Program-made: the position numbers and the translations under genes
In this document: one piece after another, positions 1 to 64,000 of the stretch
Layout of the letters: each line of letters starts with the position of its first letter
Numbering within the stretch: position 1 is the first letter of the stretch
Source of the DNA: Loxodes magnus
Taxonomy: Eukaryota; Ciliophora; Karyorelictea; Loxodida; Loxodidae
NCBI GenBank assembly: GCA_946699065.1
Contig: CAMPDV010001283.1
Location: 1 to 64,000, forward strand
Direction of reading: 5' to 3'
Length of the DNA: 64,000 bases
Notes under the pieces: model-generated
Databases searched by the model: none
Told to the model about the DNA's origin: nothing
Seen by the model: the letters and a program-made list of their open reading frames with translations, nothing else

Positions 1-3000
1 GTTTAAGATTTTTAATTAGAATTTAAATCAAAACTATTGCATCTAGTATGATTTGTTGAAAATCTAAGTTAACCAAAAATAAAGCTTAAAATATTTAAGG
101 CATCATAACAGAAAACCATTCCTGTACAAGTTATCATTTCATCTAAGCAATAAGCTATTCATAGTTAATAGCATAAAGATGTAGATCCACTACTTACTAT
201 TAAAGCTATTATTCCTGTTGTTAATACCATAGGAATGATAACAGAACGAGATCCTTATGCAGTGAAATAAATTATTCTTCATAAGAAGTTAAGTTAAAAT
301 CAGAGACAGAATTAGGAATATTCTTTAATTTTCTCGATCTTCTTAAGATTTAGAATCTTTCGAATTATCTTATTCATTTTAAAATTCTTCAGTTTATTCA
401 ATTTTTTAAATGCATTATGAATTGAAGAGAATAAACTCATTTTAACAAGCTATGCAAATATCATTTTTAACTACAGTAAGAACATCCTATTAATTCACAC
501 TTTTAGCATTTTCCTTTTTCTAGATAATAACTTTAATCACATATAGTGCATTAATTAGTTTCATAGCTAAAATTATACAGTTCTTAAATATAGCATTTCA
601 TTATGTACATTTATTTTGGCTATTACTCTCTTAATTTTATTAGCAAGGTTTAAGACACTAATTGTCTACCAAAAATGTACCCTGTTAGCACTTTAAGTAG
701 TTATTGTCTTAATCACATTCTTCACATAGATCTATATAATATGAGCATGGATAACAATAGAAAGCATTCCTAATAAAATTCTATTTACATTAAAAGCATT
801 AATATTCATTACATTTTTCACAGTTCTCATATACTTAATCGCATAACTAGCATTCTTATTCCTTTTAAATTCATTTCTCAGCTGGACATGCTACTATACA
901 TCTACCTTCATAGAGATTATAGCTTGGAAAACATTTTAAGCATTTGCTATTTAAACATTCAGCACAGTTTTCTACTTATTAGCTACATAAAATACAACTT
1001 TCTTATTATTCTGAAATAACCCAACCTACTTAGCACTTATAGCATCTTCTTTCCTTTTCATCACATTCAATACAATTAGGAATTTAATTCTAGCAAGATT
1101 CACAGATAAAATCTTTATCTTCATCTTATTAATGTAAGGGACAATTTTCAACGCATTTATTATTGTAAAGCTTGAAAGGAAATTAACATTAAAGACATTA
1201 ATCTACATTGAAGCATTTATTACAGTTTGGATCTATTTATTAGCAAGATTAGCAGTTTCTACTATTTTAATCTATGAAATATCCTTCTTCACATCTCTAA
1301 CAAGTATATCCAGAGTTATCACATTCTTAGCAGTTTTATATCTTACAACTGCATTAGTTATTAGATAATTCAAAGCTATTCAAGCACTAAGTACACTTTA
1401 CTTCTTAGTTTAAATCTAGTTAACATTAACTACAATTCTTTATAGCAAATTAACAAGAAATACATAAGATTGATTTAAAAAGAATCCTAAAGTGCAACTA
1501 TTACACTATACTTTAGCATTTTAATTCTAGCAGCTTAAGCAGTTCTATATTTTATTAATGCAAATTTCACAAGTATTAGTGCCAACATCTAGATAAAATC
1601 CACTATAACAGCTAAGACAGTTATTAACTTTATTTCCAAAACAACTACTACAACTTTAATGACACACCAAGGAACAACTTTTTATATTTGGACTCTAGCA
1701 AACATCTCATATGCAACTTTTAGCGCAGTCATTATTATTAAATATGTCTTAAGAATCTTAAATATCTAGATAAGTATCATAAATATAAAACTTTGCATCG
1801 TAAATACTTCCTTTAAAGTTCTATTCTTTCTGATTACCTCCTAAACTTATTTTGCTCGCTTTATCAAACTATAAAAAGGTAGTTTATAAAGATTCACAAC
1901 TCAAAAACCTGATTATATATAAACTCAGATAAGCAAATTATCAATGGATTGGTTTATGATTTTAGACTAAGAGAAATAAAATATCACTTAAGAGTGTTAA
2001 TAGTCTTGGTTCATACAAAATTAATTTGGAAGGAATTTAAAGTAGCTTATAATCGAGAAGTTTAGTAATCAATTTCTTTTACTTATAAGACTAATTAACT
2101 GCTTAATGGTTTATCTATTCTAAAAATATATTTCATTACTATGCTTATAAATCTCTTATTTATCTTAATAATTATTAAGAATTTAATCCTATATTTTAGA
2201 ATCATAAAGATAAGCTATAGTTCTAAGTAGAGTATTTAGAAGGATCATATCCTAAATCTGCGAATGTAAACTAATTAGCTTATTATTAATCACTAACTGT
2301 AACTTCTTGCAAGCTTTAAGTAATATTAAAGAAATGCAAATTAGAGTCATCTTAAATATCAGAGAAAGGCATTACTTCTAATTGATAGAAGCACAAGGAT
2401 TATAATAGTTAATAATTTAAATTCAGTCTTATTCTGTTAAAATCTAGTCATAAGTATAAAATCTTGGTTGAAGGATTTATCCATTGAATTAAGGAAGTCC
2501 ATAATTAGAATCATAGAATGTTAACTAATTGCTTTAAAAAAAGTAGTTGAAAATAATTTTATCTTAAGCACATTTAAAATTCTATGCTTAGATATTGTCT
2601 ATTTAGCAAACACTAAGATTACCATTCTATGAAACTGAATATGACAAAAAAAATCACTAGTTTTTATCTGTTTTCTAATTAAAATAAAGGTCATAATTAA
2701 CACTAAATTTAAATCTTTGAATATTTTATACTGAATCGAATTATATGCTAATTAGAAAGTAATTAGATATTTTTAAATATCTTCTTGGTGAATACTCTTC
2801 TTAAATAAGAAAGAAGAATTCTTCTTAATCTGTTAATCCATAGTTTTTAATTCAAAAGCTCATAGAATAAGTTTGTGAAGAATATTAATAAGGATCATAT
2901 CCATAATCATCAAACTAAGTATTTTAATACATATTAGCTTCTTATGATTTTAGAGGTTTATCAGATAGTTCTATATATTTATATTTGGTTTATACTAATT

Positions 3001-4324
3001 CACAACTTTTTACTTCAGGAGAAGGGACATTAGCTACACTCTTTTTCTAAGTGACATGGAGTTTGATGTTAAGCTATTTATAAGAAATCATCATAGTCTA
3101 ATAGAGTATCAAAAAGATAAGTTCTAAATTAAAGAATTTGTCCAGTAAAAACTTAGTTGCTCCCTAAAATTATATAAGAGTATTCACTCCACTAAGGGCC
3201 AAAATGAAATTAGATTTCTCAACTTTATAGTCTTTTTCCTTTTGGAAGAATTACAATAGATGTAACTTCGCTGTTTGGTTTACTCAAAGTAATTCCAACA
3301 AATATCCAGCTTGAGCAATTTATAAAATTGTTTTACTCAATAATATAATAACTATCTTATTCCAAGTATAGTATTAATTTGAAAGTATACTTATTATTTT
3401 AACTTTATGCTAGCAAAAAGTTTAAACTAACTTATTCAAAAACTCATATGTTTTATTCAATCTCTTCTTAGCAATTGCTTTAAATCCAAGTAGAAAAACT
3501 AATATATTATGCTGAGTATCTTAACATATAAATTTAATTATTTAATAGTTCAACTATTTTGCCAGATTTATCTTATATAGATAAATAAGGAATATTGTTG
3601 GGAGTGATGCTTTAGAATTAATAATTTTAGCAATTTGCTATCTCAAGTCCATTGCACTAGCTACCACAGTTCTAAATGCATGGAATAAGATTATGGCTTC
3701 ATAAAAGTCTTCAGATATTTGATAAGAGTCGTAAATTCAGAACAAAAGCTATAAAATTTTTCCCGCCACACTTTTATTTTCTTAATTCCCTATTATAATA
3801 ACGGAGTTATCAGAATATCTTTGTATAAGATACCTACTTAGACCTTTTTCATCACATTTCTTGCCAAACCCAGTTGTAGAATATTACGAGTAGCAAAATA
3901 TGAGGTCTCCTTTTTAGCCTAACACCTTATATTTAAGCCCTAAAAACATTCACTGATTACAAGTTTACTCTAGATTGAAAGTTTCGCATTCTGAGAATTA
4001 ATCATTGGTATCAGAATGGCAGAAAGAGAGAACCTATTCTTTATTTTCTTTTTATTGTAAAGTTACTTCAACTTTATAAATATCATCAGAGTTTATGGAA
4101 TAGAGATATCTCTTCTCAAAGTCCTTGCAGTTATTTCATACTCATAAAGTTAAAGTTATTGATTATGAACTTTATGACATCAAGTAATATCACTAATCTC
4201 AAGTGTATATCTATTAATAAGTACTCGAGCTGATTTCCTAGGATTAAAAGAAATCACTTAGTTCATAATAAGCTTGCGCTTTAGCATTATATTTACATAA
4301 ACAAAGAAAGAGAAGAATTTGCAT
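1..4324 (-). CDS. Cysteine-rich LamG-like secreted/membrane protein (3' end beyond left edge)
   Basis: The frame starts at the ATG at 4324-4322 with a signal peptide (MQILLFLCLC then KYNAKAQA). A LamG/concanavalin-like segment lies near 3330-3170 (residues ~330-385, motif WIFVGIT). A second lies near 1960-1770 (~790-850, motif SLGGN followed by FKGSIYDAKFY). From ~1730 to ~480 (~865-1280) come dense furin/GFR-type repeats with CxxC spacing such as CIECDEK and CAECLNSKC. A hydrophobic helix (VIIPMVLTTGIIALIV) lies at ~250-190, followed by more Cys-containing sequence to base 1. This architecture is typical of the large ciliate cysteine-rich membrane-protein families; ligand and function are unknown. 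TAA/TAG are Gln throughout and several in-frame TGA fit Trp (SIH-TGA-QFAYLS). Single-base shifts in A/T runs near 570, 1450 and 3050 mean either slight decay or consensus errors, so it may be a pseudogene. The family is clear; intactness is not. Confidence 0.72.
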
Positions 4325-7300
4325 GTAGAACCTATTAGGCACATACATTTTTAGCGAATTATAATTCAAATTAAACAAAAGAATGTAAAAGAATCAGTTT
4401 AATAGTTGTTGAAATAACTTCTATCAATTAAGCATTTATTTTCAAAAGCTAAGCTAAAAGATATAATTATAATTTTAAATTTAATATAGTAGGTATATTG
4501 TTAAAAAGTCTATTTATATAAATTTAGAAGCTAAGTCAATCTAAATGCTCTTTATACTAAGCATACATTGATTCATTTAAATGGTTTATCATTTATCATA
4601 CTAAAGAAAATAATTTAAATTTTATATATATTAATAGCTGTATGATCCTTAGATATACCTGAGAGTTATTAGTTATTTGAATAGTTTAAGGTAAGTACCA
4701 TGTAAATAATTTATCTTCAGTATATCATTCTTTTATTTCTAGTTTATGAAATAAATTATTTTAACTATTAATATATGCTAAATTCATTTATCATTTATAG
4801 TAACCCAATAAAAATAATTTTGGTTTAATTATTTAGGTATTTTAGGCTAAAATCTCATTACAAATAAATTTCAATTTAATAGTTATTTGCCTACATTTAA
4901 AATATTTCCTTAAACTTATATGAATCATTAACTTAGCTTTCTTTTTTATTAATAATTTAAAATACCTAGACAGAGTATAAGAATGAGAGATAATTATTTG
5001 GTATGTCTAATTAAAAATAAGTTTAGCAGCTTATGATAATTGCTTTGACTAAATATTATTATCTCTATCTTAAATTTAGGTTTGCTTGTATATTTTTATA
5101 TATCTTTTATAATTTCCTTTTTATTTTGGAAATTTTTTTATTGTTTTGTATGTAAAGTAACTAAATACTCACTTGTTGCTATAAAAATATTTATTTTTTG
5201 CTAAAGTTTAACTCTTTATAAGCTTTATAAAAAAGGAAATAGATATGCAAATATTCTTTAAAATATTCTGGTTAACCCTTAATCGTTGATAACTTCTATT
5301 AGTTAAGAAAAACATCTAATACAAATTAAAAAAGAAAGTCTTTAAGCTTAATGAAGATATAATATTTAGTAAAACAGGAAGAAAGATGTAAAAGGCTAAT
5401 AATTTTAATTAAAATCCCAAGGTAAAATAATAAAATACAGTTGATTAAAGGTAATCTATGTGTATAATATCGCTAATATTTTTCTTATTTTAAGTTTAAG
5501 TTTATAATTTTAGATAAATTATAAATATAACTAAATAGAGCTTAGTCAATATCTACTATACTTCTTTATAATTTAGCTTATTAAATTTTTCTATAAGCAA
5601 AATAAAAATAATTATAAATAAAAAAGCATTGAGATAATTTGGAGAAAAATGATAAGAACTTGTATAATATAAAAATAATAATTAATAGCTTATTATATCT
5701 AACTATTTAAATCAATTATATCTTATGAATATTTAAATCTATTTGAAGTCTTTACCTTAAATTGAAGTTTAAAAAAAATAAAAGGATAAAATTATAAAAT
5801 AACTTGTAAAGTATTAGATTTATTTGCATGAATGAAATATAGTAATTATTTGTTTTTGCTATTCTTTACGAATGTTCAATTTTTGAAATGTAGATTATTA
5901 ATTTATAAAACTTTGACTCTATAAAATATTTCTAAATATAGTTAAAGTTATTTTTAATTCTTAAACTGATATCAGCCTATTGAATTTATTTTATTTCATT
6001 TGATAAGTATAATTTGAAGAAAAAAATTCATAGTTAACTTTAAGTTTTACAATATCATCTTTAAAAATAGTGTTATATCATGATAATAATTTATATGTGA
6101 AAAAGTTAGAAAAAATTGTTGTCAACTCAACATTGTATCATCTCAAGCTAATTAAAACTTTCTCTAATATCCCTATGATTACTTACAATCTTAGAGATAT
6201 AATGATTATAATTAATTTTAAAATCTTTTAATATTTATTAAAGCATAATTAAATGTCCAAGAAAAAATAATGAAACTAATGCATTATGCTTTTTAATATC
6301 CTTTAGGATTCTTTGTACTATATATTTAGTTAGATTCTGTTTTAAAAATAGAATCTACTAGTGTTACTGTAATTAAAATCAAGAAAAAAATTCTAAAAAA
6401 AGTTCTTGTATAGTTATCTCAAAACGCTAAAGAGATTTACCTCAATTTTATTTTTACCTCTATTAAATTTCTTTGCTTATTTAAAGTTATCACAAAAACT
6501 TTCCTATAATTTTATCTTTATATAAAATGCTAGCTTCTTAATTATTTTATCATCTTTAAAAAATAAATTTAGAATAAATAAGAAAGTATTCCTACTCTTC
6601 ATCACTACTTAAAGAATATGCTATCTCACTTTTCCAAATTTATTATATTTTTACCTAAATAAAAAATAAGTTAAATAATTATCTAACTAAATATACCTGC
6701 TTATAATAATTCTTCTTTAACTAATATAGTAATTCTTTACTTATCTATGAAACTTAGATTTAGATTAGAATGCTTAATTTTTTAAATAGATGCTATAATT
6801 GTATTTATTTTATGTAAAACTAATTTCCAGATACTAAATTAAGATTTTTATATTAAACTAATTATAATTTTATTTTCCATCAAGGTCATTAAATCAATCT
6901 ACTTTTTTTAAATAAAAAACCTAATATCTTCCTTTAAAATGTTCAAAATAAAAAAACTCTCGATGAGATATTAAAACTTCAATCAAATTATGCTATTTTT
7001 ATAATAATTTTAACTTACTAAGATGATTTACCAAAAGAGTTAAAGCCAATAATTTGAGAAAATTAAGAAAATATTAAAAGTAATTAAAAGATTAAAAAGC
7101 TTGGATTTTTATATGAAAAATATTTATTTTCTAAATAGAAAATAAATCTAAATCCAAATTTTAGTAATTATTCCTTTTGTGCGATGCAATAACTAAATCA
7201 TATAGAATCTAAGAATATTTATAATAGAAAAATTTATCTCTTTTATTAGTATCTAACTTAATTATATAATAATTTTCTTACTATTTATCTATATATTCTA

Positions 7301-9333
7301 TCTATTAAATTATAATTAAATTTAAATTAAAGGAATTTTAGAAGTTATAAAAGATGCGATTCTTTTTTCATAGTTCTTTATGATTATCAAGAGATATGTC
7401 TATAATCGAAAAATTTAAAAACTATCAAGCTTTATATATGGGTTAGATCAATTTTAATTTAATCTTTCTTTTAATCTTAACTTATAATGCATTAATGCTT
7501 TAGTTTTTTAATTAATTTTTAGTTTCTTTCTTCTTTTGAAAGATTTTTTCTAAATTTATATTTCTCTTAGTTTACTAATGCAAGTCTGATCTTATAATTG
7601 TTTATATTATCTAAAATATATGAATATACAATTTAAATCTAGATACATCAATAAATCTATTATTATATAACTTTACCAAACTATTTCTATTAAATTATTA
7701 GTAAAGAGACTTTTTTGTTTTCTTTTTATTTTATTAAGAAAGAAGCATTTTATTTTATTTTAGAATAATACTCATTTTGTTTATTTCCTTTTTGATTTCA
7801 TTTAATTTTTCTTTTTAGCAATATTATTGAAATTTGCTTACCTTTATTATTTAACTTCTATTACAAATTTTTAAGTAAATTGGTCATTTTCGAAATAAAT
7901 GGAGAGCAATCCCATTTGTTATATTAAATAAATAAAAAAGCTTTTAAGTTATTACTAAGGTTGATTATTAATAACTACTTGGTATGAATGGTATAAATCC
8001 TTATATATTAAATATGCTAATTAAAAAGGATAAGCTTTTCTTTTGATTATAGCAGATGATAACTTTAATTTTATAGATTTAAATTATTTACTTATATATC
8101 CTTAAATCCTCCTAAGTTTAATATAATAGCTAAATTATAAGGAACAATTAATCCTTTCTTTATTTTAACTTAATTTATAAATTAATTTACATTCTTTGCA
8201 TTAAAGTCCTTTATTTAATCAATAGAAGAATTCTAATTTAGTTTTTAGCTTATACTTTATAACTTATTTTAAAACTCCTTAGATGAAAATTATATAAATA
8301 ACATTTTTGGATTTTATTTATTATAAAGTTTTAAATTAAGTTAATAACTATTATTATATTTCTATACAATAAAAATTAATTATTATATATTAATACTTAT
8401 CTTTACTAATATTCAAGTTTCACTATTTATCAAATATTTATTATTGCCATATGAAATTTATACATTTAATTTAACCTTAATTTATAAGAATAAATTAAAA
8501 CTTTAATCTTTTTTCTCATTATATAACTAATTCAAATTAAATGTATAAAAATATCATTTTTAACTATTTTGTGCTGTTTCTTCTTCATAATAGTTATAAT
8601 TTTATTGTTATTTTAGCTGTATTCATAACCAAGTTATTTTGCTAGTATTTTAAGGTTTAATTATTTTTGCATAAATTTTAATTAATTAAAGGAATGAAGT
8701 TGTAATATATTTATTAATAAATAAAGCTTTATCTATAATTTCTTAATTAATTTAAATAAATAATTCATTGGATTTCTTTAAATACTTATAATGCTAACTT
8801 CTCATATGTTTTACTATTTTAGACTGCACCTTTAAGATACCCTGCTTTTTAATTTGCTTTATTGATGTTTTTTTAATACTAAAGGTAACTTTAAAGAAAA
8901 TTTAGCTTTCTATTATAACTTAATAATTATATGCTTATCGCTAACCTTTTTTATAATAAATATCTTCATTATTGCAAGATAAACCCTTGGTTTATGCAAT
9001 TAATACATCCAATTGTTTAAATTTATTAAAGACCATCTTATAACAAACTGGACTATAAATTAATTCCACTTTTATTTGTAAGAATGTTCATATCTAAGTT
9101 TTTTATCAAGCTGCTTTTAAATAAAATAATTTTCTAATAAATGAAGAAACCATTAAGATAGAAATTAAAATAAGCATTAATAAATATAGGAATCTTAGAA
9201 TAAATACCAATCAAGTACTAAGATACAGAGAGAGCTAGTAATAATAAATATTTAGATACTTTTATAATTATTATTGTAGAGTATAATTAATAGATAAAAT
9301 AAATAAATCTAATCATTTTCATTTTTAAGCATA
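4325..9333. other. Gene-poor AT-rich intergenic DNA
   Basis: About 5 kb upstream of the cysteine-rich gene without a frame I can assign. It contains long A/T runs and one visible foldback at about 7100-7165, where TTGGATTT and TATTTATTTTCT have complementary partners on either side of a short AT-rich centre. At 8051-8090 one plus-strand frame reads LLIIADDNFNF, resembling a reverse-transcriptase ADD motif, but nothing around it supports that reading. Confidence 0.6.
7098..7166. repeat. Imperfect inverted repeat (hairpin)
   Basis: TTGGATTTTTAT on the left and AAATCCAA on the right, with an inner TATTTATTTTCT / AGAAAATAAAT pair, form an imperfect hairpin of about 65 bases. It sits in non-coding DNA. 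It could be a decayed small foldback element or chance in AT-rich sequence. Confidence 0.4.
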
Positions 9334-9825
9334 ATGCTCATTATTAAATTACAGTCAATTTGAATATTTTAGAAATTTTATAGTAATATAGTGAAATAAG
9401 TTACTTTTGTGGAGTAATAGGAATATAATTTTAATTACAAAGGGAAAGAGAATAATTAATTATCTAATTGTGAGATTGCTTTAATCTGCTATCTAGAATA
9501 ATAAAGAAAAATAGCTGAAGCTTTAGAATAGAAAATCTTCTTTCACAACTTTTAAAAAATTATTTAAAGTTTTAATTTAGAAAAAAAACATAATAAGCAG
9601 ACTTAAAGAAATTAAAAAAAGAATAAGATAGCTACTATGATTTAAATAAATAAGCAAGGGAAAATGAAAAAATTTTAGGTTAAGAAAGACTTTAATTATG
9701 ACTCATTTCATGAGATTAAAAAATTGAATAGAAGCAATAAAAACATTGAGTCAGTTAGAATGCTTCTTATTAACTTACAAGAAAATATTGCCATTCAAGG
9801 TATTTTTAGCTGGCTAAAGAAATGA
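9334..9825 (+). CDS. Possible small hypothetical protein (164 codons)
   Basis: With TAA/TAG as Gln and one internal TGA as Trp (SI-TGA-IFQ), a frame runs from the ATG at 9334 to the TGA at 9823-9825. The product is basic and hydrophilic, with stretches such as EIALICYLEQQRKIAEALE and KKDFNYDSFHEIKKLNRS that read more like protein than the surrounding DNA. I do not recognise a domain. In AT-rich DNA with a single possible stop codon, frames of this length arise by chance, so the call rests only on composition. It may equally be a fragment of an older gene. Confidence 0.25.
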
Positions 9826-10544
9826 AATAAATTATAGAGTTTTAATAATTTCATCTAAATATCTTATTTAAATTATTGAACTATATTTACCAATAATTAT
9901 GAAAGTATACACCTTTTATGATTATTGCAAATCTTTATTTTATTAGAATTAACTAACTTTAATATTAAAATAAATTGTAAAAGAATAATTTCATTAAAAA
10001 TGATATAAATATATAAGGAAAAAAGAATTAAATTAAGTTTATAATTAAAGCAAAATTAGTAAATAAGATATAGCATTTTTATATCTAAATATTTATATTG
10101 CTTATAAATCTAAAAATTCATCAAATAAGCAACCAAACAAAATTGTTTACTTTATTTAATTATAATTGATTGACTTATCTATTCTAAATTAATATCATTA
10201 TATAATAATTTTATTATGAAGCAGTTTAAAATAAGCTATTTAAGTATTATTAATTAAGCCTCAGACAAGGTTATTAGGAATAATATAACAAGTACCCTTA
10301 TCTTCTTTTTATTGTATACAAATATAAAAGTATAAAATATCTCTCTTATTTTTAAATTTTTATCTTCTATATAAGGATAAGCATTCTTAGTATAATATAA
10401 TTGGAATACTTAAAGAGTTTAGATTATAAATTATTTAATAGAGATAAACTAAGAAATTTCGAAAATAGTTTTAAACAATTTAGCTATGCAATTTCTTTTA
10501 AATGGAAAACTTTAAAAAGTATAATCCAGTTGATTATCTTTTTG
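9826..10544. other. Intergenic AT-rich DNA
   Basis: No recognisable gene, RNA or repeat in this stretch. Confidence 0.5.
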
Positions 10545-11000
10545 ATTGATTGAACAGGATTTTTTTGTAGCAACAATATTAGCTTCTACATTTTTAGTTA
10601 CAAAAAATCCACTTACTAAGTTATTTTCAGTCCAATATCTGGTAAAATTACTATATTTCCTCTAATCCAAACATTATTTCCTGCTTTAATAGGTTTCGCA
10701 AATTTCTTTCGTTCTTATCTACTTTTAAAGTCTATTCCATGTGTAGTTGCTAAAAGCTAAAATTAGGAGTTACCAAGACATTGTATCCTATAACTATTTC
10801 TTACAGTCCAAAATTCATTGTTAAAGTTAAAGAAATTGCTTTAGCCAATTTAAAATGCTAGAAGTTATTTTCTTAAGGTTTGATAATTTTAACTAAAACA
10901 TATAAAGCAATTAAGACTTTCCTCCTATCAAAAAATTTGATATGCTATCAACTTAAACTTGCTGGTTTTATAAAGATAATGAATTTATTTATATTAGAGG
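10545..11000 (-). pseudogene. Hexapeptide O-acetyltransferase pseudogene, copy 1 (internal deletion)
   Basis: Read on the minus strand, this is a decayed copy of the acetyltransferase at 20850-21574. The hexapeptide beta-helix end (an AKPIKAGNN-like stretch, then I/V-G repeats) is readable at 10570-10700. The membrane-anchor end is readable at 10880-10990. The part of the maltose-acetyltransferase domain between the membrane anchor and the GYNIRIG motif (about 240 bases) is missing, and several frameshifts are present. It lies at the left end of the segment repeated at 56725-59140, where the acetyltransferase carries the same internal deletion, so gene loss preceded that duplication. Confidence 0.75.
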
Positions 11001-13655
11001 AATTTAAAGCATTCCAATTATTTTTAAAAAACTTAAAATTAAATTATTATAATTTTAAATGGATTTAATTTAAAGAATCCCATATTAGCTACCGTTAACT
11101 AGCTTAAATCAAATTTTCTTATTTCATATTAAGAGTTTAAATTTAAGATGTATGAAATTATCAAATTTAATATTGCTAATCCTTAAGCATTGCTTAATAA
11201 TCAAGAAAAAGGCCACATTTTACAAAAATTTTCCTCTTAAAAGCAAATATATTAAATATAAAATTTCTCTTAAATTATATCTTTTTCTTCAAGCTAATTA
11301 ATAAATTAAGTTTAATTTAACTAAATGAAATATCTTTATATAAGCTATTACATCTTAATTAGCTAATTTTAAGCTAAAGTTTAAAATTTAATAAAGTAAA
11401 GCATATAATAATAAATACCTTAAACTTACGCTTCTTTTAAAATATTAAACAATTATTAAATATTAATAAGCTTATACATCCAATATATAAAGTTAGAAAC
11501 TTTTGTATTTTAATTAACTAATTAAACAATAAAAAATATAATAATTATATAGATTTAAAATATTTTAGCTTTAATTATAAATAGACAATAAATTTATAAT
11601 TATAGATAAATAGTTAAATAAAAGTTTTATAACTTATTTATTTTAAATATAATAGCTATCTCTTATTAATTTAGTAATTTATAGCTATTTATTTAAATAT
11701 ATTACCCTCATAATTATTCTTTAATATTCTAATCTTATCTTTAATTTTTATCTTTTAAAGACTGCATTTTATCTTACTTATCTAGTATTTTATTTTAAAA
11801 CAATTAGAAGATATAATAAAGCTAAAATTTATGAAATATATCTTGATAAATAATTAAACTTGCAATTAATTTAATTAGCAGCATTAAACACAAAGAGTAT
11901 TCGAAAATAAATAAATGATTTAAAGACTCTTACCTTTAATAATTAACTTACAAATGCTTATAAATATTGTCCTTTAAAATGAAGGATATAAACTAATGAA
12001 TGAGACATTTGATTATAAATATTAATGTATATACTTTTTTAAATAATTCAACTTTATAACTAATCTCAATTATAGCTCTTTGCTATTATATGTTATTTTA
12101 TTGAACTTTCAAACATTGATAATAAAATTTAAAAAGAGATTTATCTAGCGTCAACCTTGTTAATTTTCATAAGCTTATTATCTAAATTTTAAATTATTAT
12201 AGGCTTGGTAATATCAAGCTAAACCTTAATAATCATGAAAAGAAAAACTTTAATAGCTAAATAAAGAATTTAAGGTTTTAGTTATGATAAAATAAAGAGA
12301 GGTTATAAGTAAGTTTTACTAATACTAAAAATAAAATAAATGAGATTTATAAAAACTAATTAAATTCTAAATTACTTAATGATGAAGAATAGAAAGATAT
12401 AACAATTTGCAAAAAAGATATATATATTTAAAATAACTAATAACTCTATTTAATTAAATTTTAATTATAATTATATTATGGAATAATATCTTTCTAAACT
12501 TGCTTAAATTATTAATATAGTGAAAAGAGAAATTTAAAAAAGATCTGACCTCGCTAGAGATTTAATTATTATGCGACAATTAATTTGAAAAAGGAACAAC
12601 CTTGAAGACGAAATCAATCTTTGAGTATTTGTTTAAAATAAACTAAACATAATCATTCTTAAAGAAAACTTTTTATAGCATTATCTTTTAATTTAGCTTA
12701 TAAAAAAACGGTATACCCAGTTTATAGGATTTAATTAAGAATAATCTAATTTATTAAGTGATTTATAATTTATGGTAAATTTGTGAAATATTTATAATGG
12801 ATAGTTACTAAAAATATTATAAAGGTAAAGATAGACGTATGATATACATAGTTCTTTATGTTATTCTAAAGAACACAATTTTATATTCTAATTAAGCAGA
12901 CTTTCCTATAAATTTTTAAATCTTTAATCTAATTAAAAATATAATTAAAATTTTATTTCATTAAAATATAAAAAACATTTAGATATAATCTTATAAACAT
13001 ATATTTGGTAAATTTTACTATTAATTGTAAGTAATATCTTAGATATTTATCTAAATAGTTAATTAATTATTTAATTAATTAAATGAGATTTAACACTCTA
13101 CATTAGTTAAGTTTAACTAAGTTAATTAATTTTTTTATTTTATTGATATAATAAATTTAAAAGGTAGATATGCTGATAATTATTATATATCTTTCAACTA
13201 AAATCAAATATTTAATAAAAGATCTTCGTACTTATATAATTTAAAATTTAACAATTTAAGATTTTTAACATTATAAATATTAAAGAAATTTTCTTTATAA
13301 ATCATAACTAAATTAGAAGTTCTTTTGTATTAATATTATTAATCTTGCAAATTTAAATTGATGTAAAGGCTTGGCTCAAAGATACTAAGCTTTTCTACTT
13401 TAATTTAAATTTAAAAATTAAAATTCCAAATAAAAATAAAATGTATATAGCTGTATAATTTATAGAATTAATAAAGAATTTAACTATAATTATCTTAGAA
13501 ATCTATAAGCCTAATTAGACATTATTTTAATGGATATATTTTTTTTTATTACTCTTATTATTTTTACCTTTACTAAATTATCAGCTTAAGGCTTTTTATA
13601 TTTTATCCTTTATTCTGCTTAATAAATATCATTTTTTTTAAATAGCTAGCATTTT
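10740..13655. repeat. Segmental duplication, copy 1
   Basis: This 2.9-kb segment matches 56725-59140 in the same orientation, with many substitutions and small indels. Shared landmarks: the acetyltransferase remnant at the left, TTTTATCTTTTAAAGACTGC near 11745 and 57235, AGGTTTTAGTTATGATAAAA near 12271 and 57761, and TACCTTTACTAAATTATCAG near 13565 and 59048. Copy 2 lacks about 0.5 kb around 11210-11690. The right boundary falls at the 3' end of the unrecognised gene that starts at 13629. Weaker similarity extends to the third locus at 20850-23000. Confidence 0.8.
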
Positions 13656-15880
13656 CTTTTGTTTAAACTAGAGCTTAATAATTAACAAGTTATTTAATGA
13701 GATGATCAGTGTATTTGATTTATCACTCTTATATTAATTTAGATATAAAATAAAAGCTTGAACTTAGTATAAAGTAGATTCTTTAGTATCTTCTCTAGTT
13801 TATTAATCTTTACTATAATTTTCTTGGAATCAGACATTATCTTAATTATGTATTTTATGAGTTTGACTTGCATTTCTTTAACTCATAGCTTGCTACTTTA
13901 AAAAAAACTTTTAAATAAATTATATCCATATAGTTTATTTTATAATTATCTAAATTTCTACTTGTTTTTATAAGTGTATGTTCTCTCTTTTTGTCATTTT
14001 TTATGATTTATCTCTCTGCTTTATTCCTACTTACAGAATGCTTTAAAAAGCAAGCATTTAGAAAATGCTTCTACTGTATGTAACTTAATTTATGCTAGTT
14101 AGATGATTAAGTTTTAAAAAGTTTGGTCTTATCAGATTTTAAGATATCCCTGTTGCTAAAATTTTAGCTATCAGTCAAAAGCATATTATCATTGAATTAA
14201 CTTCAATATCATGAGTAATAAAACTCTTACCCATTTTATTACTTTCGAAAAATGTAAAATATCATATGTAAATTTTATTCTGAATTAGTCAGAATTTAAT
14301 AAAAGTAAAAGGAAAAAAAGCAGGTAATTATTATCTATTTTTACTTAGATTATTATAAAGCTTTATATTATCCACTTTATTTTCAGGTTTATTTTTCCTG
14401 TTTTATGTTTTCAAGCTAATTAGTTAGGACTGCTTAACATACTTAAATTTAATTTAATTTCTATGATGCTGTCATTATTTACAAGCTTAATTAAATAAGT
14501 ATTTTCATTTAAGAATTATCTTAAAGTTCCACTTAATAAATGCTTAAGTCTCATTGAAGTTATTTATTTATTATATGAATATAAAGCCTTCATTTTTTAA
14601 GTCTTATTTTTATTATAAAGTAAGTTTCTCATTAGTTTATTAATCTAACTTTAAAAAAATGACCAAGTTCTTTAGAAATAGCCTTTTATTATTTTAGCAT
14701 TTTTTTCTATTTAGTTTCTTCATCAGCTTTTTTTATGAATTGGTAAAGAAATGTTTATTTTTCTAAATTTGTTAGTTTTTTATTTCTTTTGTTATTATTA
14801 ATTCTAAAACTATTGCATATATTAATTATTGATTAATTTCTATTTTATATGCACTAGCTTTTGTTAAAAATTTTTTAGTTGAAAGATTTTCTTGCTACTA
14901 TAGTACAAAATTAGTTAATGGTTTCTTAGTACTCTTCTTTTATAAGTTCTTCTTCAATTACATTTTTACTTTATTTGTCAAAGTTACTTTCAACTATAAT
15001 ACTTTTAAATATTAATCATTGAGTATATTTTACAGACCTTTAAGTTATCTCCCATTTTTACCTTATGAAGCTTAGGATTTGTACAAAATTTCTAACTGCT
15101 ATTCAAGTTTTTAACTGAGCAAAATTTTTTCATAAGAAATTCTTCTTTAAATGTCTTATTTAAGTAATCATTTCATTAGAAACTCTAATAAAATTATTAT
15201 TAAGCATGCCAAACATTTATAGGTCAATTTAATCTAAGCATTCTATAATCGGTAGCTTATTGCTTACTTTAGGAGAATCTTAATTTTATTTTTAAGAGAT
15301 CTATTATATTTATAAGAATGTCTTATTATGTAGATTTAATATCTTATTTCATTATTTAATTTAAGTTTTTTATCTCTATTTTTCCTTAGTAACTCCTATT
15401 TAAAATTTTATTTTTATTTTTGTATTATGAGCTGTCTTTGGAGATGTTATAATAGTCTAAGCTGATGTTAGAGTCTTCTTTATTAAAATAATAATTATTA
15501 TTCTTTTTATTTTTTTTATTCTTCTTTTCCTAAATTATTTTAGCTAATCTTAGAAAATTAACTTAGAAACAAAATTATTCTTTTCTAATATAATTTTCTA
15601 TCTTATATTAGGTGATTATCTTAAGCAACCTTCTAATTAAGTAGCTATAAAAGTTACTCTTAATTATTTAAAAATAGACTTATTCTATTATTCCTATTTT
15701 ACAGCATTAAGCAATGCATTTTAGATTTATACTTGCTTAATTCAAGGTAAATTAAAAATATTTTGAGATTTTCTTAGGTTTTATTTGTTTTATAAAAGCG
15801 AGAGATAATACTAATTAATAGTTAAAATAAAAAGTATTCATTAATAAAGTTAAGCTATCTTATTTAAATCATTTTGATAA
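13629..15880 (-). pseudogene. Unrecognised helical protein gene, copy 1 (decayed)
   Basis: Homologous along its length to 50649-52995. Read on the minus strand it gives the same ordered blocks: RNKKLTNLEKQTFLYQFIKK, LDQQT, a VDN-KLYNNL block, and near 14170-14230 THDIEVNSMIICF-TGA-LIAKIL. In the last block the codon differences from copy 2 are almost all synonymous and the in-frame TGA is shared. That is the pattern of a once-selected coding sequence in which TGA was sense. This copy has more frameshifts than copy 2 (for example near 14650) and is probably a pseudogene. I find no domain I can name; the sequence is helical, Lys/Asn/Leu-rich and could be ARM-like. Confidence 0.5.
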
Positions 15881-18800
15881 AAGAATTTAAATTTTGAAAA
15901 ACTAAATCAAAACATAAGTCAATAAATGCTTAAAATCTAGTTAAATTTAACAAGCTTAAGCAGGAAAAATATAAAGATAAATTAAAAATGAATATAAATG
16001 TAATTTATGTATAAATCTAAGAATATTTAGATTTTAAAATCCTACATAATAGTTAATTTATATTTCAAATACTCTGATTATAAATATCTTCTCCTTTCTT
16101 AATTTATTTTTAAATGTATCTTAAGCTAATGAGTATATGGAGGTAAAATAAAAATATTTAATTAAGATTTCGTATATTCAACCATCTAATAAAAACTAAT
16201 AAGGTTTAATTTAATTAATTTACTAATTATATTTAATTATTTGATGTATGATTTACAATTGTTTATATTAATTTTAATTATACTTCTTACAATGTGTTTT
16301 AGTTAAGTATTTCTTATTAATTTATAAAGTTTAGAGATTAATATTTATTTATTATTTTTCATTTATATCTAAGAAATTAAATACAAATACTAATTTAATT
16401 TTAGATTTATACTTACTATTATTTTTTATTTTACCTTAGTATTTAGGGAGTTAAATTAAAATAGGTTAAAATTCTATTTAATAATAAAATTTAATTATCC
16501 TCTAGTAAAAACCAAGTGCACTTTCAGTACTTAAGAATGAGAAAATTAAATAAAAATATAGAAGGGAAAAATAATAAGGAATAAAACATTCTAAAATTTA
16601 GAAAAATCTTAAAAATTGTTTTAAAGAAGCATTGTACTAAGATAAAAGCATAATTAAATAATTAACTTATATTAAGTATTATCACTAAATTTTTATTTGA
16701 CTTCTATTTATTTATTATTAAAATAAGTTAGATGAGATTATATTTTTATATTTAATTGGATATATATAAATAATATGAGAGTATATTAACATTTTACTTA
16801 TAATAGTCAAATAATCGTTAGTTAGGAATATAAGGTTTGAACAAATAAAAATAAGGATTAGTCTATATATTTTATAAAAGAGTTTTAATTTAATTTTTTA
16901 GTATAATTATAAGATGATTAAAGGTATGTTTAAATAATAGTTATTAATAGATTAAATTATATATAAATTAATTAATTTTATAGTAATATTAAAATCTATC
17001 TAAAAGGATTATAATATCTTTATTATATCTAAATTATCTATTTATATCAAATTTATATTTAATCTCTTTAATTTTTTTTGACTATATTATAATTATTAAG
17101 TTTGTAAATTATAGCTTCTAATTTCTATAATTTTCTTAAGTTACTTAGGATATGGTATCATTTCAACCAAATTTATTTAGCTTTAGTGAAAAAATTGATT
17201 TGGGAGACAAAATGATTTATATTTTATAACTTTCTAAGAATCTTTCTTTTCTAAAATTTTTTATTCTATGATATTTCTAAGTTATGAGAGGTAAAAATTA
17301 AAATATATAAGAAATTATAATCTCTTTTATTTGAAAAAATACTTTAAGCTCTTCCATAAGCTTAGATTATTAATAAATAAAGAAAATTGTCTAGGACATT
17401 ATTAAGTAGATTAAAAGGTTCAAGGGAGCTGCAACTATATAAATTGCATAACTACTAAATTAAAATTTCAAATCTTTAAGGAGTTTTTAAGACATTGAAA
17501 AAAGTTCTAGATTAAATAAAGTAATATTAATATTAGCTTTTATTTCTCAACTCTCAGCAACTCATTATAAGTATATAAAAGTTATGATTGTCCAAGTAAA
17601 GATAAAACTTAAGATAATAAAATCTATCTGAAAAATTAAATTTTTATAAAGAAGGAAATTACTTTTAATATTTTAGTTTCTGTATATTTTATCCTATAGT
17701 TTATTTTCTTAATCTTTCTCTACTTATATAATAATTAATTGAATAAATAAAGCAAAAATTTGATAGAAATAAAAGCAATTTAACTTGCTATTAATTAATT
17801 CTATGATTAGATTATTGAGTTTAATTTATTCCGAAAATAATAACTTGCTTGCTCTATAAAGAAAGTAGTAGAATGACAGGTTATTTGTGAGTAATTTTAA
17901 TTTAAGCAGGATTTGATTAACTTTTAGAAACATTTCAAAAAATTTACCTTAAGCCTTAATAGAGAATTGACTATAAGCTTTAATTCTCTGAGATATAATA
18001 GAAATAATAATAAAAATATTAATTATTACAATATAAATTAAATCTATATTAATTAATTAAATTTAGCTAAGTTATTATTATACCTTTTCATTTAAAATGT
18101 GAGATTCTATCTTTATTTTTAAATTTTTATTTAATTACCTTTTCCTTATTTTTAGCACTTATTTTCTTAAATTTTTATTTATTTATAGATGGAGAGCATT
18201 TTCATGCTTCTAACATACATCTTCAGAAAATTTATTTATCTAGGAATCTTTATTATAGCCTCAATAAAAAATGGATATTAATAATTAATTTCTGAGAGAT
18301 AAATGAAATAATAATAATAATAGTATAACTTTAAATATTTTATCTATTTTTTAATTTAAAAATAACTTAATAAACCTATCTAATTTAAATTAATTTATAA
18401 TATTAATTTGCTTATTTTTTCATTGTAGTTAGTAACTTAGTAAAATATTTTTATTTTAATTTATTACATCTTTAGAACATTATATTTATTTATTAATTTA
18501 ATAATTAATATTTATTTTGATATTAATATTAATTACTAATATTTTAATTTATTATATATTAATTAAATTATGATTGAGATTCATTTTAAATCTAAGGTTT
18601 TAGTTATGTATCTACCTTTTTAAAGTTATTTATTTATTTAAATTTGTATATTAAGATGAATATTTAGCATTGCTATTTATTTTAATTATTTTTATATTTA
18701 TAATTAGCAAGAAGTATCTAAATTTATTTATATTATAAGGATATTAATAGTTCAGCTTTTCTTTTTTAAGTTCGATGAATCATTTAAACCTCCTTTTTTG

Positions 18801-20849
18801 TCTTCTGAAAAAGGTTAATTAGTTCTTTGCTTTTCCATTTTTACTTTTAAATCTTGTAAATTCTAAATTTATAATCCAATAAGTTATAAAAAGTTAGAAT
18901 AGTGATAATATAAAACCTAATAACTTTTGATAAACTTCTATATGTTTATATTGTTAAAAATAGATATAATTGATGAAATAAAACTAAAGAAGAATATTAA
19001 AAATAATAAAAAAGTTAAAACTAGAACACTAGAGATAAAGGAGCAACTAAATATATATAATTTATATATCTGATTTAAGAAGACTCATCATTATAATGTA
19101 TACTTTTGATAAATTAAATTTAAAAAAGCATTAGTTCATAGTTAAGAATAAGAGCTTTGTATATCTATCAAATTAAAATTATATAATAGAAGGTTAATTT
19201 AAGTTATAACCTTGAAGCAGATAGTAAAGAGCAAACAATAATAACGTAGGAATTGCTACAGTAAGGAAAGAAGTATTCAATAAATAAAGATTCAAGTTAT
19301 AATTAGCAGATTAATTATCTTAAATAGAAGTTATTATCAATTTATAAACTTTATTAATTTAATTTTAGTTAATAGATTTTCCTAATTAAAAACTTAAATC
19401 CTTTTTACCTTTTAAGATCATCACGAGTATTATTATATGGCTACTATATCTAATTTTTCAAATTAGGCTTTAAATAACGCAAAAATAAAGTTAATACTTC
19501 TTCAAAATGACTATTATTAAGCTAAATTATATAAATATCTAGATAGTTCAAAAAGCTTGGAATAATTTTAAAATTAATATTAGATTATTTTAATTAATAG
19601 ATCTATTTCATAACTATTATTTTATGATAAACTTTTATTTTTTAAAATATTTAATAATAATCATTATCTTTAAAAATTAAGAAATATCATATCTGCTAAT
19701 CAATTCTTTCAAATCACTAAAAGTGATAATAATCAAGCAACTATAAATGTACAATAAGCTAATTTGATTTCAATAGAGAAAGCATAAGAAAAAATTAAAT
19801 TTTAAGGTTAATTTAATATTTAGATTTTATGAATAAAGTTTATTAAATAACTCTTATTTTTCTAAAACTTCACAGTTTTAAAATTTTAATTTGTAAAACT
19901 AATTATTAGTAGCTATAATTAAACTCTTAATAAAAGCTTTAAGTATTATTATGATGTATTGCTTATATAATAAAGTTTAATTTATTCTATTATCCTTTTA
20001 ATAGTAATTATGATGCTCTATGTGTAAACTAAATCAAAATTCAACTTAATACTCTATGCTAATTCATCGCTAAATAAATCATTTAATTGGGTTATAAGCA
20101 TTTGTCTTCAATAAATGGTAGAAAAATCATTTAAATAAGCAAAAATTTGAAAAGCAGCAGGATATAAACTAACTAAATAAAATTGGCAGGGATTTCATTA
20201 AATATTATATGAAAGGTATTAAAATTCTATTTTTTAATCCTTTTAAGTTAAGCGAGATAACAAGCAGCTTAAGCTATTAAATCACTATTAAATAGGTAGA
20301 CAAGATTTTATTTAGTTAATTAGATAATTATATTTAAAAAATCAGCTAATTAATTGATTTATGAAGATAGATATATAAAATAAAATATGTAATTATAGTT
20401 ATTTATACCTAAAGATAGATAAATTAAACAAATCTAGTTAATTTTCATAAAATTTATGTTCTTAAATTTTAGTAAATTGAATTGCTAAGAAAGCATATAA
20501 TAACTATTCTCTTTTAATTTATAAATTAATAACTTCAGAATACAGCTAGTGTATATGAACTATTATATTTATTTAAAATTAAAAAAATAATAATCTAATA
20601 AAAAATAGATAAGCACAGATGATTGTAACACTTTTCGCTATTAGTGAATTAAAGGTTCTTTAGATAAAAAACTTAATTTTATATATCAAAATAGCAATGA
20701 TAAAATTGATTACAAATACAAAGAATTGCTTTGCAAATATAAGATAAATATAAAATTTAAATATCCCTCTTGATTTAAATTTTATACTTTAGAAATTATT
20801 TTGGCTATACAAGTTTCCTATAAATAAAAAATTTTGAAAATTTTAGGTT
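15881..20849. other. Gene-poor AT-rich DNA
   Basis: About 5 kb with no gene I can support. On the minus strand at 18838-18740 a short frame starting MEKQRTNQPFSEDKKGG, preceded by AAAAATGG, resembles the hydrophilic starts of the ORF1 retroposons at 44-55 kb, but it has no zinc knuckle and no flanking repeat that I can find. Confidence 0.5.
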
Positions 20850-21574
20850 CAATTGCTTATCTTTTGATTGCTTTATCAGGATTCCTACTACAACAGTATT
20901 AGCTTCTACATTTTTAGTTACAATAGCTCCAGCTCCAATTACTGAGTTATTTCCGATCGTAATACCTGGCAAAATAACTACATTTCCTCCAATCCGAACG
21001 TTATTTCCTATTTTAATAGGTTTCGCATATTATAATCCTTCTAATCTACTTTTTAAATCTACTCCATGTGTAGCTGTATAAAAGCTAACATTAGGTGCAA
21101 CCAATACGTTGTCTCCAATAGTTATTTCTGCACAGTCCAAAAATACAGAATTAGAGTTAAAGAAACATTTTTACCAATTCTAATGTTATAACCGTAATCA
21201 CACTGAAAAGGAGATTCAATTAAAGGAGGACTTTATTCGTCATAAAATAAGAGCTATTTCAAAACTTGCAGTCTGAGATTAGCTTAATGTGAAGATTATT
21301 TTTGTTGAATTTACTGACTAAATATCTAGCCTGTAATCTTTCTAATGTTAATAGCGGATCAGAAGCTCTGTAAAAATCACCCTTAAGCATATTTTATTTT
21401 TCATCACTTGCTTATTTAAGCCTTTAATCTGAGAGGATATCTTCTTATGCTTTATAATTTTAACTAATCTATAAACTGAAACTAAAACAGCTCCTCCTAT
21501 CAAAATCTTTGATATAACTTTTTCTATGCTATCAATTTAAAATTGATGGTATTTTAAAATGAAATGAAGTACAT
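20850..21574 (-). CDS. Membrane-anchored maltose/galactoside-type O-acetyltransferase
   Basis: Starts at the ATG at 21574-21572. Residues ~15-40 form a membrane anchor ([20 protein letters not shown]). Then comes the maltose-acetyltransferase domain ([19 protein letters not shown]), followed by a left-handed beta-helix of hexapeptide repeats: [12 protein letters not shown], then [19 protein letters not shown], then [18 protein letters not shown]. The catalytic His of this family is present in YTATHGVD. The enzyme would transfer acetyl from acetyl-CoA to a sugar hydroxyl. The domain is bacterial-like, suggesting old horizontal transfer with a eukaryotic anchor added. About five single-base losses in A/T runs break the frame (for example GNP reads as GGAATCC near 20880). 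It is therefore either a young pseudogene or affected by consensus errors. It is the fullest of three copies. Confidence 0.8.
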
Positions 21575-23000
21575 TTATTTATTAGATGAATTAAAGCATT
21601 CAAACTATTGTTAAAACACTTAAATAAAATTCTATGAAAGAGATTGATTGAACCTTATATATCCTATATTTACTCTCTTTAATTAATACCTTCTTATATA
21701 TAAAGAATTATAAGCTTTAGTTATATAAATTTATTAAACTTTTGAATACCAGGATTAAACATCGTTTGGTTGATCAAAAAAATAAATACTTAACTAAGAA
21801 ATTTCATTTTAAAAGTAGATGTATTAAAACCTTAAAATTTTTAAACTTCACGCTTTTATTTTAATCTAATTAGCAAATTAAGTTTTATTAAGCTAAGAGA
21901 AACATAATGATATAAGCTATTAAATCTCCTTTTAGTAATTTTGAAGACTAAAATTTAAAAAATTACCAAAGTAAAGCTATTATAATTAAATATTTTACTC
22001 TTTTGCTTCTTTCAAATTACCAAACAGAGTATTAAGAAGGAATTAAACTAATATCATACATAATTTGAAGCTAGAAAACTATTTTTGTTTCAACAACTAA
22101 TTTAACAAGAAAAATATCAGAACTACCTAGATTTAAAAAACTTAAGTGCTAATTAATTTTAAGATAGAAAATAAAAATTAAAAAAATGAATTATTATGAA
22201 ATGAAATTTTATCAGCTACTTGCTTAAATGTAATGATCCATCTATTATTTATAAGAGATAAGTTATAATTATCTATCTTAAGCTTTGCTATCCTTTAACT
22301 AATTTTAATGTTCTAATAAAACTTTATTTTTTCTTTTAAAGACTTTTATTTTCGTCTAACTTCTCTAATGCTTTATTTTAGGAAAATAAAAGAGATATTA
22401 AAGTTTAAGCTATTAAAACTTAAATAAACAAATAATAAAATTGCTAATTAAATGTAATTAACACTATTAAGAAAAAAGTAGAATCAACAAGAATTTTATT
22501 TAGTTTATTAAAAGACTTTCAACTATTAAATTTAATAAATAGGATTTATATTTAATTACTTTATCTCTAAAATTCTTATATGTGATAGATAAGAATCCTA
22601 CATCATTTCAAACCTATTTACCTTAAAAATTACTACAAACTCTATTTTCTTAATTAATAATTTTATAATTTAATTAAGAATTAATGGAAATATTATTATA
22701 AACTTTTTTTATACAAAAGCATAAGAAAATAAATAATTGATAAAGATATGATCTAACATTTTAAATAGTTGATACCTAAGCATAAATTAAATTTTAAAAA
22801 GGAGCATCCTTTAATAAACGAAATCAAATTTAAGAAAATGTATTACATTTTAAATTAAGATTTATTTAATTTAACTTCTATAATTAGATTATCAATTTTG
22901 AAGATATATTTATGAAAAATGTAAGCTTATTAAAGGATTATAAACAGAAGCTAGAAGAGCTATTAAAGTGAAAAGATTGAAATAAAACTTTCTAAAACTT
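21575..23000. repeat. Third copy of the acetyltransferase-associated segment
   Basis: Upstream of the acetyltransferase, this stretch shows diverged but collinear similarity to 11000-12700. Examples are the AAGTAAAGC-containing block near 21975 against 11393, and the TTTCTTTTAAAGACTTTTAT block near 22330 against 11748. It contains no recognisable gene. The shared flank shows that the duplicated unit was larger than the acetyltransferase gene. Confidence 0.5.
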
Positions 23001-24064
23001 TTTTATTTTATTCTAAAGACTGAAAAATAAATTTTCTAATAAAACAAGTTTTCAGTATATAAGAATATATACCTCTTAATCTTTTATCCAACTTACAATA
23101 CAAAAAATTTTATACTATTAGAAAAAGAGCACAAATTTAGACATAACTTCTTTTAATTTATTTCTATTATTTAATGAAAATAAAACTTCAAAGAGTTTTC
23201 TTAATTATTAAATTAACTTTTTTAAATTAAGATTTAATGCTTTATATCAGTTACAGTTTATTTTCTAAGGATATTGTTATTTTTTTGATTTAGTAAATTT
23301 AAAATACTCATTTGATGATTTTATTTATTTATTTATTAGCTCATAATCAAAGGGTAAAATACAAAATTACTTAGACTGGCATAAAAGTGATTTCCAAATT
23401 TCATAATATAATATTTTTTAACCTTATGAAAATAGAAGAATTTTTCTTTTAAATTCAGAAACTAAAATAGAAAGATCTTAAGTATTTATTTCTTCAAACT
23501 CTCAAATATAATTAGATTTAAAAAAGAAGTTTAAAGAAAACGAACTTGCTTTTATTTAAGCTAAAATTTAACTTATTAGCTAAATAAATTTTTACAATTA
23601 TTTATTTAAATAAATAATTATAACTTTTCTGATTTAAAACGTCTTAGAAATCAATAAGCTCAACTACTCTCTTTTATAAAGAGTCTATCACCAAAAAATA
23701 AAGCTTTTATACTTGAGTTTAGGTCTTAATTAAATCAGTAGATTTAAATTTTTTCAGCTATTTTTTATATAATAAAATTAAAACTTTAATTAGCCTAGAT
23801 TTCCTTTAACTTGAAATTATTATAATTAGCATCACTTAAAAAGTATATGATAAAAACTTAATTAAGTTATTAAAAAATGTTGGTTCTTAAATTTATAATA
23901 AGATAGCTAGTGATTTATTAAGAGATATTAATTTTTTATTAATATTTTATTTAATTGAATATCTTTCAATCTATAATCTTTGACTTAAGAAACAATTCCT
24001 TATTTATAAGTCTTTATTCTAATTAAAAATTAAGCTATAAATATTCTTTTAATTATGATAAATA

Positions 24065-24127
24065 AGTTTTTATAAAAAAGATTAGATCGCTTCTTTTAAA
24101 AATCCCCTTCTTAACTTCTTCTGTCAT
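24065..24127 (-). other. Possible 5' fragment of an ORF1 retroposon
   Basis: The minus strand reads MTEEVKKGIFKRSD. This resembles MAEGLKKGFLQ at 54397 and MAGFKKGFFTT at 49918. Only about 11 residues match, and I see no zinc knuckle, tail or target-site duplication. It is either a truncated old insertion or a coincidence. Confidence 0.25.
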
Positions 24128-27100
24128 GATGTGAATTTCTGCTTTTATTATTTAAACAATTTTATTTCTATTTTTTATTAATTTTTATTATTTTTAATAT
24201 TTCTTTTCTTTTACTTTTTATCTCTTTTTACAAATATATAATTTCATATTATTATTTCTACTCTTAAATTCATTTAAATGTGTATAAAACTATTAATAAA
24301 ATCATAGAAAGCTAAATTATTTTTAATTATTAAACAAAGCTTTTTAAACTCTGATTTTTCTTTTTTGCTTACATTTTTTTCTTTCTTCGTTGTAGATATT
24401 TAGATTTTTTTATATGAGTCTTGATTACTATATTTTTGCAATTCTAAATAAAAAAGTTAATAAAGAGAATGTAATATTTCAAAAGAAATATCTTTTATCG
24501 AAATCTTCAACTTCTTTCCTTCTCAATATCTTGATAAATGATTCAATCAGTCTATAATTTGAAAGATATAATTTCTTCTTTAGAATCAATCTCTTGATAA
24601 TATAAATCTTTTAGGAACAAATTACTTCACACTACTAAAAATTATTTCTATGATACTTATGTAACTATAATTTTAATAAGGAGTCACACTATAAAAAGAA
24701 ATAAAAATTAATAACATTCTATTATTATTTAATTTAATATAAAATAAGATAGATATTAAGTTATATCCTTCCCTTTAATTTAAAGTTATTCTTATACTAG
24801 AAATTTCTATAACTTTGTAGGAGCAAACCAAGCAAAGATTATCATATGCCTAATTCTAAACCAGACTAATTAAATTTAATTATCATTTATTTTTCTATTT
24901 TAGCACTTTGATCATATTTAAAAAAAAGAAATTTTCTACTTTAAGCTTATTTTAGTATTTGACGTAATAATTTTAATAACTAGATTGTAGAGGGAGTAGG
25001 TACTAAAGGGGAAGTGAAGATTATTAATAAATTTATCTATAGAAGCTAAGTGATTATTTAATATTTAAAAGAATACTTAAAACTAAAATTCTTCTAAATT
25101 ATAGTAATCTCAACTTTATTTTTAGCTATTAATAATAGTTATCAATTATTAGCTTGATAATATATTAAGTTGGTTATATCTAATAAATAATAACAAATGC
25201 TAATTAAAATAATTAAATGATATCAGTATACTAAAATAGAAGCTTTTAGATTTAATGTTTATTAATAATCTATTTAGCAATGATAGAAAATACTTATTTA
25301 ATTTAAATTAGAAATTTAGTTTATTTGTACTTTAAAAGTAAAGTTATTTTAGTAAAGTACCTATTTTAAAAATATTTAGCTTAAAGAGGTTTCTTCATTA
25401 TGACTAAATAGTTAATATATTTTACTTTTTATAATTAAATTTAAAAGTTTTTCCTTTTAATAATTAAATGCATTGCTCTTTATCTAATTTATTTATAAAT
25501 AAAAATAAAGGGAAAATTTCCAACTGAATAATATAATAGATAGAAGAGCTTAAAAATATTTATTTTGACAAAATTTTAATATAACTTATGGAGTCTAAAA
25601 GTCTTAAAATTTGATAATTTATATATTAGTATTTATTATCTATGATCTAATGAATATCTCACATTAATTTTTATGGTTCATATGATAAGCATTTTAGTAA
25701 CTACAATTATCTATCAAATTTCTTATAATTGATTTACTCTTTTAATATAATTTATCTATATAAATTAATACTTAAAATGAAAAATAGAACCTTTTTAAAT
25801 TAAAAGTTGAAGTTACAAAAGTTTCTTAATCATGATAAGCTTATATTGAGAAATTAGGATGTAAATAATTGAAACCATAAAGTGAAATTAGAGTTATATA
25901 CTTAATACCTTTTCTAATCAACCACTTTCTTTTAAGTTTGATAACTACTAACTCTTTCCTTTTCTTATTATTATCTAAAGTATTATTTTAATTTTCTTAA
26001 ATACTAAGTCAATTAAATAGAATTATTTAATGAAAGTTTTAATTTATTATCACTTTAATCTACTAATGAAGTTTTAAGGATGAATCATATCGCATAGTTT
26101 TGCTCAAATTTGATAAAAAATAAAATGTTTATATTTATGAGTAAACTAAGGTGTAATAGAAATACTAGGAATAAATTAAATAAAGCTTCTAACTAAATAA
26201 TTAGATTTTTATTTAAATGATAAGAATAATAAGAAACAATTATTCTTTCTTAATTATTTAGCTATTTAATTTATAACTTATTTACTTCAATTATTTAAAC
26301 TTGAGATAGATAAATAGGATGAGCAAAATGTCTAATTTATTTTATAGCTATAAGTAGAATTTAAAAATATGGTAAATATATCTAGTTAAATCTCTTAAAA
26401 TTAAGTTAAGGCTTTTATAATAAACTGAATAATTTATAATTAAGAATAAATTTAAGAAATTGAATATAGCTTACTTGATTGATGTATATTAAAAATGCTT
26501 AACTAATTTAAAGTTAATATAACTATAATAACACTTAATTTAAAGAATGTAGCATCTAAGATAAAAATCAATATGTGATCAACTCATTAGATTTACCTAA
26601 TCTAGCTAAAAGTCCTTATTTTTTAATGAAACTACTAGATTGTTATTAAAAAACAAAGATACATTAAAATTAAGAGCATTCAAAAATAAATAAGATATAG
26701 ATGAAAAAATTAAAGAACTTAATCTAAAATAAATTTAAATAATGTAATAAGAATAAATAAATCTTCAGTTTTAGAAACAGATAATCTTCTATGTTTAATT
26801 AAAAAAATAAAATAAATATCATCAAATAAGAAAAATTAATTATATACAATTAAATAAAAATAATTTATAAACTCTCATCTTTCTAGAAAATTAATAATAG
26901 TAATTACTATAATTTCTATAATCTTTTTCCTTAAATTTTATATCTAACATTTTTAAATTTAAACAATTTTATTGAGTTTAAGATAAAAATTTAGAAGAAA
27001 TAATTAAAAAATCATAAAGTTTATAAGGATTTATTTTTAAAGCTTAATAATAAGTCTACATCAATATAGATTAATAATTTTCTTATTTTTGCTAGTTAAA

Positions 27101-30100
27101 ATATAATAAATGCTATTTAATAATAAAAGCATCTTTTTACATCCTTTTAGTTTTCCTAAATATTCATTAAATAAAAGATAAATTTTATAAATTCTCTACT
27201 AATGAATCATTATCTTCATAAATTGAAATAGATTTCTCAATTAATGAAGTTAAATTAAGTATATCCTTTTATATTTATTAGTAAAAAGTTTCTAATTAAA
27301 TTTTTATTATATTAATTTTAGTTTGCTTATAAAAATTATTAAATAAGAGGAGATACCACTTATAATCTTATGACAATCTAGAAACTTAAATTTTGATTTA
27401 TATTTTATCTCATTATTGTCAAAAGTAATTAATATGATATTTTATTGAGTTAAGCTTTTAATAATATCGACAATCCTGTAAAAATTAATTTTAATGCTTA
27501 CAATATAATAATTAAAACATTTGATTATTAATACTCAGTTATTAGTAAAGCTTAAATATAAGCTAGGCTATTTAATATATTAAGTGTTTATCTATCACTT
27601 TTATTTAATAAGCACCACTTTTATATTTCTATATAAATTAAATGAGGGTTTTTAGTTATATTTAGATAAAACGTTTATACTTTTACTAATGCTTTAATTA
27701 ATAGTTATAAACATAATAAAATCATTTGACAATATATTTATTATTTAAATAGTTAGGATTTATCTTTTATTAATGAGATACTTTTAAAACTATTCTACAG
27801 TCTAAATTAAAATATATTTCCCTTCTTGCTTATTATTCCTTTTATGTATTTAATTAAAAGAACTCTATAATTTATACATCACTTACTAGATGGATGCTTT
27901 ATATATTTTAATAAAGCTATCTTTAATTAATTAAAAATTTAACTAACTTAAAACTTCGAGCGTAATAGATATAAAAGAGATAGTTGCTGATTTAAATTAA
28001 AATTAATGCTTTTAATCAAAATTTTATTATTATTTTCAGAAGTATTAAGATATTCTTATACTTTATATATTTTATCCTTAGGCTAAATATTTACTTTTAA
28101 AAATAACTATTAATTTTTTATATTTATAAAGTGTCTCTTAAATACTTTTCATAAAGCTTATTTATTAAGGTATATTACTAAACTTATCAGCTATATTTTA
28201 TATTTTCTTTTATATTTTTGTTTTTTTCTTTTCTTTCTAATGTAATTTGTCAGGATTCAAAACCTTAAATTTTGTTTTGGTTGGTTTTTTTACTAAGATT
28301 CATTAAACTTAGGACTAAGTAGTGTTATACTTTACCTTCTAAGCATTTAGCAGAGTATATCTATTACATTTGGTTGATTACGAACTTAATTTGCTATAAT
28401 TATAGGAATTTATTTTATTTAGGTCTTTATAATTATATTAGCAGCATTATTTGCAATAGGAGTTTTCTGCATCCATAGGTAGTTTAACTACTAATGATGT
28501 TATAATTATAAATTTGAGAAAAAATCTATGAAATGAAAGAAATGAGATTAAGATAGAAGTTTACAATTAAATCATAGTAATTATTAAAACTTAAAGTTTA
28601 GCTATTTTGGATTGTTAATGATAATACACTTTTCATATTTATAATAAAAGAGTTTATTAGTTACTATACTTATTACTTGAATCTATATAAGCATAATATC
28701 TAATTATTTGATTATTAATTAAGTTCTTAAATTTCTTAATTCCTTTAAAATAATAGCATCTTTAAATTATTATCTAGCTATTTAAATAGAGTCCTGATGT
28801 TATCACTCATCTTATTTTCTTTATTTATTTAATTATTAAACTTCTTAAATATTTAAAATAATATAAAAATAGTTATTTAAATAAAGGATTAAAGCAGCTA
28901 TATAAATATTAGGAAAGAATGAGATAAGCTATGACTATTCTATTTATCTTAATGCCAATTAAATTAAATTTAGAGCATTAGAGTATATTAAAGATATAGC
29001 CTAAAGCATAATACTTATATACTTTTGCGTCTTATAGCTCTATTTATACTTTTTTATATTTAAAATTGATGTTCCTATATATTCAAATACTATCAAAACT
29101 ACTAAGTAGGAAATATATATTTATATATACTATATGCATTTATAATTTACTAACACATAAAATTATGCTAATAATATAGTAAACTATTTAAGTGAGGAAA
29201 TAATTTAAAGGGCTACCATACACAGAATTATTAATTCTAAAGTAATAAAAGTTATGAGTCTTAAATATTACAGATAGAATAAATTAGAAGTAGAAGAATG
29301 TGAGTATAATTAAGTTTACACAATATTTTATCAATACTTAGAGGAATAAATTATTATCTAAAGCTATTTATTATTCTTTAAAACAATAAATTCTTATATT
29401 ATAAGTTAAAACCTAAATATTGAGGTTTCATACCTTATTTCATCTAGTTTTTTGCTAAGAGTTCCCATTGGTTTACTATTTAACTTATTTATTTTCACTT
29501 CTTTGCTACTAGATTCTAATTTGTGTTCTCAGTAATTACTAAACTAAGATAAAGGTTAAATCTATATACAGGATAGATTTCTAGTTGATAATTAAAGAAT
29601 TAGTAAATTCTTAATTATAATTTAGCTAGTTTTTCTAATAATTAGGCTAAATCATCTATAAACTTTTGAATATTTATCTGATGAATATTCAATTCCTTTT
29701 TAAATTGAGTGCATATTTAATTTTTGGAGGATATTTCTTAAAATTAACCAGCAAGGTAATATTCCCGCTTCAATTCATTAAACATTTAATTGTAATTTTA
29801 AAATTTAGTTATTTATAACTTAAAAAGAAAATATTTATAAAAATATAGCCTGCAACTACATATTTAATATAGCAATATCAAGGATAAAGTCCAATTTATT
29901 GTCCCAAAAAAATGAAAATTACATTTGAATAGAATTTAAATACCAAACAATATAAATTTTTATGTAATCTCAATCCTTGCTGGGTGGTAAAAAGCACTGT
30001 AATTAATCATAGATGTTTCAGTAATAATAAAAAGTAATAAAAAGCTAGTTTTTATGTTTTAATGTTTTTATTATTTTTATAATGATTTTAGGAATAGTCT

Positions 30101-30127
30101 TTTATAGCTAAATCTAAGTAAAACAAG

Positions 30128-30250
30128 TATCAACTATGATTTTTTAACTTTTATCTTTTTATTGTCTTTAATAAGCCAAATTTTATAATTTTTATTTCCA
30201 TAATGTCTTTTAAGTTAAGTTTTTTAGTTTTTTTTAAAACATAGTTGATA
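30128..30250. repeat. Small foldback element with imperfect terminal inverted repeats
   Basis: TATCAACTATG at 30128-30138 is the exact complement of CATAGTTGATA at 30240-30250. Both arms continue inward into T-rich/A-rich sequence, so the arms pair imperfectly over about 25 bases. The unit is about 120 bases with no coding capacity, the shape of a MITE or hairpin transposon relic. I see no clear target-site duplication. Confidence 0.4.
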
Positions 30251-30618
30251 TGTACTAAGCTTTATCTTCTCGATAAAAAAGATAATTATTAAATTTTTTA
30301 TTGATTTAAATTCAAAGAAGAGTAGAGGAAGATGCTAAAAAGCTTTAACAGAAATAGATAAAATAAAAAAGAATTGATTCAAAAATTTCTTAAAAAGAAA
30401 CTAATTTATATCTAATTTTATGCTTAAGCATATAATCATTATTTTACTTAGTTATATCTAATAGTTAAATGGCTAAAGTTATGTTACTATGTAATTCTCT
30501 TTAATAAAGAATTTTTGCTAATTATTAATTAACGAAATGGATTGTAAGCATAATAAAAATGTTCAAAGAATATTAAATATAAAAAAGATTAAATGAAGTT
30601 AAACGTAAATTCAGTTCA

Positions 30619-33600
30619 TCAATCGAGCTCTTCAACCTAGCACTCTTCAGTTCGAAGATATTATAATTTTTAATCTTAGTCTTTAAATAATTTTGACTAA
30701 TTGCTACTCTACTACAAAGAGACTTTATCTTCTTGTAATTCTTCAATGATAGCTAACTCTTTTACTTATTTATATGTATTAATATGCTTTTTATCCTAAA
30801 ATAACTATTTATTGACTTCGCTACTCTATATCTAATCTATTTGCTATACCTTTGTATAATTAATTCCTTCGTTCTATTCCTATGTTTCTTATTTGTAAGC
30901 AATGGTTTGCATTTTCTATTATTTTAAATCAGTTATTTTTATATCTAATTAGCATTTTGACTATTAATATTTTTATTCTTCATTAGCAATACCAAACTCT
31001 AATTTTAAAGTACTTTCCTCATTCTTTTCTTCGTTATTATCTTAAGATTAATTTATGCTTTCAAGAAAATTAACCCTTGTTACTAACTCTTGAATTCTGC
31101 TATTTCAGTAATTTTTCCATGAAGTCTTAAAATTCAAACTTATTAGTTTATGGAGTTCACTTAAACTTGTTTATGTTAAAAGGTATCATTCAATCTTCTT
31201 CAAAAGCTATAATTCCTCTTGTTGCTTAAAAAGCATTTTAAGTGTTTTGCTATGTTTGTTTTCTTATTCTATATCATATAAAGGAGGATCCTCCTATACT
31301 TAGATTTTTTCCTTCTTCTTAATGCATAATAACTTAGACAGTCACTTTCTACACTTCTTTCTTTTTTATTATTTTTTTAACTATTTAATGCTTTCATTTT
31401 CCCATTTCAAATTCGTATCTATCAAACTTATTCTGCTACCTCTTAGTCTTCATAAGCATAAGAATCATTTTTACTGATTTTAATGTAGGTTTTAACTGAC
31501 TTAACTCATAAACCGCTAAAACCAAATCACTATAGCATAGCAATTGACTATTACTAGTAGAATGAAACTTGCTAAATCAAGGACGTAATAGCGCTAACCT
31601 GAGCCAAAGTAAATTCCTAAGTACAAAATAAAGGTAGAAGCAATCAAATAATTTAGCTCTAAGGAATTTAGTTCCTTATTAATATAAGGCTAGCATTTAT
31701 TCTATGCTAATATGCAAACTACTAGAACTGACATAAGGCATCAGTACTAGAAAACTATGGTAGATTTCTATAAAAATATGTAAATGAAGGAAATTGAAAA
31801 CTTCTAGTAGAACTTAATGAACTCTCAGAAATAGAATTAGTCCTTAAAGCCTATTGTAAGGAACCCAAATTAAGATTTGATGAGATAGGATTTTATAATT
31901 TTTCTGTTCTTGTAGAGATACAAAATTATTACTAAAGGAATAAAAATCCCATAGAATATTAATGCTGGTAATGCAAAAGAAAATACATATTTCAAATGTT
32001 CTCCTTACCAACATACTATATTTGTGTAGGCATTTAGAACCTAGACTTCTTAGGAAATGCTGTAGCAACTAAAGGCACCAAAAATAGTTTAAATCAGTAC
32101 TGTGTATATTTAGAAAAAGGAGACACTCATGACTGTAATAAAAATGGATTTATTAAAAGATTTCATTTAAATTAGGGATAACAAAATCAAAATCAAAAGT
32201 GTAACTATTAAAATTACGAAGGGGTAACATAATTAAGCTACTAACTTTGCTATAATAAACCTATTCTCCTTCCTTTTAAAGACAATCGAATTAAAAAATA
32301 TTAGAAGTTATTTAATAGTATCCTTGATTCAATTGAAAGAAATCAATTAAATAATCAGGCCAATCGAATTTAAAGTTCTAAATTAAAACTGAAAATTGCA
32401 TATAGTTAGTGAGAATTTTGAAATACACACCATAATATGATGCTTGCTTTTTTGCTGATTTAAGAGTTTATCAAACTAAGTAAAGAATAAAGCAAACGAA
32501 AATAAAAACAATAACTGATAGCATAATAATTTATTCCTTTTTACTATAGCATTTCTTGCATTTATTTTATCCATCTTTAGCTCAATCTTCTTCACATACA
32601 TCACACATAACTCCTTTATACCCTTCTTCACATTCTCCTTATCAGTTTATTTAATTTTACATATTAACTCTTTCCTATCAATCTGTAACTTGCAAATATT
32701 TAGTTACATAGTCGCTATTTAAAAATGCTCCTTAGCAAGCAAGTGAGGTAGGACATTTATGAATTACATCAGTGTTGAAATTTTCTTTTCAGTAACCATT
32801 TTCAGGAGTTATTAAATTACTTCCATAGCATTTAGCTCCTTTGATACATTCTTTACAAGTATTGTGAGTTTAATCTAGGGAGTATTATCTATAAAAGCAA
32901 TTTTAGCATTCTTCACCATTAACTAGTATTTATCCAGCGAAGCAATTAATGATTTCTAATTAGAAATAAAACTTATAAGTGATATTATTATCTAAAGGTA
33001 AGTTATTCATATCTACTGCATTTGTTTCCAGCTATAAATGTATTTAGGTTGCTGGGTTTTGCTTTGATTGCTATATCCTTAATGTCAAAAATTCCCTAGT
33101 CTGCATATATTCTAGTACTGCCAGATAATTTGGAATTATTAGAATAAACTTAAACTATTGATGTATTATCAGTTTTTATTATCTATCCATAAATGTCTGT
33201 AATGTAAATACGCCTTCAGAAATCAAAAATCCTGGTAACTAATTATCTAACAATCTCTAAGTTCTTCTTTCATTACACTGATTTAAAGCATCATCTTTAT
33301 AGCTATTACTTAAAGTGTATCCAAATGAAGCTAAATTACTACCATAAGTAGCAGAGTTATTAACAAACAAGGAGCAAATTTCTTAGCTTGTTATATGAGG
33401 AATGAAAATAGGTAAAGTTCCCTAGAAGGAAATAGCTCCTCCTTCACTTGAATAACTTTTGATTTGATTATTAATAAATTAGTTATTTTCTATTTTATAC
33501 TCGCATTTTTACTGCTAGTCACATACTAATCTTAAAGCTCCTCCTTTTTATAACTAAGCATCTTATCCTTTTAATTAGTTGTTAATGAACAAGTTATTGT

Positions 33601-36600
33601 TAAATGTAATATTAGCATTTTGACAGTATCCTACTCCTCCTTAGTGGTTAGCAGTACAATTAGTGAAAGTATTATTAGTAATGAAGTATTTATATTTGAT
33701 CTTATCATTTAAAATAGCAAAACATGAACCTTATTTAGCTTATTAATTAGAACAATTACAGTATGATATATCTACTTAAGAGTTTAAGGAGTAAACTGCT
33801 GATCCATAATTTGCTTCACTGACTCCATTTTTAAAGATGGTGGAAGTTACATTTAGATAGCTTTGCTATTAAATAACTATTGCAGTGTTGATGTAATCTT
33901 ATATAATAGATTCTTGTAGTCTCATATTAGAATCCTTTATAAAAGCAACTGATCCTTCATTTGAGGATGAACACTGAGTTAATCGTGAGTTTTGAATAGT
34001 TAAATTAGATGAAATCGCATAAATTACTCCTCCTTAAGGAGACGTCATATTTTAGAAATGAATGAAGTTGAATATTAGTTAAGATTCTGTTAAATAAAAG
34101 GCACCTCCAAATATAGCTTCTCCATTATTAAATGATGAATAAATAATTTCTATTTCTGACTTTGATTCTCCTAAAATAAAAGTTGCTGTATTTGCTTTTT
34201 AATTATTAAAATTAGAATTTTGAATATACAATTTTGCATTTGAAGTATGAACTCCAGAAGTTTATCCTGTAGCTATATTATTTGAAACATTGACTTATCT
34301 TAATTCTAAGTTACTTTTATAGACATAAATGAGTGATTCTTTCATATAATTATTAATAAAGATTGTATCTATAACTTCACTTTATTTCTGCTAATTTGAA
34401 TTTCATAAGTTTATTATTCCTACTGCATATGCTTTGTTATCCTGTATTTATGAATCTTTAATCTAAAAATAGGAATTTTAGTTGAATATGAATGCTCCTT
34501 CATCTGCTTCATTTTCAGTCACTTATGATTTGTCTATTTTGAATTAGCTTTTTAATTCCATAAATATAACTCCTCCTTTGCTTTTAGCAATATTTCCTTT
34601 AAATTAGACTTTAAATAGATTGATAATTGACATCTATACATGAAAAGTAGCTCCTTCATCTGCTTTATTATAATTGAACTAAGAGTTAGTAATTTATATA
34701 TCTGACTATTAAGCTTTCATGCATCCTCCTATATTTGCTATGTTTTCATTACTGATGATGTTATTTATTTGAGCATCTACTTAAGAAAAGAAAAAGACAG
34801 CTCCTATAAAAGCTTCATTTTAAATAAAGGTACAGTTATCTATCTAAATTTTATCTTGACTAGCTTCTATGATTCCTCCCGAATTAATAACTCTATTGCC
34901 ATAGAAATAACTACCCACTATTTAATAGATTGAAAATTAAGATTAAATAGAAGCACCTTTCATTCCTTAATTCCCATAAAAATTAGAATGTTAGATTGTT
35001 CCATTGGATTAAAAAAGAGAAATAATGACTCCATTAATATTGATATTATGAGAGATGGTTATATTAGCTATAGAAAAATGCTTATTAAATACTTAAACTA
35101 AAGATCCACTATAAATCTAATTTCATTCGATTTTACTTTCATCTATTTCTAGTTTAACATTCTTAGTCTCTATTATTCCATACTGTGCTTTATTTAATTT
35201 TAAATCATTCTAACTTATAGTCATTTATACTATTTAAGAGGCATAAAGAACTGAATTAGCTAAGTTGTTTATAAATTTGCATTCAAATAGTTATAAGCTA
35301 TTAGAGTTTGATATTTCTATTAAACTTCCATCTGTTGCTAGACTATCTAGAAATTTACTTTCAGTAATTATAATGTAAGTAGCCAATGTTACAAATAAGC
35401 AGCTTCCATACTAAGCCTTATGTTAACAAACTATCTAATTACTAATATTTAAATATCCATACTGTTAGTAAACTAAACCTCCTATTTCCTCTGCTTAGTT
35501 ATCATAAGCATGTACATTCTCTAAAGAATTATTTGAGTAGATACTATAAATAAATGCTCCTTTATTAGCCTTATTATTTTTAACTAGTATATGTCAAAAT
35601 CAACTTTCTGACTGTTCAATATAGAACACTCCAGATGCTCTTGCTTAGTTACTCATTACAGTTAACTTTCCTAAAATCACTTTCTGTTTCTAGAAATACC
35701 CAACACTTCCATACAACGCTAAGTTATCACTAAAGGAGCTATTTCACATCTCAAAATCATTTTTTTCCAAATCATAATAAAAAGCCAAAACTCCACCATA
35801 TTTATTGGCAACATTTTAGGTGAAATGACTATCTCTTATTTGATTCAAAATGGAATTATGCAAATATGCATATCCTCCACTTCAAATTAAGGCTTCATTT
35901 TTTATTGCGATTATACTTTAAATTTAATTAATGAAGCTGTTACTAGCGTATAACGAACCACCATAATTAGCATGATTATCACTGAATAAACTGTTTTAAA
36001 TGGATAATATTATAGCGTTTTCAGTTGAAATAGTACCTCCTCAATCTAAAGCCTTATTTTAAATAAATTCGCTATTTTCTATAAAATAAGCATTGGAATC
36101 TTATAAGTATAAACTTCCCCCTTATTTAGCAGTATTCTACTTAAAGGTGTTCCTCTAAATATTTAAGATACTAGAGTTGCTAAATAAGTAAAATACTCCA
36201 CCTTGATAAGCAGCTTAGTTGTAAGAAAAGTAACTGTTAGTTAGATAAATGATGTTTGTACAGTTTTGAAACATAAATCCTCCAGATCTTCCAATTGCTT
36301 TATTCTCAATGGCGTTTATATTAGATATTATACTTACATTTGACTTTTGTATATTTATACAACCTCCTTCAAACCCTAAATTCCCAGTAAATGAGCAATC
36401 TTTTATTCAAGTTATTTATGAAGCTTCTATTCAAATGGCTCCTCCTTGCTAATTAGCACTATTATTACTGAACTGATTCTTCTAAAAATACCCAATGTTA
36501 GATTATTTAATAGCAATACTTCCACCTAATATTAAGGCAGAGTTAAGATTAAAATTACAAGATTCTATTTACTAAACTGATGATTATATTATATAGAATG

Positions 36601-39091
36601 CTCCTCCTTATTAGGCTTAATTTACTTAGAATTAGCTGTCTTTTAAACTACTTACGTTTACTTACTAGAAATAGAAAACTCCACCTAATCCACTAACTTA
36701 GTTTTACTCACCAATACAACTTCTAATATTAATGATACTTGCATTATATGAGAATATAGCTCCTCCTTATACAGCCTAATTTCCAATGAATTAACATTTT
36801 TCTATTAAGCTGATGCTAGATTGCTAAATGAATATAGCTCCTCCATAGTATTACACAACCGTATTTTATTAAAAGGAGTTATTAACAATTGCATTTTGCT
36901 TAGATTATGAAAAATATAAGGCTCCTCCATTATATTTTGCAGAGTTTAAAAGGAGTACATTCCCATCAAAATTAAAGGCCTAAGATTTGAGAAAGTATAG
37001 AACGCCTCCATTTTGTAAAGCTTAGTTTTTATAGAAATAGTTTTCCTTTATTAGATTAACTTCACTATTTACAAAGTATGCCACTCCTCCTTATTATGAT
37101 TAGCTTTCAATAAAAGTGTTATTTTCGATCAGTTAAATACTAAATTAATCAGTGTTTATAACTCCACCATAGTATGTAGCACTGTTTAGTTGAAAATAAT
37201 TGTTCTGTATATAACTAATTTTTGAATACTGGCCTCAGATACTTCCTCCTCCACCATTAGCTTTGTTTTATATAAAAGTACTGTTATATATAAAGCTAAC
37301 ATTCGCATATAGTAATGAAATAGCTCCTCCATTCACACTAGCCGTATTTTAATAAAAATAGCTATTGCTTATGTTAGAAATACTTGAATTTTCAAAATAG
37401 AAAACTGCTCCTGTTGTTGTTAATTATCCAATAAACTAGCATTCGTCTACTAAAAGCAAACTTGAGTTTTTTAGTCTTAATACTCCTCCGTATGAAGAAG
37501 CTTTATTTTTTGTAAATAGACTCTTGGTAATAGAAGTAATATTTGACTACTAGAAATATAAACTTCCACCTTGGTCAGCTTTGTTTGAATCGAACGAGTT
37601 ATTGTTCATATTATTTAAAGTCGAATTTAAAAAATTGAAAGCTCCACCGTTTAAACTTACTTAATTTTCGTTAAATTGGCTGTTTTATATAGTGTCAACG
37701 ATAGATTCTGATATTTATGCAAATCCTCCATTTTTTGCAATAGCTTTATTTTAAGAGGCATTCAAGGAAGAAATCGTATTAATGTATGAATTATTAGCTC
37801 CGAAAGCTCCTACTCATATAGCTTAGTTTTATATAAATGAACAGTTTTCCAGTTTGTCAAGTTAAGATTATTTTAACTAAACAGCTCCACTTTATGTTCC
37901 AGTATTCTTTATAAATCAAGTGCTGTTAATTGTATTGATGCTTGTATTATCAAAATAAATCCCTCCACCTGTATCCAGTGCTAAATTAGATGAAATATTA
38001 CATTGTCTAATGAAATAAACTTTAGACTTTTTAAAATAAAGACCACCTCCATTGGTAGCAGTATTCTCAATAAACTCAGTTTTATCCACACTAAAGTTAG
38101 AATTTTCTGCATACAGAGCTCCTCCTAAACCCTTTGCTTTATTGTTCTTAAAGGAATTTTGATATAGCAGTGAATTAGAATTATTTGCTTACAATACTCC
38201 ACTATAATTTCCTTAGTTCTCTTAGAAGAGTGAAAAATTTAGCTGTAAAGTAGAATAATCATAATTAATGGGACTTCACGTAGCTATGTTTTTCATAAAG
38301 AAGGAATTATTGACTGTTATATTACTCCAAATACCATTTATAACATTTCCTTTATTTTCCGTAAAGTTAGTTCCTCTTATAGTAACTAAAGATTAGCTTA
38401 CATATATAAGAGTTCCATTCGCATTAGGCTTATTATTAAATATGACTGAGTTATTTACTTCTAATGTGCTTTATTCTGAGTATATATAACAAGCAGGTTC
38501 TATAGAGAAGTTCTTAAAGATAACATTGTAAAAGGTAAAATTAGAGTGTAGTATTTTAATAAAATAGTTATATGAATACTAAGTGCAGTTAGGTTAGTTA
38601 CATATGATTTTAGTAATTAGTTGATCACCACTAATAGTTAAGTTTTTAAACGTTAGAATATCTTTATTTAAGTTTAATTTAATATCCGTTTTTTTAACTA
38701 TTAAAGTTGAACTTTATTTCTAATTTCAACACATCGCCTAATTCAACTCCTTTAAACAATCCAAATATGTCGTTATCGTTATTTCTTTATATCAGTTACT
38801 ACTACCACCTCCTCGTACTATTTCACATTAGTTCGAGCAGGAGTTACAGCTTAGGCAGTCAAGATAGTGATCATGAGGAGAGAGAAATATTTCATGTGCA
38901 GTTCCTTCACTCGCATTAAATATTGTTTATGCGACGGATGTGAAAGGAAATTACTTGGTACCATTAGAGACGCTTAGACCTAGTCTGCTGAAAACATCAG
39001 GAGTTGTAACATAAAATTGAAGCGCGTAAGTTGTTAGAGTCAAAAGTTGAATCACCAAGGCTTGCAACAATAGTTTAGAGCTAAGCTCCAT
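30619..39091 (-). CDS. Giant beta-helix, cysteine-rich, multi-pass membrane protein
   Basis: Starts at the ATG at 39091-39089 with a signal peptide (MELSSKLLLQALVIQLLTL). Residues ~120-1950 are several dozen right-handed beta-helix (pectin-lyase/Pmp-like) repeats of the form N-x-A-x-x-GGA-I/L-Y/F followed by N-S/C-x-F. Then come a Cys-rich block at 32960-32560 (CFAGQ, CQNC, CKECIKGAKC, CDVCEED) and a C-terminal multi-pass membrane domain at ~32530-31400 (IMLSVIVFIFVCFILYLV). The tail is charged and ends in tandem TGA TGA at 30621-30616. About 20 in-frame TGA interrupt a frame that is otherwise continuous for nearly 2,000 codons. GY-TGA-KEN and EED-TGA-AKDG sit where related ciliate proteins have Trp or an aromatic residue. 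Phase slips occur near 33200 and 33000. It is probably a surface protein; the ligand is unknown. Confidence 0.78.
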
Positions 39092-42000
39092 TATTATAAT
39101 TGTTTATTTAATAGCTAAGCTTTAAAGTAAATCTTAAGAATAAATTTAAGTTTAAAATCTTCAATTAAGTTGTATAAGGATTAAGGCTAGCTTAGATTTC
39201 TTAATATTTTAAATACTTAAATTGGTATTAATTATATAAAGCATCTTCTTAAGAACTTAGATCTATAAATTATTATAATTTAAGTCTATTTATCTACTAT
39301 AAAACAAATATTGCATTCATTAATTATACATGCATTATAGGCTTATTTATTGGTGTTGGAATATTTTCATTTTTATATCTTTAGTTAAAGATAAATTTAA
39401 TGGATTCATATGAAAGAATAAATTTTATAAAAAAATAAAGAGCCCTTATTTCTTAAATATCTATCATATGCAACTAGCAAGCGTAGTTAGATAAATAGTT
39501 TTATTACACATTTATGATAATTTTTATTCTTTTACTACGTATTTATTCGATTTCAAGAACTGTACAACCTAAATTTTTCACTGTTATTAATATCTAAAAA
39601 TGAAAAATTGTATAAAGTGTTTATAAGCCAGAATGAATTTTAAATCATTTGCAAGCATCTTTCTTGTTGAGTCTTTTGATATTTCCATACATGAGATTCA
39701 GAGTGATTTTTATAATTCTTTTAACGTTAGAATATATTTTGAATGCTTTGATGAGATAATATTCTTTTATACCATCTACTAGGTTAATTGTAGATACAAT
39801 ATCATACTTATTTAATTCTCTTGATTTTATAATTTTATAAGGGCAATTTTTGCTCTATTTTTAAATAGGATTAAATTGTTTTAAAATTTAAATGAACAGC
39901 CCAGCTACAATAGGTTTAGAAACATTCTATTTCTTGTATTTTCTTCGTAGATTTAGTCATTTAGCTGTGGTACTTTTGCTATAATAAGTAAATTCTAATT
40001 AAACTAGTTTAATAAATAAATTTTAAGGAAGTACTAAATATTAGAGTATCCTATTTGCATAATTAAAGGATTCTAAAGTTATTAATAAAATAGTTGGATG
40101 AACAATTATATAGTAATATTATATCAGATAGATAAATTTATTTCATACACTTAATCTTTTAAATATATTGAGGATAATTTTCGAAGAGAGAAGGAATCAA
40201 AAAAGCTAATAAATACCTAATTTTAAGCATAGCAGTAGTTTCTTTAGATATTAAATCTCTTATTATGAAATCAAAAAATAGCTTAACTATGATGAAAATC
40301 TTGATTATTATGGAGCAAATTTAATATAGTTAATATTAACCTTTTATAAATAATTTTCTAACCATTTTGTTGTAAATTGCTATAGAAGCTAAAATTATAA
40401 CTAATAAGCCAGAGTATATTTGATAAGGGGCATCATAAAAATGTCAAATTTATTTAATTCTTTAATCTTAAAAGCTCATTCCCTTTAATTTTTTACCTAA
40501 GCTTATTAAATAAAAATGATATATTTTAATATCTAGAATTAACAATTGATTAAGGTTATAAAGGGTAAATAATACAATCTAAACCACTTTATTTTCTAGC
40601 TGATGAAATAAATTTTAAATTAAATACTCTTACTGTTTTAAGAATGAGGTTAAAGCATAAAGCATAAGTAAATTTAGTATATAAGATAGTAGATATAATA
40701 GCTTTAATCCTTATTTAATATTATTTTGCTAGTCCTATAAAATAATTTTTGCTTTAAGCAGGATATTTTAATTATGTATCTAAAGACTAAAACATTTCCT
40801 TAAATTTAGATATTTATGACAAGTTAAATAGGGAACTTATTTAGAACTTTAATTAAGCTTAGTTTTTACTAAAAACTTTCTTTTAATTTAAATTAAGCCA
40901 GGAACTGCTGAGATAGATAGTAAAATTATCAAAGCTAAAAATATTTAAAAAAAACTTGAAATTTCCAAACAAGCTTAAGAAGCTATTTTACTTTATAAAG
41001 ATATATTCATAAAGATCTTAATAATTAACTTTTATTAAAGGTATAAAAATAGAAAACATTGAAGAGATAACTTTAGAAGATATAATAATTCCTTTATCTA
41101 TTAATTTGAAGGAATAAATGCATAGATATTAATAATTATTATAAATAAATGTATAAATGGCTGTTTAGTTTAGGGATATGCCTCTCTATACTTAATTATT
41201 AACTTTTAGATTTTTGGATAGTTCTCGTTGTTCTGTCTACTCAAAACAACTTCTTAATGGTTCAATATTTTATACATTTTAGTAGTTTTTCTTAGATCTT
41301 TTACGAAACTAGTTTTGATAAATCAACATAATACGAAAGCAACAAAATGCTCATATAACTTTAAGTTTTGAAATTAATTTTCATACTAATTAAATCTTAA
41401 ATTTCACTCAATTTAACCTTTATAAGTTTGCCGTTTGTTTAGAAATAAAAAAGGTTTGATAGATTTCTTATTTAAAAATACATTTAATGTATATTAAGAA
41501 ATTAATGCTGCTTTGATTGCACTCATATTAAAAGATTATTTAATAAGAGAAAACTTGATATAGTTAATCAAAATTAACACTATAAAATAAAAAATTAAGA
41601 GTATAATTTTAAAAGTATAATGAGAGATTTTCATTTGATACTAAACTGTAAAAATAAATCAAGCTTTATTAATTATTAAAGCCCATTAGCTTATCTTTCT
41701 TTTAAATTGTTTCTTAACTTATACTATCTAATAATAATGAAGCTTGCTAAATTAACTATTTTTTCATATAAAATTAGTGGAATAAATCCTCCTAATAAAA
41801 GCTACTAATTTAAATTTAGTATATTAAATTATACTTAGTCCAATCTTAATAATTATCTAATATATTCATAAATAAATAGCATCTATTTAAAAAATACAAT
41901 TCTACTATTATTTATTCTAACTTTTTAAAATAGTTAAATTCTTTATCCTGTGCCTTTTTTATTTTATTATTATTTGGATTTTAAAGGTTCAATCTATTTA

Positions 42001-43619
42001 TGCTTTTACTCTAATTATATTAATATAGATTACTATTTTCTCTCTTATGAAATTATTATTTCATTTTTTATACTTTTTATACTTTTTTCTTAGGTTTATT
42101 TAATCCTCATATAAATTACCCCTAATCTTCATAAATTGCTTAAAATTCATATTTTTATAAGGAAAAGAGAAATTTAACTATTTGATATTTAATTTTAAGC
42201 AGTTTTTAGATGTAGCTTTGTATTATGAATAAATATTTATATTTTCTCTAACTGAATAAAAATGATTAAATTTTATCTATTATTCTAGGTGCTTATATCT
42301 TAGGTATTTATTATTTTTATTTCTGCTTACTTTATATTCTCATAAATTAAATTTCACTTTTTTAAATAAGAAACTTATCATTTCTTTATTAAAAGTAAAT
42401 TATAGAATTATGAGTTATAGAAGAGCTTCATAGAATTTACATCTTTTATAAATAATTTTATTAAAAATAGAAAGAATATTAAATATTAATTATTCCACTT
42501 AGAGATTGAAACTAAACTTAAATTAATTAAATAGCAAGTAATATAAAAATAAATTAAGAATTTTTATTAGTCTCTTAGTGATAATTTTAAAAAATAGTGT
42601 ATTTTTATTTAATTTATTTTACTAATACTTTAATCTAGCAATTTTATATATTAATTAGCTTTTATTCTAATTTTCTATTTTAACTTTTTATTTCCTATCT
42701 AAAAAGCTTAAAGCTTCTAAATTTGGATTTATACGCAAAATTTTATAATTTTATCTTTTTTTAATTACATTAATTTGGTTCTTGAAAATTTACAAAAAAT
42801 AGCTAGTTTTTATAATTATCCTAAATAGTAATTTCTTAGATAAATATAGCTCTTCATTATATTATAGCTTAGCTTAAGATTATTATTAATTTTCTCTTTA
42901 AAGCAATTTCTATGGTATATTTGCTTTTTATTTAATTTAAGTTAGAAATATCTACATCTTTTTCTTTTCTTAGTTTAATTTCCTAATTTTTATCTTGAAG
43001 TACCCTTGAATTATGTATCATATCAGATAATAAATAATTAAGTTTTATTAATTATCCATCGCATAGAGATTTATTCTAGTAAAAATTGGCCTGAAAATGA
43101 TCATAATGAAAATCTAAAAATAAAAGAGAGTTAAATATAGCAAAATCACTTTTAATTATAACTTTAGTTCTTAGATATTAAAATAAAATATATAAACAAT
43201 CAGCAATGTCTGTACTTAGTAGATGAGATATAATTTGTTAGACTAGCATATTTAATACTAAAATATCGATAAAAATTAATAAAAATTAGTGGTATATCAT
43301 ATGGAAAAGACTCTGAAATATAATGTAATAAATTAATTAAAATGGTATGCTTAAAGCTTTTAAATAAATAATAAAATAATACATTTTTATTCAAATACCT
43401 ATTGTTTATCTCCATATACTCTAATACTTATAAAATAATTAAAAAATGCAAGATATTAGAAAGAAATTTATTATAAGTTAATTAAAATAAAAGTTCTCAA
43501 GGTATATAGAACTTTAAAATTTAAAAATTGTGAAAAGTTTAAATAATAACTTATATGACTTAGATGCGATTGGATTCTTCTTATTTTAATATGAAAAAAT
43601 CCTATAAATAAAATACTTC
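39092..43619. other. Intergenic AT-rich DNA
   Basis: This 4.5-kb stretch lies upstream of the giant beta-helix gene. At 39530-39960 the minus strand has more balanced composition and two overlapping readable frames, one containing a KNYKNHSES stretch that recalls ISXO2-type transposases, but the match is too short to call. No RNA gene or promoter is recognisable. Confidence 0.5.
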
Positions 43620-44009
43620 AAAAAGAAAAATCACATATCAGTTTAATGTTAATTGGACATAGAGATTCAGGAAAATCTACTACAATATAAATATTGTTTA
43701 AAGGTTTGGAAATTATGGAAAGAGTAAGATTGAGAAATATTATAAGGAAGTTAAATGAATAGTAAATAATTAATTGAAATTTGCAAGTATATGAGATAGA
43801 CTAAAAGATGAACGTGAATGTGGAATTATAATTGATATAGACCTACTTATAATATAAACGCCTACATATAACTATACAATTATAAATACCCCTGAACATC
43901 TTAACTTAAAAAGAATACGAAAGAAGGCATTTCTCTAGCTGATATTGCCCTTAGGATAAAATCGGCTGCTACTGGAGAATTCGAAGCTGGTTTTTTAAAA
44001 GAAGGATAA

Positions 44010-44748
44010 TAATAATAGTATAATAATTGATTAACGTGTAGTCACCTTTAATTAGTTGTCCACGGATTAATTTTTTATTGTTAAGTAATAGAAACTTCAA
44101 ATTTGTCTGGATCAAGTCTATCATATATCTTCAAGATTTTTAACTTATTTTTACTAATGGTTTCTTATAGGTCAATTCACATTCATTTCTTATTGAACTC
44201 ATTAAATGCTTGCTAAATTTGTGGAGCTTCTTTGTTTAGTTTAAATATTTTTTTCCTATAAATTTTTCCTTCTTTGAGTACAATAGATTCTAAAAATATT
44301 TTCCCATTATTTTTCTACAATTCTTTTTTCTTTAAGTCTAAATTGGAAGCAATTCCGTACTTTATGTCTAGGTCTCTTGCAATATCAGCATATCATAATT
44401 TTCCGATAAGGAATATAAATTGTTGGAGTTTGCGGTTTGACAGCCGATGAATCATTCATCGAATTTTTTAGAGGAATATGATTTCATTTAACTCTGCGAT
44501 TGGTTGAGTTTTTTTTCTAGCTCTTTCATTCCGATATTTTCTGACTTTTTATTTTCAATTTCTTGTTCTTATTAATTAATTATCAGGTATTCGATTTTCC
44601 TTTCGAGTTCTTATACTGTTCTTAGGAGTTTCAAATTTTATAATTATATAGCTTGGAGTTCTTAAAGTATTTTTTACTTATCATAACTTGGTTGAGATTC
44701 AGCCTTTAAAGAAGAGATATTTTGCAATAAATTTTCCATTTTTTATCT
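44010..44748 (-). mobile_element. ORF1-only retroposon A, inserted in eEF1A
   Basis: A 739-bp insertion precisely interrupts the Gln codon of the eEF1A KEGQ-TREQ junction. Only ATAA is repeated at the two ends (44006-44009 and 44749-44752). In its own orientation it starts 9 bases before its ATG (GATAAAAAATGG) and ends in a TTA-rich tail (TTATTATTAT). It carries no reverse transcriptase. Organisation and tail match the elements at 46961, 48888 and 54389. Because the host gene is known, the ends of this element are defined independently of any repeat search. Confidence 0.85.
44042..44739 (-). CDS. Retroposon A ORF1: coiled-coil protein with CCHC zinc knuckle
   Basis: ATG at 44739-44737, nine bases from the element's end. 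Residues 1-90 are a Gln/Glu/Lys/Leu coiled coil (ILQELQAIQLQNLKLLRTVQ). At 44390-44349 the frame reads C-[TGA]-YC-KRPR-H-KVRN-C, a CX2CX4HX4C zinc knuckle like those of retroelement Gag/ORF1 proteins. Downstream are KQWENIF and EGKIYRKKIF, also found in the sister elements. Two phase changes (near 44460 and 44300) are needed to join the blocks, so this copy is decayed. It probably served as a nucleic-acid-binding packaging protein. Confidence 0.7.
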
Positions 44749-45655
44749 ATAAACTAGAGAATAAGCATTTCTTGCTTTCACTTAGGAATAAAATAAATAA
44801 TAGTAGGAGTTAATAAAATAGATGATAATACAGTAAATTTGAAAATAAACTATTTGAAGAAATCTAAAATAAAGAAATACATTTTTTAGGAAATAGGAAG
44901 AAACACAGAAAAGATTCAATTTGCTCCTATTTATGTTTGGTAGGAAGATAACTTGACTGAACCTTTTAGTAGTATGAATTGGTATTAAGGACCAACTCTT
45001 CTTTAATGTTTAGATGCAATTTATCAACCAAAAAAGATTAATAAACTTTTTCTTATACCTCCTTTAAATGCTTATAAAATTAAAGGAGTTTGAGCAATTG
45101 CAGTCAGAAGAACAGAAGCAGGATTTTTGAAAACTGGTATGGTTGTTTCATTTACTCCTGTAATTTTAACAGGAGAAGTAATTTCAATAAAATGCATCAT
45201 AAGAAATTTGAAGGAGCGACTCTAGAAGATAAAATAGTATTTAATTTAAAAGGCTTATCTACTGAAGATAAAAAGAAAGGTTATGCATGTGTAAATACAA
45301 AAGATGATTTACCAAAGAAAATAGGATCTTTCTTAGCTTAAGTGATAATTTTGAATCATCCTGGTTAAATTTAGAAGGGATATTGTTCTGCTTTAAGCTT
45401 TCATACTGCTCATATTGCTTGCAAGTTTTAGGAATTGAAATAGAAAATAGATAGAAACATAGATGCAGTAATAGAAGAAGAGCTTTAATATTAGAAAGTA
45501 GAAGAAGTAGCTATTGTTTAATTAGTTCTAAGACAGCCAATGTGTTGAAACATTTTAATAATACTCTCTGCTAGAAGATTTGCAATTCAAGATATGAAAT
45601 AATTAGAAACAGTAGAAGTGTTAAGGAAGTGTAGAAGAAAGAAATAGGAAAGAAT

Positions 45656-46429
45656 AATGTAAGGAAAAAAATTATAAAATAAATGAAGATTAATTTTCAA
45701 AGAAGAGACTTTTAGATGAAAAATGAATTTTTATTTAGTTTACATAAGAAAGAATATAAAGTATTTAATTTATTTTAAAATTAATAATGCAAATATGAAT
45801 AGATAATTAAGCTAGTTAACAATTTGATATAACATCATAATAAATGATTTAGGTAGCTAAATAAAATTCTATGTATTTGCATAAGGGATACCAAGTATTT
45901 TAAAATAATAAAAGAATAAATACTTTTGATTTTCCTTAAAGATATAAATATAAACATTAATTTAAATAAAATAAACAAAATCTATTTATGTAATTCTACT
46001 ATTTAATTATTTATGCATTATGAAATTTATTTAAAGCATTTTTTAGTCAAATAATACCAAGATTAAAGAAAAACAATCAATAATGGCTAAATTAAGTTAT
46101 ATTATAATAATTATTTGGGTGAATCCAGTTTTATCATTCACTTTTCTTTTAATTTTTCTGTTAGAATATTTTTATTTAAAGTCCTTCATAAGATTGATAG
46201 TGATCATATTATTTATAAATATTTATTCTTAAATAAATGCGAAACATTTAACAATGGTATTATATAAAAATCTAATTTAATAAAATTTCACTATGATTTT
46301 ATTATAAAAATATCATTAATAAATGAATTTAGTTCTAGAGATATAGCTTAAATAATTAATTAAAAATAAAAGCTTAATGATTTACATGTTTTATCTATAT
46401 CATACATAATTTATAATAAACTAATTAGT
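45656..46429. other. Intergenic AT-rich DNA
   Basis: No gene, RNA or clear repeat between the eEF1A remnant and the reverse-transcriptase fragment. Confidence 0.5.
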
Positions 46430-46900
46430 AAAATGCTTTAGTTTCCTTATAACTTTGATAATTTGCTACTAAGTCCTTGAATAATCATATATTTGAATAT
46501 ATCTAATTTTTTATAATTAATTATAATTCTACTTAATTAAATCATAGGAATTCTAGCAAATGCTTTATAATATATCATAGAAGATATTAGCAAGAACTGG
46601 ACCATGAGCTTCCTTACAATATTCCATTTTACTAAATTATAAGCTTTTTGAAATATAAAATATAAATAGAATCTACTATCTAATTATGATAAAACGGTTC
46701 AAAGCAATTTATAAAGCGGGGGTTGTTTTATTCTACGTAAACGATTAAGCAATAATCTCCAAGTAATACTGTCAAACATTTTTTCTGCAGCTGTAGTGGT
46801 TGTAAATAGGTATTTATTATCTTTCTTGTCCTATATGTGAATCATTAGTTTATATAAAGTATAAACTAGATTCTCTGCTTATCTTATTATTGAAAATCGT
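46430..46900 (-). pseudogene. LINE-type reverse transcriptase fragment
   Basis: The minus strand reads the finger-to-palm region of a non-LTR retrotransposon reverse transcriptase. QAENLVYTLYKLM is the upstream helix. AAEKMFDSITWRLLLNRL at ~46800-46735 matches the motif A consensus DxEKAFDSI, with the catalytic Asp replaced by Ala. After a frameshift, EAHGPVLANIFYDIL at ~46620-46570 corresponds to the QGxxLSPxLF motif B. No endonuclease domain and no YADD motif are seen, so this is a short dead fragment. It lies 60 bases from retroposon B, head to head with it. It shows that the genome hosts LINEs able to mobilise such elements. Confidence 0.7.
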
Positions 46901-46944
46901 TGTTATGAGATTAATTTTAGTTAATAAATATAATCTTAGAATCT

Positions 46945-46960
46945 TTAGATTAATATTTCA
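46945..46960 (+). repeat. Target-site duplication, left of retroposon B
   Basis: TTAGATTAATATTTCA, repeated exactly at 47803-47818 on the other side of the element. The last base or two may overlap the TTA tail. Confidence 0.85.
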
Positions 46961-47804
46961 GAAAAAAAAATGGATAAATCTCTTCGACTCTCAAAAAATT
47001 AACTTAGAAACCTAAAGAGAAAAGCGGCAAAAGAAATTTAGAAAAAATAATAACAATAGGAGGAGTCAAGCTCTTCTTCAGAAGGTAAAGTTATGGTAGG
47101 ATAAATAGAGATAAGTTAACCTAAAAACGAAACTAATCAAAAACTTTAAATTTAATTAGACCAAATGTAAAAGGTAATCTCAAATTATGAAGAAACAACT
47201 TACAACTTAGGCGAAAAAATACGGGAACTAATGAGTAACATAGAAGATTAGAACAACGGATTACTAATACTTAGAAGATAACTTATTTGTAGCAAATTAA
47301 TAACGGAAGAATAACTCTGAACTTAATCATAATAAAATTTTAAATACGACACAAAAATGGAAATAGAAAAAATACCAATAGAATTAAAAACAGAATTGAA
47401 TCCAGAAAAAGAAATGATTGCTACAAGTTTCATTAAAAGATTAGAAAATATAGAAAATAAATTATCATAAAAAAGAACGAAATAAAGACAATATAACAAA
47501 CTTTGTTGATGTTGCAAATCAAATCAACATATTTTAAAAAACTGTTGATAATGAAAGAAAATAAACGAATAAGAGCAGAAAAGAACATGGAGACAACTCA
47601 ATAAACTATGAATAACTCCAACAGGGATCTACAAATAAAAGCTTTTTGCAAGACCACTTGAACGGTTACAGTGGTAACCTTCCACTTAATAAAAAGGTCG
47701 TGGATCACACCCACGTTAAAAAAACTGTTCACAGAAACTGGTTGCAATTCCAGAGAATGCAAAACTCTACTAACTTTAAGTATATTATTATTATTATTAT
47801 TATT
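46961..47804 (+). mobile_element. ORF1-only retroposon B with 16-bp target-site duplication
   Basis: An approximately 844-bp element. The 5' end is GAAAAAAAAATGG, with the ATG nine bases in. The 3' end is a (TTA)n tract at 47783-47804. It is flanked by the exact 16-bp direct repeat TTAGATTAATATTTCA (46945-46960 and 47803-47818). A long target-site duplication and a simple-repeat tail are hallmarks of target-primed reverse transcription. The element contains one ORF and no polymerase, so it must have moved in trans. Confidence 0.85.
46970..47611 (+). CDS. Retroposon B ORF1: coiled-coil/CCHC protein
   Basis: The frame from the ATG at 46970 is open without any phase change through the whole element if TGA is sense. 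It has a basic, Gln-rich N-terminus (KRKAAKEIQKKQQQQEESSSS), a coiled coil (~residues 40-115), a KMEIEK motif and a zinc knuckle at 47504-47545 reading C-[TGA]-CC-KSNQ-H-ILKN-C. Next come TWRQLNKL and GIYKQKLF, matching EIWREL and GRIYRRRIF in element D. TGA codons occur at the zinc knuckle, twice just after it, and at 47609-47611, taken here as a possible stop. However, the similarity to element D continues past that TGA, so the protein may run to the TTA tail (~275 residues). Confidence 0.7.
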
Positions 47805-47818
47805 AGATTAATATTTCA
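47803..47818 (+). repeat. Target-site duplication, right of retroposon B
   Basis: Second copy of TTAGATTAATATTTCA, identical to 46945-46960. Confidence 0.85.
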
Positions 47819-48873
47819 ACAAATTTCTTTTAAATTACTTTTATGAGCGTAATTTGTCTCCATTTCTTCCAATCACTCTTAAATTACTTTTTAAATTGAA
47901 AGGAATCTTACTTTTCTGAATTTATCAGGAATGGCTTTGGCTTAAACATATTATTAATAAATTTTTACAAGATAAGATGAAATTCCATTTTTGTATATTT
48001 GATAAACTTTGCTTTTGCCCCATCTGTTCTAAATAATTTATAATTACCAATTTCTTTATTTCCTAAACTTCATTAGAACAAAAAGATATAATCTTTACAA
48101 ATAAGAAGCTTAATTTTTTTTTTCAAAGGTACAAATTCTTAAATATTATAAATCCTTTAGTTATTTTTTTTATTTCTGTTTCATCAATATTATTATGCTT
48201 GCTGAAAGAATTACCTTCCCAGTTAGCAAATTAAATGAATCCTTGTTGGTATGATACTATAAAGCCGAATTATAAAAGCATTATAAGTGATTACTAATTA
48301 TATTGGTTGAAATAATTTTAGGTTTTAGATATATTAAATATAAGAGACTTAAAGCTATTCTTTTAATTATTTATTTAATTATTAGATAAATAAAAGGATA
48401 TATAATAAAGCTAGTTAATTTCTAACTCTTAATTATGATAATTATTCAAATCTTACAAGTTTTAAAAATTATTTAGTCTTAAATAAATAATAACTTTAGT
48501 TCATTTTTAAGCAACACTTTATTAATTAATATGATCAAATATTAAATTATCTTTCTAATCTTTCATTATATAAAACTATAATGAAAAGGAAAAATAAATA
48601 AAATAAGGTATTATACTCAAATTTTAAGAAAACTTATTACACTTAAAATTAAATTTCATTTTACTTAAATTCTAAAATTAATATACCAAGTTTGCTAAAT
48701 TTAATTAAAAACAGCTCTAAATTTATTAAGTGATTTATAATTTAAAAATTAAGATAGAAATAATAAAGATTATATAATAACTAATTACTAAAGCCACCAT
48801 AAAAGTTAACAAATATAATTAAAATTATCCTATTATTCATATAGTTCTACTAAAGCATGAAAACTTAAATTTA
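47819..48873. other. Intergenic AT-rich DNA
   Basis: One kilobase between retroposons B and C with nothing recognisable. Confidence 0.5.
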
Positions 48874-48887
48874 ATATTAATCATTAA
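48874..48887. repeat. Target-site duplication, left of retroposon C
   Basis: ATATTAATCATTAA, matching ATATTAATTATTAA at 49922-49935 with one mismatch. The mismatch suggests an older insertion than B or D. Confidence 0.6.
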
Positions 48888-49921
48888 TCATTAAAGCAGA
48901 TGTTCGCCTTCCAGCTTAATTGAAGTTTTAAATGTATAATATCTCCTTTCCTGCATGTTCGTTCTTTTCATTGTTCCTTTTCCTTGACTTCTCTCTTTTG
49001 AATAATCAGTTTTAATATTTTTTCCAGATTTTCCCATTTCCCGATGGGAAGAATTCCGTCGCTCGCTACTTCAGTTGCCATTAGTTAACATTTCTCCTGA
49101 TATTCATTCTTTTTTTTATTATGGACATTTCCTCTATAAATATCAAGTGCTGTTGCAAATATAGCTTCTTTTTTTGCTCTCGGAAATGTCTTTTCTTGTT
49201 TCTCTATTTCCATTGGAGTTCCTTATGAAGGCTTCTACAGGTTTTCTTTTATTAATTTGAGAATCTAATTTTTCTCAGTTTTTCTTGTCTTGTTCTTGCA
49301 ATACTCAGATATCATTCTCTAAACTTGCCATTTGCTCTTAAACTCACGCTTTAGCTCTTCGGTCCACCATATGGGCTTCATCATCATTTTCATGATTTAT
49401 CAAATCCTGACTTAATACAAACATCTCTTCCTTCTGATAGTTTAATTCCTCTTCGAGATTTTTTATGCTTCTAATAAGTTGATAAATCAGCTTTTTCATC
49501 TACTCAGAGTCCATTTGTTCTATTTCAGTATTGTATAATTCGAAGGTAATAGGATCTATATTGAATTATCGTACTTTTTCTTCTTCATTTCTTTTTTTAA
49601 TTTTTTCTTTATTATTTTTATCGATTCAGTTGAATGGTCTCTTTTATCACTTTTCAATGGAGGTGTTGAGAGCTGTGTTAACTTTTCTGTTCTTAATTTT
49701 TATCTCAGTTCTTTTTTGTCTTTTGATGAGAGGGTTCCGTTTTATTTTAATTTGTATGAGTTAGTATTTTTTATAAGTTCTTCTAATTTATTAGATAGTT
49801 CTGGTTATTTTTATTAAGAAGAGCGTTAAGTTGAAGAAGACATGGTGAGAATATGTGCTTCTGGTTTACTCTCCTGTTCTGATGAGGTGGTAAAAAAACC
49901 CTTCTTGAAGCCAGCCATTTT
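48888..49921 (-). mobile_element. ORF1-only retroposon C
   Basis: An approximately 1,034-bp element on the minus strand, starting AAAATGG and ending ...GCTTTAATGA next to a 14-bp, one-mismatch target-site duplication. It has the same plan as A, B and D: an ATG at the very 5' end, one ORF, no polymerase and an AT-rich tail. It is the longest of the four, and its base composition is visibly less A/T-rich than the flanks. Confidence 0.7.
48968..49918 (-). CDS. Retroposon C ORF1: coiled-coil protein without a clear zinc knuckle
   Basis: Starts MAGFKKGFFTTSSEQESKPE, resembling element D. A basic region (to ~residue 115) is followed, after a phase change near 49580, by a long coiled coil (YNTEIEQMDSEQMKKLIYQL, then QVLQEQDKKNQEKL). 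After a second phase change near 49235 comes PMEIEKQEKTFPRAKKEA, then a globular-looking stretch (KCQLMATEVASDGILPIG) ending at the TGA at 48970-48968. I do not find the CCHC knuckle seen in A, B and D; the end may be a different domain. The two frameshifts point to decay or consensus error. Confidence 0.6.
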
Positions 49922-49935
49922 ATATTAATTATTAA
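49922..49935. repeat. Target-site duplication, right of retroposon C
   Basis: ATATTAATTATTAA, partner of 48874-48887 with one mismatch. Confidence 0.6.
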
Positions 49936-50648
49936 ATTAATTTTCCTTATATAAAAGTAATATCTTGCTTAGTCTTTAATCTAATTTAAAATACAAAGTT
50001 ATTTAATTAGATTTAAAAGATACATATGCTTAAAGCAAGCTTCTTAAGCTTAATTTATTTTATTTTATTTTATTTCTTCTATTAGTTGTAATAATACTCA
50101 AAACGCTACTTATTTAAAAAATTATTAATTTTACTTTAATATCTAAAATGAGATTTAATACTTAATTCAGTTACTAATAATATTCTAACATTCTTAAAAT
50201 CTGTATTCTATTGATCTAACTTTATAAAAGGCTATTTTGATTATTTATTGTATATACTTACCAATAAAAATAATAAAAATAACTAAATTTTTAAAAAACT
50301 ATCAAACTTCATTAATATAAATTGCTAACTTTATAGAAATAGTTGAAAGTTTAGATTAAAGATAAAATCTAAGAAGAAATTGATGTATATTAATATCTTA
50401 ATTCTAAAAATGTAAATATTTAAATATTATTTACAAGATAATAAATTATTTATTTTTATAATTAAAGTTATTTAATTAATTTTCACTATTTACTTAGTTT
50501 ATATCAAGCAAAATGTTTTGTAGTCTAATATCTTAGAAATAGATAAGCTTAATTAAACATATCATATATTTATAGATATTTTAATTTACTTTTATTCAAT
50601 TTTCTTCATGAAAAACTTAAAATTAATAGATTTTTATTTTTTCTTCTA
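49936..50648. other. Intergenic AT-rich DNA
   Basis: No recognisable gene. It lies just downstream of the unrecognised gene that ends at 50649. Confidence 0.5.
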
Positions 50649-52995
50649 TCAACTTTTGGTTATTTTATTTTTTAATTTATTGCTTATTTTAACTAGCTTA
50701 TATAATAATTAAATTTTTTTTTGAAAATTAGTGCATTCAAATTATAAATTTTTATTTTATTCAATAACAATTAAAAAAGTTTAAACTTAAGATAAAGTAG
50801 TTTCTTTATTATCTTCTACTAGTTTATTAAGTTTTTTAGACATCTTCTTAGAAATAGAGAATATTGATGCTCCGAGTTTTAAAAGTTTGAGCTGCATTTC
50901 TTTAACTCATTACTTGTTGCTTTTAAAAAACTTTTGTAAAATAATATATCCATATAGCTTATTCGATACATTATCTCAATTTCTGCTGTTTATGCTAGTG
51001 TAATTTTCGCTCTTTATATCATTTTTTATTATTTACTTTTCGGCTTTATTTCTACCTACGTATGAGAAGGTTTTTAAAACAAGCAACTAGAAAACACTTC
51101 CTATTACTAATAAATTTTGCTTTTGCTAATTAGATAACAAAGCTTTTTATAGCTTGTATTTGTCTGGATCTAAACATATTTCTGCTACTAATATTTTAGT
51201 TATGAGTCAAAAACATATAATCATTGAATTAACTTCATTATCATGATTAATGAAGTTCTTAGCCATTCTATTCTTTTCATAAGAAGTAAAAACTTCATTT
51301 GCAATATTTTTTTCTGAATTAGTAAGTATTTTATTAAAGAAAAAGGCTAAACTTATAGGCAATTAATATCTATTTTCATTAAGATTGTTATAAAGCTTTA
51401 CTATTATCTACTTTATTTCCTGATCTATTTTGCTTATTTTTTGTTTTTAATTTTTTTAGCTGGAATTTCTAAACATATTAATGTTTTCTTATATCTCTAA
51501 GTTATTTTCGCTATTTACTAACTTACTTAAATCATTCTTTTCATTTATGATAAATCTTAAGGTTCCGCTTAATATTTGTCTAAGTCACTTTTAAGTTATT
51601 TACTTATTATCTGAATATAAAACTTCATAGTCTATGTCTTAGCTTTAATATTAATTAAATATCTCAAAAGTTTATTAATCTAGAGTTATAGTATAATTAA
51701 GTTCCCCCGAAATGGATTTTTATATTTCTTAAATCTCTTTTCTTTCATATTTGTTTTCTTCTTTTAATGCTTTTTATTTATTGGTAAAGAAATGCTTATT
51801 TTTCTAAATTTGGTAATCTCTTATTTCTTTTTGCTTTAGCTATAGTAATCATTAATTCTAAATCTATTGCAAATATTGATTATTGACGAAATTTCTATTT
51901 TATTTGTACTAACTTTGGTTAAAGTTTTTTTGATTGAAAGATTTTTTTGGTGCTATAGTATAAGACTAGTTAGCGAATTCTTATTAGCACTATTCTTTTA
52001 TAATTTATTCTTCTTTCACTTTTAAGTTCTTATTTTCAAAATTTCTTCCTATTATATTAATATTAGAGCCTCACCATTTTGTCTATTTACTATTTTAATC
52101 TTTTAAATATTTCTCACTTTTGATCTTATTAAGTGGAAGATTCTCATCAAAAAAGTTTTTTACTATTCAAGTTTTTAACTGAATTTGATGTCTTGAGAAT
52201 AAAATCTTTTTTAAGAAATTTATTTAAGTAATCGTTTTATTAAAAACTCTAATACATTGATTATTAAGTATCTTGTACAAAAAAATTAGATTCATTTACT
52301 CTTAGCTAATTTTTTTTATAATTAGAAGTTTTTCTATAACCTTAAGGAGAATCTTCTTATTATTTTTAAGAGACCGAAAATATTTAAGGAGTGGGTTATA
52401 TTTTTGATTTATTTACTTATTTAATTATTTAATTTTAAGTCTACAGTCTCTATATTTCTTCAGTGTCTTCAAATTAAAGGAAATTTTTAGTAATTTTATT
52501 TTATAAGTTGACAATTGGAGATATTGAATATTATAATTAGCTGCTATTTGAGTCTTCTTTATTATTATAACTAATATTAGTTTTTTTATTTTTCTTTTGG
52601 TTTATTTATTCCATTTTCATTGAAGATATTTTAAGAGAAGAATCTTATGAAGAAATTTTTATTTCTTATATGTGTTTTTAGGTTGATTTAGATGCTAATT
52701 AATTTCAGTAGCTTTAAGATTGTTTAGCTATAAAGGTTATTCTTAACTTTGCTAAACTACCATGTTCTAATATTCCTATTTGCCAACAATTATCAAGTTG
52801 TTTTAGACATTCAATTGTTTAATCTTCGGCAATTATATAAAATTTTAGGATTTTGTCTACTATATTTCCATTTTATAGAAATGAAAGGAAATATTTATTA
52901 TTAAAATAAAACTTCTGGTGCCAAAGTTAATTTATCATATATTAAATCATTTTGGCAAAGGATTTAACACTCACTAGAGTCGATAAAATCTAACT
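50649..52995 (-). CDS. Unrecognised helical protein gene, copy 2 (better preserved)
   Basis: Read on the minus strand, long blocks are continuous when TAA/TAG are Gln and TGA is Trp. In order: QNGNIVDKILKFYIIAEDQT, then RNKRLPNLEKQAFLYQQIKK, ILSGTLRFIINEKNDLSKL, KISKIDQEIKQIIVKLYNNL, and HDNEVNSMIICF-TGA-LITKIL. The end is a Lys-rich tail and a TGA at 50651-50649. One base is missing from an A run near 51770, and the 5' end is uncertain because two frames compete near 52900. It is conserved against 13629-15880, mostly through synonymous change in the best block, so it was under coding selection. I recognise no domain; it looks helical and soluble or peripheral. Confidence 0.55.
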
Positions 52996-54374
52996 CCCTT
53001 ACCTCAATAAACAAAGTTAAAAAAGAATGAAAATTTAAGTTTTATAGAAAGGTGAATAGCAATACCTTTTATTCTTTAATTTAAACAAGTTTTATCCTTA
53101 AGTTAATTAGTTGTATATCAAATGTGTATTTTAATAATTTGGGTTTTTAGCTAATGATAAAATTGTAAATATGAAATTTAAGTTTTAAGAGCAATCTTTT
53201 AAATTTTATACCTCTTGTTTCAACTTTTAGTAATATAATTAAACTTATTCGCTTAAAATGATATTTCACTACCTAAAAATTATTTTTCATCTTAAGCATC
53301 TATATCTAGCATAAAATAATATATTTAGCCTAAATTATTGTAGAGGCTAATTTAAAATTTTGTGATTATATTTATAATTAAAAACTTAGTTCTAATTTAA
53401 TTCCTCTACTTCTTAATATCATAGCTACAAGTAAGAAAAAGCTATTTATTACTTAAAGTTAGATTCATTTTAATAAGTTTGGAAATTCTAAGAATATTAC
53501 CTTAATAAGTTTAGTAGATTAATTTTTTCTATATGGTTAACAAGTGAGTTCATAATTATTATTATTAGCTAAAATATAATCATAATTAAATAAATAACTC
53601 TTAATAAATAAATGAATAAAGATATTTATCTTATACTTTAATTATTTCTAGTATAAGGTTTCTTATTCAGTTTTCTTTAATATTCATACAATTTTACTAA
53701 CTAATATTCTATTTTATTTATAAAACTTACTTAAATATATTATTTTAAAATTTAAGTTTAATAGTCAATATCTACTAAAAAAGAACTTCTATTTAAATTA
53801 ATAAAATTTAAAACAAGTTTAGAAAATAATAATGGTAGCCTAGTATATTTAGAATATTATAAATCTTAAATATATAAAACTAAATATTAAATAATAAATA
53901 TTTAGAAATGTATAAAAGAATCTAGTTAGTATACATTTAATAATAGAATATTAAAGCAGCAATCATTATTTTAAAGGAATTAAATTCTATCTTTATTTTT
54001 AATTTGAAAGATCTTATGAATAATCTTTAAAACTTAGTAGATAGCAGAATTTAAATGATTTTTTAAAATAACAAAATTAAAAATCCTAAAATATCTAAGT
54101 GAAATAAACTTAAAATTATTAAGAATTGTTTATAATAAAATATTAATTTATACTCTATTTTAAAATAAAATATACTAGAAAGTATAATAATCATAATATT
54201 AATAAATTTTAAAGTAAACATTATGAAATTAATATAATATTCATTAATATAGCTATATTTAAAAATAATAAAATAACTCTAATTTATACAGATATAATTT
54301 ATTGTTTATATTATAAATTATGCTTAATATTAACAAAAACCAAATTAGAATAAATAAGTAATTTTATTATTTTA
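52996..54374. other. Intergenic AT-rich DNA
   Basis: No gene or repeat recognised; very A/T-rich. Confidence 0.5.
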
Positions 54375-54388
54375 AATATTTAATAATT
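54375..54388 (+). repeat. Target-site duplication, left of retroposon D
   Basis: AATATTTAATAATT, repeated exactly at 55224-55237. Confidence 0.8.
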
Positions 54389-55223
54389 AGAAAAAAATGG
54401 CAGAAGGTCTCAAGAAGGGTTTTTTGTAGGCTCCATAGATAAAGGAGCAAAAACCAGAGACTTCTAATTCTTCATCCATCACGTCCTCTTTAATAAAATA
54501 ATAATCTTCTTAAACTTAATAACCTCTAATAGTTGAAAATTAAAGACAATCTTAAATAAAATAAGAACTTAAATAAGCATAAACAGAATAAAACTAATAA
54601 TAAAATATTGATTTTCTTCCTAAACCTAGGCCAAGCAACTATAGGAAATAAGAGAATCCAAAAACGATGCAAAAACAGGCAAATGAAGAATAATTATTAA
54701 TTGAAAGTCTTTTGAAATCTGTGCGTATTCTGTAAGAAGAAGTAAAAATATTAAGATAAGAAAACAAAAAATTATTAGAAAAAAGTTAAAATACTGAAGA
54801 AAGATTAGTCAAATAAGAATTCGAAGTATAGCAACTTGGACAAAAAAGAATAGAGCCTCTAATCTAAGAAATAAAAATGGAAGTAGAAGACGATAAGTAA
54901 AAAGAACCAACCAATATTAGAAGGATTCTCAAGAGATGTTACCTGTGCTAATCAAGATTCCATAGATTCAAGAGTTGCAAGATATACAAGGAAAAGATGA
55001 AGAGAAACAGCGAAGAAATCTGAAGAGAATTAACAAGAATTTACGTGACGATAGAAGGAAGAATTTACAGAAGAAGAATTTTCCATTCGAGTTCCAGAAC
55101 TCCGAAAAAACTGGATGACCCGAACTTTTATTTTAAGCATACAGGAGCGATCACTGGATGTCAGTGGAAATGAGGTTGAAATACCTCAAAACCACAAACA
55201 CTTTAATTAAGTATATTATTATT
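54389..55223 (+). mobile_element. ORF1-only retroposon D with 14-bp target-site duplication
   Basis: An 835-bp element flanked by the exact 14-bp repeat AATATTTAATAATT. It starts AGAAAAAAATGG (ATG at the ninth base) and ends CTTTAATTAAGTATATTATTATT, very like the end of element B (CTTTAAGTATATTATTATT). It is the best-preserved member: one intact ORF and perfect flanking repeats, hence probably the youngest insertion in the window. Confidence 0.88.
54397..55173 (+). CDS. Retroposon D ORF1: Gln-rich, coiled-coil, CCHC zinc-knuckle protein
   Basis: A 259-codon frame from the ATG at 54397 to the TGA at 55171-55173, with one internal TGA (55021-55023). The N-terminus is MAEGLKKGFLQ, followed by a Ser/Gln-rich linker. 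A coiled coil spans ~residues 100-155 (LLKSVRILQEEVKILRQENK). Then come EIKMEVED and the zinc knuckle C-YL-C-QSRF-H-RFKS-C at 54937-54978 (CX2CX4HX4C). The C-terminal basic domain contains EI-TGA-REL and EGRIYRRRIF. Elements A and B have TGG (Trp) at the place of the internal TGA. CCHC plus coiled coil is the plan of LINE ORF1/Gag proteins, which bind and package RNA. No enzymatic domain is present. Confidence 0.82.
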
Positions 55224-55237
55224 AATATTTAATAATT
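55224..55237 (+). repeat. Target-site duplication, right of retroposon D
   Basis: Second exact copy of AATATTTAATAATT. Confidence 0.8.
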
Positions 55238-56724
55238 TTATTTTTCAATCATTCAAGTTAAAAATTAATTTTATAGTAGATGTTATTTAAAAAGTTATAT
55301 ATAAAAGTAATTTAGAAATTAGAAACAATTTAAAATCATAAAGATATATTTATAGTTTATTAAAAATGTAAATAGCAAAATATTATATAATGTAAAATAT
55401 AAATAATTAATAAATATTAAAATTTAAACTATTTTTTAATTTCATAAATTTCATTAAATAAATTAAATAATATATTGATTCTAATTAAATGTTTGCTTTT
55501 TATTATTTAAAAAAAATTAAATAATAAATAGTAAATTAAGATTCATTGTATAAATCTAATTCACTTAGAAAAGTAAATTAATTAGGTATTTTATTTCTTA
55601 TTTTATTTTCTTATTTTTTCATCTTATATATGTATAAAAGATTATTTTTGTAAATATAGGGATTGTTTATTTACTTTTAAGTGTATTTATTTTCTTAATT
55701 TAAATATTTTTTTATTTTTTAAAAAATTAAAATTTTGAAAATTTGCTTAATTTAGCTATTCATAAATTTAAATATGTATATTAAACTTTAAACATTTATA
55801 ATTCCTTTATAATCCAGCTTAAATTTAAATAATTAATGATTATATAGAATTTGCAATTTTAATTTTATTTATAATCTCAAAGATTAGAATTCTAAACAGG
55901 ATGATAATTTGATATATTAAATAAAAAGTTTAGAGATTAAATAAAATATATAAGAAATGTATTTTAAACTTTTTATTTGGTATAAATTGATGTATCATAC
56001 TAAAATTTAATTATTATTTAATAAATTAAATTAATTTGCTAATACTAATAAACTGCTTTCTTTCATTTTTATATAAAAGAAACACCTTTCTCTTCATAAT
56101 TATGCTTATGCTTTATTTTAAAATTTAGCCAAATGAGCAAAGAAGTTAGCTACTTTTTATAATTATATTTTTCATTTGCATGAGATAACCAAATTTTTAA
56201 TTAAAATTTTCTTATATTCCGTAGAAGGAAATTTTGCATAATGAAGAATAAATTCTGGAAGTTTTAATATTTAAATTAAATTAGCTATATAATTTTTCTT
56301 TATGAATATACTAGTTTTTTCAATTTCTAAGCAGCAGTTTAAGAGTAATAAAATTTTATAATTAAAACCTTTTATTATTAGCATTAATGGTATTCTTTTA
56401 TCTCAAATGTCCTAAATTATTAATTTAGCGAAAAATTTAATTTTATAAGTCTAAATATCCTTTATCGCTTAATATCTTTAAAAGGCGTTTAAATAAACTT
56501 AATTATTTGATTATTATTTACTTTTTCTTTTAAATATTCTTAAATTATCATCTAATATTTCACTTAAAGAAGCTAATTATTAACGTTGATATCTAATAAT
56601 TATAGATACTTTTGAGTTACTATAAGTATAATTATAAAAAGAAACATGTAATTATATCTATCATAATACCATGTAAATATTAGGTATACATTCTATTAGT
56701 TAATTCTTTATGATATGAAGCGCA
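55238..56724. other. Intergenic AT-rich DNA
   Basis: No gene or repeat recognised. Confidence 0.5.
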
Positions 56725-56965
56725 TAAAAAACAATTAGGAGTTACCAGGATATTGTCTCTAATAACTATTTTTCTCAATCTAAAATTTAATTGTTAAAAT
56801 TAAAGAAACTGCTTAAAACAATTTAAATGTTAGAAGTTATCTTCTTAAGTTTGATCATTATACCAATCTATATACTGCAATTAAGACATTTTCTCCTATT
56901 AAACTCTTGATATAAATTTTTAAAAGCTATCAACTTAAACTTGGTGGTTTTATAAATAATAATGA
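56725..56965 (-). pseudogene. O-acetyltransferase pseudogene, copy 2 (fragment)
   Basis: Only the 5' part remains: the membrane-anchor region (near 56850-56940) and the first hexapeptide turns. It carries the same internal deletion as the copy at 10545-11000 and lacks the 3' half. Confidence 0.65.
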
Positions 56966-59140
56966 AATTTATTTATATATTAGATTAATTTAAAACATTC
57001 TAATTATTTTTAATACGTAAATTTAAAAACTTTTCCTTTTTAAGTTGATTGTACTTTAAGAATCCCATATTAGCTACCTTTAATTAACATAAATCAAAAT
57101 TTTTCTTCCTCTATATTAAGATTTCTAAATTTAAGATATATGAAATAATCAAATTTTATAATACTAAACTTTAAGCATTGTTTATTAAATATATTACCCT
57201 CACATTTTTCTTTAATATTCCAATCTAGACTTTAACTTTTATCTTTTAAAGACTGCCTTTTTATCTTATTTATCTAATATTTTATCTTAAGAAAATTAAA
57301 AATATAATAAAGCTAAAGCTTCTGAAATTTATCTCAGTAAATAATAAAATTTTCAATTAAATTTAATTAGCAAACCAATTATAAAGAATATTCTATAGTA
57401 AATAAATGATTTAACACTCTTATCTTATTGGTAATTTTAAAATGCTTATAAATATTGTCTTTTAAATAAAGGATATAAATTTATGAATGAGATAGTTTAT
57501 CTTGATCATTAATATATATCCTTTTTAAAATAAAAAAACTTTATAACTCATCTCAATGTATATAGCCCTTTGCTATTATATTTTTATTGATTTAACTTTC
57601 AAACATTAAAAATTAAAATTTATAAAGAATATTTATCTAGTATTTCTCTTGTAATTTTCAAAAGTTTATTATCTAAATTATATTTATTATAAATTCTAAA
57701 ATTTTAAACTGAATCTTATTCAATTATAAAAAGAAAATCTAAAATTAAACAAATAATTTAAGGTTTTAGTTATGATAAAATAAAGAGAGGTTATAAGTAA
57801 GCTTTTAAATTCTTACTAATACTAAAAATAAAATAAGTGAGATTTATAAAAAATTAGCTCAATTCTAAATCACTTAATGATGAAGAATAGAAAGATCAAA
57901 ATTTTTAAAAAGAGAGAGTATTTTAAAATAACTAATATCTCTATTCAATTAAATCAGATTTTAATTATATTATATTATGGACTAATATCTTTCTATACTT
58001 GCTTAATTTATAAATATAATGAAAATAAAATTTAAAAAAGATATGATTCACTAGAGATTTAATTATTGCAAAATAATTAAATTATAAAAGGAATAAACTT
58101 AAAAAAATATTTATCTTTGAGTATTTTTATAGAATAAATTAAATGTAATCAATCTTAAAGAAAATTTGTAGAGTATTTAGTTTCTATAATTGATATACCC
58201 AATTTGAAGGATTTAATTAAGAGAAAATTTAGTTTATTAAGCGATTTATAATTAATGGTAAATATGAGAAATATTATATAATAAATAGTAACTAAAAATA
58301 TTATAAAATGAAAAGATAAACATATAATATACATAATTCTTTATGTTTATTCTAAAGAAATTTATTTTATATTCTAATTAAGCAGATTTTCCTTATAAAA
58401 TTTTTCAATCTTTAATCTAATTAAAAATATAAAGAAAACTTTATTTCATTAAAATAAAAAACATTTAGATATAATCTTATAAACATATATTTGGTAAATT
58501 TTTACTATTAATTGTAAGTAATATCTCAGATATTTATCTAAATAGTAATTATTATTTTATTAATTAAAATTAGATTTAATACTCTACATTAGTTAAGTTT
58601 AACTAAGTTTATTAATTTTTTTATTTTATTGATATAATAAATTTAAAAGGTAGTTATGTTGATAATTATTATATCTATTTTAACTAAATTCAAATATTTA
58701 TCAAAAAGATCTACATATTTATACAACTTGAAACTTCATAATTTAAGATTGTTAGTATTATAAATATTAAAAAGTTTCTTTAAAATCTAAATTAAATTAG
58801 CAAGTTCTTGCATATTATATCTTAAATCCTGCAAATTAAAATTGATATAAAGGCATAAATCAAAGATAATAAAGCTTTTCTACTTTAATTAAAATTAAAA
58901 TTCCAAATAAAAAATAAAAATAAAATGTATATAGTTGTATAATTAATAAAATAAAAAGATTTATCTTTAATTATCTTAGAAATCTATAAGCTTAATTAGA
59001 CTTTTATTTCAATGGATATATTTTTCTTTATTACTCTTATTATTTTTACCTTTACTAAATTATCAGCTTAAGGTTTTTTATATTTTATTCTTTATCTTGC
59101 TTAATAAATATCTTTATTTAAATAGCTAATATTAGAGATC
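56725..59140. repeat. Segmental duplication, copy 2
   Basis: Collinear with 10740-13655 in direct orientation, with about 0.5 kb missing relative to copy 1. It begins inside the acetyltransferase remnant (AGGAGTTACCAGGATATTGT against AGGAGTTACCAAGACATTGT) and ends in TAATAAATATC just where the unrecognised gene begins in copy 1. It contains no intact gene. Confidence 0.8.
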
Positions 59141-62100
59141 TTATTACCTAAAATGAAAATATCTCTTCATATAAGCTTTTTAAAATGAGTAATCAAGCAA
59201 ATATTAACTTTTAGATTTACTATTTCAGCTAAAATTGCTTTAATAATTTGTATAATTTTTCCTTTAACTTCTTAATTATTTTTAAGTGGCTATCTCATAA
59301 AATTAATTTAAATACTTGAAATAGTAATATAAATCCAAATTAGAAACTAGCTAAATTTATTATTTTCTAAAATTTGAAAATATAAAGCAAATCTAAATAT
59401 TTATGACTTTTAGGAATCCAAATTAATTATTTAAAACTTAATTCATATTAAATTTGCTAGATTTCAAGGAATTAATCTTCGGACTCTTTCTCTTCAAGAT
59501 CTTAAATCGAGAGGAACCTCTTTAAGTTTAGAGGTATAATAAAAAAATTGATAAGTATCTTTATACTTAAATAAATATATTAATTATAGCTTCTAAATCT
59601 CTTTAAGGTATTAACTATATAAAATTTAAAATAACTAATAAAATAAAACTTAAAATAATAATAAAATGATAAAGTATTAAGAAAATTAAAAGCATTAATG
59701 GAAGGTATAAATTTATAAAGATAGAAACTTCTAGTCTAGTTATAAAACTTGTTAATATAAGGAAATTTTCCCTTAGCAAATATTATGGAATTAAAAAATA
59801 GATTTATTTTTTTGATTTTTGCCTCTAAAGTCAAAATTAAAAATTGTATATTTTATATAGGTTTGTGTTAAATCTAATTGATACATAAATAAAATAATTT
59901 GAAATATTATGGAAATAAATAAAATCAGCAAGAAATTTTTAAACTGGCTACTAAAGAAAAAATAATAATCAATAGTCATAAAACGTTAATTTATACAGTT
60001 TTTATTTAATAATTTTTAAGTCTCTAGGCTGAAATAACTAAAATTAAATATTCTTTTATTGATTCTGGAAAAAATCTAACAAGGAATGTAAATTTCTTAA
60101 CCTTTTCTCTCAAGTTAATAATTCTACCAATTTCTTATAAAAAGAAGTATTAGATTTTTATATTAAGAGTGTGAACTTAAATTTAGAAGAATATAAGTTA
60201 AATTAGCTAAAATCTAAAATAAAAGATCAAAAGTTCTGTTTAATAGAATAAATAAATTTGTATAATTTTAATTGAAGAAAGCTAAGATCTTTTCATAATA
60301 GACTCTAAATACAAAGCCACAAACAAAACTCAGGATAAAAATAAAAATTTAATAGCTAAATTTCTCTTTTTCCTAATAAAAATTATATATTTCGTAGTTC
60401 ATTTAAAATAAGGTGTATTTTATAAGTAATATTAATAATAAAAACTTTAAAATAATTAATAAGAGTTAAACCTTAAATATAGTATAATATTAAAAATTAA
60501 TAAATATATTAAGTTATATGGATATAAATTTAAAAATAAATCAATAGTAAGGAAATTTAAAATTAACTAAAATAAATATTATTTTAAAAAATTTAGGAGA
60601 AACAGTTCTGTTTGAAACTTTGGGGGATTAAAGCATGCTTAAATATATTTGACATTAAGTTATATTGTAAAAAGAAGTCAAACGCAAATATAAATTTTAA
60701 TAAGGCATTTAGCGAAGATTCAATTTTATATAATTTTAATTCAAATCAATGTACTAATTAATATAAGAATAAGAGATATAATTAATTTGATATAAAGAAA
60801 GCGAATAAAAGTTAAAATCAGTCAACTTAAAATCGAGATGTAAAAGAAAAAGCTATCCTTATATATAAACTCTCTTCTTTTAAAATAAGTTATATCCTGA
60901 TTTTATAAGTAACTTAATAATTTCGAAAATTTAAATTAAATTTAAATTTTTTAAAATAAATAATAAATCTAGAACTCAACTTAAAGCTTTTATTGTCTCT
61001 AGTACCATAAATTAAAAAGTTTAGATTATTCCTTCTATATTATAACTGATAAAAAAATAAATAGTTAAATAGTTAAATATCTTGGTTACTTATTTTTAAG
61101 CAAGTGAAAGAGCCTTTCTAATTATTTTTATAAGGAAAATATTTTTAATATTTTCCTTATAAAAAACTTTCTTTAAGGAAATTAATTTTTCATAAAAGGA
61201 TTCTTTCCTAAAAAAATTTATTTCTAAAGGTCAAATAGACTAAAATCTTAATTAAAATTTGTCAAATAATCTTTAATATTTTTTAACATCGTAGCCAGGT
61301 ATTATGTGGATATAATTAATAGAATAAAAGTTAAAATGATTCTTTTATTTATCTATTAATATTTAATGTTTATTATTCTAACAAGTTATTATCATTATTC
61401 TCTTAATCATAAACAAATTATTATATTTCATCAAGTTTTACATCACAATTGATAGCTATTAATAGCATTATAAAATAAAGACTTTTTCTTAATTTAAGAA
61501 ACCTTTTAATGTTTAATCATTTGTTAATAAAATACCTAAATAAACATTAAGCTTTCTTAATTGTTTTAATAACAATATTTAATCCTTCTTTTTATCTATC
61601 TATATCTCCTACTATATATTCAAGGAAAACTTAATAGCTAATAAATAAAAATAAATCTGAAAATTGTTTTTAATATTCTAGTTAAAGTGTTTGAGTTAAA
61701 TTATCAAAAAGCAATTATACCAATTATAACCTTCTTTATTAATTAGGTCTATGATAACTTCTATTTGACTCATTTCTAAAGAGTTATTTTTTATTTTTTC
61801 TAATTATTATAAAATAAAGGAATGAGTATAACTTAATAGCTTATAATTGTTCTCATTTTATTAATTATAATATATTTTTGTATTTATCTAATTTATTAGA
61901 ACTGGAACTTGATTCTAAGCGCTTTCTTTAAATTATTTAGATAATTAATCTTATAAATTTAGTTTCATAAGTTTCTCTATTTTACTAGTAGATCTATAAA
62001 ATTGCTTGAAGCATTACTTAAATCCAAAGAAGTTATCAACTCTTAATCTTGAGAATATGCTTAACACTAATTTTAGTAGTTATAAATAGCAGACTTATAA

Positions 62101-62963
62101 ATTCCAAATGGAATAAGAAGATTAGAGTAAATAAATTTTATTAAGGAATATGAATCTAGTTTATAACTTAAGAATTAAATAACTAGGAAACACTAATAGT
62201 AGATGATATTATAGTAGAAGATAATAAAACTTCTAAATCATGGCCTTTACTATTTATTTGTGTTAATTTAAATCTTTCTAAGTTCTCGCTTAATACTTTA
62301 GTTTTTATAGGACTGTTTCTTCTGTATCGAATAAAATTAAATAGAGTACTTGTAATAATTTATTATTTTACTATTTTAATTCCTTTTAGTACAGCTTTAC
62401 TCATATTTCTCATAAATAGGTATTAAATTTAAATGAACTATAATTTAAAGTTTATTGTATTTATTATTAATATACCTAGATATATTAAAGCAAAAACAGA
62501 GTATAGCATTAATTATAGAAGGAAATCTAATAGCTTAATCAGCAACCAAAACATTAGGAAGCAATTTCTATTAAACGATTATTAAATTACTCTTCATGCC
62601 AATTATTAAATTTAACATTTAAGATCTAATTAATATTCAAACTTAATCTTATATCATCATACCTATATTAAAATCTTATAGCTATTAATATAAAATCTAA
62701 CTTCCTTACTTAATCCTTTCTATTTATTAATGATCATTCCTTTCTACTAATATAATAAGAAAATTAGTTGCATACATCTATATTATAACCATGTAAGGTA
62801 TATCAAGGAAAATTTATTTAAGTAATTAGATTTATTAAATATCTTCTATTTTGTTGAAATCATATGTAAACTTAAATGAAAATTTTTTATATAACTAAGA
62901 TAAAATTAATATCAAGATATATATTTAATAAGAGTATAAATGAAAGTCTATTTTTTTAAGTTA
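59141..62963. other. Gene-poor AT-rich DNA
   Basis: This 3.8-kb stretch has no assignable gene. It contains a perfect 19-bp palindrome at 61125-61165 with further related short stems to about 61215. A GC-richer patch at 59475-59550 contains the complementary words GAGGAACCTC and GAGGT and may form a small hairpin. Confidence 0.5.
61125..61165. repeat. Perfect 19-bp inverted repeat with 3-base loop
   Basis: TTTTTATAAGGAAAATATT at 61125-61143 and its exact complement AATATTTTCCTTATAAAAA at 61147-61165, separated by TTT. Nearby AAGGAAATTAA and AGGATTCTTTCCT add weaker symmetry. It could be a foldback-element relic or a transcription end signal; no adjacent gene supports the latter. Confidence 0.7.
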
Positions 62964-64000
62964 TCAGGAATTAACTTCTTCACTTTCTTCATTATCTTTA
63001 GACTAATAAATAATTTCTTCTGTCCTATCATTTTCTACACTTTCATCTTCTTTATCTTCTTTATCTATTTTATTAGTTTAATTATTTTAAAGCTCTATAG
63101 CTGTTATATTTTACTCTTTTTCTATGATCTAAGATTCTTGTTCATTATTTGATTCTTCTAACTCTTTGTTATCAACTATTTCCTGCGGTTCGAAATTTTA
63201 AACTTATACCTTTAATTTTTTTAATTTGAGATAGATATAAAAGTTGTATAAAATGATACTCAAAGCGAATAGATAATTTCCTATTACTATTAAGAACGTA
63301 ATTAAAACCACAGCGAAGGCAAATCCTTCGTATCTATTCGCACTTTCATCTATCCAAATGGAAAATTATAGAAATAGAACTAAAATCCAAGTTTCGTTTA
63401 TTATAACTACTATTAGTTCTACTTTATCTTTCAATGGCTTAAACTTACATAAATATACTATATAGCTGAATGTTAATACTGAACTAGCTGAAATCTAAAA
63501 CTCTGGACATTCCTATCCAAATATGATGATGAAAGCTTAAATAATTCTTCTTATTAGGAAGATACTATAAAACTATAAACAGTATTTGCTAGAACTTTCA
63601 TTAAGTTCAGTTAGTAAACTGTTATATTATTATTTAATCTACACTTTAAAGAAAGCCAAATTTTCGTTCTATTATTAAGAGGGTTGATCTATTAAACTTT
63701 ATTAGTAGATTTTTAGCTTCCTATAGATAAGTATTTAGAAAGAAAGCATTAGAATCTAAAATAAAAACTTACTAATAGCATATATGAAAGTACTGAGTTA
63801 AAGGTAACATATAAATCATCATTACTTGTAAAGCGAATTTAGATTAAGATAGATGCCATTAGACCAAAGGACATATTTAAAATTAATCTTATGAATGTAG
63901 AAAACTTATAATTCTCATAAGTCTTCTATAAGTATTACTATAACCTACTTTATATACTTTTAGCTTTTCAAATGAGAATAAATAAAAAGCTACAAAATAT
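62964..64000 (-). CDS. C-terminal part of a large multi-pass membrane protein (5' end beyond right edge)
   Basis: The minus-strand frame enters at 64000 and stops at TGA 62966-62964. After ICSFLFILI-TGA-KAKS-like membrane sequence and IRLILNMSFGLMASILIQI, a 17-nt intron (63756-63772) interrupts LSYMLL/ILMLSF. Further membrane segments follow (SVLTFSYIVYL, then ELIVVIINETWILVLFLQF, GFAFAVVLITFLIVIGNYLF). The tail is strongly acidic (NKIDKEDKEDESVEND). This is the C-terminal domain that ciliate cysteine-rich and beta-helix surface proteins carry, and it resembles the end of the gene at 30619-39091. Trp is written TGG twice here. No frameshift is needed once the intron is removed, making this the most intact-looking gene of the window. 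Confidence 0.75.
63756..63772 (-). other. 17-nt spliceosomal intron
   Basis: On the coding strand it reads GTAAGTTTTTATTTTAG. It has GT-AG ends and its length is not a multiple of three. Removing it joins two frames that each encode conserved membrane-domain sequence (SNDDLYVTFNSVLSYMLL and ILMLSFQILIYRKLK). Introns this short are known from heterotrich ciliates (15-16 nt). Confidence 0.7.

Follow-up and report, generated by a model that had tools for sequence, protein, structure and literature searches.

The four short repeats A, B, C and D in the 64,000-nucleotide stretch of Loxodes magnus DNA analysed here (the window) are very likely non-autonomous non-LTR retroposons with a single gene for a small protein that has a zinc knuckle and probably a coiled coil; they would act as coat-only parasites of LINEs. 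The genome holds many full-length copies without reverse transcriptase (RT) and with fixed 5' and 3' ends; D has target-site duplications (TSDs) and an empty allelic site, and B and D have moved recently. TSDs at dispersed sites were found for B and D and not for the window copies of A and C, and full-length copies of B and D have no endonuclease (EN) or RT of their own.

Copies, ends and insertion sites of the four elements

The L. magnus assembly comprises 705.7 Mb, and TGA encodes tryptophan as well as stop. DNA searches of the whole genome established A, B, C and D as real repeats. The loose initial candidates numbered 2819 (A), 1793 (B), 3026 (C) and 1342 (D), and about 40 per element, the best-scoring matches, were scored and listed. 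Among these listed matches, which include the window copies, 40/40 (A), 40/41 (B), 40/40 (C) and 40/41 (D) were essentially full-length, and the copies of B and of D showed mutual identities of 98–100%. The original prediction of four short elements with an AT/TTA-rich tail and no polymerase is confirmed. The A-rich context of the ATG was also recovered, with the 5' end about 7–9 bases before it. The single ORF ascribed to each element is readable with TGA as tryptophan in B and D, but the window copies of A and C are frameshifted.

Element D, located at about 54389–55223 on the plus strand, is a very young ORF1-only retroposon, as judged from its copies, TSDs and empty alleles. Flank comparison placed its 14-bp TSD, AATATTTAATAATT, at 54375–54388 and the second copy at 55224–55237 (both plus strand). 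The insertion is missing from all three allelic contigs read, each of which has an uninterrupted site with one copy of the target sequence. After five same-site duplicates were left out, 30 D loci gave 25 independent sites, and 24 of these have exact TSDs of 12–19 bp, whereas 4% of 600 mismatched flank pairs reach 9. The 30 D copies read have a common tail end followed by differing flanks (mostly 1.5 kb flanks), and none continues into an endonuclease or reverse transcriptase; ORF2 protein probes detected a single fragment at 24 D-flank loci, on the strand opposite to D. The copies lie inside many contigs, and insertion at telomeres only was not observed. The remaining listed D match is a full-length relative at 72%. 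L047, a 72% relative of D, is without RT and has both ends in common with D, and because of these two shared properties the ancestor of D and L047 probably had no RT. Short pieces of a LINE16 3' end are present in the flanks of two D copies (L019 and L044).

Element B is a young ORF1-only retroposon at about 46961–47802 on the plus strand, and the one listed match that is not full-length is a 30-base tail. Flank comparison revealed its 16-bp TSD, TTAGATTAATATTTCA, at 46945–46960 and 47803–47818 (both plus strand). Exact TSDs of 13–19 bp occur in 11 of 13 B copies, as against 2 of 156 mismatched pairs that reach 10, and the distance from the ATG to GTATAT is 816 bp in 13/13 copies, with no indels. 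Twelve copies and the window copy share a tail end followed by differing flanks, and no ORF2 is attached in the 12 copies (about 60 bp of flank read). ORF2 protein probes had no match in the window and found no RT or EN in 24 kb of unselected sequence. The two doubts raised alongside the original prediction, namely that most copies continue into ORF2 or that the flanking repeats are coincidental, were thus not substantiated in B and D, whose TSDs lie far above the mismatched flank pairs. TSDs and LINE-like insertion would also be compatible with truncated LINE copies or with processed pseudogenes of host zinc-knuckle genes. Such an origin is extremely improbable, since the D and B copies have fixed 5' and 3' ends and no ORF2, the initial candidates are many and the divergent lineages multiple, and gene retrocopies are not expected to have LINE-type 3' stem-loops.

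Elements A (44010–44748, minus strand) and C (48890–49925, minus strand) are older, frameshifted copies of ORF1-only retroposons. The listed A matches range from 88 to 100% identity, with 34/40 copies at 88–93%; among the listed C copies, 35/40 are at 89–90% and five at 100%, the latter probably being one locus on allelic contigs, the window included. The frameshifts in the window copies are consistent with these identities of the 34 A copies and of the 35 C copies from other loci. The window copy of A sits inside an eEF1A-like gene remnant, and its best flanking repeat, 5 bp, is matched by 736/1000 random pairs; that of C is 7 bp only and is equalled by 159/1000. TSDs had been predicted in three elements; they hold for B and D only. 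The RT-less state of A and C was read from the window copies and partly from relatives. At one locus (L009), an A-like copy adjoins a truncated LINE; a LINE12 RT follows so shortly downstream that an endonuclease would not fit between them. The view that several ORF1-only lineages coexist is upheld by A, B, C and D, with L010/L032 and L011 as probable additional ones. The original prediction against a single recent burst needs correcting, in that very recent bursts form part of both B and D.

The encoded protein and selection on its frame

The D ORF (54397–55173, plus strand; 258 aa, TGA as tryptophan inside, NCBI code 27) spans most of the element and leaves a 3' UTR of 50 bp. The frame had first been ended at an internal TGA, which needs correction: translation with NCBI code 27 continues through it to 55173, and the relative L047 has TGG at that position. 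The TGA at 55171–55173 is the probable stop as read from the sequence. The protein starts with MAEGLKKGFL, followed by a coil-like middle, a CCHC zinc knuckle (CYLCQSRFHRFKSC; 54937–54978, plus strand) and the motif WREL..RIY..GRIYRRRIF. The B ORF, translated with TGA as tryptophan to the last in-frame TGA, occupies 46970–47611 (plus strand), with its CCHC knuckle at 47504–47545 (plus strand); of its in-frame TGA codons (47318, 47507, 47546, 47552 and 47609) several are read through, and any could be the stop. In A, the knuckle C-W-Y-C-x4-H-x4-C (44349–44390, minus strand) has a TGA codon as its W and lies in a frame different from that of the first ORF.

Translations and profile matches bear out the knuckles predicted in A, B and D. 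The profile was seeded with D, L047, B and L016, A not being a seed, and it matched A at 22 bits (22–23), L009 at 39, L014 at 18 and L010 at 15. The proteins are very divergent, as had been noted, yet those of A, B and D are homologous, and the zinc knuckle and a new C-terminal motif are kept in all three. Pfam recognised no family in the D and B proteins at E<=1, thus no RRM, CTD, PHD or esterase, and no L1 ORF1 (Transposase_22) domain; its sensitivity for the absence of an RRM is limited, as it finds an RRM in no LINE ORF1 here either. For the D protein, the PDB gave nothing significant (best E 0.22 for a Rho GEF 7 segment and 1.2 for the MDV1 coiled coil), and 0/516 candidates from a large protein database were at E<=1. 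Reading of the proteins and these weak PDB matches suggest that they are probably basic coiled coils.

Concerning selection, the proposed dN/dS test in ORF1 gave 0.32 for D–L047 (shuffled median 0.78), 0.24 for B–L039 (0.63) and 0.27 for B–L022 (0.95), with 0/300 shuffles as low in each pair and w of 0.68–1.21 in their wrong frames, whereas B–L041 showed weaker constraint (0.46; shuffled median 0.65, 7/300 as low). These data demonstrate clear purifying selection on the D/B frame between lineages in three of the four shuffle-tested pairs. Unshuffled pairs were nearer neutral (L014–L022, 0.67–0.68; L010–L032, 0.40–0.63; C–L045, 0.59–0.82 over three frames). Young copies of D have a pN/pS of about 1, and indels occur in 3/30, as expected of dead-on-arrival copies, with no sign of selection. 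This missing signal and the frameshifted window copies of A and C would also fit incidental ORFs, that is, SINE-like RNAs moved by their ends only, with the protein a relic. That explanation is already disfavoured and very unlikely, given the dN/dS of 0.24–0.32 in the right frame of three of the four shuffle-tested pairs, the conservation of knuckle and C-terminal motif across A, B and D, and an ORF that takes up most of D up to its 50-bp 3' UTR.

LINEs of the same genome and the proposed mechanism

The genome-wide search yielded 3403 RT candidates, of which 150 were scored. Thirteen of the 3' ends of 14 RT matches belong to the LINE12 family, and L058 is without a visible end; a second LINE search was seeded with LINE15, and the fetched stretches L101 and L105 had no recognisable end. 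The 3' end of A matched that of LINE C504 with a score of 58 (best of 500 shuffles, 39), and the 3'-end comparison identified a 30-nt stem-loop (44035–44064, minus strand) common to the LINE15/C504 clade. LINE12 was rejected as the 3' donor of A, being equalled by 160/500 shuffles. The match of B to C504 is confined to the tail (2/500 shuffles equal), that of D is equalled by 6/500, and the C 3' end has no match among the LINE 3' ends compared. The search for a partner LINE thus succeeded in part, with an A-type end shared by a LINE clade and, among the LINE 3' ends compared, no RT donor for B, C or D. Elements of the A type may be mobilised by a LINE via this 3' end. A LINE15 5' match at 11016 in the window was dismissed upon reading as AT-rich chance.

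Comparison with relatives (for B, with D, L047, L014 and L022) also revealed 3' stem-loops in B (47737–47754) and D (55171–55188), both on the plus strand. As MAFFT split the B/D hairpin, 18-nt hairpins were aligned by eye instead. In this small set of five (B, D, L047, L014, L022), lined up by eye, 23/25 cells are paired and the covariation score was reached by 0/500 shuffles; in the equally small set of six A-type and LINE hairpins (two LINEs), also lined up by eye, 89.6% are paired and 6/500 shuffles reached the score. Pair changes on both sides are not unusual (83/500 and 117/500 shuffles, respectively).

Eleven LINE copies (L010, L012, L013, L015, L016 and L110–L115) were read across their ORF1; profile scores for the knuckle protein there are at chance level, at most 3.2 bits, and the ORF1 of six of them (L110–L115) matches LINE15 ORF1, a different protein. 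RRM-like folds suspected by eye in LINE ORF1s were without Pfam support, and these are called only 'LINE-type ORF1'. The chance-level scores in these 11 copies and the LINE15 matches, together with the probably RT-less ancestor of D and L047, which share both ends, argue against half-LINEs in the HAL1 sense, that is, deletion products of an existing or former autonomous LINE with such an ORF1, selected through serving that LINE. We regard this origin as unlikely, although the LINE12 5' end and the opening 91 bp of C are 81% identical, C, LINE12 and, less closely, D open with an MxxFKKGF-like stretch by eye (D and C, 80% over about 45 bp), A-type 3' ends match a LINE clade, and ORF1 exchange between LINEs has been proposed in the accessible text of a previous report (PMC4120745).

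For coat-only parasites of LINEs, the reading we prefer, the transcript would start at the A-rich leader, and the protein would multimerise and coat its own RNA in cis. A LINE RT would recognise the 3' stem-loop and tail, and the RNA would be copied at the nicked target with the aid of TTA microhomology (target-primed reverse transcription). Selection may retain the coat gene because of this proposed cis action. Whether the elements form a class apart from SINEs and half-LINEs we judge slightly short of an even chance: an RNA-binding gene from a family not used by LINEs of the same genome would be retained by selection through cis action on its own RNA and flanked by LINE-matching ends (the C 5' leader resembling LINE12, the A 3' stem-loop the LINE15 clade), with several lineages coexisting until diverged beyond DNA alignment.

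Significance and comparison with known systems

Why an element that borrows its RT keeps a coat gene is an open question, and several lineages here keep one. With young copies that are nearly identical, an allele free of the insertion and ends resembling those of LINEs, the genome makes cis-preference, ORF1 function and parasite–LINE pairing directly testable. According to the accessible sections of the genome report, L. magnus has about 2700 RT domains and 757,000 unclassified repeats and lacks the extensive DNA elimination used by other ciliates to clear repeats (PMC11441545); coat-only elements may account for part of these unclassified repeats. In the open-access literature, as far as its text was available, we found no description of such elements in ciliates.

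In the scheme of Khazina and Weichenrieder, as given in the accessible text, LINE ORF1s are of types I–V (PMC4120745). The CCHC knuckle resembles type I and the probable coiled coil type II, whereas the type I arrangement, with an RRM immediately upstream of the CCHC, was not found by Pfam, whose sensitivity is limited. The L. magnus LINEs rnd-1_family-27 and -19 are described in section 11 of the genome report as 5–6 kb long with EN and RT (PMC11441545) and are plausible RT donors; unlike the coat-only elements they carry EN and RT, and the ORF1 of the LINEs that we read is a different one.

Excerpts of the HeT-A literature describe a Gag-like protein only, with enzymes presumably from another element (PMC3776773, PMC3357415). 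The Gag-only coding capacity is the same here, but HeT-A forms tandem arrays at chromosome ends only, whereas our elements are dispersed with TSDs. LINE-dependent SINEs are likewise short and RT-less, and the A-type 3' end is similarly common to a LINE clade; unlike the present elements with their conserved gene, SINEs have to our knowledge no conserved protein gene.

Mammalian HAL1 and these elements are alike in being RT-less, ORF1-bearing, dispersed and presumably LINE-mobilised. The HAL1 protein is L1 ORF1 itself. L1 likely supplies the machinery for HAL1, as stated in the part of the source available (PMC4161310). The parallel with HAL1 drawn in the original prediction therefore holds for the layout and not for the protein, which was recognised in none of the ORF1 regions of 11 LINEs; unlike HAL1, several lineages coexist here, two of them with very recent copies.

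Copies, ends and insertion sites

The four short retroposons A (44010–44748, − strand), B (about 46961–47802, +), C (48890–49925, −) and D (about 54389–55223, +), each with one zinc-knuckle protein gene (ORF1-only) and without a reverse transcriptase (RT), are real elements. The assembly searched comprised 7843 contigs and 705,730,643 bases, with the window on contig C1283; the L. magnus macronuclear assembly is given as 706 Mbp in the genome paper (PMC11441545). Loose first-look DNA searches yielded 2819 candidates for A, 1793 for B, 3026 for C and 1342 for D, totals that may overlap and are not confirmed copy numbers, since only about 40 candidates per element were scored. Among these best candidates, whose identities are biased upward because they are the best, all 40 of A (88–100% identity) and all 40 of C (five at 100%, 35 at 89–90%) were essentially full-length, as were 40 of the 41 for B (98–100%; the remaining one a 30-base tail) and 40 of the 41 for D (99–100%; the other a 72% relative). 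The five 100% matches of C, among them the window copy, probably represent a single locus seen on allelic contigs. Very recent copies are clearly present among those of B and D: each of 30 D copies differed from the majority by 1–6 substitutions over 820 bp (27 indel-free), and 13 B copies by 0–8 differences, with indels in none.

The 5′ end of D (A-rich, then ATGG) and its 3′ end (AATTAAGTATAT, then TTA repeats) were identical in 30 loci with differing flanks. After removal of five same-site duplicates, exact target-site duplications (TSDs) of 12–19 bp were found at 24 of 25 D sites, with mismatched flank pairs reaching 9 bp in 4% of 600, and exact TSDs also bounded 11 of 13 B copies. The original prediction had assigned TSDs to three elements; this held for B and D, and no convincing TSD was found for the A and C copies of the window. 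At the D site of the window, a single uninterrupted AATATTTAATAATT was present on each of the three allelic contigs that were read (C2483, 98.9–99.0% alike, and C1834 and C4532, about 94.5–94.9%). Short runs of extra bases between TSD and A-tract, together with TTA-rich targets, would fit target-primed reverse transcription with microhomology.

The window region recurs on several allelic or duplicated contigs (these three and C4758); among the matches listed, all four carried C, three A and two B, and D was missing from the three contigs read. L047, a 72%-identical relative of D, was placed head-to-tail behind a D copy, and at L031 another D copy was nested in an A-type element's tail. A itself interrupts a putative eEF1A-like gene remnant (43950–45620, +), with Pfam matches to GTP-eEF1A_C and GTP_EFTU_D3 in its right flank and, in its left flank, no Pfam match and GEFEAG-like residues by eye.

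The protein and selection on it

The TGA at which D had been taken to end is probably Trp, since L047 has TGG at that codon. According to the genome paper, TGA in this karyorelict is Trp, or stop if near the poly-A tail (PMC11441545), and in-frame TGA, TAA and TAG were present within RT domains of this genome. With TGA as Trp, the D frame has 258 aa (54397–55173, +) and leaves a 50-bp 3′ UTR, resembling the species values in the same source (median 41, mean 53 bp; PMC11441545).

A profile built on the knuckle of D, B, L047 and the L016 element, and on the motif after it (roughly W-R-x-L-x-[RK]-[IL]-Y ... G-[RK]-[IL]-Y-[RK]-[RK]), matched, outside these seeds, L009 (39 bits), A (22), L014 (18) and L010 (15); the LINE12 ORF1 knuckle scored −0.8. 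C looks related to this family by eye, the knuckle reading CYICNSTWHLWRKC in L045 (10.8 bits), and the D and B proteins had no Pfam match. At L011 (about 8980–8100, −), a long open frame (MSGLQKGFF...) with knuckle CYKCGSQKHLYRQC, a (TTA)5 tail and, by eye, a TSD of about 10 bp is a probable further ORF1-only element, its plan by eye being that of the others and its profile score only 3.7 bits. Another probable ORF1-only lineage, 85% alike between the two places, occurs in L032 and in L010, where it lies directly behind a LINE 3′ end.

The dN/dS check of ORF1 proposed with the original prediction, using 300 controls per pair with the same base changes placed at random, revealed constraint in the right frame of D–L047 (0.32; control median 0.78), B–L039 (0.24; 0.63) and B–L022 (0.27; 0.95), each below all 300 controls, with wrong frames at 0.68–1.21. 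B–L041 was weaker (0.46; median 0.65; 7 of 300 controls as low). As shuffled medians were 0.47–0.95, the neutral level with this method lies below 1. Pairs without shuffles gave 0.67–0.68 (L014–L022), 0.40–0.63 (L010–L032) and 0.59–0.82 over three frames (C–L045). Since variants among young D copies were neutral (1.05–1.07) and constraint was found between lineages, those lineages that leave copies seem to be where selection acts, as for a gene needed by its own element.

Relation to LINEs

Continuity of most copies with ORF2, the LINE endonuclease/RT frame, which the original prediction named as the contrary outcome, was looked for and not found: across 24 D-flank loci (1.5 kb per side; a non-random sample) and the window, ORF2 protein probes from three LINEs gave one match, on the opposite strand (L030). 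L019 and L044 yielded short LINE16 3′-end pieces with LINE DNA probes, and visual inspection showed a LINE12-like 3′ end in L043. Sixteen unselected 1.5-kb segments, a small sample of 24 kb, held no ORF2 and one ORF1-only copy. More ORF1-only copies were found by profile in D-flank loci L022, L031, L032, L039 (cut off at the locus end), L041, L044 and L045, with a weak match in L035 (8.3 bits).

LINE12 (L010, L012, L013) and LINE15 (L015) have their own ORF1, with a knuckle at its end; six further LINE ORF1 regions (L110–L115) match that of LINE15, five of them LINE12 too, and the ORF1-only profile found nothing above chance in these six. The ORF1-only protein was in none of the 11 LINEs whose ORF1 region was read (L016 being tested solely for profile absence), in a genome that holds about 2700 RT domains and may therefore include a LINE with it. 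Within 3.6 kb upstream of RT at eight loci, the only strong profile match (74 bits) was L009, an A-like copy followed about 0.4 kb downstream by a LINE12 RT, leaving the endonuclease without room.

The 3′ ends of A-type elements match those of the LINE15/C504 clade: A–C504 scored 58 (highest of 500 shuffles, 39), L031–C504 46 (43), L044–C504 57 (46) and L016A–LINE15 50 (37). LINE12 was also compared with A-type 3′ ends and scored no better than chance. A 30-nt stem-loop common to A-type elements and two LINE copies was paired in 43 of 48 cells (covariation score as high in 6 of 500 shuffles; both-side changed pairs, 117 of 500), and a separate one common to B, D, L047, L014 and L022 in 23 of 25 (0 and 83 of 500, respectively), both sets being small and aligned by eye. 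The C 5′ end is 81% identical to LINE12 over 91 bp, and the D 5′ end resembles C over about 45 bp, with similar first ten residues. For none of B, C and D did the 3′-end comparison identify an RT donor, the likeness of B to C504 being confined to the tail.

Contigs C5131 and C20 hold tandem arrays of a LINE fragment, with RT domains head-to-tail at 2532-bp spacing (2501–2504 in part of C5131). In 13 of 14 stretches (L051–L064 except L058), LINE12 3′ ends finish with a TTTA-rich tail and a single GC-rich hairpin, which reads GAGCTGCGCACC...GGTGCTACGCGCTC apart from minor differences. A LINE15-type RT (G000:C1014:20002-20733) lies in a 2835-aa open frame vs about 150–300 for others.

Proposed mechanism and known systems

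Insertion products and selection are observed in this genome. Most likely, transcription would start from the leader; the coat protein would be translated, multimerise and bind its own RNA, acting in cis; a LINE RT, as donor, would recognise the 3′ stem-loop and tail; and insertion would follow by target-primed reverse transcription.

The HAL1 protein is its LINE's own, which sets HAL1 apart from these elements, and HeT-A is set apart by being telomere-bound. Among open-access papers on ORF1-only retrotransposons, gag-only non-LTR elements, HAL1, ciliate non-autonomous elements and Loxodes, no description of such elements in ciliates was found, as judged from the matches listed; in the genome paper on Loxodes (PMC11441545), the words 'non-autonomous', 'SINE' and 'gag' do not occur in the main text. 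HAL1 (PMC4161310) and HeT-A (PMC3776773, PMC3357415) are the nearest known kinds.
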